Positions 1 through 57,868 of a stretch of DNA of 57,868 bases are shown here, piece after piece. This DNA is from Idiomarinaceae bacterium (GTDB lineage Bacteria; Pseudomonadota; Gammaproteobacteria; Enterobacterales; Alteromonadaceae). Below the pieces are notes generated by a model that worked only from the letters and a program-made list of their open reading frames with translations, had not been told where the DNA came from and did no database searches. The number at the start of each line of letters is the position of its first letter. Position 1 is the stretch's first letter. The stretch lies in NCBI GenBank assembly GCA_002685255.1, contig NYWU01000045.1, positions 1 to 57,868 on the forward strand, given 5' to 3'. Position numbers and translations under genes: made by a program.

Positions 1-381
1 CAGTACGAAAAAATTAAGCCGTATCTTATCAATGATGAGAAAACGCCACCGGCGCGTGAACGTCTGCAATCGCCAGAAGAGCGTGCGAAGTTAGACGGCT
101 TGTACGAGTGCATTCTGTGCGCTTGTTGCTCAACTTCGTGCCCATCATTCTGGTGGAACCCAGACAAGTTTATCGGTCCTGCCGGTTTGTTGCATGCATA
201 CCGCTTCTTGATCGATAGTCGTGACACGGCGACTGAACAACGTCTCGATGACCTTGACGATGCCTTCAGTGTGTTCCGTTGCCACGGCATCATGAACTGT
301 GTGAATGTTTGTCCTAAAGGGTTGAACCCAACCAAGGCAATCGGTCACATTAAATCGATGTTGCTGAGCCGTGCAGTTTAA
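1..381 (+). CDS. sdhB: Succinate dehydrogenase iron-sulfur subunit (C-terminal part)
   Basis: The reading frame is open from base 1, so the gene begins upstream; 126 residues remain of a family that is usually about 235-240 long. SdhB carries electrons from the flavoprotein subunit to the quinone site of complex II at the inner membrane. Seen here are the second half of its cluster ligands: [11 protein letters not shown] (about residues 39-49 of this fragment) for the 4Fe-4S and 3Fe-4S clusters, then [19 protein letters not shown] with the remaining cysteines. The gene is followed by sucA, the usual sdhCDAB-sucABCD order. All expected cysteines of this half are present. Confidence 0.97.
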
Positions 382-423
382 TTGCAGCGTCTTAGCAAGA
401 AATCGTTATAATTGATGCTGAAG

Positions 424-455
424 ATGGCCATCCGGCTCACGGATGGCTATTTCTT
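424..455 (+). terminator. Hairpin between sdhB and sucA
   Basis: An 8-bp perfect stem (427-434 with 440-447, GCCATCCG/CGGATGGC) closes a 5-base loop and extends outward with A-T and G-T pairs. It is followed by the U-rich but interrupted run TATTTCTTA. It could be an attenuator or partial terminator that lowers sucA transcription relative to sdh, or an mRNA-stabilising 3' structure. Strength cannot be judged by eye. Confidence 0.55.
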
Positions 456-489
456 ATAGTTTGAACAAATTGAGTGTGAAGGATACGCA

Positions 490-3294
490 ATGCAAGAGGG
501 TGTAATGCGTGAATGGCTAGAATCATCGCATCTAGCCGGAGGCAATATCGCTTATATCGAACAAATGTTCGAAGCTTACCTCGATGATCCTACTGCAGTG
601 AGTGATGAGTGGCGAAATATGTTCGACTCATTGCCAACCAATGACCATGCAGTAGATGCTAAATTAAGTGACGTACGGGAGCAGTTTCGTACGCTTGCTA
701 AGAATAAACTCAAGCAAGCTGGCGGTCAGTCGTCAGTAGCGGATCAGAAACAAGTACGCGTTTTACAGCTCATTAATGCATACCGTTTTCGTGGTCATCA
801 ACACGCTAACCTCGATCCTCTTGGCTTGTGGAAACAAGAAGAGGTACCCGACCTTTCACTTGCTTTTCATGACTTAACTAAAGACGATTTGGACCGTGAG
901 TTCAATGTAGGTTCGCTAGCCGTTGGCAGCGAAACGATGAAGCTCAAGGATATTCACAAAGCGTTAGAAGATATTTATTGTGGCCCGATTGGTGCAGAAT
1001 ATATGCACATCGTGTCGACAGAGGAAAAACGTTGGATTCAGCAGCGCTTAGAAGGTGTCCGCGGTAAGCCAAGCTTTGATAAAGAGCAGCAGACCGGCAT
1101 CTTACGTGAATTGACTGCTGCCGACGGTCTAGAAAAATACCTGGGCTCTAAGTTTCCAGGTGCTAAGCGTTTCTCACTCGAAGGTGGCGATAGCTTAGTT
1201 CCACTATTGAAGTCGTTAATTCGTCGCTCGGGCGAGCAGGGCACGCAAGAGGTGGTCATTGGTATGGCCCACCGGGGTCGTCTAAACGTCCTAGTCAACG
1301 TGCTCGGTAAAAAACCACAAGATTTATTTGATGAGTTCGCCGGCAAACATGCGGCCAACAAAGGTTCAGGTGATGTTAAATATCACATGGGCTTCTCGTC
1401 AGATTTTGCAACGCCCGGTGGCGATGTTCACTTGGCGCTAGCCTTTAACCCATCACACTTAGAAATCGTTAATCCAGTGGTTATGGGCTCGGTGCGCGCG
1501 CGCATGGATCGTTTACAAGATCCTAAAGGCGATAAAGTATTGCCGATAACCATTCATGGGGATGCGGCAATCGCTGGTCAAGGTATCGTACAAGAGACAT
1601 TTAACATGTCTAAAACGCGTGCTTATCAGGTAGGCGGATCTGTACGTGTCGTGGTGAATAACCAAGTTGGCTTTACCACATCTAAGCAAGAAGACGCGCG
1701 TTCAACGCAGTACTGTACTGATATTGCGAAAATGGTCCAAGCACCGATTTTCCATGTTAACGCAGATGACCCTGAAGCCGTGGTCTTTGTAACGCAATTA
1801 GCATTGGATTTCCGCAATACCTTTAAACGTGACGTTGTAATCGACTTGGTGTGTTACCGCCGCCACGGTCACAACGAAGCAGATGAGCCAAGTGCTACGC
1901 AGCCACTGATGTATGCGAAAGTGAAAAAGCACCCAGTGCCGCGTGAAATCTACGCGGAGCGTTTGTCAAAGGCCAATGTGGTCAGTGAGGATGACGCGAA
2001 ACAGTGGGTACAAGATTACCGTGATGCGTTAGATAAAGGCGAAGTCGTTGTTGAAGAACACCGTCCGATGCGTAAGCACTCGGTCGATTGGAGCCCATAC
2101 GTGGGCAACGATTGGGACGTCGACTATGACTATAAAGTGTCAAAATCGACGCTCGCGACACTGGGTGAGAAGATTGCTCAGTATCCAGAAGAACATAAGC
2201 TGAACTCTCGCGTTGCCAAGGTTTATCAAGAACGCATGAAAATGGCCAAAGGCGATAAGCCGATGGACTGGGGTTTTGCAGAAACCTTAGCTTATGCCAC
2301 CTTGTTAGATAAGGGTATCCATATCCGTTTGACGGGTCAGGACTCGGGTCGTGGTACGTTCTTCCATCGTCATGCCGTGTTGCATAACCAAAAAGATGCG
2401 TCGACTTACATGCCATTGAATCACATTAAAGATGATCAAGGTGTGGTAGAAATCTACGACTCGGTGTTATCGGAAGCGGCTGTAGTGGCGTTCGAATATG
2501 GCTATGCGACCGCTGAACCTAAGTCGTTGGTGATGTGGGAAGCCCAGTTTGGTGACTTTGCCAACGGTGCCCAAGTTGTGGTTGATCAGTTCTTAAGCTC
2601 GGGTGAGCAGAAGTGGGGTCGTTTATGTGGTTTGACTTTATTGCTGCCGCACGGCTACGAGGGACAAGGTCCAGAACATTCTTCTGCACGCCTTGAACGT
2701 TTCTTGCAGTTGTCAGCTGATCATAACTGGTCAGTTTGTGTACCAACGACACCTGCGCAAGTGTTCCATATGATTCGTCGTCAGCAATTGCGTCCGGTGC
2801 GCCGTCCGCTCGTAGTGATGACACCTAAATCGTTACTACGTCACCCATTAGCTATCTCTGAAATGAGTGACTTAGAGAATACCGGCTTCCAAAATGCCAT
2901 CGCTGAAATTGATGACTTGGATCCGAAAAAAGTAAAACGCGTGGTCTTGTGTTCAGGTAAAGTTTACTATGATCTGTTACAAGAACGCCGTAAACGCGAA
3001 CAAGATGATGTGGCTATTATCCGTATCGAACAGCTTTATCCGTTCCCTGCGGAAGAAGTCGCAGAGATTATGAAAGATTATCAGCACGTCAAAGATTTTG
3101 TTTGGTGTCAGGAAGAGCCCCAGAACCAAGGTGCTTGGTACAGCAGCCAACATAACTTCTGGGCGGCTATTCCATCAGGTGCTCAATTAACCTATCGCGG
3201 CAGAGCCGCATCAGCTGCTCCGGCAGTCGGTTATTTATCTGAGCACAATAAACAGCAACAAAAACTCGTTGACGAAGCGCTAACCATTAAATAG
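490..3294 (+). CDS. sucA: 2-oxoglutarate dehydrogenase E1 component
   Basis: Thiamine diphosphate-dependent E1 subunit that decarboxylates 2-oxoglutarate and succinylates the lipoyl group of SucB in the TCA cycle. The 934 residues match the usual length of about 930. The N-terminus follows the E. coli pattern closely (IEQMFEAYLDDP, then NAYRFRGHQHANLDPLGLW). GDAAIAGQGIVQETFNMS near residue 357 belongs to the cofactor-binding region and YRRHGHNEADEPSATQP lies near residue 455. The ATG at 490 is preferred over that at 505 because it aligns with the E. coli start and has AAGGA upstream. sucB begins 13 bases after the stop. Confidence 0.98.
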   Translation: MQEGVMREWLESSHLAGGNIAYIEQMFEAYLDDPTAVSDEWRNMFDSLPTNDHAVDAKLSDVREQFRTLAKNKLKQAGGQSSVADQKQVRVLQLINAYRFRGHQHANLDPLGLWKQEEVPDLSLAFHDLTKDDLDREFNVGSLAVGSETMKLKDIHKALEDIYCGPIGAEYMHIVSTEEKRWIQQRLEGVRGKPSFDKEQQTGILRELTAADGLEKYLGSKFPGAKRFSLEGGDSLVPLLKSLIRRSGEQGTQEVVIGMAHRGRLNVLVNVLGKKPQDLFDEFAGKHAANKGSGDVKYHMGFSSDFATPGGDVHLALAFNPSHLEIVNPVVMGSVRARMDRLQDPKGDKVLPITIHGDAAIAGQGIVQETFNMSKTRAYQVGGSVRVVVNNQVGFTTSKQEDARSTQYCTDIAKMVQAPIFHVNADDPEAVVFVTQLALDFRNTFKRDVVIDLVCYRRHGHNEADEPSATQPLMYAKVKKHPVPREIYAERLSKANVVSEDDAKQWVQDYRDALDKGEVVVEEHRPMRKHSVDWSPYVGNDWDVDYDYKVSKSTLATLGEKIAQYPEEHKLNSRVAKVYQERMKMAKGDKPMDWGFAETLAYATLLDKGIHIRLTGQDSGRGTFFHRHAVLHNQKDASTYMPLNHIKDDQGVVEIYDSVLSEAAVVAFEYGYATAEPKSLVMWEAQFGDFANGAQVVVDQFLSSGEQKWGRLCGLTLLLPHGYEGQGPEHSSARLERFLQLSADHNWSVCVPTTPAQVFHMIRRQQLRPVRRPLVVMTPKSLLRHPLAISEMSDLENTGFQNAIAEIDDLDPKKVKRVVLCSGKVYYDLLQERRKREQDDVAIIRIEQLYPFPAEEVAEIMKDYQHVKDFVWCQEEPQNQGAWYSSQHNFWAAIPSGAQLTYRGRAASAAPAVGYLSEHNKQQQKLVDEALTIK

Positions 3295-3307
3295 GTGAAG
3301 ATGAACC

Positions 3308-4861
3308 ATGGCGATTGATATTAAAGTTCCTCAATTACCCGAATCTGTTGCCGATGCCACCATCGCAACTTGGCACGTAAAACCAGGTGACAAAGTGTCG
3401 CGTGACCAGAATCTGGTTGACATCGAAACCGATAAGGTAGTGCTCGAAGTTGTCGCTGAAGCCGATGGCGTCATTGGCGAAATCATTGCTGACGAAGGCA
3501 CCACGGTGACTGCTGAAGAAGTGATTGGCAAAATCGAAGAAGGCGCGGGTGACGATAGCAACGACGATAGCGATAGCAAAGATTCGGCTAAAGAAGATAA
3601 GAAAGAAGAAAGTTCGTCAAAAGACGACAATGCTTCTGAGAAATCTGGCTCGGGCGAAAAAATTGAAGTCAAAGTACCGCAGTTACCTGAATCTGTCTCT
3701 GATGCAACGATTGCAACTTGGCATGTGAAAGCAGGCGACGCTGTTAAGCGCGACCAAAACCTTGTCGATATTGAAACTGACAAAGTGGTACTTGAAGTTG
3801 TCGCTCCAGCGGACGGTGTATTAGCTGAAATCACTCAAGATGAAGGCGCTACTGTTGGTGCTGATGACGTAATTGGTACGGTTGAAGCAGGTGCTTCTGT
3901 ATCAGGCTCTTCTGACAAAGCTTCAACAAAATCTGAAGACACTTCAGCTGAGCAGAAAGATGAAGGCGACAGCGAAGTCGCAGGGCCCGCTGTGCGTCGC
4001 TTGTTAGGCGAGCATGGTTTGAAGCCGAGTGACGTAAAAGGTACCGGCAAAGGTGGTCGTGTGACCAAAGAAGACGTTGAGAAACACGTTAAAGGACAAC
4101 AGTCTAAGTCAAGCTCTAGCAGCAACCAGAGTGCGTCTCAGCAGCCGCAAGCGGCGGGTGACCGTGATCAAAAACGTGTGCCGATGACACGTTTACGTAA
4201 ACGTATCGCGGAGCGCTTATTACAAGCTAAGAACGACACGGCAATGTTGACGACGTTCAATGAAATCAACATGAAGCCGATTATGGACCTTCGTAAAAAG
4301 TACAAAGATGTGTTTGAAGAAACACACGGTACACGCTTAGGTTTCATGGGCTTTTACGTTAAAGCGGTCACAGAAGCATTAAAACGCTTCCCTGATGTCA
4401 ACGCATCAATTGACGGTGATGATATCGTTTATCACAATTTCTTCGATGTAAGCATCGCGGTTTCAACACCACGCGGGTTGGTAACGCCTGTGTTACGTGA
4501 TACTGACAAAATGTCGATCGCAGACATGGAAAACGGTATCCGTGACTTGGCTATCAAAGGACGTGATGGAAAACTCACATTGGAAGAAATGCAGGGCGGA
4601 AACTTCACAATCACCAACGGTGGTGTGTTTGGTTCACTGCTTTCAACGCCTATTTTGAACCCACCACAAAGCGCGATTTTGGGTATGCACAAAATCCAAG
4701 AACGCCCCATGGTGGTGGATGGTAAAATTGAGATCTTGCCAATGATGTATTTGGCACTGTCTTATGACCACCGTATTATCGACGGCAAACAATCGGTTGG
4801 CTTTTTAGTCACGGTTAAAGAGCTGTTGGAAGATCCTCAACGTCTTATCCTGGATATCTAA
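3308..4861 (+). CDS. sucB: Dihydrolipoyl succinyltransferase (E2) with two lipoyl domains
   Basis: E2 core of the 2-oxoglutarate dehydrogenase complex; it transfers succinyl from lipoate to CoA. The protein has 517 residues against about 405 in E. coli because the lipoyl domain is duplicated. Lipoyl 1 covers about residues 1-77 with the attachment lysine in ETDK at K43. An acidic Ser/Asp/Lys-rich linker (about 80-117) leads to lipoyl 2 (about 118-195, lysine K159). After a second linker comes the E3/E1-binding domain ([14 protein letters not shown], near 228), a Gln/Ser linker, and the catalytic domain ending in [12 protein letters not shown] with the HxxxDG active-site motif. The lipoyl copies are almost identical in protein but differ at many synonymous sites, so the duplication is not recent. 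Confidence 0.97.
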
Positions 4862-4875
4862 AGACGCTGAGCACT

Positions 4876-4916
4876 CAGCCGTAAGTTGGATTCCAGCTTA
4901 CGGCTGTTATTTTTGC
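4876..4916 (+). terminator. Intrinsic terminator or attenuator after sucB
   Basis: A long stem (4877-4889 with 4893-4905, one G-T pair, 3-base loop) is followed by TTATTTTT. It lies between sucB and sucC, so sucCD probably depends partly on its own promoter or on readthrough. A second small stem (GCAGC 4954-4958, GCTGC 4964-4968) followed by TTTTGTTGTTT sits closer to sucC; it is too weak to call alone. Confidence 0.8.
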
Positions 4917-4999
4917 GCCGTACGCGTTAGAATTCGGCGCGGTATTCGGGTAGGCAGCATTTCGCTGCTTTTGTTGTTTCAACGAATCGGAAGAGCATC

Positions 5000-6166
5000 A
5001 TGAATTTGCATGAGTATCAGGGTAAACAACTCTTTAAAGAGTTTGGTTTGCCAGTATCTGAAGGTTTTGCGTGCGATACTGCTGATGAAGCAGTTGAAGC
5101 GGCAAAACGTATTGGTGGAGACACTTGGGTTGTTAAATGTCAGGTTCACGCTGGCGGCCGCGGTAAAGCGGGCGGTGTGAAGTTGGTAAAAAGCACTGAC
5201 GAAGTTCGCGCTTTTGCTGAGCAGTGGTTAGGTAAAAACTTAGTAACTTTCCAAACCGACGAAAATGGTCAGCCGGTTGCTAAGATTTTAGTTGAAAGCT
5301 GCACTGACATTGCAGATGAGCTTTACCTAGGTGCAGTTGTAGACCGTGGTTCACGTAAAATCGTGTTCATGGCATCAACTGAAGGCGGCGTTGAAATCGA
5401 AAAAGTCGCTGAAGAAACACCAGAAAAAATCTTGAAAGTTGAAATCGATCCGACCGTAGGCGCACAGCCTTTCCAAGGTCGTGAATTAGGTTTCAAATTG
5501 GGTCTTTCTGCAGATCAAGTGAAGCAATTCACTAAAATCTTCTTAGGCTTAGCGAAAATGTTCGAGCAATACGACTTAGCATTGCTTGAAATCAACCCGC
5601 TCGTTATCACTGACGAAGGTAACTTGCACTGCCTAGACGCTAAAGTAGGTATCGACAGCAACGCATTGTACCGTCAGCCGAAAATCCGCGAAATGCACGA
5701 TCCGTCACAAGACGACGCGCGTGAAGCAGAAGCGGCTAAGTGGGAACTTAACTACGTTGCACTCGATGGCAACATCGGTTGTATGGTTAACGGCGCTGGT
5801 TTGGCGATGGGTACGATGGACATCGTTAAGTTGAGTGGTGGCGAACCTGCAAACTTCCTTGACGTTGGTGGCGGTGCAACTAAAGAACGCGTTTCTGAAG
5901 CATTCAAAATCATCTTGTCTGACAGCTCTGTGAAAGCCGTACTGGTTAACATCTTCGGTGGTATCGTTCGTTGCGACATGATCGCTGAAGGTATCATCGG
6001 TGCCGTCGAAGAAGTGGGCGTTAAAGTACCGGTTGTTGTTCGCCTTGAAGGTAACAATGCTGAACTAGGTACGCAGAAATTGAATGAAAGTGGCCTAAAC
6101 ATTATCGCAGCAGAAAGCCTTTCTGACGCTGCTGATAAAGTGGTTGCTGCGGCAGGAGGTCAATAA
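5000..6166 (+). CDS. sucC: Succinyl-CoA synthetase beta subunit
   Basis: ADP-forming succinyl-CoA ligase beta chain, which carries the ATP-grasp nucleotide site and completes the succinyl-CoA to succinate step with SucD. At 388 residues it has exactly the family length. It starts [18 protein letters not shown] as in E. coli, has [14 protein letters not shown] in the ATP-grasp fold near residue 53, LEINPLVIT near 196, and the glycine-rich [22 protein letters not shown] precedes the ATG. The TAA stop shares one base with the sucD ATG, indicating translational coupling. Confidence 0.98.
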
Positions 6167-7038
6167 TGAGCGTTTTGATCGATAAAAACACCAAAGTTAT
6201 CTGCCAGGGTTTCACTGGCGGTCAAGGTACGTTCCACTCTGAGCAAGCAATTGCGTATGGTACGCAAATGGTTGGCGGTGTAACACCGGGTAAAGGTGGC
6301 CAAGAGCATTTAGGTCTGCCTGTATTCAACACTGTTAAAGAAGCGGTAGAAGCGACGGGTGCAACAGCATCAGTTATCTACGTACCGGCACCTTTCTGTA
6401 AAGATTCAATCATCGAAGCTGCGGACGCGGGTATCGAACTGATTGTTTGTATTACTGAAGGTATCCCAACATTGGACATGTTGTACGTTAAGGAATACTT
6501 GACGCACAAAGGTGTTCGTATGATTGGTCCAAACTGCCCTGGCGTTATCACTCCTGACGAATGTAAGATCGGTATCATGCCAGGTCACATTCACAAGAAA
6601 GGTAAAGTCGGCATCGTTTCACGTTCGGGTACGTTGACTTATGAAGCGGTCAAGCAGACTACTGACGAAGGTTTCGGTCAGTCTACTTGTGTTGGTATCG
6701 GTGGTGACCCGATCCCAGGCTCTAACTTCATCGATATCTTAGAGCTGTTCGAGAAGGATCCAGAGACCGAAGCAATTGTTATGATCGGTGAAATCGGTGG
6801 TACTGCAGAAGAAGAAGCTGCGGAATACATTAAAAATCACGTGACTAAGCCTGTCGTTTCTTACATTGCAGGTGTTACAGCGCCTCCAGGTAAGCGCATG
6901 GGCCACGCAGGTGCGATCATTGCAGGCGGTAAAGGTACAGCTGACGAGAAGTTTGCTGCACTTGAAGCGGCTGGCGTTAAAACTGTACGTAGCTTGGCTG
7001 ATATCGGCAAAGCAGTACGTGAGAAAACAGGTTGGTAA
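6166..7038 (+). CDS. sucD: Succinyl-CoA synthetase alpha subunit
   Basis: Alpha chain of succinyl-CoA ligase, which binds CoA and carries the phosphohistidine intermediate. The 290 residues match the family. [14 protein letters not shown] at the N-terminus forms the CoA-binding site, and [17 protein letters not shown] holds the catalytic histidine at about residue 247. An AGGAGGT ribosome site lies inside the end of sucC, 6 bases before the ATG. A strong terminator follows 20 bases after the stop, so it is the last gene of the suc cluster. Confidence 0.98.
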
Positions 7039-7058
7039 TCAACGCTGTTTAAACTGAT

Positions 7059-7087
7059 AAAAAACCCGGCCTCGCGCCGGGTTTTTT
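7059..7087. terminator. Bidirectional terminator between sucD and the hydrolase gene
   Basis: A perfect palindrome with 12-base arms (7059-7070 with 7076-7087): A6 plus CCCGGC, loop CTCGC, GCCGGG plus T6. It has U-tracts in both directions and separates two convergent genes. Confidence 0.93.
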
Positions 7088-7112
7088 GTATCTTATGTTT
7101 AACTTAATGTGT

Positions 7113-8123
7113 TTAAGGTAATTTTCTCTTTTCAAACATTACAAGCCATTCGGATAGCTGCTTATCGATCGTATTGTCGTACACCATCATCGCTATATGT
7201 GGGCGGTCGGGTAGCGTGATGACCTTAACTTTTGAGTTGTCATCAAACGATATAAAAGTTTCTTTTTTACTGAGTTTATCAAGCCCACCAACAAAAATCA
7301 GTGACGGAGGCCAGCTGTTTTGTTTCAGGTGATTATCCAAGATACGTGCGGTATTGGCCTCTTCGACATTCGCTCCGACCGAAGCGACAGCGCTTTCGAT
7401 ACCTGCGGTAATATACTCATCGCTAATAAATTGGGTTAGCCAAGGCGAGCTACGTTTTGTCTCGATAAGCGCGGCTTCGGTGAAGTCATTCATCGGGGCG
7501 ATGCCGATGAAACCGTCGATGTTGCCATACTTCGCGATATATTGTGCAGCCACGCTTGCACCATAGGATTTTCCGTAGAGCAACAGCCGCGAGTCTGAGT
7601 TTTCAAGGATCAAAGTGACTAAGTGATGTAAACGCTCAACATCCGCCGGACCAAAACTCACCGGCTTATCACTTGCACGCCCATGACCATTCAAGTCTAA
7701 CAGCAGCACATCGTATCCTTGCGCCCGCAGTGCTCGACTATCAATATAAAGTGAACGGCTATCGGTGCTGTAGCTGTGCAGCATAATAACCTGACCGCGC
7801 GGCTCACTTTGCTTTGAAAGTTTACGCGCATGGCTGTCGTCATAGTGATATAGGGTTGTCGTGGTGGTGCCTGTTTTGCTATTGGTCAGCGCCACTTTAA
7901 TGGTGCTTTCAAAAGAGGTTTCATGTTGAGCCAATCCAGCGGCGGGTGCATAAAAATAGTCGAGGCTACCGACCTTACGGGGCTGCAGATTAAAGATTTC
8001 TTGGGCTGATTGCTCATCGGTAAAGGTTAGGTTCATGGCATTGGGATGAGCGATTTGGTCTGCAACGAGTGATGTGCAACCTGTTAAATGTAAAAGAAAG
8101 GCGGTGACTATTATTATGCGCAT
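7113..8123 (-). CDS. Alpha/beta hydrolase, predicted lipoprotein
   Basis: A 336-residue protein of the alpha/beta-hydrolase fold (serine hydrolase). The N-terminus is a short lipoprotein signal ending in the lipobox LTGC with C16 as the lipidated residue, so it should be membrane-anchored outside the cytoplasm. The nucleophile elbow is GKSYG with S186; LDLNGHGRASDKP lies near residue 142; FVGGLDKL (D282) and DRPHIAM (H309) supply likely acid and base residues. It resembles lysophospholipase- or esterase-type hydrolases, but the substrate cannot be read from the sequence. It is transcribed alone, facing sucD across the shared terminator. Confidence 0.8.
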   Translation of the reverse strand: MRIIIVTAFLLHLTGCTSLVADQIAHPNAMNLTFTDEQSAQEIFNLQPRKVGSLDYFYAPAAGLAQHETSFESTIKVALTNSKTGTTTTTLYHYDDSHARKLSKQSEPRGQVIMLHSYSTDSRSLYIDSRALRAQGYDVLLLDLNGHGRASDKPVSFGPADVERLHHLVTLILENSDSRLLLYGKSYGASVAAQYIAKYGNIDGFIGIAPMNDFTEAALIETKRSSPWLTQFISDEYITAGIESAVASVGANVEEANTARILDNHLKQNSWPPSLIFVGGLDKLSKKETFISFDDNSKVKVITLPDRPHIAMMVYDNTIDKQLSEWLVMFEKRKLP

Positions 8124-8262
8124 AGATTAATTTTTCTATTTTGTTTTTAACCGTAATAAAAATTTGACTCCAGTGCAAGCGGAGTAATCGGCTTAAACTG
8201 GTTGTACCAGAAAATTATTCATGCCTACAATGCGGTTATTGGGTATTTAAAGGAAACGTAGA

Positions 8263-9501
8263 ATGGACTTTTCACTTTCAGATAAAAGTCGTGACTATTT
8301 GTCACGTGTGCAACATTTTATGGATCAGCACATTACACCTTATGAGCCTGATTACCGCAAAGAAAATCAACGCCTCAATGCCGGCCCATACTGGCGCGAG
8401 TGGCAGGTGCCACCGCATGTGGAAGAATTAAAAGCCATGGCTAAGAAGGCGGGGCTATGGAACTTGTTTTTGCCCGACGCAGAGTTGGGTCAGGGGTTAT
8501 CAACACTAGAGTATGCACCTATCGCCGAGTGTATGGGACACAGCTTGTTGGCACCTGAAATTTTTAATTGCAATGCGCCTGATACCGGCAATATGGAGGT
8601 GCTGTATCACTTTGGCAGTGCCACGCAAAAGACGCAATGGCTTGAGCCTCTGCTCGCAGGGGATATTCGTTCGGTCTTTTGTATGACAGAGCCCGATGTG
8701 GCGTCATCTGATGCAACCAATATGCAAACCACGATTACCGTTGACGGCGATGAGTGGGTGATTAACGGACGCAAATGGTGGAGCACAGGGCTCGGACATC
8801 CTGATGCCAAATTTGCCATCGTGATGGGGCTGACAGACGAGGACGCTGACAAGCACAGCCGTCACTCGATGGTGATTGTGCCTTTAAATACACCCGGCGT
8901 GCACATCGAGCGTATGCTCCCTGCGCTAGGCGAATACGATGCGCCTTATGGTCACGGGGAAGTGGTATTTGATGATGTGCGCGTACCTAAGGACCATATC
9001 ATTGTAGGACCGGGGGCTGGCTTTAAAATAGCGCAAGGACGCTTAGGTCCGGGCCGCATTCATCATTGCATGCGCGCCATCGGCGCTGCTGAACGCGCGC
9101 TCGATATGTTTATTGAGCGCGGCACATCGCGGATTGCGTTTGGGCAGCCTTTGTTAAAGCTGGGAGGCAATACAGAGCGCCTCGCAGATTTACGTGTTGC
9201 CATTGATCAAGCGCGTTTACTCACCCTTCATGCGGCATGGCAGATTGATAAGGTGGGTGCAATGCAGGCGATTAAAGCGATTTCGTCCATTAAATTGGTT
9301 GCGCCGCAAGTACTGCAACGTGTGGTGGATGAAACCATGCAGCTGTATGGTGGCGCCGCGATGTGTCATGATACGCCTTTACCCGATTTATTAGCGGTCG
9401 CTAAATCATTGCGTATTGCCGACGGCCCTGACGCAGTGCATCGTGCAACCATTGCTAAAACTGAAGTAAGAGCGTGGCAGGAGCGAATGAATGAGCGTTG
9501 A
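8263..9501 (+). CDS. Acyl-CoA dehydrogenase, ACAD10/ACAD11-like
   Basis: A 412-residue FAD-dependent acyl-CoA dehydrogenase. Seen are the family segments FCMTEPDVASSDATNM (about residue 140), NGRKWWSTGLGHPDAKFAIVMG, FDDVRVPKDHIIVGPGAGF, and the C-terminal MQLYGGAAMCHDTPLPDLL. The insert VPLNTPGVHIERMLPALGEYDAPYG with these motifs is typical of the subgroup related to the C-terminal half of animal ACAD10/ACAD11 and to bacterial LvaC. The neighbour at 9491 encodes the matching APH-type kinase, overlapping by 11 bases, the same pair that is fused in the animal enzymes. A role in oxidation of modified (4-hydroxy) acyl-CoAs is inferred. Confidence 0.9.
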   Translation: MDFSLSDKSRDYLSRVQHFMDQHITPYEPDYRKENQRLNAGPYWREWQVPPHVEELKAMAKKAGLWNLFLPDAELGQGLSTLEYAPIAECMGHSLLAPEIFNCNAPDTGNMEVLYHFGSATQKTQWLEPLLAGDIRSVFCMTEPDVASSDATNMQTTITVDGDEWVINGRKWWSTGLGHPDAKFAIVMGLTDEDADKHSRHSMVIVPLNTPGVHIERMLPALGEYDAPYGHGEVVFDDVRVPKDHIIVGPGAGFKIAQGRLGPGRIHHCMRAIGAAERALDMFIERGTSRIAFGQPLLKLGGNTERLADLRVAIDQARLLTLHAAWQIDKVGAMQAIKAISSIKLVAPQVLQRVVDETMQLYGGAAMCHDTPLPDLLAVAKSLRIADGPDAVHRATIAKTEVRAWQERMNER

Positions 9502-10573
9502 TGCAAATAGCGTACTTGACCAGTCTTCTCCGGTTAGAACGGAAGAGTCATTACCGATTGAGTCACTTGATGCGTGGCTAAAAGCCGAACTACCTGAGGT
9601 GGTCAGTGAGTCTTCGGGCGATTTAGCCATTACTCAGTATACCGGTGGGGCATCAAATTGGACTTATCGACTCGACTACCGAGATATTACTCTCGTTTTG
9701 CGGCGTCCACCCGATGGTACTAAGGCGAAATCAGCCCACGACATGGGACGTGAATATCGATTCCAAAAGGCGCTCAAGCCTCATTTTCCAGAGGTGCCGG
9801 AGGTGCTTGCACACTGCAAGGATGAGTCGGTTATCGGTGCTGAATTTTATGTGATGCGTCATGTTGAGGGAATTATTCCGCGTCGTCACTTTCCTCGCCA
9901 ACTTGAATTAAGTGAATCACAAGCGCGGCAACTCTGTTTAAACGCGATTGACCGCCTTGTCGCGTTACATAACGTGGATATCAATGCATCGGGCTTAAAA
10001 CGGTTAGCAAAGGGTAAGGGCTATACCCAGCGCCAAGTAGAAGGGTGGTGCAATCGATTCGAACGGGCGAAAACATGGAATGTATTTGGCGCTAAAGGCA
10101 TCATGCGGTGGATTCGAGAAAACCAACCGAACGAAGAGACCATTTGTATGACGCACAATGATTTTCGTTTGGATAACTTAGTATTGGATGCCGATGACCC
10201 GACTCACATCATTGGTATCCTTGATTGGGAGCTCGCGACACTCGGTAACCCTCTGATGGATCTAGGTAATGCATTGGCGTACTGGATTCAGTCCGACGAC
10301 GATAAAATAGCCCGAGCGACGAAGCGTCAGCCGAGTGATTATCCCGGTATGTTAAGTCGAAAGGAAATCATTGCCTATTATTGCGAGCAGACGGGCGTAG
10401 CGGTGGCTGATTTTAAATTCTATGAGGTGTTTGGTTTATTCCGCCTCGCCGTAATTGCTCAGCAGATTTACTATCGTTACCACCACAAACAAACGAATAA
10501 TCCAGCATTTAAAAACTTCTGGTTTTTGGTCAACTACTTGTTATGGCGTTGCCGTCGCAAAATAAAACAATAA
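9491..10573 (+). CDS. APH-family kinase, probable hydroxyacyl-CoA kinase
   Basis: A 360-residue phosphotransferase of the aminoglycoside-phosphotransferase/choline-kinase fold. The catalytic loop is HNDFRLDN (residues 222-229, base D224) and the metal-binding segment is GILDWELATLG (D245). The N-lobe has YTGGASNWTYRLDY as the nucleotide-binding loop and LVLRRPP with the lysine position replaced by arginine, common in this subgroup. It is unlikely to confer antibiotic resistance: overlap with an acyl-CoA dehydrogenase and a following SDR gene matches LvaA of levulinate catabolism and the N-terminal domain of ACAD10/11, which phosphorylate the 4-hydroxyl of acyl-CoAs. Substrate is inferred from context. 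Confidence 0.85.
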   Translation: MSVDANSVLDQSSPVRTEESLPIESLDAWLKAELPEVVSESSGDLAITQYTGGASNWTYRLDYRDITLVLRRPPDGTKAKSAHDMGREYRFQKALKPHFPEVPEVLAHCKDESVIGAEFYVMRHVEGIIPRRHFPRQLELSESQARQLCLNAIDRLVALHNVDINASGLKRLAKGKGYTQRQVEGWCNRFERAKTWNVFGAKGIMRWIRENQPNEETICMTHNDFRLDNLVLDADDPTHIIGILDWELATLGNPLMDLGNALAYWIQSDDDKIARATKRQPSDYPGMLSRKEIIAYYCEQTGVAVADFKFYEVFGLFRLAVIAQQIYYRYHHKQTNNPAFKNFWFLVNYLLWRCRRKIKQ

Positions 10574-10586
10574 ATGGACGTGTACT

Positions 10587-11354
10587 ATGCAAGAACAGCA
10601 AACCGTATTAATTACTGGCGCGAGCTCGGGGCTCGGCGAGGGTATGGCGAAAGAGTTCGCCAGCAAGGGATACCACTTGTGCCTGTGTGCTCGGCGTATT
10701 GAGCGTTTAGAAGCGTTAAAAAGTGACATCGAGCGTTCTTACCCAGAAGTGAGCGTGCGCATTGCGGTGCTGGATGTGAACCAACATGACGACGTATTTG
10801 ACGTCTTTGAACGTTTTAAATCAGAGGCAGGCTCGATTGATAAAATCGTCGTTAATGCCGGAATGGGGAAAGGCGCTTCGTTAGGCACGGGGTACTTTGC
10901 CGCTAATCGAGCCACGGCTGAAACGAACTTCGTTGCAGCGTTGGCGCAATGCGAGGCGGCTATGGGTATTTTTAGAGCCCAAGAACGAGGTCACTTGGTC
11001 ACCATCGCCTCGATGAGTGCATTGCGCGGTATGCCGCGTGCAATGACGGTATATGCGGCAACCAAAGCCGGTTTAGCATCAATGTCTGAAGGGATTCGCG
11101 CGGATTTGCTGAAGACCTATGGCAAGAACAGTCCCATCAAAGTGACCACATTATTCCCGGGATACATTCGCTCGGAAATTAATGAAAAGGTTAAGAACAC
11201 ACCGTTTATGATTGGTACCGAAGAGGGCTGTCGTAAATTGGTAAAAGCCATAGAAAAAGCGCCCGTCAAAGCCTATGTACCGAGTTGGCCTTGGCGCATT
11301 ATTGGCTTTTTGATGAAGCGTTTACCACTGAGCTGGGTGCTCAAACTGACCTAA
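10587..11354 (+). CDS. Short-chain dehydrogenase/reductase (SDR)
   Basis: A 255-residue classical SDR. TGASSGLG (residues 10-17) binds NAD(P), NAG (90-92) is the conserved core motif, and YAATK gives the catalytic Y156 and K160 with serine at 142 or 144. A hydrophobic C-terminal end (WPWRIIGFLMKRLPLSW) suggests membrane association. It begins 13 bases after the kinase gene and is therefore part of the ACAD-kinase-SDR operon, where it could interconvert keto and hydroxy groups of the substrate. Its stop abuts that of the next, opposing gene. Confidence 0.88.
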   Translation: MQEQQTVLITGASSGLGEGMAKEFASKGYHLCLCARRIERLEALKSDIERSYPEVSVRIAVLDVNQHDDVFDVFERFKSEAGSIDKIVVNAGMGKGASLGTGYFAANRATAETNFVAALAQCEAAMGIFRAQERGHLVTIASMSALRGMPRAMTVYAATKAGLASMSEGIRADLLKTYGKNSPIKVTTLFPGYIRSEINEKVKNTPFMIGTEEGCRKLVKAIEKAPVKAYVPSWPWRIIGFLMKRLPLSWVLKLT

Positions 11355-11807
11355 TCACTCTTCGCATGCTGAAGCTTGGTTATCGATTGCGACGGCCAAG
11401 CTATGGCTTGTGCCTTCTTTATCTTTGTAGATAAAGACCGGTTCAGCGAGGTTAAAATCGAGTTTGTTACCCGCATGTGCAACCGTTAAACGACGCTCGT
11501 TGAGGTGAATGCGCACGCACGGTTCACCTTTAACGGTTAACATTCGCTGCCATTCTTCAGTTAGGGGCTCATAAAGCCACATTTCGGTGCCTCGCCAAGT
11601 AGTTTCTGAACCGCGAGTGCACTGATACGTGTGTACCTCTGCGGCACGATCGCGAGTCTGCTCGAGTTGTTGTAACTGACAGTCACCAGCATGGGGCGTT
11701 TCGGGTTCCATGACGGTGTATTGATACACCACGATACTTATCACGATTAAACCAAAGGTGACGCCAGCGGCCGCGATGATCAGCGCCATTCGTTTAAATA
11801 TCTGCAT
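11355..11807 (-). CDS. Unknown membrane-anchored protein
   Basis: I do not recognise this 150-residue protein. From the ATG at 11807 it has a basic start (MQIFKRM), one hydrophobic segment (about residues 6-27) and a soluble domain, presumably periplasmic, with four cysteines: one in GDCQLQQLEQTRD, one in TYQCTRGSE, one in GEPCVRI and one near the end (ASACEE), which could pair in disulfides. The frame stays open upstream to a TTG at 11894, which would add 29 residues, but the hydrophobic anchor right after the ATG favours the shorter form. The stop follows directly on the stop of the convergent SDR gene. Confidence 0.55.
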   Translation of the reverse strand: MQIFKRMALIIAAAGVTFGLIVISIVVYQYTVMEPETPHAGDCQLQQLEQTRDRAAEVHTYQCTRGSETTWRGTEMWLYEPLTEEWQRMLTVKGEPCVRIHLNERRLTVAHAGNKLDFNLAEPVFIYKDKEGTSHSLAVAIDNQASACEE

Positions 11808-11919
11808 GTGTTTTTTTACCCCTGTCAGCGTAGGCTCTAAGGTAACATATTCTTTTTTGTCTGTTAAAAAAGCGTTATGGTGGTATTCGACCAAAGCATA
11901 ATAATAACGAGGTGAATAA

Positions 11920-12180
11920 ATGTGGCAACGTGTTACTGCAATAGTACTGCTGATTGTAGGTCTACTTTTAGCCGTACTCGGAGTTGTAAGCGAGTTTGAT
12001 ACTATTATTCGCTTAACGGGCGCAGGCTTAATGTTGGTGGCTTTAATTTGGCTCTATCGCTTGCCCACTTTGAATAAGCTGAATGAGCAAAGTAAGCAGC
12101 CGCTCAAGTGGTATCAGTCTCCAATTGTTTGGGTGCCCGTGATAGGCATTATTATTTATTGTGTGAGCTTAGCGCTGTAA
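11920..12180 (+). CDS. Small membrane protein of unknown function
   Basis: An 86-residue protein with three predicted membrane helices (about 4-24, 29-47 and 65-85) joined by a short basic/polar stretch, LPTLNKLNEQSKQPLKW. No motif points to a function. AACGAGG lies 9 bases before the ATG. The stop is 11 bases before the next gene, also a small membrane protein, and both run into pxpA, so the set may be one transcript. Confidence 0.6.
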   Translation: MWQRVTAIVLLIVGLLLAVLGVVSEFDTIIRLTGAGLMLVALIWLYRLPTLNKLNEQSKQPLKWYQSPIVWVPVIGIIIYCVSLAL

Positions 12181-12191
12181 GGAAAGCAGGC

Positions 12192-12596
12192 ATGAATCTT
12201 TTTAAGCGAATTGTCATTTTAGCGGGCGCGGTGGGTTTATTTTTTTATACCGCTTCACAAGACCAATTAGTTGCCGCGATTGCTGACTATCAATTGAGTT
12301 GGTATCAATTGGGAGTGCCGATTGCATGGGGCATTATTTTGGGCGGTTTACTCGCATTATTACGTATTCAAAAGCTACTGAGTTGGTTACCGCCGATTAC
12401 GCTGGTGGCGAGTGGCTTGACGACGATGGGGTTGGTGGGTGCTGTAGCCATATTTGCTAAGCATCAGTTAGTGGTGTTGAGTTTACCTGCTTTGCAAATT
12501 GCGGGCATTGGAATCGGATTGTATTTGTTTGCTGTCAGCTACACACGTCTCTTAGGTGACCTTAAGGCACGTAACCAAGACAAAACCAAATCATGA
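12192..12596 (+). CDS. Membrane protein of unknown function
   Basis: A 134-residue protein with four predicted hydrophobic helices (about 5-22, 40-58, 68-88 and 95-115). I do not recognise the family. The ATG at 12192 follows GGAAAG at a good distance; an upstream extension in this frame would overlap the preceding gene and lacks a ribosome site. It ends 13 bases before pxpA. A contribution to 5-oxoproline or other solute uptake is conceivable only from position. Confidence 0.6.
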   Translation: MNLFKRIVILAGAVGLFFYTASQDQLVAAIADYQLSWYQLGVPIAWGIILGGLLALLRIQKLLSWLPPITLVASGLTTMGLVGAVAIFAKHQLVVLSLPALQIAGIGIGLYLFAVSYTRLLGDLKARNQDKTKS

Positions 12597-12609
12597 TATA
12601 CTTTGTCGT

Positions 12610-13386
12610 ATGAACACACATACGATTAGAAAAATTACACTTAATTGCGATATTGGCGAGAGCTTCGGGGCTTATAAAATGGGCGAGGATGAACTTATCA
12701 TGCCGCACATCGACTGCGCCAATATTGCATGTGGCTTTCACGCATCCGATCCATTGACGATGACTCAAACGGTTGCGCTGGCAGCACAACATCAAGTCAA
12801 GATCGGAGCTCACCCGAGCTATCCCGATCTTATTGGTTTTGGGCGGCGGCACATGGATTGTTCGGAGCAAGAAATAGTGTCCCTCATCATGTATCAAGTC
12901 GGTGCCCTGAACGGTATTGCTACGCGTTATGGCGAATCAGTTGCGTACGTTAAGCCGCATGGCGCCCTATATAACGATATGCTACGCGATAGTGAGATAT
13001 TTAAAGCGGTGTGTAAAGCAGTCAGCTATTTGCAAACCCAGCAACGTCAGCCGCTACCTCTGATGGTTATGGCAACCCCGCAAAACTCTGAGTGGCAAGC
13101 GCTTGCTTCTAACTATGATGTCCACTTGTGGTTTGAGGGCTTCGCGGATCGTCGTTATAACCATAAAGGGCGATTAGTATCGCGTAAACAAAACGGTGCG
13201 GTGCTGACTGAAGAAGCCGACGTATTAGAACAAGCGAAGCGATTTGCTCGTCGTGAACCGATTATCGATAAAGATGGTAATGAACGAATGATTAGTATCG
13301 ATTCGCTTTGCGTGCACGGCGATAATCCGTCGGCGGTTGAGACCGTTGCTAAAATACGTGAATTGCTTCATTCGTTACCTGAATAA
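12610..13386 (+). CDS. pxpA: 5-oxoprolinase subunit A (LamB/YcsF family)
   Basis: Component of the bacterial ATP-dependent 5-oxoprolinase PxpABC, which opens the pyroglutamate ring to glutamate, a damage-clearing and salvage reaction. The 258 residues contain the family signatures LNCDIGESFGAYKMG, NIACGFHASDPLTM, GAHPSYPDLIGFGRR, VKPHGALYNDM, EGFADRRYN and SLCVHGD. The ATG at 12610 is chosen because family members begin just before the NCD(L/I)GE motif; the ribosome site is poor. pxpB follows after 20 bases. Confidence 0.93.
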   Translation: MNTHTIRKITLNCDIGESFGAYKMGEDELIMPHIDCANIACGFHASDPLTMTQTVALAAQHQVKIGAHPSYPDLIGFGRRHMDCSEQEIVSLIMYQVGALNGIATRYGESVAYVKPHGALYNDMLRDSEIFKAVCKAVSYLQTQQRQPLPLMVMATPQNSEWQALASNYDVHLWFEGFADRRYNHKGRLVSRKQNGAVLTEEADVLEQAKRFARREPIIDKDGNERMISIDSLCVHGDNPSAVETVAKIRELLHSLPE

Positions 13387-13406
13387 CAACAAGAGGGACA
13401 CTGAGC

Positions 13407-14108
13407 GTGAAACCATCCATAGTTAATGCCGGTGCAGATGCGGTTATTGTATACTTCTCAGATGAAATTAGTCTCGCCGCCAATCAACGCGTATTGCAGC
13501 TCGATGCCGCCTTAGCAGACAGTGATCTGGCGATACTCGAGACCGTGCCTGCGTACTCGTCGCTGATGGTTTATTACGATATCACGCGTCACTCGGACAC
13601 CGATGTGCGTGGCGCTGTTAAAGCTATTATCGAGTCGTTACCGGCGCTTGATGAACGTGACGCCGCACAGGGGCAAACACATGTCATTCCTGTTTATTAC
13701 GACGAGACGGTCGGGCCTGATTTAGCACGTATTGCGGAGCTCCACGGATGCAGTGCCGAGGAGGTTATAGAGCGCCATTGTCGGGATAGCTATCGAGTAT
13801 ATGCATTGGGCTTTGCACCGGGCTTTGCTTACATGGGCGAAGTCGCCGAAGATTTACAGGCACCGCGGTTGGATTCACCTAGAACACGCATTCCAGCGGG
13901 GAGTGTTGCCATTGCTGAACGGCAGACAGCGATTTACCCCTTAGCATCGCCTGGCGGCTGGAATATCATTGGTCGCACGACCTTTCCATTATATGAGCCG
14001 CAGAAAGGCATTCTGAATCAACTTAACTCGGGTGATACGGTGCGATTTAAGGCGATTTCAAAGGATGAATTTATCGCGGCTGGCGGTTCAGTGGAGGCAT
14101 TCGAATGA
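13407..14108 (+). CDS. pxpB: 5-oxoprolinase subunit B (allophanate hydrolase subunit 1-like)
   Basis: PxpB subunit of 5-oxoprolinase, 233 residues. The signature ALGFAPGFAYMGEV lies near residue 131 and RTRIPAGSVAIAERQTAIYPLASPGGWNIIGRT follows. It begins with GTG at 13407 after AAGAGGG. The stop overlaps the pxpC start by four bases (ATGA), so B and C are probably made together and form one complex, as in the family. Confidence 0.94.
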   Translation: MKPSIVNAGADAVIVYFSDEISLAANQRVLQLDAALADSDLAILETVPAYSSLMVYYDITRHSDTDVRGAVKAIIESLPALDERDAAQGQTHVIPVYYDETVGPDLARIAELHGCSAEEVIERHCRDSYRVYALGFAPGFAYMGEVAEDLQAPRLDSPRTRIPAGSVAIAERQTAIYPLASPGGWNIIGRTTFPLYEPQKGILNQLNSGDTVRFKAISKDEFIAAGGSVEAFE

Positions 14109-15046
14109 TTGAAGTGATTGAACCCGGTATGTACGCCACGATTCAGGATTTCGGTCGTTTAGGCTATTTAAAAAAAGGCTTAACACGCGGCGGACCTATC
14201 GATGAGAATGCTTTTTTATGGGGCAACTACCTGCTAAAAAATGAAGCGGGTGCGGCTCAGATTGAAATTGTATTAGGTGGCTCGAAGTTCAAGTTTACCT
14301 CGGCCGCTGCAGTGGCTGTATGCGGTGCTGATGTGACCTTAAAACTGGATAACGAAGACCGAAGTATTTGGGAAACGTTTCAGGTTGAAGCGGGTCAAGT
14401 GTTGACTATTGGACCCGCACGCAGCGGGTTGCGTGCTTATTTAGCCGTTGCAGGTGGTATACAAGTCAAGCCGCAATGGGGTAGTTGCGCGACGGTTAAG
14501 CGTGAGCAACTCGGCGGCCACCGCGGTGACGGCAGCGCGCTACAGAAAGGTGATACATTGGCTATTGAGGCGTCAAACTGTGAGTTAACACAGCGTATTC
14601 CGTGGCGTTACCGTCCCGATTACAGTAAGCCTCCTGTGTTAGGTCTGATCCCTGGGTTTCAGTACGACCAGTTTGCTATGGCTGAGCGCGAAAAGTTGAG
14701 TTTCCACGAGTATAAGATTAGTCAGCAGAGTGATCGGATGGGCATTCGACTTGAAGGACCCGCGATTGAGTATGCGGGTAAGGGGTTAGTGTCTGAGGGA
14801 ATCAACATTGGCTCAGTGCAGGTGCCGCCCAATGGCCAACCCATTATTATGATGAACGATCGCCAAACGTTAGGTGGGTATCCTAAACTGGGTAATATCA
14901 GTCCACTGGATCTATCACGTTTGGCGCAGTGTCGCCCCGGTCAAACCGTACAGTTTACTCGAGTTGAAGTTGCGCAAGTGCAGCAACAATTAACTAAATA
15001 TTATGACTTTTTTGGCATCACACCTGCTTGCCAGACTGATCATTAA
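14105..15046 (+). CDS. pxpC: 5-oxoprolinase subunit C (biotin-dependent carboxyltransferase-like)
   Basis: PxpC subunit, 313 residues, related to allophanate hydrolase subunit 2. Typical segments are IQDFGRLGYLKKGLTRGGP at the N-terminus, YLAVAGGIQVKPQWGSCAT, and the C-terminal GSVQVPPNGQPIIMMNDRQT followed by GGYPKLGNI. It completes the pxpABC set. No transporter of the usual DUF969/DUF979 type is next to it in this window; the gene is followed by glnS with 58 bases between. Confidence 0.94.
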   Translation: MIEVIEPGMYATIQDFGRLGYLKKGLTRGGPIDENAFLWGNYLLKNEAGAAQIEIVLGGSKFKFTSAAAVAVCGADVTLKLDNEDRSIWETFQVEAGQVLTIGPARSGLRAYLAVAGGIQVKPQWGSCATVKREQLGGHRGDGSALQKGDTLAIEASNCELTQRIPWRYRPDYSKPPVLGLIPGFQYDQFAMAEREKLSFHEYKISQQSDRMGIRLEGPAIEYAGKGLVSEGINIGSVQVPPNGQPIIMMNDRQTLGGYPKLGNISPLDLSRLAQCRPGQTVQFTRVEVAQVQQQLTKYYDFFGITPACQTDH

Positions 15047-15104
15047 TTGCGATCATAAGTAATATCCTTTTTTGAGCTCAAAAGTTGTTGGAGAACATAC
15101 ACGC

Positions 15105-16787
15105 ATGTCAGAAGCTGAGCATCGTCCAAGTAATTTTATTCGTCAAATTATCGATAAAGATTTGGCGGAGGGAAAGCACACGTCAGTACACACTCGGTTC
15201 CCACCGGAACCGAATGGTTTTTTGCACATTGGTCATGCTAAATCGATCGTGTTGAACTTTGGTATTGCTGAAGATTATCAGGGCACTTGTAACCTGCGAT
15301 TTGATGACACCAACCCATTAAAAGAAAAAGTTGATTACGTTGAATCAATCAAACGCGATGTTGCTTGGTTAGGTTACCAGTGGGAGGGTACACCTCGGTA
15401 CTCGTCTGGGTATTTCGATCAGTTACACGGTTTTGCAGTTGAGCTCATTGAGAAAGGTCTCGCATATGTGGACTTCTCTGACCAAGAGACCATGCGGGAA
15501 ATGCGTGGTACGTTAAAAGAGCCAGGAACCAATAGCCCTTATCGTGATACTTCGGTCGAGGAAAACCTTGATCTATTCAAGCGCATGACTGCGGGCGAAT
15601 ATAAAGATGGCGAATGTTGCTTGAGAGCTAAAATTGATATGGCATCACCGTTCATGTGCATGCGTGATCCAGTTATCTATCGCGTGCGACACGTCCATCA
15701 CCATCAAACGGGTGACAAGTGGTGTGTGTATCCAATGTATGACTTCACACATTGTATTTCTGATGCGTTAGAAGGTATTACGCATTCATTGTGTACCTTA
15801 GAGTTCCAGGATAACCGCCGTTTATACGACTGGGTCTTGGATAATATCAGTATTGAATGTCATCCTCAGCAAATCGAATTCTCACGTTTGAACCTGCAAT
15901 ACACCGTGATGAGTAAACGCATCATCAATAACTTGGTTGAGGAAGGCAAAGTGTCGGGTTGGGATGACCCACGCGTGTCCAGTATTGCGGGCTTACGTCG
16001 TCGTGGCTACACGCCTTCGTCTATCCGCGAGTTTTGTCGCCGTATCGGTGTTACCAAAATGGATAACCAAGTTGAAATGGGTATGCTTGAAGCCTGTATC
16101 CGTGATGACTTAAACGAAAATGCACCGCGTGCGATGGCGGTAATGGACCCCATTAAACTGGTTATCGAAAACTATCCAGAAGGTCAGCAGGAGCTACTGG
16201 ATGCGCCTAATCATCCGAATAACCCGGATATGGGGAGCCGCCAAGTGACTTTCTCACGTGAAGTCTACATTGAACGTGAAGACTTCCGTGAATCGGCGAA
16301 CAAGAAGTTTAAGCGATTGGTATTAGACAAAGAAGTCCGCCTTCGAAATGGCTATGTAGTTAAAGCTGAACGCTGTGATGTTGATAGTGACGGGCAGGTG
16401 ACCACCGTGTACTGTACCTATGACCCTGATACTTTAGGCAAAGATCCAGCCGATGGTCGTAAGGTGAAAGGTGTTATCCACTGGGTCTCCGCAGACACAG
16501 CGAAAAAAGCTGAGTTTCGTATCTATGACCGCCTATTCCGTGTGCCGAATCCTGCCGCGGAAGACGACTTGTTTGCTGCGCTAAACCCTGACTCACTGGT
16601 AGTTAAGCACGGCTTTGTTGAAGCCAACTTAGCCGAGGCGAAAGTTGAGCAACCGTACCAGTTTGAACGTTTAGGTTATTATGTATTGGATAGTGACGCT
16701 GAGAAAGAACAGCGCCTTATCTTTAACCAAACGGTTGGTCTACGTGATAGCTGGGCTAAAATCGAGCGGCAGGGCGACGCTGCATAA
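15105..16787 (+). CDS. glnS: Glutaminyl-tRNA synthetase
   Basis: Class I synthetase charging tRNA-Gln, 560 residues against 554 in E. coli. The ATG at 15105 gives [17 protein letters not shown], colinear with E. coli, and TTGGAGA lies upstream; a longer frame to 15072 lacks support. The ATP-binding HIGH motif is at residues 41-44 ([15 protein letters not shown]) and the KMSKS counterpart is VMSKR near residue 270. The C-terminal anticodon-binding barrels are intact. A strong terminator follows. Confidence 0.98.
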
Positions 16788-16801
16788 GTGTGTTTATCAA
16801 T

Positions 16802-16831
16802 AAAAAAGCCGGCTCATAAGCCGGCTTTTTT
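16802..16831. terminator. Bidirectional terminator between glnS and the opposing gene
   Basis: A perfect palindrome: A-rich arm, AGCCGGCT (16807-16814), loop CATA, AGCCGGCT (16819-16826), then T-rich arm, 13-bp pairing overall. It serves glnS on the plus strand and the saccharopine dehydrogenase-like gene on the minus strand, whose stop codon it touches. Confidence 0.93.
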
Positions 16832-17873
16832 AATGTTCAATGAACTGATCAAGTAGTTTAGCGCCACATAGACGGGATGGCGTGTAGTAGCCACCCGGTT
16901 GCGCCTCGTGTTGCAGAACATAAAGGGCGACCTCAACGGCTCCTTCGGCAGTGACGGTGTATCCATTTCGGATTTTGAAGCGCATCGACTTCGTGTCACC
17001 GCGTTTATTTTTGACCTCTCCCCAAATATAGGTTGGATTGGCTTTTCGTGCGTCTTCATCTGGACCCGCGCTACTGCGTTGATCGACTTTTGCTTTCAGT
17101 TGGTTCTGTACCCAGCGTGACTTAAACAACCAACGTAACCAGTTCACTCTACGAAGTCGTTTAATTAACTTAGGTGGGGCTGGAATATAAACTTCAATGT
17201 TGGGTATCGACGTGGTGTAAAATGCGGTCGCCACATCGCCCCATGGAATGGTCATCGCCGACTTAACACCGTTGCCAAAGTCAATACGGCGCTCTTTCCA
17301 TGCTAATGGCACTGAGCTGACAATACCATCGATACGCGCTGCGCCTCCATGTCCCAACCGTTCAATACTTGTTTTGGCGGTACCGCGGCTCATTCTTGAG
17401 GTCGAATCAAACCCCAACGCGAGATGTGTTGCGTCAGGCATTTGTGCATACAGACGAGCTGCCAAGCAGTCCGTAGGAATGACATCAAAACCTACACCTG
17501 GACACAACACGACACCTGCCTTTTTGGCGGCCTCAGACTGCGAATGTGCATATTCAAACACGTCGATCTCGCCTGTAATGTCGAGATAATGCGTAGTGGT
17601 GCTTATACACGCCTGAATAAGCGGCGCGGCGGTTTTGCTAAAGGGACCCGCGCAATTAATCACGAGGTCGACGTCGTGCAGCTGTTGTTTGACGTGAGAG
17701 GGATCTGAAAGAGAGAAAATGCGATGCTGGAGCTCAAGTGCTCCAGCAATATGTTCGATTTCCGACTTATTACGTCCTGCTAGAACAGGATGATAACCGC
17801 GGGCGACTGCTTTACGGGCAATGAGTTTACCGGAGTATCCATTGGCACCATATATCAGCCAGCGCAGCGCCAT
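16830..17873 (-). CDS. Saccharopine dehydrogenase-like oxidoreductase (trans-acting enoyl reductase type)
   Basis: A 347-residue protein with an N-terminal Rossmann fold: WLIYGANGYSGKLIARKAV (residues 5-23) binds NADP, followed by AGRNKSEIEHIAG and VDLVINCAGPFSKTAAPLI. The middle has LDITGEIDVFEYAH and GVGFDVIPTDCLAARL. These fit the saccharopine-dehydrogenase-like family close to trans-acting enoyl reductases rather than true lysine-pathway enzymes. The ATG lies two bases beyond the fur stop on the same strand, so it is probably cotranscribed with fur. The reaction is not known. Confidence 0.8.
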   Translation of the reverse strand: MALRWLIYGANGYSGKLIARKAVARGYHPVLAGRNKSEIEHIAGALELQHRIFSLSDPSHVKQQLHDVDLVINCAGPFSKTAAPLIQACISTTTHYLDITGEIDVFEYAHSQSEAAKKAGVVLCPGVGFDVIPTDCLAARLYAQMPDATHLALGFDSTSRMSRGTAKTSIERLGHGGAARIDGIVSSVPLAWKERRIDFGNGVKSAMTIPWGDVATAFYTTSIPNIEVYIPAPPKLIKRLRRVNWLRWLFKSRWVQNQLKAKVDQRSSAGPDEDARKANPTYIWGEVKNKRGDTKSMRFKIRNGYTVTAEGAVEVALYVLQHEAQPGGYYTPSRLCGAKLLDQFIEH

Positions 17874-17875
17874 AA

Positions 17876-18319
17876 TCAGGCTTCCTCAGCTGCTTTATAC
17901 TCGCAGTCTTCACCTCGTTGACATTCACCGTACAGATATAAACTGTGGTTAGTCAGCTTGATTTTATTCTGCTCAGCAATACGCACCTGACGTTCTTCGA
18001 TAACATCATCTTCGAACTCAAATACATGACCACAAGTCAAACAGACAAGGTGATCATGATGTTCTTTAGCGCTCAGCTCAAAGACCGAGCGACCGCCTTC
18101 AAAATGGTGACGGGTGATTATGCCCGCATCATCGAATTGGTTTAACACGCGGTAAACCGTGGCGAGACCGATTTCATCTTTTTGCTCGAGCAAAATTTTA
18201 TAGACGTCCTCGGCACTAATGTGCTGATTCTCTGGTTGCTTAAGAATCTCCAGAATTTTTACGCGTGGAGACGTCACTTTAAGACCAGCTTTTTTCAATT
18301 GTTCATCATTTGTCGCCAT
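17876..18319 (-). CDS. fur: Ferric uptake regulator
   Basis: Iron-responsive repressor, 147 residues. It follows E. coli Fur closely: LKKAGLKVTSPRVKILEIL, winged-helix IGLATVYRVLNQFDDAGI, metal site HHFEGGRSVFEL, then HHDHLVCLTCGHVFEF with the CxxC zinc cysteines, and NHSLYLYGEC. The ATG at 18319 gives the E. coli-like N-terminus and has GAAGAG upstream; an earlier in-frame ATG at 18364 would add 15 residues. It lies 62 bases downstream of fldA on the same strand, the order also known from enterobacteria. Confidence 0.96.
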   Translation of the reverse strand: MATNDEQLKKAGLKVTSPRVKILEILKQPENQHISAEDVYKILLEQKDEIGLATVYRVLNQFDDAGIITRHHFEGGRSVFELSAKEHHDHLVCLTCGHVFEFEDDVIEERQVRIAEQNKIKLTNHSLYLYGECQRGEDCEYKAAEEA

Positions 18320-18381
18320 GGTGCTCTTCGCTTTCTTGTTTAGTTGTTCAGTAGCTTTGCTCAAAATAGCGCAAAACTATC

Positions 18382-18909
18382 CTAGTTGGCTAGCTCTGCG
18401 AGACACATCTCTTCATAAACCTGCTTACACCATTGTGTAACTCGGTCTTTAGTTAGTTCAGGTTGACGGTCTTCGTCAATGCCTAAACCTACAAAATGGC
18501 TCTCATCGACTAAGCCTTTTGAAGCTTCAAAATTGTAGCTCTCGGTTGGCCAGTGACCGACAATGATTGCACCCCGTGCTTCAACGATATCGCGCACCAT
18601 ACCCATCGCATCTAAGAAGTACTCAGCGTAGTCTTCTTGGTCACCACACCCAAAAATAGCTACTAGCTTATCGGTAAAGTCGATCTCTTCTAACTCGGGA
18701 AAGAAGTCATCCCAATCGCACTGAGCTTCACCATAATACCAAGTGGGAATTCCGAATAAGAGAAGGTCGTAGCTCGCGATATCTTCTTTACTCGATTTTG
18801 CGATATCTTTGACCTCAACAAGCTTCTTGCCCAGTTCTTTCTCGATCATGTGGGCGACCGCTTCGGTATTACCCGTATCACTTCCAAAGAAAATTCCAAC
18901 AGTTGCCAT
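18382..18909 (-). CDS. fldA: Long-chain flavodoxin
   Basis: FMN electron carrier of 175 residues. The phosphate-binding loop is SDTGNTEA (residues 10-17), the isoalloxazine loops contain IPTWYYGEAQCDWDDFF and FGCGDQEDYAEYF, and the insertion with HWPTESYNFEASKGL marks the long-chain class. It begins three bases after ybfE and precedes fur, so the flavodoxin and the iron regulator are likely cotranscribed, which fits flavodoxin replacing ferredoxin when iron is scarce. Confidence 0.96.
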   Translation of the reverse strand: MATVGIFFGSDTGNTEAVAHMIEKELGKKLVEVKDIAKSSKEDIASYDLLLFGIPTWYYGEAQCDWDDFFPELEEIDFTDKLVAIFGCGDQEDYAEYFLDAMGMVRDIVEARGAIIVGHWPTESYNFEASKGLVDESHFVGLGIDEDRQPELTKDRVTQWCKQVYEEMCLAELAN

Positions 18910-18912
18910 AAA

Positions 18913-19236
18913 TCAACTTTCACCTGATTTTACTAAATTAACGACAGCTGGCAGCAATTGTTCTGGGTTTGCCAGCGAGATTTTAATCATCGCCTCGACT
19001 AAATCGCTACGGTTACAGCCGGAGGATGACGCGACCTCATTCAAATGCTCGTGCACCGATTGGTCGACTTTTAATTCAATACGCTTTCTACCTTGGCGTC
19101 GGTCTCTTTGCAATTGCCGACGTTTGTTAATTTTTAACTGCTCATTACGCGGTAGCGGATTTGTTCGGGGTCGTCCTTTGCGAGGCTGATCAACGAACAA
19201 ATCGATTGTTACTTTATCCGTGTTTTCTTTTGCCAT
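18913..19236 (-). CDS. ybfE: YbfE-like ribbon-helix-helix protein
   Basis: A 107-residue basic protein matching E. coli YbfE, whose expression is LexA-controlled there. The N-terminal TIDLFVDQPRKGRPRTNPL and NEQLKINKRRQLQRDRRQGRKR are shared; the C-terminal part (IELKVDQSVHEHLNEVASSSG) looks like a ribbon-helix-helix DNA-binding fold. It is one gene upstream of fldA as in E. coli. I found no properly spaced LexA box upstream here. Confidence 0.85.
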   Translation of the reverse strand: MAKENTDKVTIDLFVDQPRKGRPRTNPLPRNEQLKINKRRQLQRDRRQGRKRIELKVDQSVHEHLNEVASSSGCNRSDLVEAMIKISLANPEQLLPAVVNLVKSGES

Positions 19237-19251
19237 GTGTTTTCGGTCGAT

Positions 19252-19467
19252 TTAGACACCGACCTCCCAAACTACTTGGATGATACCTTTGGCAATAAAG
19301 CCAAAACAGCCCAAAAATAAAACCATCCACACGATGACGCGTCCAAATTTGGGAACCGACGAACGCTTGAGTACGTCACGAATGGCTAAGCCTATTAATA
19401 AGAAAAGTATACCTAGCGTAATATTAGTAACGAGTACTTCTATTTGCTCATAATATTCAGCCAACAT
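19252..19467 (-). CDS. DUF2788 small membrane protein
   Basis: A 71-residue protein with two membrane helices (about residues 13-32 and 45-66) linked by RDVLKRSSVPKFGR, the typical core of DUF2788 proteins found near ybfE/ybfF in gammaproteobacteria. Function unknown. AAGGTGG stands 10 bases before the ATG. It is the first gene of the probable DUF2788-ybfE-fldA-fur series. Confidence 0.8.
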   Translation of the reverse strand: MLAEYYEQIEVLVTNITLGILFLLIGLAIRDVLKRSSVPKFGRVIVWMVLFLGCFGFIAKGIIQVVWEVGV

Positions 19468-19507
19468 CCTTAAGATACCACCTTATAGGCCGATAGAAAC
19501 GCTGCTT

Positions 19508-19516
19508 ATAATAGCA
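19508..19516 (-). promoter_or_regulatory. Possible extended -10 promoter for the DUF2788-ybfE-fldA-fur series
   Basis: On the minus strand the sequence reads TGCTATTAT, an extended -10 element, 41 bases upstream of the DUF2788 start and just after the ybfF stop. The -35 region is poor. This is a motif match only. Confidence 0.35.
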
Positions 19517-19526
19517 CAGTCGACGG

Positions 19527-20315
19527 TTAAAGACGACCTTGGCTCGCTAGAAAATCCTTGACCAAACGGTTAAAAATACGTGGTTTTTCAGCGTGTAACC
19601 AATGGCCTGTGTTTTCAACAACTTTGACCTGTGTATTGCTAAAACGCTGAGTCACTTGCGCTCTGTGCTGTTCGGTTAGGTAGTCTGAATTTCCGCCCTT
19701 AATAAACAAACAGGGGCCTGAATAATGACCATCGCTCACACCGTCAGCGATCTGTTGGTATCGCTCAGTAATCGCAGTTAAGTTGAGCCGCCACGCGAAA
19801 TGGTCACCGTCCTTGCGGAGGTTCTTCAGTAAAAATTGGCGTACGCCTTTTTCTTTTATAGCTGAACTCAGTTGTTTATCGGCTTCGGTGCGGCTGCCTA
19901 TTTGGTCTAGGTCCAAACCTGCTAGGGCATCTAGAATGCCATTGTGATGGGCAGGATAAGCGACGGGCGCAATATCAGCGAAAACAGCTGCTTGTACGCG
20001 ATCTTCATAGCGCATAGCCACTTCCATGGCGATTTTGCCGCCCATGGAATGACCAACTAATGAAAAGTGTTCTAAAGCTAATTCATCAGCAAGGGCCACG
20101 ATATCGTCTGCCATTTCCGTGTAAGTCATACTTTCACGATGAGGAGATTCACCGTGATTGCGTGCATCGGGGAGTACGCAGAAATAGTCAGGCGTTAAAT
20201 CGCGAGCAAGACTCTTTAGGTTATCTCCATCTCCGAACAAACCGTGAATGATAATAACGGCGGGGTTCTGCTTGTCACCCATGGTTTCGTAATGCAGTAA
20301 TTCTGACTCTGCCAT
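19527..20315 (-). CDS. ybfF: YbfF-type alpha/beta hydrolase (esterase)
   Basis: A 262-residue esterase of the alpha/beta hydrolase fold related to E. coli YbfF. IIHGLFGDGDNLKSLARDL holds the oxyanion region, DARNHGESPHR follows, the nucleophile elbow is LVGHSMGGKIAMEVA, and NTGHWLHAEKP contains the catalytic histidine. The ATG at 20315 with AAAGG upstream is preferred; the frame remains open further upstream through a basic, non-homologous stretch that overlaps the seqA promoter region. It is divergent from seqA, the arrangement known in E. coli. Confidence 0.93.
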   Translation of the reverse strand: MAESELLHYETMGDKQNPAVIIIHGLFGDGDNLKSLARDLTPDYFCVLPDARNHGESPHRESMTYTEMADDIVALADELALEHFSLVGHSMGGKIAMEVAMRYEDRVQAAVFADIAPVAYPAHHNGILDALAGLDLDQIGSRTEADKQLSSAIKEKGVRQFLLKNLRKDGDHFAWRLNLTAITERYQQIADGVSDGHYSGPCLFIKGGNSDYLTEQHRAQVTQRFSNTQVKVVENTGHWLHAEKPRIFNRLVKDFLASQGRL

Positions 20316-20365
20316 CGTTGTGCCTTTAGTGTTAAACTTTGCTAATATTTTCCGAGCTTTAGTGG

Positions 20366-20384
20366 TCGGTTGCAAGTCAACCCC
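20366..20384 (+). repeat. Short inverted repeat between ybfF and seqA
   Basis: GGTTG (20368-20372) and CAACC (20378-20382) form a perfect short inverted repeat with a 5-base centre in the 101-base space between the divergent starts. It could be an operator, but it is short enough to be chance. Confidence 0.25.
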
Positions 20385-20416
20385 GCGAATCGATAACAAT
20401 GAGGAATTAAAAACCG

Positions 20417-20905
20417 ATGAAACGCATCGAAGTTGAAGACGATTTATACGCGTATATCGCGAGCCACACGCAGCAAATCGGTGAGAGCGCATCAGATATT
20501 TTGCGCCGTTTATTGGGCTTCGACAGTGTAGCTCAGGTTGAACCGGTTCAGGTCGAAGAGAGCGCTACTGACTCTGTGTTTAACCGTTTAAATCAGCAAG
20601 ATGTTAATGTGCAGAAAAGCGTAGTGGCACGCTTTCTCTACATTTTGAGTATGCTGTATAAGACTCACCCTGAACAGTTTGAAACCGTGTTGACTATTCG
20701 TGGCCGTGATCGTCAATATTTTGCCCGATCGGAAGAAGCGCTGCTGACCAGTGGTAATAGTACGAATCCAAAGGCGATTCCTTCGTCACCATTTTGGGTG
20801 GTGACGAACAATAACACAACCAAGAAGAAATCGATGTTGACCCAGGTTGCGCAAAAGCTTGGATACAGCAAACCTGAAGTCGAGCAAATTAGGGACTTTT
20901 TATAA
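20417..20905 (+). CDS. seqA: Negative modulator of replication initiation
   Basis: SeqA binds hemimethylated GATC sites, sequesters oriC after firing and organises new DNA behind the fork. This 162-residue copy starts MKRIEVEDDLYAYIASHTQQ and continues with GESASDILRRLLGF, the N-terminal multimerisation domain; the C-terminal DNA-binding domain includes FLYILSMLYKTHPEQFETVL and RGRDRQYFA. The linker is shorter than in E. coli (181 residues). GAGGAA precedes the ATG. The stop shares one base with pgm. Confidence 0.96.
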   Translation: MKRIEVEDDLYAYIASHTQQIGESASDILRRLLGFDSVAQVEPVQVEESATDSVFNRLNQQDVNVQKSVVARFLYILSMLYKTHPEQFETVLTIRGRDRQYFARSEEALLTSGNSTNPKAIPSSPFWVVTNNNTTKKKSMLTQVAQKLGYSKPEVEQIRDFL

Positions 20906-22536
20906 TGACGGTGCATGAACGCGCGGGGCAGCCCGCCACCGCTAAAGATAGCGTAAACATCGCGCAATTGGTCAGTGCATATTATGTATATGAGCCGGAC
21001 CCACGTAAAGCTCATCAAAAAGTGAGTTTTGGAACGTCGGGCCATCGCGGTTCCGCGCTGGCGCGAAGTTTCAATGAAGCACATATTTTAGCGATTGCCC
21101 AAGCTATTTGTGCCTACCGCGAAGAGCAGGGCATTGACGGACCGATTTTACTTGGCAAGGATACCCACGCGCTATCAGAGTCGGCTTACATCTCGGCACT
21201 CGATGTGTTTCTAGGTAATGGGTTAGAAGTGCATGTGCAAACAGAGCATGGGTATACGCCCACACCTGCATTGAGTCACGCTATTTTGACGCACAACGCT
21301 AAACAGCAAAAGCAATGTGACGGAGTGGTGATCACGCCCTCACATAATCCGCCTCAGGATGGTGGCTTCAAATATAATCCGCCTCACGGTGGACCGGCCG
21401 ATTCTGATGCCACACGGGTGATTGAAAAATACGCGAATGCGTTACTGTCGTCTGGGCTACAAGGTGTTAATACCTGTGAACGCGAAGACGTGTTATCACA
21501 TCCAAAGTTAGTTTTTGTCGATTGGCGTAAACAATATATAGACGATTTGCCGCGCTGCATTGATATGCAACGCATTAAAGCGGCTGATCTGCGACTTGCG
21601 ATTGACGCAATGGGTGGCGCAGGTGCTGACTATTGGCACCAAATCGCTGAGACTTATGAGCTCAATATCGATATTTTCAACGATCACGTCGATCCAGGTT
21701 TTCAGTTTATGAGCCTCGATAAAGACGGCAAGATACGCATGGATTGCTCTTCGCCTTATGCGATGGCAGGCCTTTTGGCTTATAAGGACCGATATGACTT
21801 AGCCGGCGGAAACGACCCTGATTACGACCGTCACGGTATCGTTACGCCGGATGGCCTAATGAATCCTAATCACTATCTTGCCGTTGCTATCGATTATTTG
21901 TGTAAGTCGCGGGAATGGGGAGCTGATGTTGCTATTGGTAAGACACTCGTTTCCAGCCAAATGATTGATCGCGTTGTACAAGATAATCAACGTAAGGTTT
22001 ATGAAGTGCCTGTTGGCTTCAAATGGTTCGCTCAGCAGCTACGTGCGGGCGATATTGGTTTTGCAGGAGAGGAGAGTGCCGGCGCCACTTTGCTCGATCG
22101 CCACGGCGATGTTTGGACCACTGATAAAGACGGCATCGTGATGGTATTGTTGGCTGCCGAAATACAAGCTGCCACCGGTAAATCCCCGAGTGATTACTAC
22201 AAAGAGTTATGTGCACAGCACGGCGAAGCCTTTTATCAGCGAGTCGATACGGCATCGTCTTTAGAGCAGAACGCGCGCTTCAAAGATATTCGAGCTTATA
22301 AATTGAAATTGGCCACGTTAGCTGAAAGTAAAGTTGTCGATATCTTCACAAAAGCGCCGGGTAATGACGCTCAATTTGGCGGTGTTAAGGTCGTGTTAGA
22401 AGATGGCTGGTTTGCCGCACGACCCTCAGGCACTGAGCCGGTTTATAAAATCTATGCGGAAAGCTTTAAATCAGCCGCACACCTCGAGCAAATCATTGCT
22501 GAAGCGCGCGACTGGGTCGCTGAGCTCATTCAGTAA
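20905..22536 (+). CDS. pgm: Phosphoglucomutase (alpha-D-glucose phosphate-specific)
   Basis: Interconverts glucose 1- and 6-phosphate, 543 residues. The phosphoserine loop is VVITPSHNPPQDGG with S146; the magnesium loop is GGNDPDYDRHG; the sugar-binding loop is GEESAGATLL; and the C-terminal phosphate loop is ARPSGTEPVYKIY. The start overlaps the seqA stop (TAATG), the same seqA-pgm pair as in E. coli, implying coupled translation. Confidence 0.97.
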   Translation: MTVHERAGQPATAKDSVNIAQLVSAYYVYEPDPRKAHQKVSFGTSGHRGSALARSFNEAHILAIAQAICAYREEQGIDGPILLGKDTHALSESAYISALDVFLGNGLEVHVQTEHGYTPTPALSHAILTHNAKQQKQCDGVVITPSHNPPQDGGFKYNPPHGGPADSDATRVIEKYANALLSSGLQGVNTCEREDVLSHPKLVFVDWRKQYIDDLPRCIDMQRIKAADLRLAIDAMGGAGADYWHQIAETYELNIDIFNDHVDPGFQFMSLDKDGKIRMDCSSPYAMAGLLAYKDRYDLAGGNDPDYDRHGIVTPDGLMNPNHYLAVAIDYLCKSREWGADVAIGKTLVSSQMIDRVVQDNQRKVYEVPVGFKWFAQQLRAGDIGFAGEESAGATLLDRHGDVWTTDKDGIVMVLLAAEIQAATGKSPSDYYKELCAQHGEAFYQRVDTASSLEQNARFKDIRAYKLKLATLAESKVVDIFTKAPGNDAQFGGVKVVLEDGWFAARPSGTEPVYKIYAESFKSAAHLEQIIAEARDWVAELIQ

Positions 22537-22544
22537 TTGTTAAA

Positions 22545-22572
22545 GTACTGGAGCGCGTTAGCGCTTCAGTAC
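22545..22572. terminator. Hairpin between convergent pgm and MFS genes
   Basis: A 12-bp stem with one G-T pair (22545-22556 with 22561-22572) closes a 4-base loop that contains the stop codon of the minus-strand MFS gene. On the minus strand it is followed by TTTAACAATT, a partial U-tract; on the plus strand no U-tract follows. It probably ends the MFS transcript and may stabilise the pgm 3' end. Confidence 0.5.
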
Positions 22573-23847
22573 CGCCGTACCATCCACCTCTTCTTCGGTA
22601 TCGTCCTCTTCATCTGGCGCTTCTTCCGCCATGGAAGTTAATAGCTCATCAGAGGTTTGCGACGGTGCTAGAATAGCAAAGTTACTATGTAACTGTTCCT
22701 CCGCTTTAGCACGACGCGTGATGCGGTACAGTGCGTAACAACCCACAAAAGCGGTGAGGCCGCCAAGCAGTAGAAAGAAGTAATTAATCGCACCGAACTG
22801 CATTAAAGCAGCGACCGCGGGCGCACCGATGATACTACCTGCACCACCGATTTTGATGATAGCGCCAGTGGCACCAACCATCTGGTCTTTCTCGAGGTAA
22901 TCGTTGGTGTGTGCCATGCCAAGCGAGTAGAGTGGCAGAATGAAGGCACCGAGCACTGCAACGACCAGATAAATTAATAAAGCATTACCTGCACCGAGTT
23001 GTGCCAATACGATAGCGGCTGCTGTTCCGCCTGCCGCACAAATTGCGATGACGATACGTCGATCGATACGATCGGATAGCAAGCCAAACGGTGTCTGTGA
23101 GAGTAGCCCACCGACAATGAAGGCCGACATAAAGAATGTAATTTGCAATACGGAGAGACCGATATAGGATGCGTACATTGGGCCGATACCGTAAAACATG
23201 GCGTAACATGCCTGCATTACGAACGCGTTAATAACACCCAAAGGTACTGTATTGAGTAGCATTTTTACGGGTACTTTGCGATTTTCATGCGTGGTCGGCT
23301 CAACGGTGACGCTTACCAATATGGGGATGAGTGCTAAATTGATAAGCAGTACCACAATGGCAAAGGCGATAAAGCCACCGGGATCTGCGACACCGAGTAT
23401 TAACTGACCGGCAATCAGACCACTGTAAATAATAACGAGGTAGATGGATAACAAGGTGCCACGGCTCTTGTTATCAGCCATGGTATTTAGCCAACTTTCA
23501 ACAATGACGAAGATACCTGAAATAGCGAAACCGGTAATAAAACGCATGACAAACCAGACCACCGGGTCAATCCAAATGGCTTGCACCAAAACGCTGGCAG
23601 CGGCGAGGGCGGCCAGTCCGCCAAACGAGCGTATATAGCCGACTCGACGAATATCTTTGGGCGCGCGAGTCGAGCCAAATAAATAGCCAATGAAGTAGGC
23701 CGACATAATAAAGCCAGTGACCAGGGTGCCAAAATCTTCAATCGTGGCGCGTAAACTGAGTAACGTACTGGTCATACCGACACAGACGCCAATCAAACTG
23801 ATACTCGATAATAACGAGCTAATGCCACGTAATTGTTTTTTAAGCAT
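22558..23847 (-). CDS. MFS transporter, YcaD-like
   Basis: A 429-residue major facilitator protein with about 12 membrane helices. The N-terminal half has YLFGSTRAPKDIRRVGYIRSFG, the motif-A region between helices 2 and 3, and FVIVESWLNTMADNKSRGTLLS, typical of the YcaD/UhpC-unlike group of putative MFS carriers; LSDRIDRRIVI is the second motif A. The C-terminal tail after residue about 370 is acidic and soluble. The ATG at 23847 has CAGGAAC at the right distance; a GTG 15 bases upstream is the alternative. Substrate unknown. Confidence 0.85.
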   Translation of the reverse strand: MLKKQLRGISSLLSSISLIGVCVGMTSTLLSLRATIEDFGTLVTGFIMSAYFIGYLFGSTRAPKDIRRVGYIRSFGGLAALAAASVLVQAIWIDPVVWFVMRFITGFAISGIFVIVESWLNTMADNKSRGTLLSIYLVIIYSGLIAGQLILGVADPGGFIAFAIVVLLINLALIPILVSVTVEPTTHENRKVPVKMLLNTVPLGVINAFVMQACYAMFYGIGPMYASYIGLSVLQITFFMSAFIVGGLLSQTPFGLLSDRIDRRIVIAICAAGGTAAAIVLAQLGAGNALLIYLVVAVLGAFILPLYSLGMAHTNDYLEKDQMVGATGAIIKIGGAGSIIGAPAVAALMQFGAINYFFLLLGGLTAFVGCYALYRITRRAKAEEQLHSNFAILAPSQTSDELLTSMAEEAPDEEDDTEEEVDGTAVLKR

Positions 23848-23954
23848 AATGTTCCTGATCACGAAGTTTGCTTTATTCTAGCGATATGACCCGATTTTGA
23901 CTAGGTTATCGGCGAATTACTTCAATTTGTGTTGTTGAATGCATTCCCACAAGG

Positions 23955-23963
23955 TTATCCACA
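23955..23963 (+). promoter_or_regulatory. Consensus DnaA box upstream of the DUF2066-hda unit
   Basis: TTATCCACA, the exact strong DnaA-box sequence, stands in the 187-base space before the gene pair that encodes DUF2066 and the DnaA regulator Hda. CCACAAG occurs twice as a direct repeat 12 bases apart around it (23947 and 23959). DnaA control of hda is a plausible inference, not shown. Confidence 0.5.
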
Positions 23964-24034
23964 AGTTGTCACTTGCCGTGTTGCGCTTGGGTGTTTAACA
24001 TGCATTTTATGACCGATTTTTTTAAGGCTAACTT

Positions 24035-25135
24035 ATGACGCGCGCAATAGTTCGACAGATGATCTGTGTAGTCAGCTTATTACTTTGTTTCTCAGCTCAA
24101 GGTCGACTTATCGATGACCTGTTTTCGGCAGAAATAGAGGTGGCATCACAGACTTCAAGTCAGCGTGATGATGCCTTGCGCGCGGCCTTTGAACAAGTAG
24201 TGATGAAAATATCGGGCACCGCAGAGACCTTAAACAATAGTGCTGTCCGTAATGCCATGAGACAACTACAGGACTATCTGTTGCAGTACGGCTACCGTCG
24301 CGATGGCGGGACGTTGTATCTCACTGCCAATTTTGATGGTCGTAAACTTGCTGAATTATTTAAAGTTAATCAATTGCCCTACTGGGGCAGTCGCAGACCT
24401 GAACTACTGATGTGGATCGCGAATAGCGACGAACGGGGCAGGCGAAACATTTTGGCGGCTAACGACGAATCCATTTTCATTCAGCAAGTTCGCCATCTAG
24501 CGCGTCAACGTGGGTTGCCTTTACAATTTCCTCTAATGGACTTAACCGACGCAACCTCAGTTTCTGTTTCTGATATTTGGGGTCGATTTCTTACGCCGAT
24601 TGCTAATGCTTCGCAACGCTATCGCGCGGATGGTTATCTTGTAGCCAAGGTCGTCGATCTTGGCGTCCCAGACGACGAAACACAGCAACAAGAAGGTCGC
24701 TGGCGCCTTGATTGGGTGGCACGTGTCGGTGATATGCGTAAATCGGGTGAGGTGTATGCTAACTCAAAAGATTTTTTAGCAACCCCGTTCATAGAGCAAC
24801 TCCACGAAACACTCGCCAGTGAGTTCGCACTCGTGGCCTCGGGCGAAAGTAAAGCCATTCAATTTCCGATTCGCATCGAGGGTATCGAGGGTTGGCAAAG
24901 TATTTTGGATGTGCAACGTTTTTTCGGCAGTGTGACTTCGGTGCAACACGTCAAGCTGACCGACTACAGTCCGACGTTCAGTCGTTTTGAAGTGACGCTT
25001 ACCGATACGCCGGATCATCTATTACAAGCTATTGAGCTTGATGGTCGCTTACAGCAAAAACACCGAGACCCTTTCGCAGCTGTTAAACAAGATACCGATG
25101 ATGAAACGATTTATCGGTGGGTGGCAAATCAATAA
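24035..25135 (+). CDS. DUF2066 exported protein
   Basis: A 366-residue protein of the DUF2066 family, function unknown. It has a cleavable-looking signal peptide (MTRAIVRQMICVVSLLLCFSAQG, shown in part: hydrophobic residues 9-21) and continues with EIEVASQTSSQRDDALR and AFEQVVMKISGT, the usual DUF2066 opening. The predicted location is periplasmic. The stop overlaps the hda ATG by one base, so the two are coexpressed, a pairing common in this class. Confidence 0.85.
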   Translation: MTRAIVRQMICVVSLLLCFSAQGRLIDDLFSAEIEVASQTSSQRDDALRAAFEQVVMKISGTAETLNNSAVRNAMRQLQDYLLQYGYRRDGGTLYLTANFDGRKLAELFKVNQLPYWGSRRPELLMWIANSDERGRRNILAANDESIFIQQVRHLARQRGLPLQFPLMDLTDATSVSVSDIWGRFLTPIANASQRYRADGYLVAKVVDLGVPDDETQQQEGRWRLDWVARVGDMRKSGEVYANSKDFLATPFIEQLHETLASEFALVASGESKAIQFPIRIEGIEGWQSILDVQRFFGSVTSVQHVKLTDYSPTFSRFEVTLTDTPDHLLQAIELDGRLQQKHRDPFAAVKQDTDDETIYRWVANQ

Positions 25136-25863
25136 TGACACTGGGAAAGCAGCAACCACAGCAACTAACGCTCGCCGTCCAGTTGCCCGATGACGAGAAC
25201 TTTACAACGTATCTTGAACAGCAGAACGATAGTGTGGTGCGTTGGTTGAAACGTATTGCGGATAAAGACGTTGATGAAACTCAAGGTGTGCGACTGACCT
25301 TATTGTCGGGCCCCTCAGGTGCAGGTAAAAGCCATTTGTTACACGCAGTGGTATCGCAAGGTAGTGAAAATACGCATGTTATGTACCTGCCGTTGGCTGA
25401 GTTAAAACAAAGTGATGCAGAACAGGTGCTCGCCGGGTTAGATGCGTTTGATATTATTTGTTTGGACGACATTGACGCTGTGCTGACCAGTCCCGACTGG
25501 TGTTATGAACTGTTTAAATTGATCAACCGAGTTACTGACGAGGGACGCTGTCGTCTGGTGATGACGGCGTCAGCAAGTGCCAGTCAACTGGATATCGACC
25601 TGCCGGATCTGCGATCTCGTTTGCAATGGGCAACCGCATTTCAGTTAAGTCCATTGGACGACGATGGAAAGGCAAAAGCGTTAACGTTAAGAGCCCAATG
25701 GCGAGGGTTACAGTTACCACATGACGTCGCAATGTTTATGTTACACCGACTAGGGCGAGATACGGGAAATCTGTTGGCGCACCTCGATCAGCTTGATAAG
25801 GCATCTATCGCACACCAACGTAAACTGACTATCCCTTTTATTAAGCAAGTCTTAGCTATTTAG
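25135..25863 (+). CDS. hda: DnaA inactivator Hda
   Basis: DnaA-related AAA+ protein that with the DNA-loaded sliding clamp triggers hydrolysis of DnaA-ATP (RIDA). It has 242 residues, the family length. The N-terminal QQLTLAVQLPDDENF contains the clamp-binding-type QL-L motif; Walker A is GPSGAGKSHLL (about residue 61), Walker B ICLDDIDAV, and the box ending in LQLPHDVAMFMLHRLGRD and QLDKASIAHQRKLTIPF matches E. coli. The ATG at 25135 is chosen over an upstream GTG because of the TAATG overlap. Its last 8 bases overlap the end of the opposing DUF2069 gene. Confidence 0.95.
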   Translation: MTLGKQQPQQLTLAVQLPDDENFTTYLEQQNDSVVRWLKRIADKDVDETQGVRLTLLSGPSGAGKSHLLHAVVSQGSENTHVMYLPLAELKQSDAEQVLAGLDAFDIICLDDIDAVLTSPDWCYELFKLINRVTDEGRCRLVMTASASASQLDIDLPDLRSRLQWATAFQLSPLDDDGKAKALTLRAQWRGLQLPHDVAMFMLHRLGRDTGNLLAHLDQLDKASIAHQRKLTIPFIKQVLAI

Positions 25864-26260
25864 CGTTCTTTTGCTTTTTAAGACCCAATCCCAACTCACG
25901 TCCTCTATGACGTGCAAACCCCGTTGCACCAATAAAGGCAATAGTCGTAAAGATAATCTCTAACACCGACCACAGACGCTCATCTGGGTGCGTATACACT
26001 GTTGTCAGACCATGCAAGAAATAGAACATCAGAATAAAGTTAAACCAAGCGTGGGTGTATGGCTTTCCCTTAACAAGCCCGAATAGTGGGAAAAGCATCG
26101 GAAGTACCCAGAAAATTAATGATAAATAGGTCGGTAGAGCCGCCTCGTCAGTTTCTGGCATGACGCCATGCCAAATAACCAATAGCGCCAACAATAACCA
26201 GTAGCCCAGTTGAGTCGCGATCCGGAAAAAACGTGTTTTAGGTGCCATGTCGGCTGCCAT
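25856..26260 (-). CDS. DUF2069 membrane protein
   Basis: A 134-residue protein with four predicted membrane helices; the segments YLSLIFWVLPMLFPLFGLVKG and PYTHAWFNFILMFYFLHG are typical of DUF2069. Function unknown. The ATG at 26260 has AAGG nine bases upstream; one three codons earlier (26269) would overlap the preceding stop. The neighbour upstream on the strand is the WrbA-like gene. Confidence 0.82.
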   Translation of the reverse strand: MAADMAPKTRFFRIATQLGYWLLLALLVIWHGVMPETDEAALPTYLSLIFWVLPMLFPLFGLVKGKPYTHAWFNFILMFYFLHGLTTVYTHPDERLWSVLEIIFTTIAFIGATGFARHRGRELGLGLKKQKNAK

Positions 26261-26261
26261 A

Positions 26262-26843
26262 TTATGCATCCTTGGTTGATTTCAACTGTTGCGCAACTTT
26301 CGCCACACGCTGGCCTAACGCTACTGCGCTGGCGCGTTCGTTAGCTGTGAGCTTGCCATTCGGCGTTTCATTTAGCGCACCTGCGCCATAGGGGGACCCG
26401 CCCGCGTCTGCATGGTGGAGACTGGGCTGGTCATATGGAATACCCGTCAGCAACATCCCGTGATGAAGTAGCGGCAACGCCATATTGAGCAGGGTACTTT
26501 CCTGTCCTCCGTGCAGCGAGCTTGAGGTAGTAAACACTGCGGCAGGTTTGTCGATGAGTTGGCCATTGAGCCATTCGCGACTCGTTGATTCCCAGAACTT
26601 CTGTAGTGTAGCGCTCATATGACCAAACCGCGTAGGGCTACCCATAATGAGCCCATCGCAGTCGATCAATTCCTCTTTGCTTAGCGGTAAGTCTCGCATA
26701 CTCGCGGCGTCGTTATCGGTCTCGACTGTACGCATGAGTACTTCAGCTCCAGTCGCTTGCACGCCCTCGGCGATAGCATCGGCGAGCGCTCGTGTATGAC
26801 CGCCCCGACTAAAGTAGAAAATAATCAGAGTACAGGCGCTCAC
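26262..26843 (-). CDS. wrbA: WrbA-like NAD(P)H:quinone oxidoreductase
   Basis: A 193-residue flavodoxin-fold protein. IIFYFSRGGHTRALADAIAEG is the FMN phosphate loop region, GLIMGSPTRFGHMSATLQKF and VFTTSSSLHGGQESTLL are WrbA signatures, and GGSPYGAGAL lies near residue 150. It should reduce quinones by two electrons with NAD(P)H, a protective role. It begins inside the stop of yfgD (four-base overlap) and is followed by DUF2069. Confidence 0.88.
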   Translation of the reverse strand: MSACTLIIFYFSRGGHTRALADAIAEGVQATGAEVLMRTVETDNDAASMRDLPLSKEELIDCDGLIMGSPTRFGHMSATLQKFWESTSREWLNGQLIDKPAAVFTTSSSLHGGQESTLLNMALPLLHHGMLLTGIPYDQPSLHHADAGGSPYGAGALNETPNGKLTANERASAVALGQRVAKVAQQLKSTKDA

Positions 26844-27190
26844 TTGATGAGCTCCAATACATTTTCTGGCGGACGGCCTAACACGGCTTTATCGCCTTTA
26901 ACCACAATCGGGCGCTCAATCAGCTTTGGGTTGTTAACCATGGCTGTCAGCAAAACGTCATGATCTGATTCATCTGCCAAATTCAGTTCTTTATAGACCG
27001 CTTCTTTAGTGCGCATCAGTTGACGGGGGCTAAGGTCAAGCTTTTGAAGTAAGTTGCTGAGTTCAGCTTGGCTTGGCGGTGTATCTAAATATTTAATGAT
27101 GGTCGGTTCAATACCTTCGTTTTGCAGTAGCTCTAGGGTTTGGCGCGACTTTGAACAACGAGGATTATGGTATATGGTAACTGCAGTCAT
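26840..27190 (-). CDS. yfgD: ArsC/YfgD-family reductase
   Basis: A 116-residue thioredoxin-fold protein of the glutaredoxin-dependent arsenate reductase family. YHNPRCSKSRQTLELL holds the catalytic cysteine C12, with PIVVKGDKAVLGRPPENV near the C-terminus. In E. coli the paralogue yfgD sits between hda and bepA, the same place as here, so the gene is called YfgD-like; true arsenate reduction is not established. First gene of a minus-strand run with wrbA and DUF2069. Confidence 0.9.
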   Translation of the reverse strand: MTAVTIYHNPRCSKSRQTLELLQNEGIEPTIIKYLDTPPSQAELSNLLQKLDLSPRQLMRTKEAVYKELNLADESDHDVLLTAMVNNPKLIERPIVVKGDKAVLGRPPENVLELIK

Positions 27191-27247
27191 CTCAGTTCAC
27201 TCTATTAGTCAAACGATGAAACTTATAATAACGAATACGGGGCAAAT

Positions 27248-27715
27248 ATGAAATTGTCATTGCTAATTGCAAGTGTTTTAACGTTGAGTTTAGTTGCCTG
27301 TTCCAAGGCACCCGATATTCAACTGAATGATGGAAGTGAGATCGATTGGCAAGGCAGCCAAGGCAATACGGTTGTTGTGAACTACTTTGCAGAGTGGTGC
27401 GCGCCGTGTTTACGTGAATTGCCGGAGCTCAATGAGTTCCACCACGACGTTGTGAGCAATGACAGTCAACTGACGTTAGTGGGTATTAGCTTTGACCCGA
27501 TGAATAATCAACAAATTAACGCGTTGGCAGAAAAGCATGGCATCGATTTTCCACTGGCGTTGAGTCAACCTGCACCTCAGTTGCCATTCGATAAGCCCAA
27601 AATGTTACCCGCAACTTACATTGTTGGCCCGGACGGCAAGGTCACAGGACCATTGCTCGGTGAGCAAACTCAAGCGACACTTAACAAAGCAGTCGCAGAG
27701 GCGCGCTCAGAGTAG
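27248..27715 (+). CDS. TlpA-like thioredoxin lipoprotein
   Basis: A 155-residue thiol-disulfide protein. The lipobox LVAC places the lipidated cysteine at C18, so it is anchored facing the periplasm. The redox site is AEWCAPC (C51, C54) and the cis-proline loop is MLPATYIV (P121). It probably reduces or maintains exported disulfides. It stands alone between yfgD and bepA, both on the other strand, and its last nine bases overlap the end of bepA. Confidence 0.9.
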   Translation: MKLSLLIASVLTLSLVACSKAPDIQLNDGSEIDWQGSQGNTVVVNYFAEWCAPCLRELPELNEFHHDVVSNDSQLTLVGISFDPMNNQQINALAEKHGIDFPLALSQPAPQLPFDKPKMLPATYIVGPDGKVTGPLLGEQTQATLNKAVAEARSE

Positions 27716-29182
27716 CCTTTTTAAGCGCTCTTTCTCCGCCCTAAGTTGATCAATACGCGCGTTAAGACGTTTTTCCGTTAACTTGTTTTGTGTGTGGTTT
27801 TGCGCGGTTTGTAGTTGATCGATTGCTAAATCAAAACGGCCACGCAAGGCCAGTGCTTCAGCTCGTGTTTCGTACATGGCAGCGCGATCCGCTGTTCGCT
27901 GATAGGCGTCTGTCAGAAGATCCATAGCAGTTACAGAATCAGGTTCAGTCAACAGGTAGTTGCGGAGCAATTTCACGCCGAGTTCCGCTTCGCCCGAGCG
28001 GATAGCTGCGTTGGCATAGTTCAGAGTGATGACTGGGTCATCAGGGCTCCGCGTGTACTCACGTTTGAGCATGTCCAGTGCCTTTTCATTTTCATCCAGT
28101 GCAAGGTAGATGTCGGTTTGTACGTCAATATAAAAACGATTTCGTGGGTTGCGTTCAATTAAAGGCGCCAGCCATTGTTGTGCCGTTGCTGGATTACTTG
28201 AGTCAAGGGCTCTTATGGCCAAGGCATAGCCACCTGCTTGCTGGTTTATTACGTTCTCGCTCTGGGCCATTTTGACAAACTCACTATTGGGCGTTGTGCG
28301 GGTATAGCGTGCGTCAATACGAGCCTTTGCCAGTTCAAAATCTAAACTTTGTGGTACGTCGCGACGGCCCATGGCTTCGGCACGGGTACGTGTATCCGCA
28401 ATACGTGACTCGGGGACAGGGTGCGTCAACAACATTTCAGGGGGCTTAGATACATAACGATACTGATCGGCTAGGCGACCAAAAAAGTTGGGCGCACCCA
28501 TGGGATCAAAGCCGGCATTAGCCAACGTTGTGATGCCGATGCGATCGGCCTCTTGTTCAAACAAGCGGGTGTAGTTTATTTGTGCTTGGCCAGTAGCGCC
28601 GAGCGTCGTGTAAAGACCTGCGGCTCCTGCTTCTGGGTTGGCGAGCCCCAACAAAATCGAACCAACAACACCGGCAATGGTAAGTGGCATATTCTGCTGT
28701 TGTTCTTCCATGCTTCGCACAATGTGTCGCTGTGTAACGTGCGCAATTTCGTGTCCCAACACGGCAGCCAGCTCAGACTCGTTGCGAGCTTGTTGAATCA
28801 GCCCGGTGTGCACACCGACGTAGCCCCCCATAAAAGCAAAGGCGTTTATTTCGTTGATGTTGAGCCAAAAAAAAGAAAACGGATACCGTACGTTATCGGC
28901 ATTACGGATAAGGCGTTGCCCGACATCCTTCAAGTAACTATTTAATACCGGGTCTTGAATGATAGGCGCAGAAGCGCGCAGCTGGCGCATGTAATAATCG
29001 CCAACCACTTTTTCGCGCTCAATACTCATAAACCCAGCACCCGTGGTACCAATTTCTGGTAGGTTCCGTTGTTGAGCGTATGCTTTAGGTACTTCGAACG
29101 CGGTTGGCAGCGCCATCATGAGCGCTAGGGTAATACCACTTGTCATTGAGCGCTGAAATTTTTTTAGGTACAACATTCGCAT
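27707..29182 (-). CDS. bepA: Outer-membrane assembly protease/chaperone BepA (M48)
   Basis: Periplasmic zinc metalloprotease of 491 residues that promotes or degrades stalled outer-membrane proteins such as LptD. After a signal peptide (about residues 10-36) comes the M48 domain: VLGHEIAHVTQRH with HEIAH at 144-148 and FEQEADRIGI with the third zinc ligand glutamate near 209. The C-terminal half carries TPR repeats and ends in a charged coiled helix. It is next to perM and yfgD as in E. coli. Confidence 0.95.
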   Translation of the reverse strand: MRMLYLKKFQRSMTSGITLALMMALPTAFEVPKAYAQQRNLPEIGTTGAGFMSIEREKVVGDYYMRQLRASAPIIQDPVLNSYLKDVGQRLIRNADNVRYPFSFFWLNINEINAFAFMGGYVGVHTGLIQQARNESELAAVLGHEIAHVTQRHIVRSMEEQQQNMPLTIAGVVGSILLGLANPEAGAAGLYTTLGATGQAQINYTRLFEQEADRIGITTLANAGFDPMGAPNFFGRLADQYRYVSKPPEMLLTHPVPESRIADTRTRAEAMGRRDVPQSLDFELAKARIDARYTRTTPNSEFVKMAQSENVINQQAGGYALAIRALDSSNPATAQQWLAPLIERNPRNRFYIDVQTDIYLALDENEKALDMLKREYTRSPDDPVITLNYANAAIRSGEAELGVKLLRNYLLTEPDSVTAMDLLTDAYQRTADRAAMYETRAEALALRGRFDLAIDQLQTAQNHTQNKLTEKRLNARIDQLRAEKERLKRLL

Positions 29183-29312
29183 TAACCGCTGTTATGACGC
29201 AATATGCTACGTAGAGTCATTAATTTACAATAAGTTCCTTTTCTACTCTATGGTGTTACCGTAAGATTGCAAGCATCGTGAGTCATTAATCACACCGAAC
29301 AGGAAGCTCGGC

Positions 29313-30389
29313 ATGTTCCAATATATTCAGCAGTGGTATCGGAATAAGTTTTCAGATCCGAATGCGGTTACATTATTTTTGTTACTGGTCGTTTCGGTTT
29401 TACTGATTGTATTTTTCGGTGGGATTTTAGCGCCCATATTAGCGGCGATTGCCCTGGCGTATCTGCTCGATTGGCCCGTTAATCGCTTAATCGATGCCGG
29501 CGTTGGGCGATTACCAGCGACCATTATCGTGATGAGCTTCACCGTCTGTATAGCAACCTTGTGCCTACTCACCTTAGTACCCGTGGTATGGCAACAAAGT
29601 ACTACACTGATACGCGAGATGCCAGATATGCTTGCCAACCTGCAGGTCTGGCTACATAAGCTGCCAGAGCTGTTCCCTTCAGTCATCGATGAGGCGCAAA
29701 TTACTGAATTGATGCAAACCGTCAAACGGCGTGTTGTCGGGCTCGGTGAGCAGCTATTAACGAGTTCATTGACTTCACTCGTCAATGTAATGGCGATGCT
29801 GGTGTACTTAATCGTTGTACCGTTGCTGGTGTTCTTTATGTTGAAAGACAGAGACGTACTGTTAGCTCATGTCAGCCGCGTGTTACCGACCAACCGCCGT
29901 CTAATCACGCAGGTCGGTCAAGAGATGAACTTGCAGATCATGAATTACATTCGAGGTAAGGCGATTGAAGTGATCGTGGTCGCCGTGACTTCTTTTGCTG
30001 TATTTTTCGCATTCGATTTACGTTACACCACATTGCTCTCGATTCTGGTTGGGTTGTCAGTACTGATTCCCTATATCGGTGCTGTTGTGGTGACTATTCC
30101 AGTCGCTTTAGTCGCGTTATTCCAGTTTGGTGCTACGGGGCCATTCGTCTATGTGATGATAGGTTATCTTATCATTCAAGCGCTCGACGGAAACGTATTG
30201 GTGCCATTGTTGTTCTCTGAAGCGGTCAGTCTAAACCCGGTGTATATCATTGCAGCTGTACTGGTTTTCGGCGGTATTTGGGGATTTTGGGGTGTGTTCT
30301 TTGCGATACCGCTAGCCAGCTTGGTGAAGGCTGTGATTACCGCGTGGTCGAGTCGCGATGCGTTATTTCAGCACGATGAGGTGCAGTAG
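29313..30389 (+). CDS. perM: AI-2E family transporter PerM
   Basis: A 358-residue membrane protein of the AI-2E/PerM family with about eight helices. Family features are AAIALAYLLDWPVNRL at the start, VYLIVVPLLVFFMLKDRD, LVGLSVLIPYIGAVVVTIP and the C-terminal VLVFGGIWGFWGVFFAIPLA. Substrate unknown; some relatives export AI-2 and others move ions. CAGGAAG lies before the ATG. It is divergent from bepA and convergent with bcp. Confidence 0.9.
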   Translation: MFQYIQQWYRNKFSDPNAVTLFLLLVVSVLLIVFFGGILAPILAAIALAYLLDWPVNRLIDAGVGRLPATIIVMSFTVCIATLCLLTLVPVVWQQSTTLIREMPDMLANLQVWLHKLPELFPSVIDEAQITELMQTVKRRVVGLGEQLLTSSLTSLVNVMAMLVYLIVVPLLVFFMLKDRDVLLAHVSRVLPTNRRLITQVGQEMNLQIMNYIRGKAIEVIVVAVTSFAVFFAFDLRYTTLLSILVGLSVLIPYIGAVVVTIPVALVALFQFGATGPFVYVMIGYLIIQALDGNVLVPLLFSEAVSLNPVYIIAAVLVFGGIWGFWGVFFAIPLASLVKAVITAWSSRDALFQHDEVQ

Positions 30390-30392
30390 AAT

Positions 30393-30425
30393 TGCAGGCA
30401 AAACGCTGGTTGCGTCTTGCCTGCA
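30393..30425. terminator. Hairpin between convergent perM and bcp
   Basis: Outer arms TGCAGGCAA (30393-30401) and TTGCCTGCA (30417-30425) plus inner ACGC/GCGT (30403-30406, 30412-30415) make a long stem with a one-base bulge and a small loop. No U-tract follows in either direction, so it may be a Rho-linked or protective 3' structure. Confidence 0.45.
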
Positions 30426-30431
30426 CCGAAT

Positions 30432-30902
30432 TTAGCTTTGCTCTAAATGGTCAAGTACGACTTGGTGGTGCTCTTTAGTTTTGAATTTATCAAATACGTG
30501 GCTGACGGTACCATCTTGCTCAACTAAAAAGCTAATGCGGTGGATGCCATCGTACTCTTTACCCATAAACTTTTTCGGTCCCCAGACGCCGAACTGATCA
30601 GCAACGGCGTGATCCTCGTCACTGAGTAAGGTGAAGTTAAGTTCATCACGCTCGGTAAACTTGGCCAAACGTTTCGGTGCATCAGGACTGATACCGATTG
30701 ATACGACATTGTGCTTGAGTAGACTTTCTTTCTCATCGCGCAGATTTTGCGCTTGCACAGTGCAGCCCGGTGTCATTGCCTTGGGATAGAAATACACCAA
30801 CACGCGATGCTCTTTCAGCAAGTCGTGTAGAGATACTTTTTCTTCATTTTTATCTAAAAGTTCAAAGTTAGGTGCTTTGTCACCTGCTTGCAATCGTTCC
30901 AT
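30432..30902 (-). CDS. bcp: Thiol peroxidase Bcp, single-cysteine form
   Basis: Bacterioferritin comigratory-type peroxiredoxin, 156 residues, reducing hydroperoxides. VYFYPKAMTPGCTVQ holds the peroxidatic C47, and YDGIHRISFLVEQDG is typical. E. coli Bcp has a resolving cysteine five residues later (TVQACGLRD); here the segment is TVQAQNLRD and C47 is the only cysteine in the protein, so a 1-Cys mechanism with an external thiol is predicted. AGGAG precedes the ATG. In E. coli gcvR lies between bcp and dapA; it is absent here. Confidence 0.93.
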   Translation of the reverse strand: MERLQAGDKAPNFELLDKNEEKVSLHDLLKEHRVLVYFYPKAMTPGCTVQAQNLRDEKESLLKHNVVSIGISPDAPKRLAKFTERDELNFTLLSDEDHAVADQFGVWGPKKFMGKEYDGIHRISFLVEQDGTVSHVFDKFKTKEHHQVVLDHLEQS

Positions 30903-30969
30903 TTTCGACTCCTGCGAATGAATATCCAGTGTATATATGATAGCGAAGCTAAGTTTGGATTAAAATGAA

Positions 30970-31038
30970 GGGAACAAATTGCTTGCTATGTGTTCCTAGT
31001 CTTGTGTTTATTTGGGGCTACCAGTAACATTAGGCCCC
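30970..31038 (+). promoter_or_regulatory. Structured leader upstream of dapA
   Basis: Two hairpins can be drawn in the 159-base gap before dapA: GGGAACA (30970-30976) with TGTTCCT (30991-30997), and GGGGCTA (31014-31020) with TAGGCCCC (31031-31038, one bulge). No T-run follows. The sequence does not resemble the lysine riboswitch found before lysC. The role is unknown. Confidence 0.35.
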
Positions 31039-31061
31039 ATGATTAGGAATTTGGAGCCTAT

Positions 31062-31940
31062 ATGTTAACAGGTAGTATTGTTGCCTTGGTGACGCCGCTA
31101 ACTAAGCATGGAAATATTGACTATAACGAACTCGAAGAACTCGTCAATTTCCATGTAGAGTCTGGTACAGATGCGATCGTGGCGGTTGGGACGACAGGAG
31201 AGTCAACGACACTTAGCCATGAAGAACATATTGATGTGGTTGCAGCGATGGTTGAACTTGCCGATGGCCGCATTAAAGTGATTGGTGGAAATGGTTCGAA
31301 CTCAACCTCGGAAGCCGTTCAACTCACAGAAAAAATGACTCACTTTGGCGTTGATGGGTTTCTCAACGTTACACCTTACTATAACAAACCCTCAGTAGAA
31401 GGCCTTATTGCGCATTATACAGCGTGCGCTGAGGCATCCGATAAACCACAAATTTTATATAATGTCCCAGGCCGAACGGCTTTAGATATGCCCCCAGAAG
31501 TGGTTGAAAGATTAGCTGAGATTGATAATGTCATTGGCATTAAAGAAGCAACGGGCGATGTAACGCGCGTTGAGGAATTGAAACGCCGTTGTGGCAATCA
31601 GTTTATCTTGTTGAGTGGGGATGATCCGACTGCGTGTGAATTTATGTTACGCGGAGGCCATGGTGTTATTAGCGTAACGGCTAACGTCGTTCCCTCACAG
31701 ATAAAAGCCTTAGTTGATGCGGCAACGCGCGGTGAGCGCGAAAAAGCGGAGCAGATTGATGCCCAGCTGCGTGACCTAAATAACGCGTTGTTTATTGAGT
31801 CCAACCCTATTCCAGTAAAGTGGGCTTTGGCTTTGATGGGAAAATGCAGCGCCAATTACCGCTTGCCATTGACCCCACCAAGCGAAGATAGCCAGCTTGT
31901 TATAGAACGCTCACTGAATCAATTACACCTACTTAAGTAG
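31062..31940 (+). CDS. dapA: 4-hydroxy-tetrahydrodipicolinate synthase
   Basis: First committed enzyme of the lysine/diaminopimelate branch, condensing aspartate semialdehyde with pyruvate. The 292 residues match E. coli exactly. GTTGESTTL binds the pyruvate carboxylate, YNVPGRTALDM carries the active-site tyrosine, and IGIKEATGD gives the Schiff-base lysine K161. GGAG lies before the ATG. bamC begins 11 bases later, the dapA-bamC pair of E. coli. Confidence 0.97.
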   Translation: MLTGSIVALVTPLTKHGNIDYNELEELVNFHVESGTDAIVAVGTTGESTTLSHEEHIDVVAAMVELADGRIKVIGGNGSNSTSEAVQLTEKMTHFGVDGFLNVTPYYNKPSVEGLIAHYTACAEASDKPQILYNVPGRTALDMPPEVVERLAEIDNVIGIKEATGDVTRVEELKRRCGNQFILLSGDDPTACEFMLRGGHGVISVTANVVPSQIKALVDAATRGEREKAEQIDAQLRDLNNALFIESNPIPVKWALALMGKCSANYRLPLTPPSEDSQLVIERSLNQLHLLK

Positions 31941-31951
31941 CAGGAGTGGAA

Positions 31952-33049
31952 ATGAATTTTCGCCGTACAGCCATCGTGACGTCGTTGGCGACGATAACCC
32001 TCGCATCGTGTAGCTCGATCGAAAAAGAGCAGCCGAATGGCGACTTTGAATACGTAGAGCTTAACCAACGCCAAGAGTTGACGGTGCCGTCTAACTTAGA
32101 GACTCCAGATTACAGCAACACGTATAACATTCCACCTGCTGACGTTGCGGGTCCAGTAGGCGAGGATGTTCGTGTGGTATCGCCTCGACAGGTTCATCCA
32201 GTGGCTTTAGGTAGCCGTGTTTTAGAAAATGAAGACGAGCCTCGTGTCTATTTCGACCTCGTTGAAGGCATGCCTGATACCGTCGCAAATACAGTGTGGA
32301 AGGCGGCAGACCAAGTATTGCAGCGCAAAGGGTTAACCTATACGCAAACCGGCGAGAATCAATGGACGACAGAATCGCTCACGATTCAAGATGAATACGA
32401 AGTTGAAGGTGAGGATAGCTCTTGGTTTTTTGGTGATGACGAAACAACAGTATCGTTACAACAAAGTTTCCGTTATGTGCTGACACAAGCACCTGAGAGT
32501 CACGGAAGAACGACTGCGTTGGAAGTGGCGTTGGATGATGTGTCGCAAACGGTCAATGGCGAGAGCGTCGATATGTCAGAGCTGACGCAACATAACTTAG
32601 CAGTTGATTTAGTGAACAAGGTTGTATCTCAAGTCAACCGTGTGCACCAACAGTCAATCCAGCAGATTCGAGAGGCGGGTGTGCCTATTTCGGTAGGAAG
32701 CAATGCGAAACAGCAGCCTGCTTATATTGTTGAGTTGGACTTTGACGATGCATGGGTATTAACAGGTCAAGCGTTGGAGCAAATTGGCTTAGCGATTGAT
32801 GACTTGAACCGTGAAGCGGGTACGTATTTCGTTGAATATTCAGAACCTGATTCAGGCTTCCTATTCATCGGGGGCGATGATTATGATTCGCTGAATATCC
32901 CAGAGGGTGAATATGAAGTTCGATTAGTCGAGTTTGGTGACGATACCGCAATCACCGTTTGGTCAAACGATGAAGTAGTCGATCAAGCGTGGCTCGAGTC
33001 GGTCAAGCCAGCTTTTGAGAAAGCATTAAAAGTAGCAAGTCAACAGTAA
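31952..33049 (+). CDS. bamC: Outer-membrane assembly lipoprotein BamC
   Basis: Lipoprotein component of the BAM complex, which inserts beta-barrel proteins. The 365 residues start with a lipoprotein signal ending in TLASC (C20). An unstructured N-terminal stretch with [15 protein letters not shown] follows, then two helix-grip domains (about residues 95-210 and 230-345). AGGAG precedes the ATG at 31952; a GTG six bases earlier is less likely. Cotranscribed with dapA and purC as in E. coli. Confidence 0.92.
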
Positions 33050-33063
33050 AGGCGACACAACCT

Positions 33064-33777
33064 ATGGAAAAACGTAACGAGCTGTATCGTGGTAAGGCAA
33101 AAACCGTTTATACAACGGACGACCCATCACGGTTGGTGTTGGAGTTCCGCAATGACACGTCCGCATTTGATGGGGAAAAAGTGGAACAACTTGAAGATAA
33201 AGGAATGGTTAATAATCGTTTCAACCATTTCATCATGACGCAATTGGAAAACGCAGGCATTCCAACACAGCTGGATGAATTACTAAGCGATACGGAATCT
33301 CTGGTCAAGAAACTCGATATGATTCCGGTCGAGTGCGTTGTTCGTAATGTTGCCGCGGGCTCGTTGGTTCGTCGCTTAGGTGTGGAAGAGGGCAAAATCT
33401 TAAACCCGCCGACTTTTGAGTTCTTTTTGAAAAACGACGCTTTGCATGATCCGATGGTCAACGAATACCACATCGAAGCATTTGGTTGGGCAACCAAGGC
33501 ACAAATCGAGCAAATGAAAGCACTGACGTTTAAGGTCAACTCGGTACTGAAGTCACTGTTCGAGCAAGCTGGTCTTTTGTTAGTTGACTACAAACTTGAG
33601 TTCGGCGTATTCGATGGTGAACTGGTGTTAGGTGACGAGTTTACTCCAGACGGGTGTCGACTGTGGGACGCTGAAACTCGAGAAAAACTAGATAAAGACC
33701 GTTTCCGTCAAGGGCTCGGCGGTGTCGTTGAGGCCTACAAAGAAGTCGGTCAGCGTTTGGGTGTCCAGTTCTCATAG
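33064..33777 (+). CDS. purC: SAICAR synthetase
   Basis: Purine synthesis enzyme ligating CAIR and aspartate, 237 residues, identical in length to E. coli Pur[21 protein letters not shown] starts the ATP site, [18 protein letters not shown] near residue 95 and [13 protein letters not shown] near 177 are signatures, and [12 protein letters not shown] binds substrate. It lies 14 bases after bamC. Its terminator reaches into the opposing small gene. Confidence 0.97.
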
Positions 33778-33797
33778 GTTAGACCGCTGACCCGAAT

Positions 33798-33950
33798 TTA
33801 CTGTTTAGATGAGTCGTCCTTAGAATCTTCTTTGGGCGACTCTTTTTTGGTCGGCCACTTAAATTTACTGCTGTACTTGAGTACCATGAGGTTACTCAGT
33901 ACAACGCCAACAACTAATAAGATAATTAACCACACCCAATGGTCTTGCAT
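33798..33950 (-). CDS. Small membrane protein, DUF2897-like
   Basis: A 50-residue gene read directly from the minus strand. It begins MQDHWVWLIILLVVGVVLSN, a single membrane helix (about residues 5-24), followed by a basic segment YSSKFKWPTKK and an acidic/Ser/Lys tail ESPKEDSKDDSSKQ. This layout fits the DUF2897 family. It sits two bases downstream of the M15 peptidase gene on the same strand, so it is the last gene of the yffB-dapE run. The purC terminator lies within its 3' half on the other strand. Confidence 0.65.
   Translation of the reverse strand: MQDHWVWLIILLVVGVVLSNLMVLKYSSKFKWPTKKESPKEDSKDDSSKQ
33811..33848 (+). terminator. purC terminator inside the opposing small gene
   Basis: A 9-bp stem with one G-T pair (GAGTCGTCC 33811-33819, GGGCGACTC 33834-33842) and a 14-base loop is followed directly by six T. 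It stands 33 bases after the purC stop and within codons of the minus-strand small membrane protein gene. Confidence 0.8.
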
Positions 33951-33952
33951 AA

Positions 33953-34642
33953 TTAGCCTCCCTGACTACTCTCACAGATGGTATCAAAATAACGCCGCTT
34001 AATGGTTTCTAGGTGCGTAAGGATGATTGTTTTTCCCTCAATATCAGCGCGTTCTATGGCTTCCGCAAGCTCGCCTACTGTAAGTAGGTCCTGTAATTGT
34101 TGAGCCAGTGGTTGATAGCTAAGATGCCACGGCTCGCGTGCAACGCCCCCTTGATATACTCGGTATGGGAAGAAAAAGCCATAGTCATGGGCGTGTGCTT
34201 TCAACCAACTCCAGAGCTGATAACACGGCGCATTGATATCTTCGTATTCTGCCGGAATTAACTGCAACGGACTATCCTCTGTAAAACCCGATGGATCCCA
34301 TATGTCTATATCAGTCCCCCAGTGGTGTCGACTTGCACCTGGTAAAGCGGACCAATGCAAAATCGCATGGAGCTTTTCTTCGTCATTCAGTTTGTCAGTC
34401 TTTAAGGGCTGACCGTCGATATCGTTGATGACGCGTTCACCGCGCCATTTTCGGTTCCAAATCATGCGTTGACGGTCAAAGCTACGGAAGGCCGAGGCAA
34501 TCGCTAAGCTAATGCCGTCGTGCTTAGCAGCAGCCTGCATATTTAAAAAAGCCTGTGCGGCTAATGGATGTAGCAAATGACCCTCGGGCATTCTCTGCAA
34601 ATGGTCTTCCATCAAACCAAGACGCTGCATCACAGTCATCAT
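33953..34642 (-). CDS. M15 family D-Ala-D-Ala carboxypeptidase-like protein
   Basis: A 229-residue VanY/DdpX-like zinc peptidase. [14 protein letters not shown] supplies a histidine and aspartate ligand (about residue 108) and [10 protein letters not shown] the third histidine; the preceding [17 protein letters not shown] is the usual substrate-side motif. It lacks an obvious signal peptide, so its place of action is unclear; it might trim muropeptides in the cytoplasm or be exported differently. It overlaps dapE by four bases (ATGA type), linking wall-precursor synthesis and turnover. Confidence 0.87.
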
Positions 34643-35778
34643 AAGGCGCTTCCCATTCTTTTTAAAATCGCTTGATACACATCAGTTAATTTCTCCAAGT
34701 CGCTGATCTTAACGCACTCATCGATCTTATGAATGGTGGCATTAACCGGACCGAGTTCAACCAGTTGTGCACCTGTTGGAGCAATAAAGCGACCATCGGA
34801 GGTACCTCCCGCTGTCGACAGCTGAGTTGAATATCCGCAGATTTCCGTGATTGCATACTGTACGGTATCAATTAATGAACCTTTTTCGGTTAAAAATGCG
34901 GGACCGTTCAGTTTCCAGTTGAGTCGATAGTTAAGGTGGTGCGCTTCGAGTATCGCTTCCACTCGTTGCTTTAATTGTTCAGCAGTCGACTCAGTCGAAA
35001 AACGAAAGTTAAACTCAACATCTAACCGATCGGGGATCACATTGCCTGCGCCGGTGCCCGCATTAATATTAGAAACCTGAAAGGTAGTGGGGGGAAAATA
35101 GTCGTTGCCATCATCCCAGTGTGTTTGCACCAATTCTGCCAGTGCACTAGAAGCCTTGTGAACGGGGTTTTCAGCGAGGTGTGGGTAAGCCACATGACCT
35201 TGCACACCGATAACGCTGAGTGAGCCTGACAGACTCCCTCTGCGACCATTTTTAACGACATCACCCAGTTTTTCAGTGCTTGAGGGCTCGCCGACGATAC
35301 ACCATGTGATTTTTTCGTTACGTGCCTCGAGCGTTTCCATGACACGTTTAGTGCCATTAATAAATGGACCTTCCTCATCACTTGTAATTAAAAATGCAAG
35401 ATCAAACGGCGGCTCATCAACCGCTTTTAGATAACGTTCAACAGCAACAATCATTGCTGCCAGACTGCCTTTCATATCCGCAGCGCCGCGACCATATAGG
35501 TAACCCTGATGTTCAGTTGGTTCGAATGGTGGAAACAACCAATCATTAGGATCGCCCGGCGGCACAACGTCAGTATGGCCAGCGAAGCATAGCACGGGTT
35601 TGCCTTGACCGTATCGAGCCCATAAGTTGGTGGTATCATCAAATACCATCGTTTCGAGTTCGAACCCGAGTGCCTTTAGCCGATCACCTAATAGTACTTG
35701 GCAGCCCTCATCGGCAGGCGTAATCGATGGACGCTCCAATAACGATTTGGCCAGTTGTAACGTTTCGCTGCTAGACAT
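34639..35778 (-). CDS. dapE: Succinyl-diaminopimelate desuccinylase
   Basis: Zinc hydrolase releasing LL-diaminopimelate, 379 residues. The metal ligands are visible as [13 protein letters not shown] (H68, with D70) and [14 protein letters not shown] (D101); the catalytic glutamate lies in ITSDEEGPF. The ATG at 35778 shares a base with the yffB stop; two upstream in-frame ATGs would overlap yffB more and add no family sequence. The yffB-dapE pair is also found in E. coli. Confidence 0.96.
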
Positions 35779-36122
35779 TAGGCTAACCATGCCTCCCACT
35801 GTTGCGCATTAAATCCAACTTGCATCTCGTCGTCTGCTTCAACGAGTGGGCGCTTAAATAGCGTGGGTTGCTCGACGATAAGTTGACTGACGGCATTGTG
35901 GTTACTCAGGTCGCGTTGCGATTCATCGAGTTGGCGCCAACTTGTACTGCGTTTATTAACTAGTTGCTCAGCGGGGATCTTTGCCAACCAGCTTTCCACC
36001 TCTTCGGTGCTCAGGGGAGTTTCACGAACATCACGAAACTGATATGCGATGTGATTTTGTTCAAGCCACTTTAATGCTTTTTTTACCGTGTCACAGTTTT
36101 TAATGCCATGCACTTTGATCAT
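35778..36122 (-). CDS. yffB: YffB, Spx/ArsC-like protein
   Basis: A 114-residue thioredoxin-fold protein. It starts [20 protein letters not shown] with the single conserved cysteine C10 of the Spx/YffB type, and has [16 protein letters not shown] in the C-terminal half. No enzymatic role is established for this family. It overlaps the EIIA-like gene upstream by four bases and dapE downstream by one. Confidence 0.9.
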
Positions 36123-36589
36123 GATACGTCCTTTTGAATAACTAACTCTGATTCTAACGCGGTGACAGCACCACTATTACGTAACGCAAGTGTATCGAAT
36201 TCGATGTTGGGCTGCAGTATAACGGCCATTAAATTGTATAAGTTTGTCTGTTGTCTTAGTAACGTTTGATTAAGCGATAAGAGTGGTGCGCCACGCTCAA
36301 CTTCATCGCCACTACTAATATGACGCTGAATAGCGGGTATTTTTGTTGACTGCTCATGTGCGCCGAGGAACAACATGATCCGTCCATGCTGAGTACTGAG
36401 AAGGTGAATAAAGTTTCCCGCCGGCGAAACGTAGTCGACTTTCGCAGCCGTTGGAGCAAGCAACTGATTGCTCGATACATCGATACAGGTGGTATGCCCT
36501 AGCCAATGCGAACGAATAAGTGGGCTTGGGTGGTGGCTTGAGTCAACTACACGACCCGAGCAGGGTGCAAGTAAAGAGAAAGCGGGCAT
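36119..36589 (-). CDS. EIIA(Glc)-like protein without catalytic histidines
   Basis: A 156-residue protein that appears to share the fold of PTS glucose-specific EIIA: LLAPCSGRVVDSSHHP matches the opening of the domain (IIAPLSGEIVNIEDVP in Crr), SNQLLAPTAAKVDYVSPAGN matches NKMVAPVDGTIGKIFETN, and SSGDEVERGAPLL matches VKVGDTVIEF. By hand alignment the two active-site histidines (H75 and H90 of Crr) fall on non-histidine positions (N/F in GNFIHLL and F in MLFLGAHE). It could be a binding or regulatory relic. It heads the yffB-dapE-M15 run. Confidence 0.6.
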   Translation of the reverse strand: MPAFSLLAPCSGRVVDSSHHPSPLIRSHWLGHTTCIDVSSNQLLAPTAAKVDYVSPAGNFIHLLSTQHGRIMLFLGAHEQSTKIPAIQRHISSGDEVERGAPLLSLNQTLLRQQTNLYNLMAVILQPNIEFDTLALRNSGAVTALESELVIQKDVS

Positions 36590-36737
36590 GAACTCTCCAA
36601 TGAACTATGATATCTGGTAGCTTATCTGAATTCGCCGGACAGGTGCAAAACAAACCTCAAGTTGATTATAATACGTCCAGTAAGCAAAAGCGTATATAGC
36701 TAGGGCGGTGTGAGTTAATGAGTACACCCTATCAACA

Positions 36738-36766
36738 AAGTTATCCACAGAAAACGTTGATAACTT
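36738..36766 (+). promoter_or_regulatory. DnaA box within an inverted repeat upstream of yfbV
   Basis: AAGTTATC (36738-36745) and GATAACTT (36759-36766) are perfect 8-base inverted arms separated by 13 bases. The left arm is part of TTATCCACA (36741-36749), the consensus DnaA box. It is centred about 50 bases before the yfbV start, in a 214-base space shared with the divergent EIIA-like operon. It may be a DnaA-controlled operator or a site for another dimeric regulator. Confidence 0.45.
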
Positions 36767-36803
36767 GAATAACTGCAGCGCAGTTGCAACTAAGGAATAA
36801 AGT

Positions 36804-37235
36804 GTGAAAGTCAGTGTATTCCGATTATTTAAAGACGGACATCAATATGCCAAACGTTGGCCTCGGCATGCAGTTGTTGCTGCATTCCGTGAGACACGCT
36901 TGGTGCCTTTACTGCGCTTAATGGAAAAGTGGGTGCCCGCGATTGCAGTAGTCAACGCCGTTTTGCATTGGCAGTTTTTACATGCTTACTGGCAACAAGG
37001 ATTGATGACTTCTTTGGTGATTCTCAGTATGCCACTGCAGTTAATGGCTTGGTTTGGTTGGCGCGCCAATCAACCGTTGCCGATACGGTTGAGAAGCTGG
37101 TACTGGGAGCTACGCGATAAACTTAAACAAAGTCGTGCTGTGTTAGAGCGGCCTTCGACAGGCGGGCCCACGTATATGGATTTAGCCACAGTGCTCCAAA
37201 AAGCACTCGCCGTTCTCCCACCTGAACAGCATTAA
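36804..37235 (+). CDS. yfbV: YfbV (DUF412) membrane protein
   Basis: A 143-residue inner-membrane protein of the UPF0208/DUF412 family. FRLFKDGHQYAKRWPRHAVV matches the E. coli N-terminal pattern SLFRRGQHYSKTWP; two helices (about 43-60 and 66-84) and LRSWYWELRDKLKQS follow. The start is GTG at 36804. It ends overlapping the opposing permease gene by four bases. Confidence 0.9.
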   Translation: MKVSVFRLFKDGHQYAKRWPRHAVVAAFRETRLVPLLRLMEKWVPAIAVVNAVLHWQFLHAYWQQGLMTSLVILSMPLQLMAWFGWRANQPLPIRLRSWYWELRDKLKQSRAVLERPSTGGPTYMDLATVLQKALAVLPPEQH

Positions 37236-37867
37236 TTCGGGTCAATATATTGTTTGTCATTAAACGTCACTAACCAATTAGGACGGTAGACAACCATTAA
37301 GGTAACGGCCATACCGTTGAGAAGCGCTTCTGGGAACATCACTAATGGCGTTATCATTAAGTAATTTTCCCATACTTGCTTTGGGGTTAACATTGCTGTG
37401 GTGAGTGCCCACGCGGCATGAGCCAAATGAGTGGCGGCAATAGCAACCGCTGCGGCAATAAATGCATTTAAAAAAATGTAGATGAATGGATGTCTCGGTA
37501 GCCGGTGATAGATTACCGCATAAGCGACATAGGTCACTGCCGCGGGTATCACGATATGGCTCAGGTAAAGTGCACCGACGCTAGCGATAGGGTAGTTACT
37601 GTGCAAACTATTAACAGCGACAATAGCGACACCTGCGAGCAGCGCGTAGCGAAAGCCAAGCATCAGTGTGATGGTGGTGATTAGCAGAAAATGAATGCTT
37701 AACCCTTGTTCCAGCTTGGCTGAGAATAACCAGATAAACGAAATGATGGCCGCCGAGCCAAATAGCAGGTGCTGTAGAAGGCGGCTGCGTCTCAACATTC
37801 GCCAATTGTCGTTCATCCATGTGGCGATGAGTATACATAGAGCGACAATGTTAAGAAGCAGCGCCAT
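37232..37867 (-). CDS. CbiM-like energy-coupling-factor permease
   Basis: A 211-residue protein with about six helices. GLSIHFLLITTITLMLGFRYALLAG and the C-terminal MFPEALLNGMAVTLMVVYRP resemble the CbiM substrate-binding subunit of cobalt/nickel ECF transporters. The canonical CbiM start (Met-His-Ile, whose amino end coordinates the metal) is not present, and no CbiN/Q/O genes are nearby, so substrate and partner are uncertain. This short orphan form is common in marine gammaproteobacteria as far as I recall. Confidence 0.7.
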   Translation of the reverse strand: MALLLNIVALCILIATWMNDNWRMLRRSRLLQHLLFGSAAIISFIWLFSAKLEQGLSIHFLLITTITLMLGFRYALLAGVAIVAVNSLHSNYPIASVGALYLSHIVIPAAVTYVAYAVIYHRLPRHPFIYIFLNAFIAAAVAIAATHLAHAAWALTTAMLTPKQVWENYLMITPLVMFPEALLNGMAVTLMVVYRPNWLVTFNDKQYIDPN

Positions 37868-37892
37868 GATTGCGATCCTCTATATTAATTAA

Positions 37893-38702
37893 CTAAACCG
37901 AAAACCGACTCCAGATCGGAGCGTGATCAGAGGGTTTCTCAATACCGCGCAGTGCGTAGTCGATACCGCTTTCTTGGCACTGCTCGGCCAACTGTTGAGT
38001 CGCAAGAATAAGGTCGATACGAAGGCCTCGATTGTCATCAAACCCGCGTGAACGGTAGTCAAACCAGCTGAACTCATTGTTCTGCTCTGGGTTCAATTGG
38101 CGATAGGTATCCACCAGTCCCCAGTCTAACACTTCGTTCAACCAATCACGCTCCTCGGGTAAGAAGCTGCATTTGCCAGTGCGCAGCCAGCGTTTAGCAT
38201 TTGCGTCACCGATGCCAATATCGCAATCTTGATGTGAGATATTCATATCACCCATGACAATAACAGGTTGATCTGGGGATAAGTCATTATTCAGATAATC
38301 GATCAAGTCACGATAAAACTGTTCTTTCATCGGGAATTTGGTGGGGTGGTCACGGCTCTCGCCTTGTGGGAAATACCCATTTAAGACACGCACTGACGAA
38401 CCATTCGATAATGGATAGTCACCCATGATCATGCGACGCTGGGCATCTTCAGGTTCGTTTGGAAAACCTTTCTGCACATTCGCCAGTGGTTTTTTGCTCA
38501 GCAGTGCGACACCATAATGGCCTTTCTGACCAAAGAAGTTTACGTGATAGCCCATGTCTTCGACCGCTTGCTGCGGAAATTGGTCATCGTGAACCTTCGT
38601 TTCTTGTAAACCGATCACGTCTGGCTGATGTTTGTCTATCATAGCCTGCAACTGGTGCAGACGTGCTCTGATTCCATTGATATTAAATGATATGAATTTC
38701 AT
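37893..38702 (-). CDS. xthA: Exodeoxyribonuclease III
   Basis: Abasic-site endonuclease and 3'-5' exonuclease of base-excision repair, 269 residues. N7 in [12 protein letters not shown]34 in [12 protein letters not shown], the [13 protein letters not shown] loop and the C-terminal PSDHAPIW with the catalytic histidine are all present. It ends 25 bases before the permease gene on the same strand. Confidence 0.97.
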
Positions 38703-38849
38703 GGATTACCATAGTTTACTGTGATTGATGATAGTTTGAGGATACCAAAGTTGACGCGGAGCTGCGAGAGGGAAAGGGGCTTCGGGGGATGTTTGAGAAA
38801 GTAAAAATCGGTATACTCTTGAGTTACGAAAAGCTTGAGGAGAATTCGA

Positions 38850-39173
38850 TTGCTGCAATTGATGAATCAACTAGGCATGATGCTTCGGCAACATACCTAT
38901 GAAATTGCCATGATGATTATGGCAACATTGCTTGTTATTTATGGTGACGAAGTAAACCGACTGGTAAAAAAGATGGTTGGAAAATACCCGTTTATCGTTC
39001 GAGCACTGGTATTTGTTGCTTTGTGCGCATTTGGGTATGGCTATCTGTTGATTGGCTTCACGCCACTGTTGGCAAGCTGGATTCATCTTATTCCGCTTCA
39101 CCTGCTTGGACCGGCTGTACTTATTACACTAGTAGTACTGGGTGTGTTGGCAGAACGAAAAAAACAATTATAA
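38850..39173 (+). CDS. DUF3392 membrane protein
   Basis: A 107-residue protein with three helices, DUF3392-like: LRQHTYEIAMMIMATLLVIYGDEVNR then LVKKMVGKYPFIVRALVFV. The start chosen is TTG at 38850 because GAGGAG stands seven bases before it; ATG at 38862 (103 residues) is the alternative, but it is 19 bases from that site. Function unknown. The patatin gene follows after 18 bases. Confidence 0.75.
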   Translation: MLQLMNQLGMMLRQHTYEIAMMIMATLLVIYGDEVNRLVKKMVGKYPFIVRALVFVALCAFGYGYLLIGFTPLLASWIHLIPLHLLGPAVLITLVVLGVLAERKKQL

Positions 39174-39191
39174 GAAAAAGGATAGGGTGCC

Positions 39192-40259
39192 ATGACACAA
39201 TCTTTTGTCTCGCTCCGAGCCGGTCATTCCGCGTTGTCGCATATTCAGAATAACGGGTTGAAAGCCGATGACGTAGGCTTACTGATGGGCGCTTCGGGAG
39301 GACCTAAATGGTTTGTACTTCAAGGTATCGATGAATGGCTATTCGGCGAGTTTTTTGCCAATAAAAAGGCTCCCCTTAATACTCTAGGGACCTCTGCTGG
39401 CGCATGGCGGTTCGCGTCGTTAGGGCAAAACGATCCCGTTGCTGCGAGTCGTCTGTTCGCCCAACTTTATAGCCATCAGACGTACAGTGCAAAGCCTGAC
39501 CAACGCGAGATCACGTCGGAGGCAGAAAAGCTATTGCACAAATATGTACCTGAGTCTGCAGTATCAGACATTTTGTCGCAAACCCGAGTACATCATCATT
39601 TTATTGCCGTACGTTGTTTGCGCTCAACGGCGTCGGAAGGGCGTCGACAAGCGTTAGGTCTGCTGTCTTCAGCGCTGGCTAATAGTGTCAATCGACGCTG
39701 GTTAGGGCGCTATTATGAGCGTGTGGTTTTTCACCATCCTGCATCCGACTTGAAGATATCAAAGCATTGGTCAGACTTGCCGACACGCCATGTGGCGTTG
39801 ACCGAACAAAACTTTCAGCCCGCGCTGTTAGCAACGGGCTCCATTCCTCTGGTGCTTGAAGGTGTGCGCGACATTCCCGGCGCGCCTAAAGGTGTTTATC
39901 GAGATGGTGGAATCACTGATTATCATTTTGATATCGATTTATCGCGCGTAAACGGACTGACACTCTATCCGCACTTCCATCATCAAGCGATCCCAGGTTG
40001 GTTCGATAAGCGTTTGAAGTGGCGACGCAGTACCGGGCGTGACTGGCCGAATACGTTATTTATTAGCCCGACCGATGCATTTTTGCAGAAATTGCCGTAT
40101 CAGAAAATTCCAGACCGTAAAGACTTCGCGCAGCTTGATGCGCCGCAGCGTATTGATTATTGGCAGAAGGCAATCGATGCGGGTCGTTGGATGGCTGATG
40201 AATTGCAGACATTGATAGCCAATGGACGTTTGGGTGAACGTACTCAGTTGTGGGACTGA
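39192..40259 (+). CDS. Patatin-like phospholipase
   Basis: A 355-residue serine lipase-type protein. The oxyanion loop is MGASGGPKWF (about 32-41), the nucleophile motif is GTSAG (66-70, S68) and the dyad aspartate is in RDGGITDYHFD (D238). No signal peptide, so it probably acts on inner-leaflet or intracellular lipids. GGATAGGGTG precedes the ATG. Its stop is one base from the end of the convergent Sel1 gene. Confidence 0.88.
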   Translation: MTQSFVSLRAGHSALSHIQNNGLKADDVGLLMGASGGPKWFVLQGIDEWLFGEFFANKKAPLNTLGTSAGAWRFASLGQNDPVAASRLFAQLYSHQTYSAKPDQREITSEAEKLLHKYVPESAVSDILSQTRVHHHFIAVRCLRSTASEGRRQALGLLSSALANSVNRRWLGRYYERVVFHHPASDLKISKHWSDLPTRHVALTEQNFQPALLATGSIPLVLEGVRDIPGAPKGVYRDGGITDYHFDIDLSRVNGLTLYPHFHHQAIPGWFDKRLKWRRSTGRDWPNTLFISPTDAFLQKLPYQKIPDRKDFAQLDAPQRIDYWQKAIDAGRWMADELQTLIANGRLGERTQLWD

Positions 40260-40260
40260 G

Positions 40261-40722
40261 TTAATCGATATCACACATTTGTTCAAACCGCTCAGCGGCC
40301 AATCGCGCCGCTGCAATGATTAACACGGTTGTTAAACGCTGTTTAAGCGCATCGAGCATGTCACTTGCGTGGCTATCGCCCGCTTTGCTGGCAAGCAGCA
40401 TCCATGCGAATGCGTGAAAATCACTCTGTGGCAAATGCTCTCCTGACTGATACATCTGACCTAAGAAGCGCATGGATTTACTGTGACCGAGCATCGCCGC
40501 GCGCCTAAAATGCTTGGCGGCTCTAAATGGTGCATCCTGATAACATCCCGCTGCTTTGACGTAGTGATATTTAGCGCGTTTAGCAACCGTCGGACGTTTA
40601 GCCGGACGCGTATCGTCGACAGACTCAACCGCCAGAGCAGGCTGTTGCTGTAAGGTGGCTATTAGGGAGTCGACCCGAGCGAGCAAGTCAGTCTGCCATT
40701 GGTTAATGTCGTTGCGGCTCAT
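40261..40722 (-). CDS. Sel1-repeat protein
   Basis: A 153-residue protein, basic in the first half. Two helical repeats of the Sel1 type can be seen: RAAKHFRRAAMLGHSKSMRF then LGQMYQSGEHLPQSDFHAFAW and ASKAGDSHASDML. Such repeats bind partner proteins; no signal peptide is visible. It is divergent from the sensor kinase gene, sharing a 53-base gap. Confidence 0.7.
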   Translation of the reverse strand: MSRNDINQWQTDLLARVDSLIATLQQQPALAVESVDDTRPAKRPTVAKRAKYHYVKAAGCYQDAPFRAAKHFRRAAMLGHSKSMRFLGQMYQSGEHLPQSDFHAFAWMLLASKAGDSHASDMLDALKQRLTTVLIIAAARLAAERFEQMCDID

Positions 40723-40775
40723 AGGCTGTCAGTCACGCTTTTTTATGGTTAGAATGAAACGCATGTTTCTATGTT

Positions 40776-42755
40776 ATGCGTAAATCAATGAAAAACCAAT
40801 TAAGTGTTCCAAACCCCAAACAAATTGGCAACCAAAACTTTGCTGAACTGCTCGCGGCGGGTAATAGTATGTGCTTGTTTGTTTGGCAAGACACTGACCT
40901 CTGGCCTGTTCGTTATGTTTCTGAAAACGTCGAATCAATTTTTGGCTATACAAAGCAGCAATTCCTCGATAGAGACGTTCATTTCAAATTCCTCGTTCAT
41001 GAGGATGATTTACCGCGTGTTAATGAAGAGGTTAAGCGGTTAAAAAGTGGCGAAACTGGCTATCGCATAACTCACAACGACTATCGTATCCGACACAAAA
41101 ATGGTCGCCATGTATGGGTTTCGGATACGTCAATTATCAAAATGGATACCGAAGATGGCGTGCCGTTGCTGTTTGGCTATTTGATTGACATTACCGAGCG
41201 GAAAGAGCTTGAGATAAAGTTAGAGACGGAACGTAATCGCCTACAACTACTGCTGGATGCAACGCGCTTGGGTACATGGGAATGGAACCCTCAGTCAAAC
41301 TTAACGGTGTTTAATGACCGCTGGGCGCAAATTTTTGGTTGGTCAAGGGAGGAGCTGGAGCAGAGTCCTTACAGTTGGTCGAGCCGACTTCACCCAGACG
41401 ACTACGATCGCGTCTGGCGTGCGGTAAAGGATCATCTTGATGGCATCACTCCCTTTTATGAGAGCCAGCACCGTATCCGTCATCGTGACGGACATTATGT
41501 TTATGTGCTTGATCGCGGTCGCGTTATCGAACGTGATGAGCATGGCAATGCGACGCGCTATGCTGGCACGGTGACTGACGTAACCGAACAAAAACAAGCG
41601 GAAATCAATGCTAGGCGGGCGGCCAGCGCTAAGAACGTTTTTCTGGCTAATATGTCGCATGAGGTGAGAACGCCACTGCACGGGATACTTGGGCTGGTTG
41701 GTGTATTAGAAGGAACCGAACTCAATGAACATCAGCGACAATTGTTGCTCACGGTAAAAGAGAGCGGTGACCACTTATTACAAATGTTGAATGACTTATT
41801 GGATCTTACGCGGGCTGAAGAGGGACAACTTAAGCTCAATAAAGATGTCTTGTTGTTGCCGCGGATAATGCAACATATTGAGGCAATGTATCGACCTGCT
41901 ATCGAAGATAAAGGTGTTAACTTCGTTATTAGACAAAGCAAGCAATTGCCGGAGCGCATATTCAGTGATCGCGCGCGCATTGTCCAGATACTGACTAATT
42001 TACTTAACAACGCGGTCAAATTCACTGATACGGGAACCATCACGCTAAAAGTCGATTGGCAAGCTGTGGAACAGGGTGAACAACCCGCCAGAGAACAGGG
42101 TAATTTGCTCATTGAAGTCCGTGATACAGGCTCAGGTATTCGAGACACACAGCGTATTTGGCAACTGTTTGAGCAGGAGCAGCAAGGCTTAAGTAAAAAG
42201 CAGAGTGGTAGCGGGCTCGGCTTAGCGATAGTGCGAAACCTCGTGCAATTATTGAATGGTTCAATTTACGTTGAGAGTGAACCCGAACAGGGCGCATGCT
42301 TTAGTTTAAGACTGCCTATGTACGCGGTGTATACTGACCAAGTTAATCCGGAAGCGCTCGATAAGCCGAAACTACCCGAGTTAGCGCCACGGCGAATATT
42401 AGTCGTGGATGACAATCCGATTAACCAATTGATTGTCAGTGAAATGCTCACTTCACTCGATCAGCAGGTGATAAAGGTGTCGAGCGGGCAAGAGGCGGTT
42501 GAAGTTTTGAAACGCAATGCCGTCGAAGTGGTTTTTATGGATCTCCATATGCCGACAATGGATGGTATGGAGACAACGCAGCGTATCCGCGACCTACCTG
42601 TTAACCAACCTCATATTGTGGCTTTGACTGCGAATGCGTATCCTGAAACTCGTACACAGGCATTGAGGTCAGGAATGGATGACTACCTGACGAAACCTTT
42701 CGTCAAAGCGGACTTAGCCCGAATTTTAAACCGACTGGATAAGGTAAAAAGTTAA
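40776..42755 (+). CDS. PAS-containing hybrid sensor histidine kinase
   Basis: A 659-residue soluble sensor kinase with no membrane segment. PAS 1 (about residues 25-145) ends in GYLIDITERKELE; PAS 2 (about 155-275) ends in GTVTDVTEQKQAE; HisKA carries the phosphorylated H295 in LANMSHEVRTPLHG; the HATPase domain has NNAVKFTDTG and GSGLGLAIV; and a C-terminal receiver domain has D589 in VVFMDLHMPTMDG with LTKPF. No DNA-binding output domain. The ATG at 40776 lacks a clear ribosome site; ATG at 40788 is possible. The stop shares one base with the MoxR gene, suggesting coupled output. Confidence 0.9.
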   Translation: MRKSMKNQLSVPNPKQIGNQNFAELLAAGNSMCLFVWQDTDLWPVRYVSENVESIFGYTKQQFLDRDVHFKFLVHEDDLPRVNEEVKRLKSGETGYRITHNDYRIRHKNGRHVWVSDTSIIKMDTEDGVPLLFGYLIDITERKELEIKLETERNRLQLLLDATRLGTWEWNPQSNLTVFNDRWAQIFGWSREELEQSPYSWSSRLHPDDYDRVWRAVKDHLDGITPFYESQHRIRHRDGHYVYVLDRGRVIERDEHGNATRYAGTVTDVTEQKQAEINARRAASAKNVFLANMSHEVRTPLHGILGLVGVLEGTELNEHQRQLLLTVKESGDHLLQMLNDLLDLTRAEEGQLKLNKDVLLLPRIMQHIEAMYRPAIEDKGVNFVIRQSKQLPERIFSDRARIVQILTNLLNNAVKFTDTGTITLKVDWQAVEQGEQPAREQGNLLIEVRDTGSGIRDTQRIWQLFEQEQQGLSKKQSGSGLGLAIVRNLVQLLNGSIYVESEPEQGACFSLRLPMYAVYTDQVNPEALDKPKLPELAPRRILVVDDNPINQLIVSEMLTSLDQQVIKVSSGQEAVEVLKRNAVEVVFMDLHMPTMDGMETTQRIRDLPVNQPHIVALTANAYPETRTQALRSGMDDYLTKPFVKADLARILNRLDKVKS

Positions 42756-43585
42756 TGAGTTTTAAAAGCACAGAGCGTTATATTGTATCTGATGGTTTGT
42801 CGCAGGCGGTTAACGCTGCGGTAACATTAGAAAAGCCGCTACTATTGAAAGGCGAACCCGGCACCGGTAAAACACGACTGGCGATGGAACTTGCTGAAAC
42901 ACTGGAGGCGCCTTTTTTACAGTGGAATATCAAGTCGACGACCAAAGCACAGCAGGGGCTTTATGAATATGATGCGGTTTCGCGCTTACGTGACAGCCAA
43001 CTCGGTAGTGAGAAAGTCCATGATATTTCAAACTATATTAAGCCAGGAAAGCTTTGGCAGGCATTTACCGCGGATAAGCGACCTGTATTACTCATTGATG
43101 AAATAGATAAAGCCGATATTGAGTTTCCTAATGACTTGCTGCAAGAACTCGATCAAATGGCATTTCACGTCTACGAGACGGGCGAGCAAGTTGAGGCAAA
43201 GCAACGCCCCATTGTCATTATTACCTCGAATAACGAGAAGACACTCCCTGACGCCTTTTTGCGTCGTTGTTTTTTCCATTACATTCAGTTCCCTGACGAA
43301 ACGACATTGAGTGAAATCGTGCACGTTCATTACCCAAACCTTCAGCCCCGTTTGCTCGATGAGGCTTTAGCGGTATTCTTCGGAGTGCGCTCTATTTCAG
43401 GACTCAAGAAAAAGCCATCGACATCTGAACTACTGGACTGGATTCGGTTGTTGCTAACTGAAGATATTTCGCCAGAGCAACTAGCTGAGTATCGCGAGCG
43501 ACCGTCCATGCTACCGCTCGCTGGAGCGTTGTTAAAACACGAACAAGATATTGAATTAATTGAGCGGGCATCACGTGCTTACTGA
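42755..43585 (+). CDS. MoxR-family AAA+ ATPase
   Basis: A 276-residue ATPase. Walker A is KGEPGTGKT (32-40), Walker B is VLLIDEIDKAD (111-121), sensor 1 is IVIITSNNEKTLPDAFLRRCF with an arginine finger candidate. MoxR proteins act with VWA proteins in assembling or inserting cofactors into other proteins; the next gene encodes such a VWA protein, overlapping by 11 bases. The closest resemblance is to the CoxD-like or YehL-like group; target unknown. Confidence 0.93.
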   Translation: MSFKSTERYIVSDGLSQAVNAAVTLEKPLLLKGEPGTGKTRLAMELAETLEAPFLQWNIKSTTKAQQGLYEYDAVSRLRDSQLGSEKVHDISNYIKPGKLWQAFTADKRPVLLIDEIDKADIEFPNDLLQELDQMAFHVYETGEQVEAKQRPIVIITSNNEKTLPDAFLRRCFFHYIQFPDETTLSEIVHVHYPNLQPRLLDEALAVFFGVRSISGLKKKPSTSELLDWIRLLLTEDISPEQLAEYRERPSMLPLAGALLKHEQDIELIERASRAY

Positions 43586-44744
43586 GTTTTACTTCACGCT
43601 TAGAAAACATGGATTGAAGACGTCGATCACAGAATACTTAACACTGCTAGAAGCGCTAGAGCGCGGTGTTATTTGGGGTAGTATCGATGATTTTTACCAA
43701 TTATCTAGGGTTATGTTGGTAAAAGACGAGCGCTATTTTGACCGTTTCGATCGTGCATTTGCCGAGTATATCGATAAAGTGTCAGAGGTTGATGTCGCAG
43801 AACAAATCCCAGAGGACTGGCTCAATAACCCGCTGATGCGGGAGTTATCTGAGCAAGACAAGCAGAAGTTGAATCAGTTGGGTGGTCTCGATGAGTTGAT
43901 GAAGGCGTTCAAAGAACGGTTAAAAGAACAACAGTCTCGTCATCAAGGCGGCAACAAATGGATTGGAACAGGCGGTACATCGCCGTTTGGCGCTTATGGC
44001 TATCATCCTAACGGTATCCGTATTGGCCAGGATGGGAACCGTAATCGCAGTGCGGCTAAGGTCTGGGACAAACGCCAGTTTCGTGATTTGGATGAAGATG
44101 CGGCCCTTGAACAGCGGTCGTATCAATTAGCACTGCGTTCGTTGAGGCAGTTTGCTCGGGCGGGGGCTCAGACCGAACTCGATCTCGACGAAACGATTCG
44201 CGCGACGAGTAAGAAGGGAGGGCTCCTCGATTTACAGTGGCAGGCTGAACGTCACAATGCAGTGAACGTATTGCTGTTACTTGATATTGGTGGGTCAATG
44301 GATGATCACATCTATCAGGTGGAACAGTTGTTTACCGCACTTAAGGGCGAGTTTCATAACTTAGAACGTTTTTATTTTCATAACTGTGTTTATGAAGGGG
44401 TCTGGCATGATAATGCGCGTCGACGTTCGAGTTTTGTAAGTACAGAGTCGCTGATAAAACGTTTTGGTGAAGACTACCGCTTAATTATCGTGGGTGATGC
44501 CACCATGGGGCCTTATGAGATCGCGTTCTCAGGAGGTAGCGTAGAGCACTGGAACGAAGAACCCGGGAAGGTATGGCTCGAGCGTCTCCTAGCGCGGTTT
44601 GAGCGCGCGGTATGGTTGAACCCCCAAGCGCAACAGCACTGGAAGTACTATCCATCTATTCATTTGATTAAGGAGATCATGTCGAATCGTATGGAAACGC
44701 TGACTCTCGCTGGCATACAACAGGCGATTGAGCATCTCCGATGA
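43575..44744 (+). CDS. VWA-domain (CoxE-like) protein
   Basis: A 389-residue partner of MoxR. It opens with MLTEFYFTLRKHGLKTSITE and EYLTLLEALERGV, the usual start of this family, has a charged middle with GTGGTSPFGAYGYHPNG, and a C-terminal von Willebrand A domain with the metal site LLLDIGGSMDDH (about residues 233-244). GTG at 43575 is chosen as start from the family pattern; an upstream TTG would add five residues. It overlaps the PLD gene by four bases. Confidence 0.88.
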   Translation: MLTEFYFTLRKHGLKTSITEYLTLLEALERGVIWGSIDDFYQLSRVMLVKDERYFDRFDRAFAEYIDKVSEVDVAEQIPEDWLNNPLMRELSEQDKQKLNQLGGLDELMKAFKERLKEQQSRHQGGNKWIGTGGTSPFGAYGYHPNGIRIGQDGNRNRSAAKVWDKRQFRDLDEDAALEQRSYQLALRSLRQFARAGAQTELDLDETIRATSKKGGLLDLQWQAERHNAVNVLLLLDIGGSMDDHIYQVEQLFTALKGEFHNLERFYFHNCVYEGVWHDNARRRSSFVSTESLIKRFGEDYRLIIVGDATMGPYEIAFSGGSVEHWNEEPGKVWLERLLARFERAVWLNPQAQQHWKYYPSIHLIKEIMSNRMETLTLAGIQQAIEHLR

Positions 44745-46111
44745 AATATCAAAATCAGTTTGCCTTGCTAGATGATGCACGGGAAAGCTTGCTGCAGCGT
44801 GTTGCGCTTATTCGTATGGCGCAACACAGTATTAAACTTCAGTACTACCTGTGGCGAGATGATGCCAGCGGTTTAACGTTATTAAATGAGTGCAAGCAAG
44901 CGATCGAACGAGGCGTCCAGGTTTATTTGCTGTTAGACGACTTTACCAGTAAGCCTACTGAACGCTTATTGCGTGATTTGAGTCAGCATCCAAACTTTCA
45001 GGTAAAATTCTTTAATCCGTTGGTTCATCGAAAACTCCGTTGGTTAAACTACTTTACTGATTTTCGTCGAGTGAATCGACGCATGCACAATAAGGCGTTT
45101 ATTGTTGATGATCAGTATGCCATTGTTGGTGGGCGTAACATCGGTGATGAATACTTTGGCACCCATTCAGGACAGTTATTTTCCGATTTAGATGTTCTCA
45201 TGAAAGGCCAGGGAGTCAATGAAATAGCCAATGACTGGTTGAGCTACTGGCAGTGTGATCTGGCTGTATCAATTGAAAATATTGCAGGTCGTAGTCTTAC
45301 TGAGGCATTCATTGAGCGCTGGCAGCAGTTCAGCAAACAAGCGCATGCGGAACAGTTGAATGAATACGTATTTGGCGGTCTGTCAGAAGAGACCCTTGAT
45401 TTGAGCCGAGTAAATTGGCATGAGGCAGAAGCTCAGTGGATAAGTGATGACCCCTATAAAGCATCGTTGTCGCATAAGCCATCGCGCTTGGTCGTTCAAC
45501 AAATGGTCAAGGTGTTAAGCAAGGCAACCCAACAAGTCCGCATGGTCTCACCTTATTTTGTGCCGACGCAGAATGGTGTGCAGCAGATTGAGTCGATGCT
45601 GGAACGCGGCATTCAGTTTCAAGTGTTGACCAACTCATTAGCCGCTACGGATGTACCGGCTGTACATGCCGGTTATCAACGTCGGCGTCGACGTTTACTA
45701 ACGGCCGGTGCCAAGCTTTATGAGTTACGGCGTACGCAAGAGTCACCACAAAATCGCGTGCTACCATACTTTCGCAGGTCAGCAACAAGCTTGCATGCCA
45801 AGACGGTAACGGTTGATGAGCGTTCAGTCTTCGTCGGCTCATTTAATTTTGATCCTCGTTCAGCACAAATAAACACCGAGGCTGGACTCATCATTGAATC
45901 ACCTAACTTGGCTCAACGTATTATTGAAATATTTGATCATGAACTACCACTACGCGCGTATCAGGTAAGGTTGAATCGTTTTTATAAGCTCTATTGGGTG
46001 GATCGAAGCCATGTACCTGTTAAACGTATATATCGCGAGCCTGATGCTGGGCTCAGACGACGTTTTGTAGTCTGGCTAACAGCTCGCTTACCGGTTGACC
46101 ATTTACTTTAA
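44741..46111 (+). CDS. Phospholipase D-family protein, ClsC-like cardiolipin synthase
   Basis: A 456-residue protein with two HKD catalytic motifs: [19 protein letters not shown] (H116, K118, D123) and [19 protein letters not shown] (H352, K354, D359). The N-terminal [18 protein letters not shown] and the layout resemble ClsC/YmdC, which makes cardiolipin from phosphatidylglycerol and phosphatidylethanolamine. No membrane anchor is seen. It is translationally coupled to the VWA gene, an unusual partnership. Confidence 0.88.
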
Positions 46112-46112
46112 T

Positions 46113-46280
46113 ATGACGCATAAGAAACCCCACTTACCAACAAAGTGCTGTGCTCATTGTCAGCGTCCCTTTACTTGGCGTAAAAAGTGGGCGCGTGACT
46201 GGGAGCATGTTAAATACTGCTCCAAACGTTGCGCTGGGCTGGCACGCCAAGCGGCGCGCCAGCAGCCTGATGGCAATTAA
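46113..46280 (+). CDS. DUF2256 small zinc-ribbon-like protein
   Basis: A 55-residue basic protein with [15 protein letters not shown] and [10 protein letters not shown], i.e. two cysteine pairs arranged like a zinc ribbon, the signature of DUF2256. The ATG at 46113 follows the PLD stop after one base; an in-frame ATG 18 bases earlier would lie in the PLD gene. The ribosome site is weak, so coupling to the PLD gene is likely. The last four bases overlap the opposing DUF885 gene. Confidence 0.85.
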
Positions 46281-48085
46281 AGTTGTTGAGCTATCCAGAG
46301 CCGAACCTTTTTTTCTAGTAAAAACAAGGGTAAGGCTCCGTCCTCGAGTACCACGCGATGAAACCGCTTAATATCGAATTTAGCGCCAAGTTTTTGCTCA
46401 GCCATACGACGCAGCTCGGCAATCTTCAACTGACCTATCTTATAGGCCAGTGCTTGACCTGGGAGCGCCATGAAACGCTCAGCCTCGGATACTGCTCGCG
46501 CTTCTGCGACCGGCGCGTTGTCATACATGTAATCGAGCACTTGTTGACGTGTCCAGCCTTTATCATGAATACCGGTATCAGTGACTAGACGAATAGATCG
46601 CCACAGCTCAGCAGCCAAGGCACCAAAGCGTTGGTACGGGTCTTCATATAATCCTAACTCATCGCCTAATGACTCGGCATATAATCCCCAACCCTCAGTG
46701 TAAGCTGTTTCGCGGCCGTACTTACGAAACAACGGTAAGTCTTTGAGTTCTTGCTGAATGCTGATTTGAAAGTGGTGACCAGGAGCCGCCTCGTGAAGAA
46801 ATAGCGCAGTCTTAGCCCACGTAGGTCGCGAGGATAGATCGTAAGTGTTCAAATAAAATACAGCGGGGCGAGCATTATCTTGAGGGGCTGACTGATAACT
46901 GCCTGAACTGGCTGATTGCTCGCGGAAACGTTCGACCGGTCTTACTTCGTAATCTGCTTTAGGAAAAATATTAAACAGTTGCGGTACGCGCTCGTCGACC
47001 TTAGCGCGCAGTGAGCGATAGTCCTCTAACATAGCTTGACGGCTCGGATAAATAAACTGTTCATCGTTCGTCATGAAATCGAAAAACGCTTTTAAATCGC
47101 CCTCGAAGTTGATTTCTCGCATTATTTTGCGCATCTCGTCATGAATACGAGACACCTCTTGTTTGCCAAGTTGGTGTACTTTATCGGCGCTGATATCGAT
47201 CGAGGTATTGACCTTGATTTGATGTTGATACCAAGCTTTCCCATTGGGGAGTTGGCCAATACCAAAAGTTTTGGTGCGCGCGTGAGGAAGATAATCTTCT
47301 TCTAAGTAGTCAGCCAAACGCTGGTATGCAGGAAGCACCTCGTCACTCAAAATCCGATTATATTGTGCTCTTATAGTTTGTTTTTGTTGCTCTGATAGTG
47401 TTTGTGGTAATTCATCAACAGGGCGCCAAAAAATGCTTTCTTTGATATTACTGACTTGTTGCGCTCTAATTTGCGCAATGGCCTTTTCGATAAGAACGTG
47501 AGGTTGTACAACACCTTTTTCTACACCATTTTGCATATTTTCAATCGCTTGATCGAAAATGACAGGGATTTGATGCATACGCTCTGCCCAGTTGGCGTAA
47601 TCTTCGGCATTATTAAAGGGCTGAGCTGAGGTACCCGAGCCCAACATCGCGTACTGGTTAGCAATATTATAAAACTGATTAATCGGTATTAGATGAGAAG
47701 GAAACTTGCTACCTTCAATGGCGTCGATGCGGTCTTGACGGAATATTTGGTAACTGATTTTTTGCCTTTCTGTCAGTGAATCGATGTCAATCGAGTCAAT
47801 CTTATCAAGATATTTTTGCTCTAATTCAAGTTGCTGTTGTCGGTGCGCTGGTGAGAGAAAGTTCGGCAGTTTATCGTTATAACCCGTGCGTCCGATATAG
47901 GTGGCTGTCAAAGGGTTTAAACTCAAATTTTCGTCAAAATAATTGCTGTAGAGCTCATCAAGCTTCTGTGATACCGAGACACTTTTAATTGATGAAGATG
48001 CCTTTGTACTTTGCGTTTGCTGGGGGGCGTCACCGCAACCAGCCAATACACCTGCTAACGCTAATACAATTAAAGAATGTTTCAT
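46277..48085 (-). CDS. DUF885 lipoprotein, putative metallopeptidase
   Basis: A 602-residue protein. The signal ends in the lipobox LAGC (C17). The C-terminal part contains [16 protein letters not shown] (about residue 430), an HExxxGHH zinc-type motif, and [19 protein letters not shown], both typical of DUF885 proteins, which are probably carboxypeptidase-like. Located at the inner or outer membrane facing the periplasm. The next gene upstream, a diguanylate cyclase, ends two bases before its ATG. Confidence 0.88.
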
Positions 48086-48087
48086 AA

Positions 48088-51024
48088 CTAGGCTAACTCC
48101 GTTCTATTTCTACCGTTTTGTTTAGCTTCATAAAGTGCCTTATCGGCCGCCACTAGCAATGCACTGTGATTTGGATAGTGTTCACTCGACGCAACGCCAA
48201 TACTGACCGTGACCGATAGCTCGTTGGCAAGATGATTAAACGATGTGTCTTCCACTGTTTGTCGGATGCGCTCAGCCGCTTTGAGTGCCTCTTTGGCATT
48301 AGTTTCAGGCATTAGAAGGGCAAACTCTTCACCACCCCAACGGGCGATATAGTCGACATCTCTAAGCATATTACTGAGTAATGCTGAGAGTTCGATAAGC
48401 ACTTGGTCACCGATGACGTGCAAGTAACGGTCATTAATTAGTTTAAAATGGTCAACATCGATAATCGCAAGAGACAGTGGTTGGGCAGAGCGTTCACAAC
48501 GCTTAACCTCATATTGCAGTTGCTCATCGAACGCGCGTCGGTTGCCCAACTGCGTCAATGAGTCTTGCCGTGCCAAACCTTTCAGCTCCTTGGTTTTTTC
48601 AGCCACCATTAACTCCAGTTGTGTGCGCTGGTTACTTAAGAAACGGATGCGCGCTCTGACTAATATCGTGGTGATGGCAATGCCAGCTAAAGCAATGGTG
48701 AGCCAAAACCACGACTGTTGCCAAGGGTGCTCTGAACGGGTGAAAGCAAAGCTAACGGGCTCGCTCCAAGCGCCGCCAGGATAAGCTGCTCGGACCTGAA
48801 ACACATAATCATTGGCAGGAAGCGAGGTGTATTCTGATGTTGTCATCGACCCGCGAGGTAGCCATTGGTCATCAAAACCCACCAAACGTACCTGATACTC
48901 AATGTGATCAGCCATCAAGTAGCCCAACCCAGCATAGTTGACCACTAAGCGTTGGGTATCTGCAGGAATTCGACTTCCATAACTTACTCGTTTTCCATCA
49001 GCAGTGACTGAAGCAATAACCGCTGGCGGGGCAATTTGCACCATTGCTTTTAAATCAGAAGGTGCAACCGAAGATACTCCCCGAGCGGTGCTCATCCAAA
49101 CGCGACCACTATCACTGCGTATCATCGAGGGGCCGCCGCTATTGACTTGTGAGCTGCCCATGCCATCGACCTCGGTAAAGCGTTGATAGCTGAGTTTATT
49201 GATAGTGCCTTCCAGAAACTTTCCAAATACGTCGTGGGCGATAAAAATCGCTCCACGGTTCGAACCTAACCAAATGTTGGCGTCTCCATCGAACGACATC
49301 GCAAGATAGTTATCAAACGGTAAACCTTGATCACGGTTAATAATTTGCCAGGTGTTATTTTTCTGGTGGTGATATATAAGCCCGCGATCGGTAGCCAAAA
49401 AGACATAAGGACCTTTATGAGTAATTTGGAAAGTGAGTTGCGCATTATGTAAATCAGAGAAGTCGAGTTGTTTTACCGTCCACTTTCCATCCATTGAAGT
49501 CGTTAAATCAACAACTGAAACACCGCTGACCGAAGCGATCCACAACTCGTCATTAATAACCCGTAGCGCGGTAATATAATTGTTCTGTATCCCATCTTGT
49601 GTCGTAATTGTGCGCGTCTGCCATCCCTGATCGGTTTTTATGAGGTGCGTTACGCCTGTCGGGGAGCCAAGAAAAATGCCATATTCATTGGATGTTGTTA
49701 GAGCACGAACTTCCTCAGAGTGAAGCACAGAGTCCGCGGTTAAGTGTTGCGTGACACGCTCACCATCCCACATAAATAATCCGTTCGTGTAGGTACCGAT
49801 GAGCAGTTGATCTTGGTATTGTTCAAAGGACAACACCGATTGATTAGCTAAGGGGTGGGGCGCCTCGAAAGTAGTTAAACGAGACTCGGTCAGTTGGCTG
49901 ATACCGCTACTGGTTCCGACGTAGAGTTTATTTTTGAATTCATAAACGGTGCGAACAAAGTCTCCCGCTAGCCCGTTATGAGACTGCATGGTGGTAAACA
50001 ATGAGCGACGAAATTGCATTAAGCCACCATGGGTCGAGACCCATACGCTGCCCTCTTGATCCTCTAAAATATCAAGCACGTGATTATTCGGAAGACCGGT
50101 TTCGGTGGTGACCTGTTGTAACTCACCTTTAAAAAAACGCAGTATACCGTTGCGGTAGGTTCCTAGCCACAGGGCACCGTCCTGTGTTCTGTTAATTGCG
50201 CTAATAGTATAGTTAATATCCGGCAATAGTTTTTTGAACGTGAAGCTTTCGCCTTGTTGTTGAAACAGACCACTCCCTGTACCAACAAGCAATCGTCCAT
50301 CGTGATCGAGAAACAACTTGCGAATGCGATTATCCGGTAACCCCTCCACTCGCTGAAACTGCGTTGCGCCTGACTTTTTAACCATCAGCCCGCCCGCAGT
50401 TGCGGCCCACAAATTGCCCTCCGTATCGACTCGCGCCTGATACACATTATTAGAGGGCAAGCCATTGTCGGTAGTAAACTGCGACACGCGCTCGTTATTT
50501 TCGTAGTTAATCAGCCCTTGCTCACTGCTCGATACCCAAATCGTGCAATTGCTATCGATTTCAACCTCATTAACGAACGGTGGGGCGGGCTCAAGTGGTA
50601 ACCATCGGTTATCGTGAAAGCGGCTTATACCGCCCCGGGCGCCTGCAACATAGATACTATCGTCACACGGGTTGAGTGCGATTGAGAAAATACCAATATC
50701 GGGTAATCCAGTGACACGAATATCATCGTAAATATCAAAGTCTTTGCCATCAAAACGCACCGGACCTTGCCATGTACCAAACCAAAGAAAACCTTGTTTA
50801 TCTTGGGCAATGGCATTAATTGAGTTGTGCGGCAGACCGTCGCGCGTCGTCCAACTTTGGCGAGTCATGTAGTGTATCGATTGATCAACGGGCAACTCAA
50901 AGTCGATAGTATTGATGGCAGAGCCTGCAGGTGCGCTTTGCGCGTGGCTGTCTATACTGAAGAGCGAAACAGCGATAACGAATGAAAACAGTTTAAGCAT
51001 GTTGGGTATCACGTGTTTGACCAT
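48088..51024 (-). CDS. Beta-propeller sensor diguanylate cyclase
   Basis: About 978 residues. After a signal peptide there are at least twelve two-component-regulator-propeller repeats (recurrent GLP-N-V then LW-GT--G), forming one or two periplasmic beta-propellers, then a Y_Y_Y domain, one membrane helix (about 768-788), a short coiled segment and a GGDEF domain. The active site is RWGGEEFALLMPE (about 893-905) and RDVD five residues before it is an inhibitory I-site, so it should make c-di-GMP in response to a periplasmic ligand, often a glycan for such propellers. ATG at 51024 or 51000 are both possible starts; neither has a clear ribosome site. Confidence 0.9.
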   Translation of the reverse strand: MVKHVIPNMLKLFSFVIAVSLFSIDSHAQSAPAGSAINTIDFELPVDQSIHYMTRQSWTTRDGLPHNSINAIAQDKQGFLWFGTWQGPVRFDGKDFDIYDDIRVTGLPDIGIFSIALNPCDDSIYVAGARGGISRFHDNRWLPLEPAPPFVNEVEIDSNCTIWVSSSEQGLINYENNERVSQFTTDNGLPSNNVYQARVDTEGNLWAATAGGLMVKKSGATQFQRVEGLPDNRIRKLFLDHDGRLLVGTGSGLFQQQGESFTFKKLLPDINYTISAINRTQDGALWLGTYRNGILRFFKGELQQVTTETGLPNNHVLDILEDQEGSVWVSTHGGLMQFRRSLFTTMQSHNGLAGDFVRTVYEFKNKLYVGTSSGISQLTESRLTTFEAPHPLANQSVLSFEQYQDQLLIGTYTNGLFMWDGERVTQHLTADSVLHSEEVRALTTSNEYGIFLGSPTGVTHLIKTDQGWQTRTITTQDGIQNNYITALRVINDELWIASVSGVSVVDLTTSMDGKWTVKQLDFSDLHNAQLTFQITHKGPYVFLATDRGLIYHHQKNNTWQIINRDQGLPFDNYLAMSFDGDANIWLGSNRGAIFIAHDVFGKFLEGTINKLSYQRFTEVDGMGSSQVNSGGPSMIRSDSGRVWMSTARGVSSVAPSDLKAMVQIAPPAVIASVTADGKRVSYGSRIPADTQRLVVNYAGLGYLMADHIEYQVRLVGFDDQWLPRGSMTTSEYTSLPANDYVFQVRAAYPGGAWSEPVSFAFTRSEHPWQQSWFWLTIALAGIAITTILVRARIRFLSNQRTQLELMVAEKTKELKGLARQDSLTQLGNRRAFDEQLQYEVKRCERSAQPLSLAIIDVDHFKLINDRYLHVIGDQVLIELSALLSNMLRDVDYIARWGGEEFALLMPETNAKEALKAAERIRQTVEDTSFNHLANELSVTVSIGVASSEHYPNHSALLVAADKALYEAKQNGRNRTELA

Positions 51025-51144
51025 TAATTCACGACTTAAAGGATTGCTTGCATTCAAATGGTACGTGAATTGTAAATTGATTACCAATACTTACAACATT
51101 CGTAATAACTGAACCTGAAAATATATCAACCTTGGAGATTAAGC

Positions 51145-52197
51145 ATGACTAAATCTTATGCGGCACAATCTGAAACCTCGGGTATGGCTCCCCATACTAT
51201 TGAGCGCCGTGAGCCTCGTGCTGACGATGTAGCCATCGATATTTTGTATTGCGGTGTCTGCCATACCGACATTCATTATGTACAAAACGATTGGGGTGGC
51301 ACGATTTATCCGGTGGTACCGGGGCATGAGATTATTGGGCGTGTCACGCGAGTGGGTGCTGATGTGAAAGACTATAAAGAGGGCGATATTGTCGGCGTGG
51401 GTTGCATGGTTGACTCTTGCCGAAGCTGCGAAGCGTGCGACCAAGGTCTTGAGCAATATTGTTTAAATGGCATGGTGCCGACATACAACGGTGAGGACAA
51501 ACTTGACGGCTCAATAACCTACGGCGGCTACTCAGAAAATGTGGTTGTCAGTGACCGTTTCGTTGTGCGCGTTCCCGATAGCCTCGATCCTGCCAAGAGT
51601 GCTCCTTTGTTATGCGCAGGGATAACCACCTATTCGCCGTTACGCCATTACGGTGTTAAAAAAGGCGATAAGGTTGGCGTCATTGGTATGGGTGGCCTGG
51701 GTCACATGGGCGTCAAATTTGCTAAAGCGATGGGGGCTGAAGTGACATTGTTCACTCGCTCAGAGAGCAAAGTAAAGGAAGCGAAAAAGCAAGGGGCAGA
51801 TCATGTCGTAATTTCTACCGATCCCGAACAGATGGAAGCCGTTGCCGAAACATTTGATTTCATGCTCGACACCGTGCCCGTTCAGCATGATTTGAACCCT
51901 TATTTGAACTGCCTGAAATTTGATGGAACGCATATTTTGGTCGGTTTGCTTGAACCAGTAGACCCCGCATTACAGGCAGGACAACTGGTAATGAAGCGTC
52001 GCGTATTAGCGGGTTCTTTGATTGGTGGAATGCCTGAAACGCAGGAAATGCTCGATTTCTGTGGTGAGCATGGTATCCACTGTGATGTGGAAATGCTTGA
52101 TATTAAAAATATCAATGAGGCCTTTGAGCGAATGAAGAAGGGCGATGTTAAGTATCGATTTGTAATTGATATGGATACTTTGAAGCAATCTGCTTGA
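51145..52197 (+). CDS. Zinc-dependent NAD(P) alcohol dehydrogenase, YahK/CAD-like
   Basis: A 350-residue medium-chain dehydrogenase of the cinnamyl-alcohol dehydrogenase group. The catalytic zinc ligands lie in YCGVCHTDIHY and VPGHEIIG; the structural zinc site is the four cysteines of CRSCEACDQGLEQYC; the cofactor loop is GMGGLGHMGVKFAKAMG. It probably reduces aldehydes with NADPH, like E. coli YahK. TTGGAG lies before the ATG. Divergent from the propeller cyclase. Confidence 0.93.
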   Translation: MTKSYAAQSETSGMAPHTIERREPRADDVAIDILYCGVCHTDIHYVQNDWGGTIYPVVPGHEIIGRVTRVGADVKDYKEGDIVGVGCMVDSCRSCEACDQGLEQYCLNGMVPTYNGEDKLDGSITYGGYSENVVVSDRFVVRVPDSLDPAKSAPLLCAGITTYSPLRHYGVKKGDKVGVIGMGGLGHMGVKFAKAMGAEVTLFTRSESKVKEAKKQGADHVVISTDPEQMEAVAETFDFMLDTVPVQHDLNPYLNCLKFDGTHILVGLLEPVDPALQAGQLVMKRRVLAGSLIGGMPETQEMLDFCGEHGIHCDVEMLDIKNINEAFERMKKGDVKYRFVIDMDTLKQSA

Positions 52198-52215
52198 TTT
52201 AACTAATCTTCAATC

Positions 52216-52257
52216 AAAAAGATTGACGGACATTGATTTTTCCGTCAATCTTTTTTT
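52216..52257 (+). terminator. Terminator after the alcohol dehydrogenase gene
   Basis: A perfect 15-base-arm stem (52216-52230 with 52241-52255) with a 10-base loop, ending in a run of seven T. It separates the dehydrogenase from the downstream diguanylate cyclase. Confidence 0.93.
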
Positions 52258-52280
52258 ATTTGGACGGTTAATCAATCCCC

Positions 52281-53372
52281 GTGAAACAGTTACTTCGTCC
52301 TACCTATATTACCGGTAAGCTTGACCCGAACTTCCGTCGCAACCAGTTGTTGGAAGTGTGTCTGGTTATTGGGGTTATTGCATTGTTGTCATTGGCGGCA
52401 TTAAACGCTTTTTTGTTTAATGATCTGGACCTTGCGCTCATGGACGCCATAGGTGCCGGTATTGCCGGCGGCTTACTTTACTTGCTCAAAAAGCGCTATT
52501 TGATAGAGCTCGTCAGTTGGTTGTTTGTGGTAATGATAGGCTTGTTAATTTCAACATTCTTGTTGTTAGCTGCAGGCAATAATAACGGTTATCTCTGGAC
52601 TGCTTTATTCCCTCCTTTTGCTTTTTTTCTTCTAGGGAAAAATAAAGGTCTTTGGGTTACTGTATTGTTTTTTTCTATATTTATGTTTCAGCTGTACACG
52701 ACAATATTTATTAATAAAGCCCCTCATTTATCTTTAGGAGCCTTTTTAAACACGCTTGAGGTGTTTGTTATAAGCCTTCTTTTGTATCGCTTTTACGAAA
52801 AGACACGGACTGAAGCCAATCAATTATTACATGAACAGAGTGTACGATTGGAGAAAATGGCAAAAACCGATAAGTTGACACAGTTATTTAATCGGCAGTA
52901 CCTCGATTCGACGTTATTTAGTTTGTACAAGAAACGTCGGTCACTACCGATTTCAGTGCTGTTACTTGACGTTGACTTATTCAAGGCAATTAATGATGAA
53001 TACGGTCACTTATTCGGTGACGAAGTACTGATAAAGCTGTCTAAGCGCTTGGCCGAATCTGTAAGAGATTACGATGTGGTGGGTCGCTGGGGTGGAGAAG
53101 AGTTTTTAATCATCGCGCCTAACACATCCCAGCTTGATGCACTGGGTTTGGCTGAGCGTATTCGCAGACAACTTAACATGCAGGTTAATGAGTCGGTGAC
53201 GACCAGTGTCAGTATAGGTGTATCTAGCACTGATAGAGTTAAGAGCCCTGAAGAATTGATATCACAAGCTGATAGAGCCCTGTATCAAGCGAAATCGAAT
53301 GGGCGGAATCAAGTCCGAAGTTTTGTTTCGGCGGTTGAATCTGAACATCGAAAAGTCAATAATACGGCTTAG
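52281..53372 (+). CDS. Membrane-bound diguanylate cyclase
   Basis: A 363-residue protein with about six membrane helices in the first 170 residues, a linker helix and a GGDEF domain. The active site is RWGGEEFLIIAP (about 269-280) and the I-site RDYD stands five residues upstream; DVDLFKAINDEYGHLFGDEVL is the usual metal/substrate segment. It should make c-di-GMP. The start is GTG at 52281 with a poor ribosome site. Its TAG stop contributes a base to the lysine riboswitch that follows. Confidence 0.9.
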   Translation: MKQLLRPTYITGKLDPNFRRNQLLEVCLVIGVIALLSLAALNAFLFNDLDLALMDAIGAGIAGGLLYLLKKRYLIELVSWLFVVMIGLLISTFLLLAAGNNNGYLWTALFPPFAFFLLGKNKGLWVTVLFFSIFMFQLYTTIFINKAPHLSLGAFLNTLEVFVISLLLYRFYEKTRTEANQLLHEQSVRLEKMAKTDKLTQLFNRQYLDSTLFSLYKKRRSLPISVLLLDVDLFKAINDEYGHLFGDEVLIKLSKRLAESVRDYDVVGRWGGEEFLIIAPNTSQLDALGLAERIRRQLNMQVNESVTTSVSIGVSSTDRVKSPEELISQADRALYQAKSNGRNQVRSFVSAVESEHRKVNNTA

Positions 53373-53601
53373 GAAGAGGTGCGGTTGCTAGGTAACATTA
53401 CTGACTGAGTTCCAACACGCAAGTAATGTGAGGGAGTTAACCGCCGAGGTAGTTCATTGGTTGGACAATGTGTTACCGACTGTTGGGTTTGAAAACCTGC
53501 AGTTGTCACCTATCGGGTGGAGAGCTTCTGGCTGCATTTTTGAGTCATCTCAGCGTGGACCAAGCTCTCTGAACATTGTTGTAATTTGTTCAGAGGATCA
53601 A
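53372..53601 (+). promoter_or_regulatory. Lysine riboswitch (L-box) controlling lysC
   Basis: The leader has the hallmark blocks of the lysine riboswitch in order: GAAGAGGTGCGG, AACCGCCGAGG, GACTGTTGGG and CAGTTGTCACC. The helices can be traced: P2 53381-53386 with 53439-53444; P2b 53395-53402 with 53422-53429; P3 CATTG 53455-53459 with CAATG 53466-53470; P4 53486-53490 with 53493-53497; P5 CACC 53507-53510 with GGTG 53516-53519; a short P1 53372-53376 with 53525-53529. The expression platform has a ribosome-site sequestering stem, 53567-53575 with 53587-53595, competing with 53520-53527 pairing to 53562-53569. No U-tract, so control is probably translational, shutting lysC when lysine is high. 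Confidence 0.93.
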
Positions 53602-54984
53602 ATGAATCAACTTCAGAATAATCTCAGTATCGCCAAATTCGGCGGCACCAGCGTTGCAACTTATGACGCTATTTCCGCAGCTGTAGCCAATGTACAGCAA
53701 CAAACTCAACGTTTAATCGTAGTGGTCAGTGCCTGTGGTGGCGTGACCGACGCGCTGGTTAAAATCGCACATATGGCGAGCAATAGTGCGGATAGTTTGG
53801 CACAGATAGAGCAGCGTCATCAGACGATTCTTTCTCAAGTCTCTCGGTTGAGACAACCCCGTTTACTCTATTGGCAGACTGCGCTTGAGTGTATTCATGC
53901 TGATTTGCGTCAGCATTTAGAGGAGAGACCGGGTGAAACGTCGACGCGCTTTTCCCAATGGCGTGATCGATTGTTGAGTTTTGGGGAGCGCTGCTCAAGT
54001 TTGTTATTTTGTGCTGTGTGGGAAGAACAAACTCAAACGATGGCTGAGGTGATGACCGCTGAAACGTGGTTGGTTACTGATGAACGCTTTGGCCATGCGC
54101 GTCCGAATATGGACGCAACCCGCACCAAAACAGCTCAACAATTGCTTACCTTAAACTCGGACATTCAGTATGTCACGCAAGGGTTTATTGGCGCCACCGA
54201 AGCGGGCTTGACAACGACGTTAGGAAGAGGGGGGAGTGACTACAGCGCAGCGCTGCTTGCAGTGGCGACAGGGGCCAGTGAAGTGCAAATTTGGACCGAT
54301 GTCGCGGGCGTCTATTCCACCGATCCTCGCCTGTGTAAGGAAGCGTTCCCTATTCCAGAAATGAGCTTTGACGAAGCGGCAGAGATGGCAACTTTTGGCG
54401 CAAAAGTGCTACACCCAGCAAGCTTGATTCCCGCAATCGAGCACAATATTCCGGTTTTTGTGGGTCATAGCCAGTTTCCAGAGCGTGGCGGCACTCGACT
54501 GGTGAAAAATACCGTTTTTCGCCCTGACGTACGTGCGATTGCTGTGCGTAAAAAGCAAACGCTGATGACGGTGCATAGTATTGATATGTTCCATGCATCG
54601 GGTTTTTTGGCGAAGCTTTTTGGCATTTTCGCTAAATACGACATCAGTGTTGATTTGATTACCACATCGGAGGTGAGTATCGCCCTGACCTTGGATGAAG
54701 GCGGCAGTCAAGCCAATAACCAAGTCACTTTACCCTCGGCTGCGATTGACGAGATTGAAGCCTTCGCTCGGGTCGAGCTAGAACAGGATTTATCGTTAGT
54801 GGCACTCATCGGTAACCAAATTGGACGACAGTCCCAGCTCAGCCAGTGGGTTTTTGACGCTGTATCACCTACACCGGTGCGTATGATATGCCAAGGTGCA
54901 AGTGCTTATAACCTGTGCTTTTTAATTCCGTCATCCGATACCGATTCGGTGGTTAATCGGTTACATGAACGGATAAAGCGATAA
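53602..54984 (+). CDS. lysC: Lysine-sensitive aspartate kinase
   Basis: Monofunctional aspartokinase III-type, 460 residues (E. coli LysC 449), phosphorylating aspartate at the head of the lysine branch. It opens with IAKFGGTSVATYDAI, the kinase signature; FIGATEAGLTTTLGRGGSDYSA is the aspartate/ATP region; the C-terminal half has two ACT domains (IDMFHASGFLAKLFGIFAKY onward) for feedback. The ATG at 53602 follows AGAGGA. The frame is open upstream to 53428, but that stretch is the riboswitch and not coding. Confidence 0.95.
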   Translation: MNQLQNNLSIAKFGGTSVATYDAISAAVANVQQQTQRLIVVVSACGGVTDALVKIAHMASNSADSLAQIEQRHQTILSQVSRLRQPRLLYWQTALECIHADLRQHLEERPGETSTRFSQWRDRLLSFGERCSSLLFCAVWEEQTQTMAEVMTAETWLVTDERFGHARPNMDATRTKTAQQLLTLNSDIQYVTQGFIGATEAGLTTTLGRGGSDYSAALLAVATGASEVQIWTDVAGVYSTDPRLCKEAFPIPEMSFDEAAEMATFGAKVLHPASLIPAIEHNIPVFVGHSQFPERGGTRLVKNTVFRPDVRAIAVRKKQTLMTVHSIDMFHASGFLAKLFGIFAKYDISVDLITTSEVSIALTLDEGGSQANNQVTLPSAAIDEIEAFARVELEQDLSLVALIGNQIGRQSQLSQWVFDAVSPTPVRMICQGASAYNLCFLIPSSDTDSVVNRLHERIKR

Positions 54985-55033
54985 AGCTTAGAAAAATTCA
55001 GCTTTGGCTGATTAAAATAACCAGGGTTATGGG

Positions 55034-55039
55034 TATAAT
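55034..55039 (+). promoter_or_regulatory. Likely -10 element upstream of uppP
   Basis: A perfect TATAAT in GGGTATAATGCC, 41 bases before the uppP ATG, in the 95-base gap after lysC. The position where a -35 box should lie (about 55011-55016, ATTAAA) is a poor match. Confidence 0.45.
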
Positions 55040-55079
55040 GCCTGCGCAATTACAATAACGACGAGACGCGGGCATTTAC

Positions 55080-55880
55080 ATGGATTTTTTACACGCTATT
55101 TGGTTGGGTATTTTACAGGGAATCACAGAGTTTCTACCCATCTCTAGTTCAGCTCACCTCATATTGCTACCGGTACTGACCGGTTGGCAAGACCAGGGGG
55201 TTGCTTTTGACTTGGCTGTTCATGTTGGAACTTTACTCGCTGTAGTAGGCTATTTTCGTAAGGAAGTGAGTACGCTGTTGTTTGATGGTTTACGTTCGAT
55301 TCCTAAGGGTCGACATGTCGGTGACAGCAAACTTGCCTGGATGGTTGTAGTAGCCACGATACCCGCGTGCGTGGCAGGTTACTTCCTTATTGATTACGTC
55401 GACTCCGTATTGCGTGCTGTTGCCGTGATCATTACCACTACGGTTGTGTTTGCCATCTTACTAGCTGTGGCAGATAGGTACTGCCGTGGCGAACGCACGT
55501 TGGCGCAAATTGGCTTAAAAGACGCGCTTGTTGTTGGCCTGTTTCAAGCTATTGCACTTATTCCAGGCACTTCACGTTCGGGCTCAACGATCACGGCGGG
55601 TCTCTTTCTTGGTATGACGCGTGAGACCGCATCAAAGTTTTCATTTTTTATGGCCATCCCGATCACCGTAGCAGCTGCCACGCTTAAGTTACTGGATGTT
55701 GTCAGTGAGGACGTATTAATCGACTGGACAGCATTTGCTATCGGAACATTAGCATCATTCATCACTGCGATTACCGCTATTCATTTATTTTTGAAATGGT
55801 TAAACCAAGTCGGCATGTGGCCTTATGTTATTTATCGTTTTTTGCTGGCCGGGTACTTAGTTTGGGTTTTCTATCTGTAA
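55080..55880 (+). CDS. uppP: Undecaprenyl-diphosphatase (BacA)
   Basis: Inner-membrane enzyme recycling undecaprenyl pyrophosphate for peptidoglycan and other wall polymers, 266 residues with about eight helices. The signature segments GILQGITEFLPISSSAHL (11-28) and LIPGTSRSGSTITAGL (about 160-175) include the catalytic glutamate, serine and arginine. It sits after lysC and 32 bases before the ion channel gene. Confidence 0.96.
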   Translation: MDFLHAIWLGILQGITEFLPISSSAHLILLPVLTGWQDQGVAFDLAVHVGTLLAVVGYFRKEVSTLLFDGLRSIPKGRHVGDSKLAWMVVVATIPACVAGYFLIDYVDSVLRAVAVIITTTVVFAILLAVADRYCRGERTLAQIGLKDALVVGLFQAIALIPGTSRSGSTITAGLFLGMTRETASKFSFFMAIPITVAAATLKLLDVVSEDVLIDWTAFAIGTLASFITAITAIHLFLKWLNQVGMWPYVIYRFLLAGYLVWVFYL

Positions 55881-55912
55881 GTGTGTTTCGCTATTTAAGG
55901 TAAAACAAACGT

Positions 55913-56758
55913 ATGTATGAAGCACTAAAAGGGCGCTTAGCCACGCTAAAAAACAACCGTTTATTCGAGTTTGCGGTGATTACGGTGATCATCATCTCAG
56001 CACTGGAGATTGGTGCGAAAACATACGAACTCCCGAGCTTGGTAAATACGATGCTGGTGGGCTTGGACTGGTTCATCACTATTTTTTTCGTGGTTGAAAT
56101 TGCCATACGGTTCATCGCCGATAGCGATAAAAAGCACTTCTTTAAAAATGGCTGGAATGTGTTCGATACGCTGGTAGTCGTGGTCAGTCTCATTCCAGTG
56201 AATGACTCTGAACTTGCCTTGTTGGCTCGCCTTGTGCGTGTATTCCGAGTGCTCCGAATGATATCGATCATTCCCGAATTACGAACGCTCATCACATCCT
56301 TGCTAAAAGCACTGCCGCAGATGGGTTACGTCGTGTTGTTGATGTTCATTATCTTCTACATCTACGCTGCGCTGGGGAGCTATCTATTCAAAGATATTAA
56401 TCCGTTCCTATGGGAAAACATCGCACGTTCGATGCTCACTCTGTTCCGTGTGATGACGTTCGAAGACTGGACGGATATCCAATATGAGACGATGGAAGTC
56501 TACCCATGGAGTTGGTTGTTCTATATGACGTTCATTTTCTTGACCGCTTTTGCTTTTCTGAACATGGTGATCGGTATTGTTGTCAATGTAATGGACAAAG
56601 AAAGCCGACTTGAACTGCAAGCGTGTGAGCAAGAGCTTGAACAAAGTCGCGAGCAGCAGTTAAACGAGCAAATCGCTGGTTTACGGTCAGAGATCACCGA
56701 GTTAAAGCAGCTTATCGTCAAACAAGGTGGGCATGGAACAAGTAACGACGCCTCTTAA
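55913..56758 (+). CDS. Voltage-gated-type cation channel (BacNav-like)
   Basis: A 281-residue single-domain channel with six helices. S4 is ALLARLVRVFRVLRMISII with arginines at every third position (R106, R109, R112, R115). The pore filter is TFEDWTD (182-188), matching the place of TLESWSM in NavAb, followed by S6 FAFLNMVIGIVVNVMD. A C-terminal glutamate/glutamine-rich coiled coil (about 235-272) should help tetramer assembly. The acidic filter suggests calcium permeation; see findings. It overlaps the YgjP-like gene by 26 bases. Confidence 0.9.
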   Translation: MYEALKGRLATLKNNRLFEFAVITVIIISALEIGAKTYELPSLVNTMLVGLDWFITIFFVVEIAIRFIADSDKKHFFKNGWNVFDTLVVVVSLIPVNDSELALLARLVRVFRVLRMISIIPELRTLITSLLKALPQMGYVVLLMFIIFYIYAALGSYLFKDINPFLWENIARSMLTLFRVMTFEDWTDIQYETMEVYPWSWLFYMTFIFLTAFAFLNMVIGIVVNVMDKESRLELQACEQELEQSREQQLNEQIAGLRSEITELKQLIVKQGGHGTSNDAS

Positions 56759-57434
56759 AGTTAACATTCTGCGTAAGCCGATAAAGCATATTTATTTGCG
56801 CTTACGCTCGGCTGATGAGCTAGAGGTGAGCGCTCCTAAACGCTGTCCTCAAAAGTTTATTGATGAACTCATTGCAGAGCGGCATGACTGGATTACACAA
56901 CGTCGAGAACAGTTGCGTGATACGGCGCGCTCGCCCAGCGTGCCTTTACTCAGTACGGAGCGCGTTTTGCTCGCGGGCCACTGGTATGTGTGCCAGCCTT
57001 GCCGACGCGCTAAAGAGGCTGGCCCTGAGGCTGATTCGGCACTGTTCAACGTGACTGTACGGGGCGATAAGCGGCTGACTGAACAACACGTCGAACGACA
57101 ATTGCGCCGTTACTTAAGTGAGCGGATCACGGTGCTCCTTGCTTATTGGGAACCCATAATGGGTGTCAAAGCAGGTTGTTTCGGCATCCGCAAAATGCAT
57201 ACACGATGGGGCACTTGTAACACAAGAACCGAGAAGATTTGGCTAAGCTTTCAGTTAGTTCACTTTCCGTTAGAGCTGCTTGAGTACGTTGTTGTTCATG
57301 AGCTTACGCACTTATTTGAGCGCTACCATAACAGGCGTTTTTATGCGTTAATGGACTCATTTCTGCCGAATTGGCGTTCATTAAAACAACGTTTGAACCA
57401 TTATGAGATACCCGATTACCCCAGCGGGCAGTGA
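56733..57434 (+). CDS. YgjP-like (DUF45) zinc metalloprotease
   Basis: A 233-residue protein of the YgjP/DUF45 family, related to M48 peptidases. KMHTRWGTCNTRTEKIWLS (near residue 155) and VVHELTHLFERYHNRRFYALM (near 187) are the signature, the latter with the HExxH zinc site. The ATG at 56733, preceded by AAGGTG, is chosen over a GTG two codons earlier. Function in vivo unclear. It starts within the channel gene and ends within the LldD-like gene. Confidence 0.88.
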   Translation: MEQVTTPLKVNILRKPIKHIYLRLRSADELEVSAPKRCPQKFIDELIAERHDWITQRREQLRDTARSPSVPLLSTERVLLAGHWYVCQPCRRAKEAGPEADSALFNVTVRGDKRLTEQHVERQLRRYLSERITVLLAYWEPIMGVKAGCFGIRKMHTRWGTCNTRTEKIWLSFQLVHFPLELLEYVVVHELTHLFERYHNRRFYALMDSFLPNWRSLKQRLNHYEIPDYPSGQ

Positions 57435-57868
57435 GGATTTTAGGCAAGCTGCTAAGCGGCGTTTGCCACGTGCACTATTTGATTATATTGAGGGTGGTGC
57501 ATTTGCTGAACAAACCGCACACGCTAATGTCCATTCGTTTTCTCGCTGGCGCTTACAACAACGTGTGCTGCGTGATGTTGAACATATAAACCTTGCGGTT
57601 AATCGACTGGGCCAGCCTTATGCAGCGCCGCTTGCGCTAGGACCTGTGGGCTTAGCAGGCATGATGGCGCGTCGTGGCGAAACACAGGCATACCGAGCTG
57701 CTCAACACGAACACATTCCTTTCTGCGCATCCACCGTGTCACTGTGCGGTATTAATGAAATTCATCAGCATCGTGACACTCAACCGGCATGGTTTCAATT
57801 ATACATGATGCGCGATCGCGAATTTGTTGCACAGCTACTTGATCGCGTGCAAGCACAAGGTGTTGAAG
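57403..57868 (+). CDS. lldD: FMN-dependent alpha-hydroxy-acid dehydrogenase (start only), LldD-like
   Basis: The gene runs off the window after 155 residues. It starts MRYPITPAGSEDFRQAAKRR, then LPRALFDYIEGGAFAEQTAH, LALGPVGLAGMMARRGETQA, FCASTVSLCGINEI and PAWFQLYMMRDREF, the N-terminal half of the L-lactate dehydrogenase/glycolate oxidase family including the FMN-contacting and substrate tyrosines (Y28 and the WFQLY tyrosine). The ATG at 57403 overlaps the YgjP-like gene by 32 bases. L-lactate as substrate is likely but other 2-hydroxy acids are possible. Confidence 0.88.
   Translation, partial: MRYPITPAGSEDFRQAAKRRLPRALFDYIEGGAFAEQTAHANVHSFSRWRLQQRVLRDVEHINLAVNRLGQPYAAPLALGPVGLAGMMARRGETQAYRAAQHEHIPFCASTVSLCGINEIHQHRDTQPAWFQLYMMRDREFVAQLLDRVQAQGVE

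Follow-up and report, generated by a model that had tools for sequence, protein, structure and literature searches.

A lysine riboswitch with a predicted translational platform ahead of lysC in Idiomarina, and its probable promoter in the last codons of a diguanylate cyclase gene

The lysC locus and its aptamer

The window described here (the whole stretch of 57,868 nucleotides that was analysed) comes from a marine bacterium with an Idiomarina genome of 2.77 Mb in 46 contigs, whose nearest named relative, as judged by LysC, is Idiomarina sp. MD25a (95%). The part of the window that is considered here carries a cyclase gene, an aptamer and an aspartokinase gene, all on the forward strand:

52281..53372, + strand: MASE6-GGDEF diguanylate cyclase gene, 5' of the riboswitch (Pfam PF20966 and PF00990; stop codon TAG at 53370-53372)
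53366..53535, + strand: lysine riboswitch aptamer, RF00168 (cmscan, full length; P1 formed by 53372-53376 and 53525-53529)
53411..53416, + strand: L2 loop segment UCCAAC, a kissing-loop candidate (six Watson-Crick pairs with the L3 segment)
53460..53465, + strand: L3 loop segment GUUGGA, the complement of UCCAAC
53602..54984, + strand: lysC, lysine-sensitive aspartokinase III (NCBIfam NF006570; Pfam AA_kinase and ACT_9)

An earlier note, made from the letters of the window, had proposed a lysine riboswitch and named the Rfam covariance model as one means of checking it. That search returned a full-length match to RF00168 (75.7 bits, E 5.1e-18, model positions 1-182 of 182), well over the gathering score of 30 that defines membership, and the aptamer thus stands clearly above chance. 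Nothing else in the window reaches an Rfam gathering score, and an RF00168 search of the same genome found no second lysine riboswitch. The expectation that lysC is the target was likewise borne out, as the protein that starts at ATG 53602 scores 543.5 bits against the equivalog model NF006570 (cutoff 455); the aptamer is therefore followed by a gene of lysine biosynthesis, encoding an aspartokinase of type III, which is the gene context expected of this family (a gene for lysine biosynthesis or transport downstream).

Pairing between loops L2 and L3 is a feature of the lysine riboswitch family. The window has six such Watson-Crick pairs, a number that shuffling of L2, pooled across 18 leaders, reaches in 1.5% of loops, and its 17 relatives within the genus have between three and seven, with just three in four of the genus leaders. 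The 18 genus leaders have a mean of 4.9 pairs; exchanging loops between genomes (284 swaps) lowers it to 3.9, and shuffling L2 to 3.1. The window thus shares with the family a full-length match, a lysine biosynthesis gene in cis and L2-L3 complementarity, and its aptamer would be expected to bind lysine. Its score of 75.7 bits lies below 16 of the 17 found in the other families of the order (79.9-136.9; the remaining one scores 63.7), and its P1 helix (GGAAG at 53372-53376 with CTTCT at 53525-53529) has only 5 base pairs.

Several further features surround the cyclase gene. One gene away, on the reverse strand (48088-51087), lies a frame for a 999-aa Reg_prop / GGDEF protein, and the genome as a whole holds 22 cyclase matches at E <= 1e-20, the cyclase itself counted. 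The gap between an alcohol dehydrogenase gene and the cyclase contains a terminator-like stem (52219-52257; 12 bp, a 10-nt loop and a T run, identified by eye) that I. baltica, I. fontislapidosi and MD25a share; the terminator scan accepts loops of 3-8 nucleotides only, and therefore does not list it.

Arms of the platform and their conservation

Between the aptamer and lysC lie the elements of a candidate expression platform:

53520..53527, + strand: anti-sequester 5' arm, GAGAGCTT (overlaps the P1 3' strand; part of a 10-bp helix, 53518-53527, that includes G-U pairs)
53562..53569, + strand: anti-sequester 3' arm, AAGCTCTC (extends to 53571 with G-U pairs; overlaps the sequester 5' arm)
53567..53575, + strand: sequester stem 5' arm, CTCTGAACA (pairs with 53587-53595)
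53587..53595, + strand: sequester stem 3' arm, TGTTCAGAG (its 3' end lies inside the Shine-Dalgarno sequence)
53592..53597, + strand: Shine-Dalgarno sequence AGAGGA, assigned from sequence (GAGG 5 nt before ATG 53602-53604)

All of the arms that the earlier note had described (P1, anti-sequester, sequester and AGAGGA) were found at the positions it gave. The two anti-sequester arms are exact reverse complements over eight nucleotides, with two G-U pairs bringing the helix to ten; the Watson-Crick portion of this helix shares 3 nt with the sequester 5' arm. The sequester stem itself gains one G-U pair (53566-53596).

When P1 was forced in ViennaRNA folds of the window, the sequester stem formed with a probability of 0.99. 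When the anti-sequester was forced instead, GAG at 53593-53595 became unpaired with probabilities of 0.83-0.91 (G53596, 0.32; A53597, 0.44) while six upper pairs of the hairpin were kept, so that the part predicted to open is the base of the stem, which holds GAGGA. The mean unpaired probability of the Shine-Dalgarno hexamer in the window was 0.20 with P1 forced versus 0.60 with the anti-sequester forced, and in 20 of 22 aligned leaders (the exceptions being L115 and L012) the homologous hexamer, its position in relatives set by alignment, was likewise more open with the anti-sequester; because forcing the anti-sequester breaks the overlapping sequester pairs by construction, this agreement represents consistency rather than proof. 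The ‘three-way exclusive switch’ originally proposed is accordingly retained in part: competition between P1 and the anti-sequester stands, but exclusivity does not, since the upper sequester hairpin persists in folds of the anti-sequester state. The folds thus support a competition among P1, the anti-sequester and the Shine-Dalgarno stem that would be partial rather than fully exclusive.

Left unconstrained, the leader folded without P1 and with the platform states mixed (probability 0.68 for the anti-sequester and 0.82 for the sequester), and for that reason does not represent a clean thermodynamic switch in the ligand-free state; the mixture may reflect a model that contains neither lysine nor folding during transcription. 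Folding of the whole leader was only modestly better than that of shuffled sequences (z -1.74; 10/200). In the window, pairing of the linker with the 13 nt that include the anti-sequester arm has an energy of -13.8 kcal/mol, which 38 of 1000 shuffled linkers also reach, and the same test in the 16 relatives that possess the platform gave 9 to 57 of 1000.

The comparison within the genus drew upon 19 Idiomarina genomes, including the window's own. Seventeen of its 18 relatives have one RF00168 match each, and in all 17 a lysC match lies downstream. The eighteenth (G014, 99% complete) has neither an RF00168 match nor an AKIII-type lysC match; its best aspartokinase match, to an 822-aa frame, has 31% identity and spans residues 4-301, and the switch and the AKIII-type gene are therefore absent together.

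For the platform itself, 28 leaders were compared, with L002-L009, L011 and L013 (other families of the order, with no lysC match) and nine second RF00168 matches from outside the genus set aside. The 10-bp anti-sequester helix is found in 17 of the 18 Idiomarina leaders (the window and 16 of 17 relatives) and in five of the ten leaders examined outside the genus (L010, L012, L014, L016 and L023). These 22 leaders, chosen for having the platform, make up the alignment termed A1. The five others from outside the genus (L015, L017, L018, L020 and L021), whose best pairings differ and are shorter or rich in G-U pairs, were excluded from it, as was L019, the genus leader without an anti-sequester. 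L019 (genome G013) is the sole genus leader of the 18 to be without both the conserved platform and the TTGA of the -35 element described below; LysC in this genome shows 42% identity, and the 1.5 kb upstream gave neither a dehydrogenase nor a cyclase match.

In A1 all 220 anti-sequester cells are paired (10 of 10 pairs in 22 leaders), versus 21-61% when the arms are slid by 1-3 columns, a count that measures preservation and not frequency, because the rows were picked for the platform. Five of the ten pairs vary; since the 5' arm is invariant, every change is one-sided, there are no two-sided changes, and column shuffles are uninformative (500/500). The sequester stem, counted without gaps in the same 22 leaders, has 86.8% of its cells paired versus 29-58% when slid, and shows two-sided changes at three pairs (nine cells). 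Three two-sided pairs were reached in 33 of 500 shuffles, nine cells in none of 500 and the observed number of pair types in 201 of 500, and two of the slid versions also give two two-sided pairs. One sequester pair is unpaired in 11 of the 22 rows in the ungapped count; when folded, nine of those rows bulge out 1 nt of the 3' arm, L012 is bulged in the 5' arm instead, and L023 forms an unbulged 8-bp stem.

A platform that arose by chance was rejected on the strength of this conservation, despite the 38 of 1000 shuffles that match the duplex energy in the window. Conservation is stronger evidence for the platform than the statistics of the window alone. Together with the constrained folds, the conserved arms support the earlier proposal of a translational platform in which P1 competes with the anti-sequester.

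A probable promoter near the end of the cyclase gene

The weak -35/-10 pair that had been suggested near 53335 and 53360 was located by a consensus scan, within the final codons of the GGDEF gene:

53335..53363, + strand: probable lysC promoter (-35 TTGAAT at 53335-53340, a 17-nt spacer and -10 AATAAT at 53358-53363)

The scan by itself does not exceed shuffled sequence (two sites versus a mean of 3.2), and the promoter was accepted only through relatives. TTGA is present 38-39 nt before the GAAGAGG of P1 (53373 in the window) in 17 of the 18 genus leaders (L019 is the exception), and a -10-like hexamer follows it in each of the 17 (by eye). Twelve of them have the site outside the upstream gene and four inside a cyclase gene; in the remaining one it falls on the upstream gene's stop codon.

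What lies upstream of that conserved site differs from leader to leader. Eleven of the 17 have no intervening cyclase, and a match to the alcohol dehydrogenase of the window ends 42-54 nt before GAAGAGG. The other six have a cyclase directly upstream: in L113 and L115 it shares 38-39% identity and stops 35 and 52 nt, respectively, before GAAGAGG (the TGA stop of L113 falling within TTGA), while in the remaining four (the window, MD25a or L022, I. fontislapidosi or L117, and I. baltica or L024) the stop position is the same, with the cyclase tail crossing the promoter and TAG standing directly before GAAGAGG. The claim that the 5' strand of P1 uses the last base of the stop codon proved exact (TAG at 53370-53372, P1 from 53372). 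This overlap is best explained by a putative promoter in the last codons of the preceding gene, and the simplest account of the distribution would be that the promoter is old and that the cyclase frame lengthened to cover it in the group to which the window belongs. The usual distance from a -10 element to the start of transcription would put the RNA start near 53369-53372, at the base of P1, and the promoter is predicted from sequence to be active and to direct initiation there.

Inspected by eye, the -35/-10 spacer is taken up by an inverted repeat in L025, L026, L027, L028, L029, L030, L112, L114, L116 and L118, all of them leaders without the cyclase; the repeat may represent the end of the dehydrogenase RNA or an operator, and was not seen in the window's group.

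Proposed control of lysC and its place among known systems

The observations are best drawn together as a lysine riboswitch whose translational platform represses lysC and whose promoter lies in the last codons of the upstream gene, a reading that is given a probability of about 0.9. The RNA would most likely start at or next to the TAG of the cyclase, driven by the promoter just named. With lysine bound, the aptamer would hold P1 and make its 3' strand unavailable; the sequester stem (53567-53575 with 53587-53595) would then form, hiding the Shine-Dalgarno sequence and turning lysC off. Without lysine, 53518-53527 would pair with 53562-53571 and the base of the sequester would open, so that ribosomes could start. 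The direction of this regulation, with lysine lowering the translation of lysC, is what we infer from the arrangement of the arms.

The same aptamer might instead act mainly on the level of the mRNA, by exposing sites for RNase E or a site for Rho, with the Shine-Dalgarno stem secondary. Such a mode is described in passages of a report on E. coli lysC (PMC5234074); in Idiomarina, the linker varies across the genus in both length and sequence, unlike the sequester and anti-sequester arms, and inspection by eye reveals no conserved cleavage site, so that this possibility is considered unlikely, though not negligible.

The preferred reading, with its own promoter for lysC, must also be weighed against expression of lysC mainly through read-through from the cyclase, whereby the folding of P1 would compete with the ribosome that terminates at TAG 53370-53372. 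There is no intergenic space between cyclase and riboswitch, in four genomes the stop codon is where P1 starts, and the sole terminator-like site near the end of the gene is weak (5 pairs, 53300-53317). However, TTGA keeps its distance from P1 where the upstream gene ends before it, which argues for a private promoter and makes predominant read-through improbable; of the two origins first offered for the lysC transcript, a promoter inside the preceding gene is thus the better supported and read-through the one set aside. The further idea that cyclase-terminating ribosomes on read-through RNA disturb P1, and so tie lysC to the expression of a c-di-GMP enzyme in the baltica/fontislapidosi/MD25a/window group, where the frame would have grown across the promoter, is distinctly speculative.

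A role for the stem at 53567-53595 as an intrinsic terminator, with attenuation of transcription rather than of translation, was rejected. The stem does form a hairpin (9-10 bp, -12.9 kcal/mol when folded locally), but it is followed by GATCAAATGAATC, in which there is no T run (53596-53612), as is expected of a platform that acts on translation; nor do the aligned leaders have a T run there. The Shine-Dalgarno sequence, moreover, sits in its 3' arm. A scan of 52150-53650 lists no terminator 3' of the aptamer, although its loop limit of 8 would miss this 11-nt loop. Taken together, these points render termination at the stem very improbable.

The longer open frame that had been flagged as potentially misleading does exist (210 nt open before ATG 53602, with a GTG at 53428), but a longer LysC that starts there, with the aptamer match as coding sequence, was rejected as next to impossible, given that the in-frame open stretch is not conserved in length (9 to 210 nt in 17 leaders, none reaching the start of the aptamer), that the frame would overlie part of the RF00168 match, and that ATG 53602 has a Shine-Dalgarno sequence and a position corresponding to the starts in other leaders. 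A start call at 53428 is very likely wrong.

Translational repression of lysC by lysine, the reading retained, has close counterparts. Passages of two reports on the E. coli lysC riboswitch describe control of both ribosome access and RNase E cleavage (PMC5584792, PMC5234074), the latter also mentioning a predicted anti-P1 stem, and an overlap of aptamer and platform matching the translational variant of E. coli lysC appears in part of a third (PMC13273304). The likeness to the window extends to the same gene and to control at the ribosome site, which is predicted in the window; the role of RNase E is described there for E. coli. Closer at hand, L012, L014, L016, L010 and L023, from other genera of the same family or order, have the same 10-bp anti-sequester and a stem before the start codon, with a P1 longer than that of the window; three of them (L012, L014 and L016) have no lysC match and seem by eye to precede dapA. 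None of the papers searched joins Idiomarina with a lysine riboswitch.

The window thus holds an ordinary member of a well-known class, one that the earlier note had described correctly in nearly every detail, and its one mildly unusual point is the tail of the cyclase gene that lies over the probable lysC promoter. Views of riboswitch biology are unchanged by it. What it adds is a well-supported Idiomarina example with a readable and conserved translational platform, together with a small case in which the C-terminal tail of one gene overlies the probable promoter of its neighbour.
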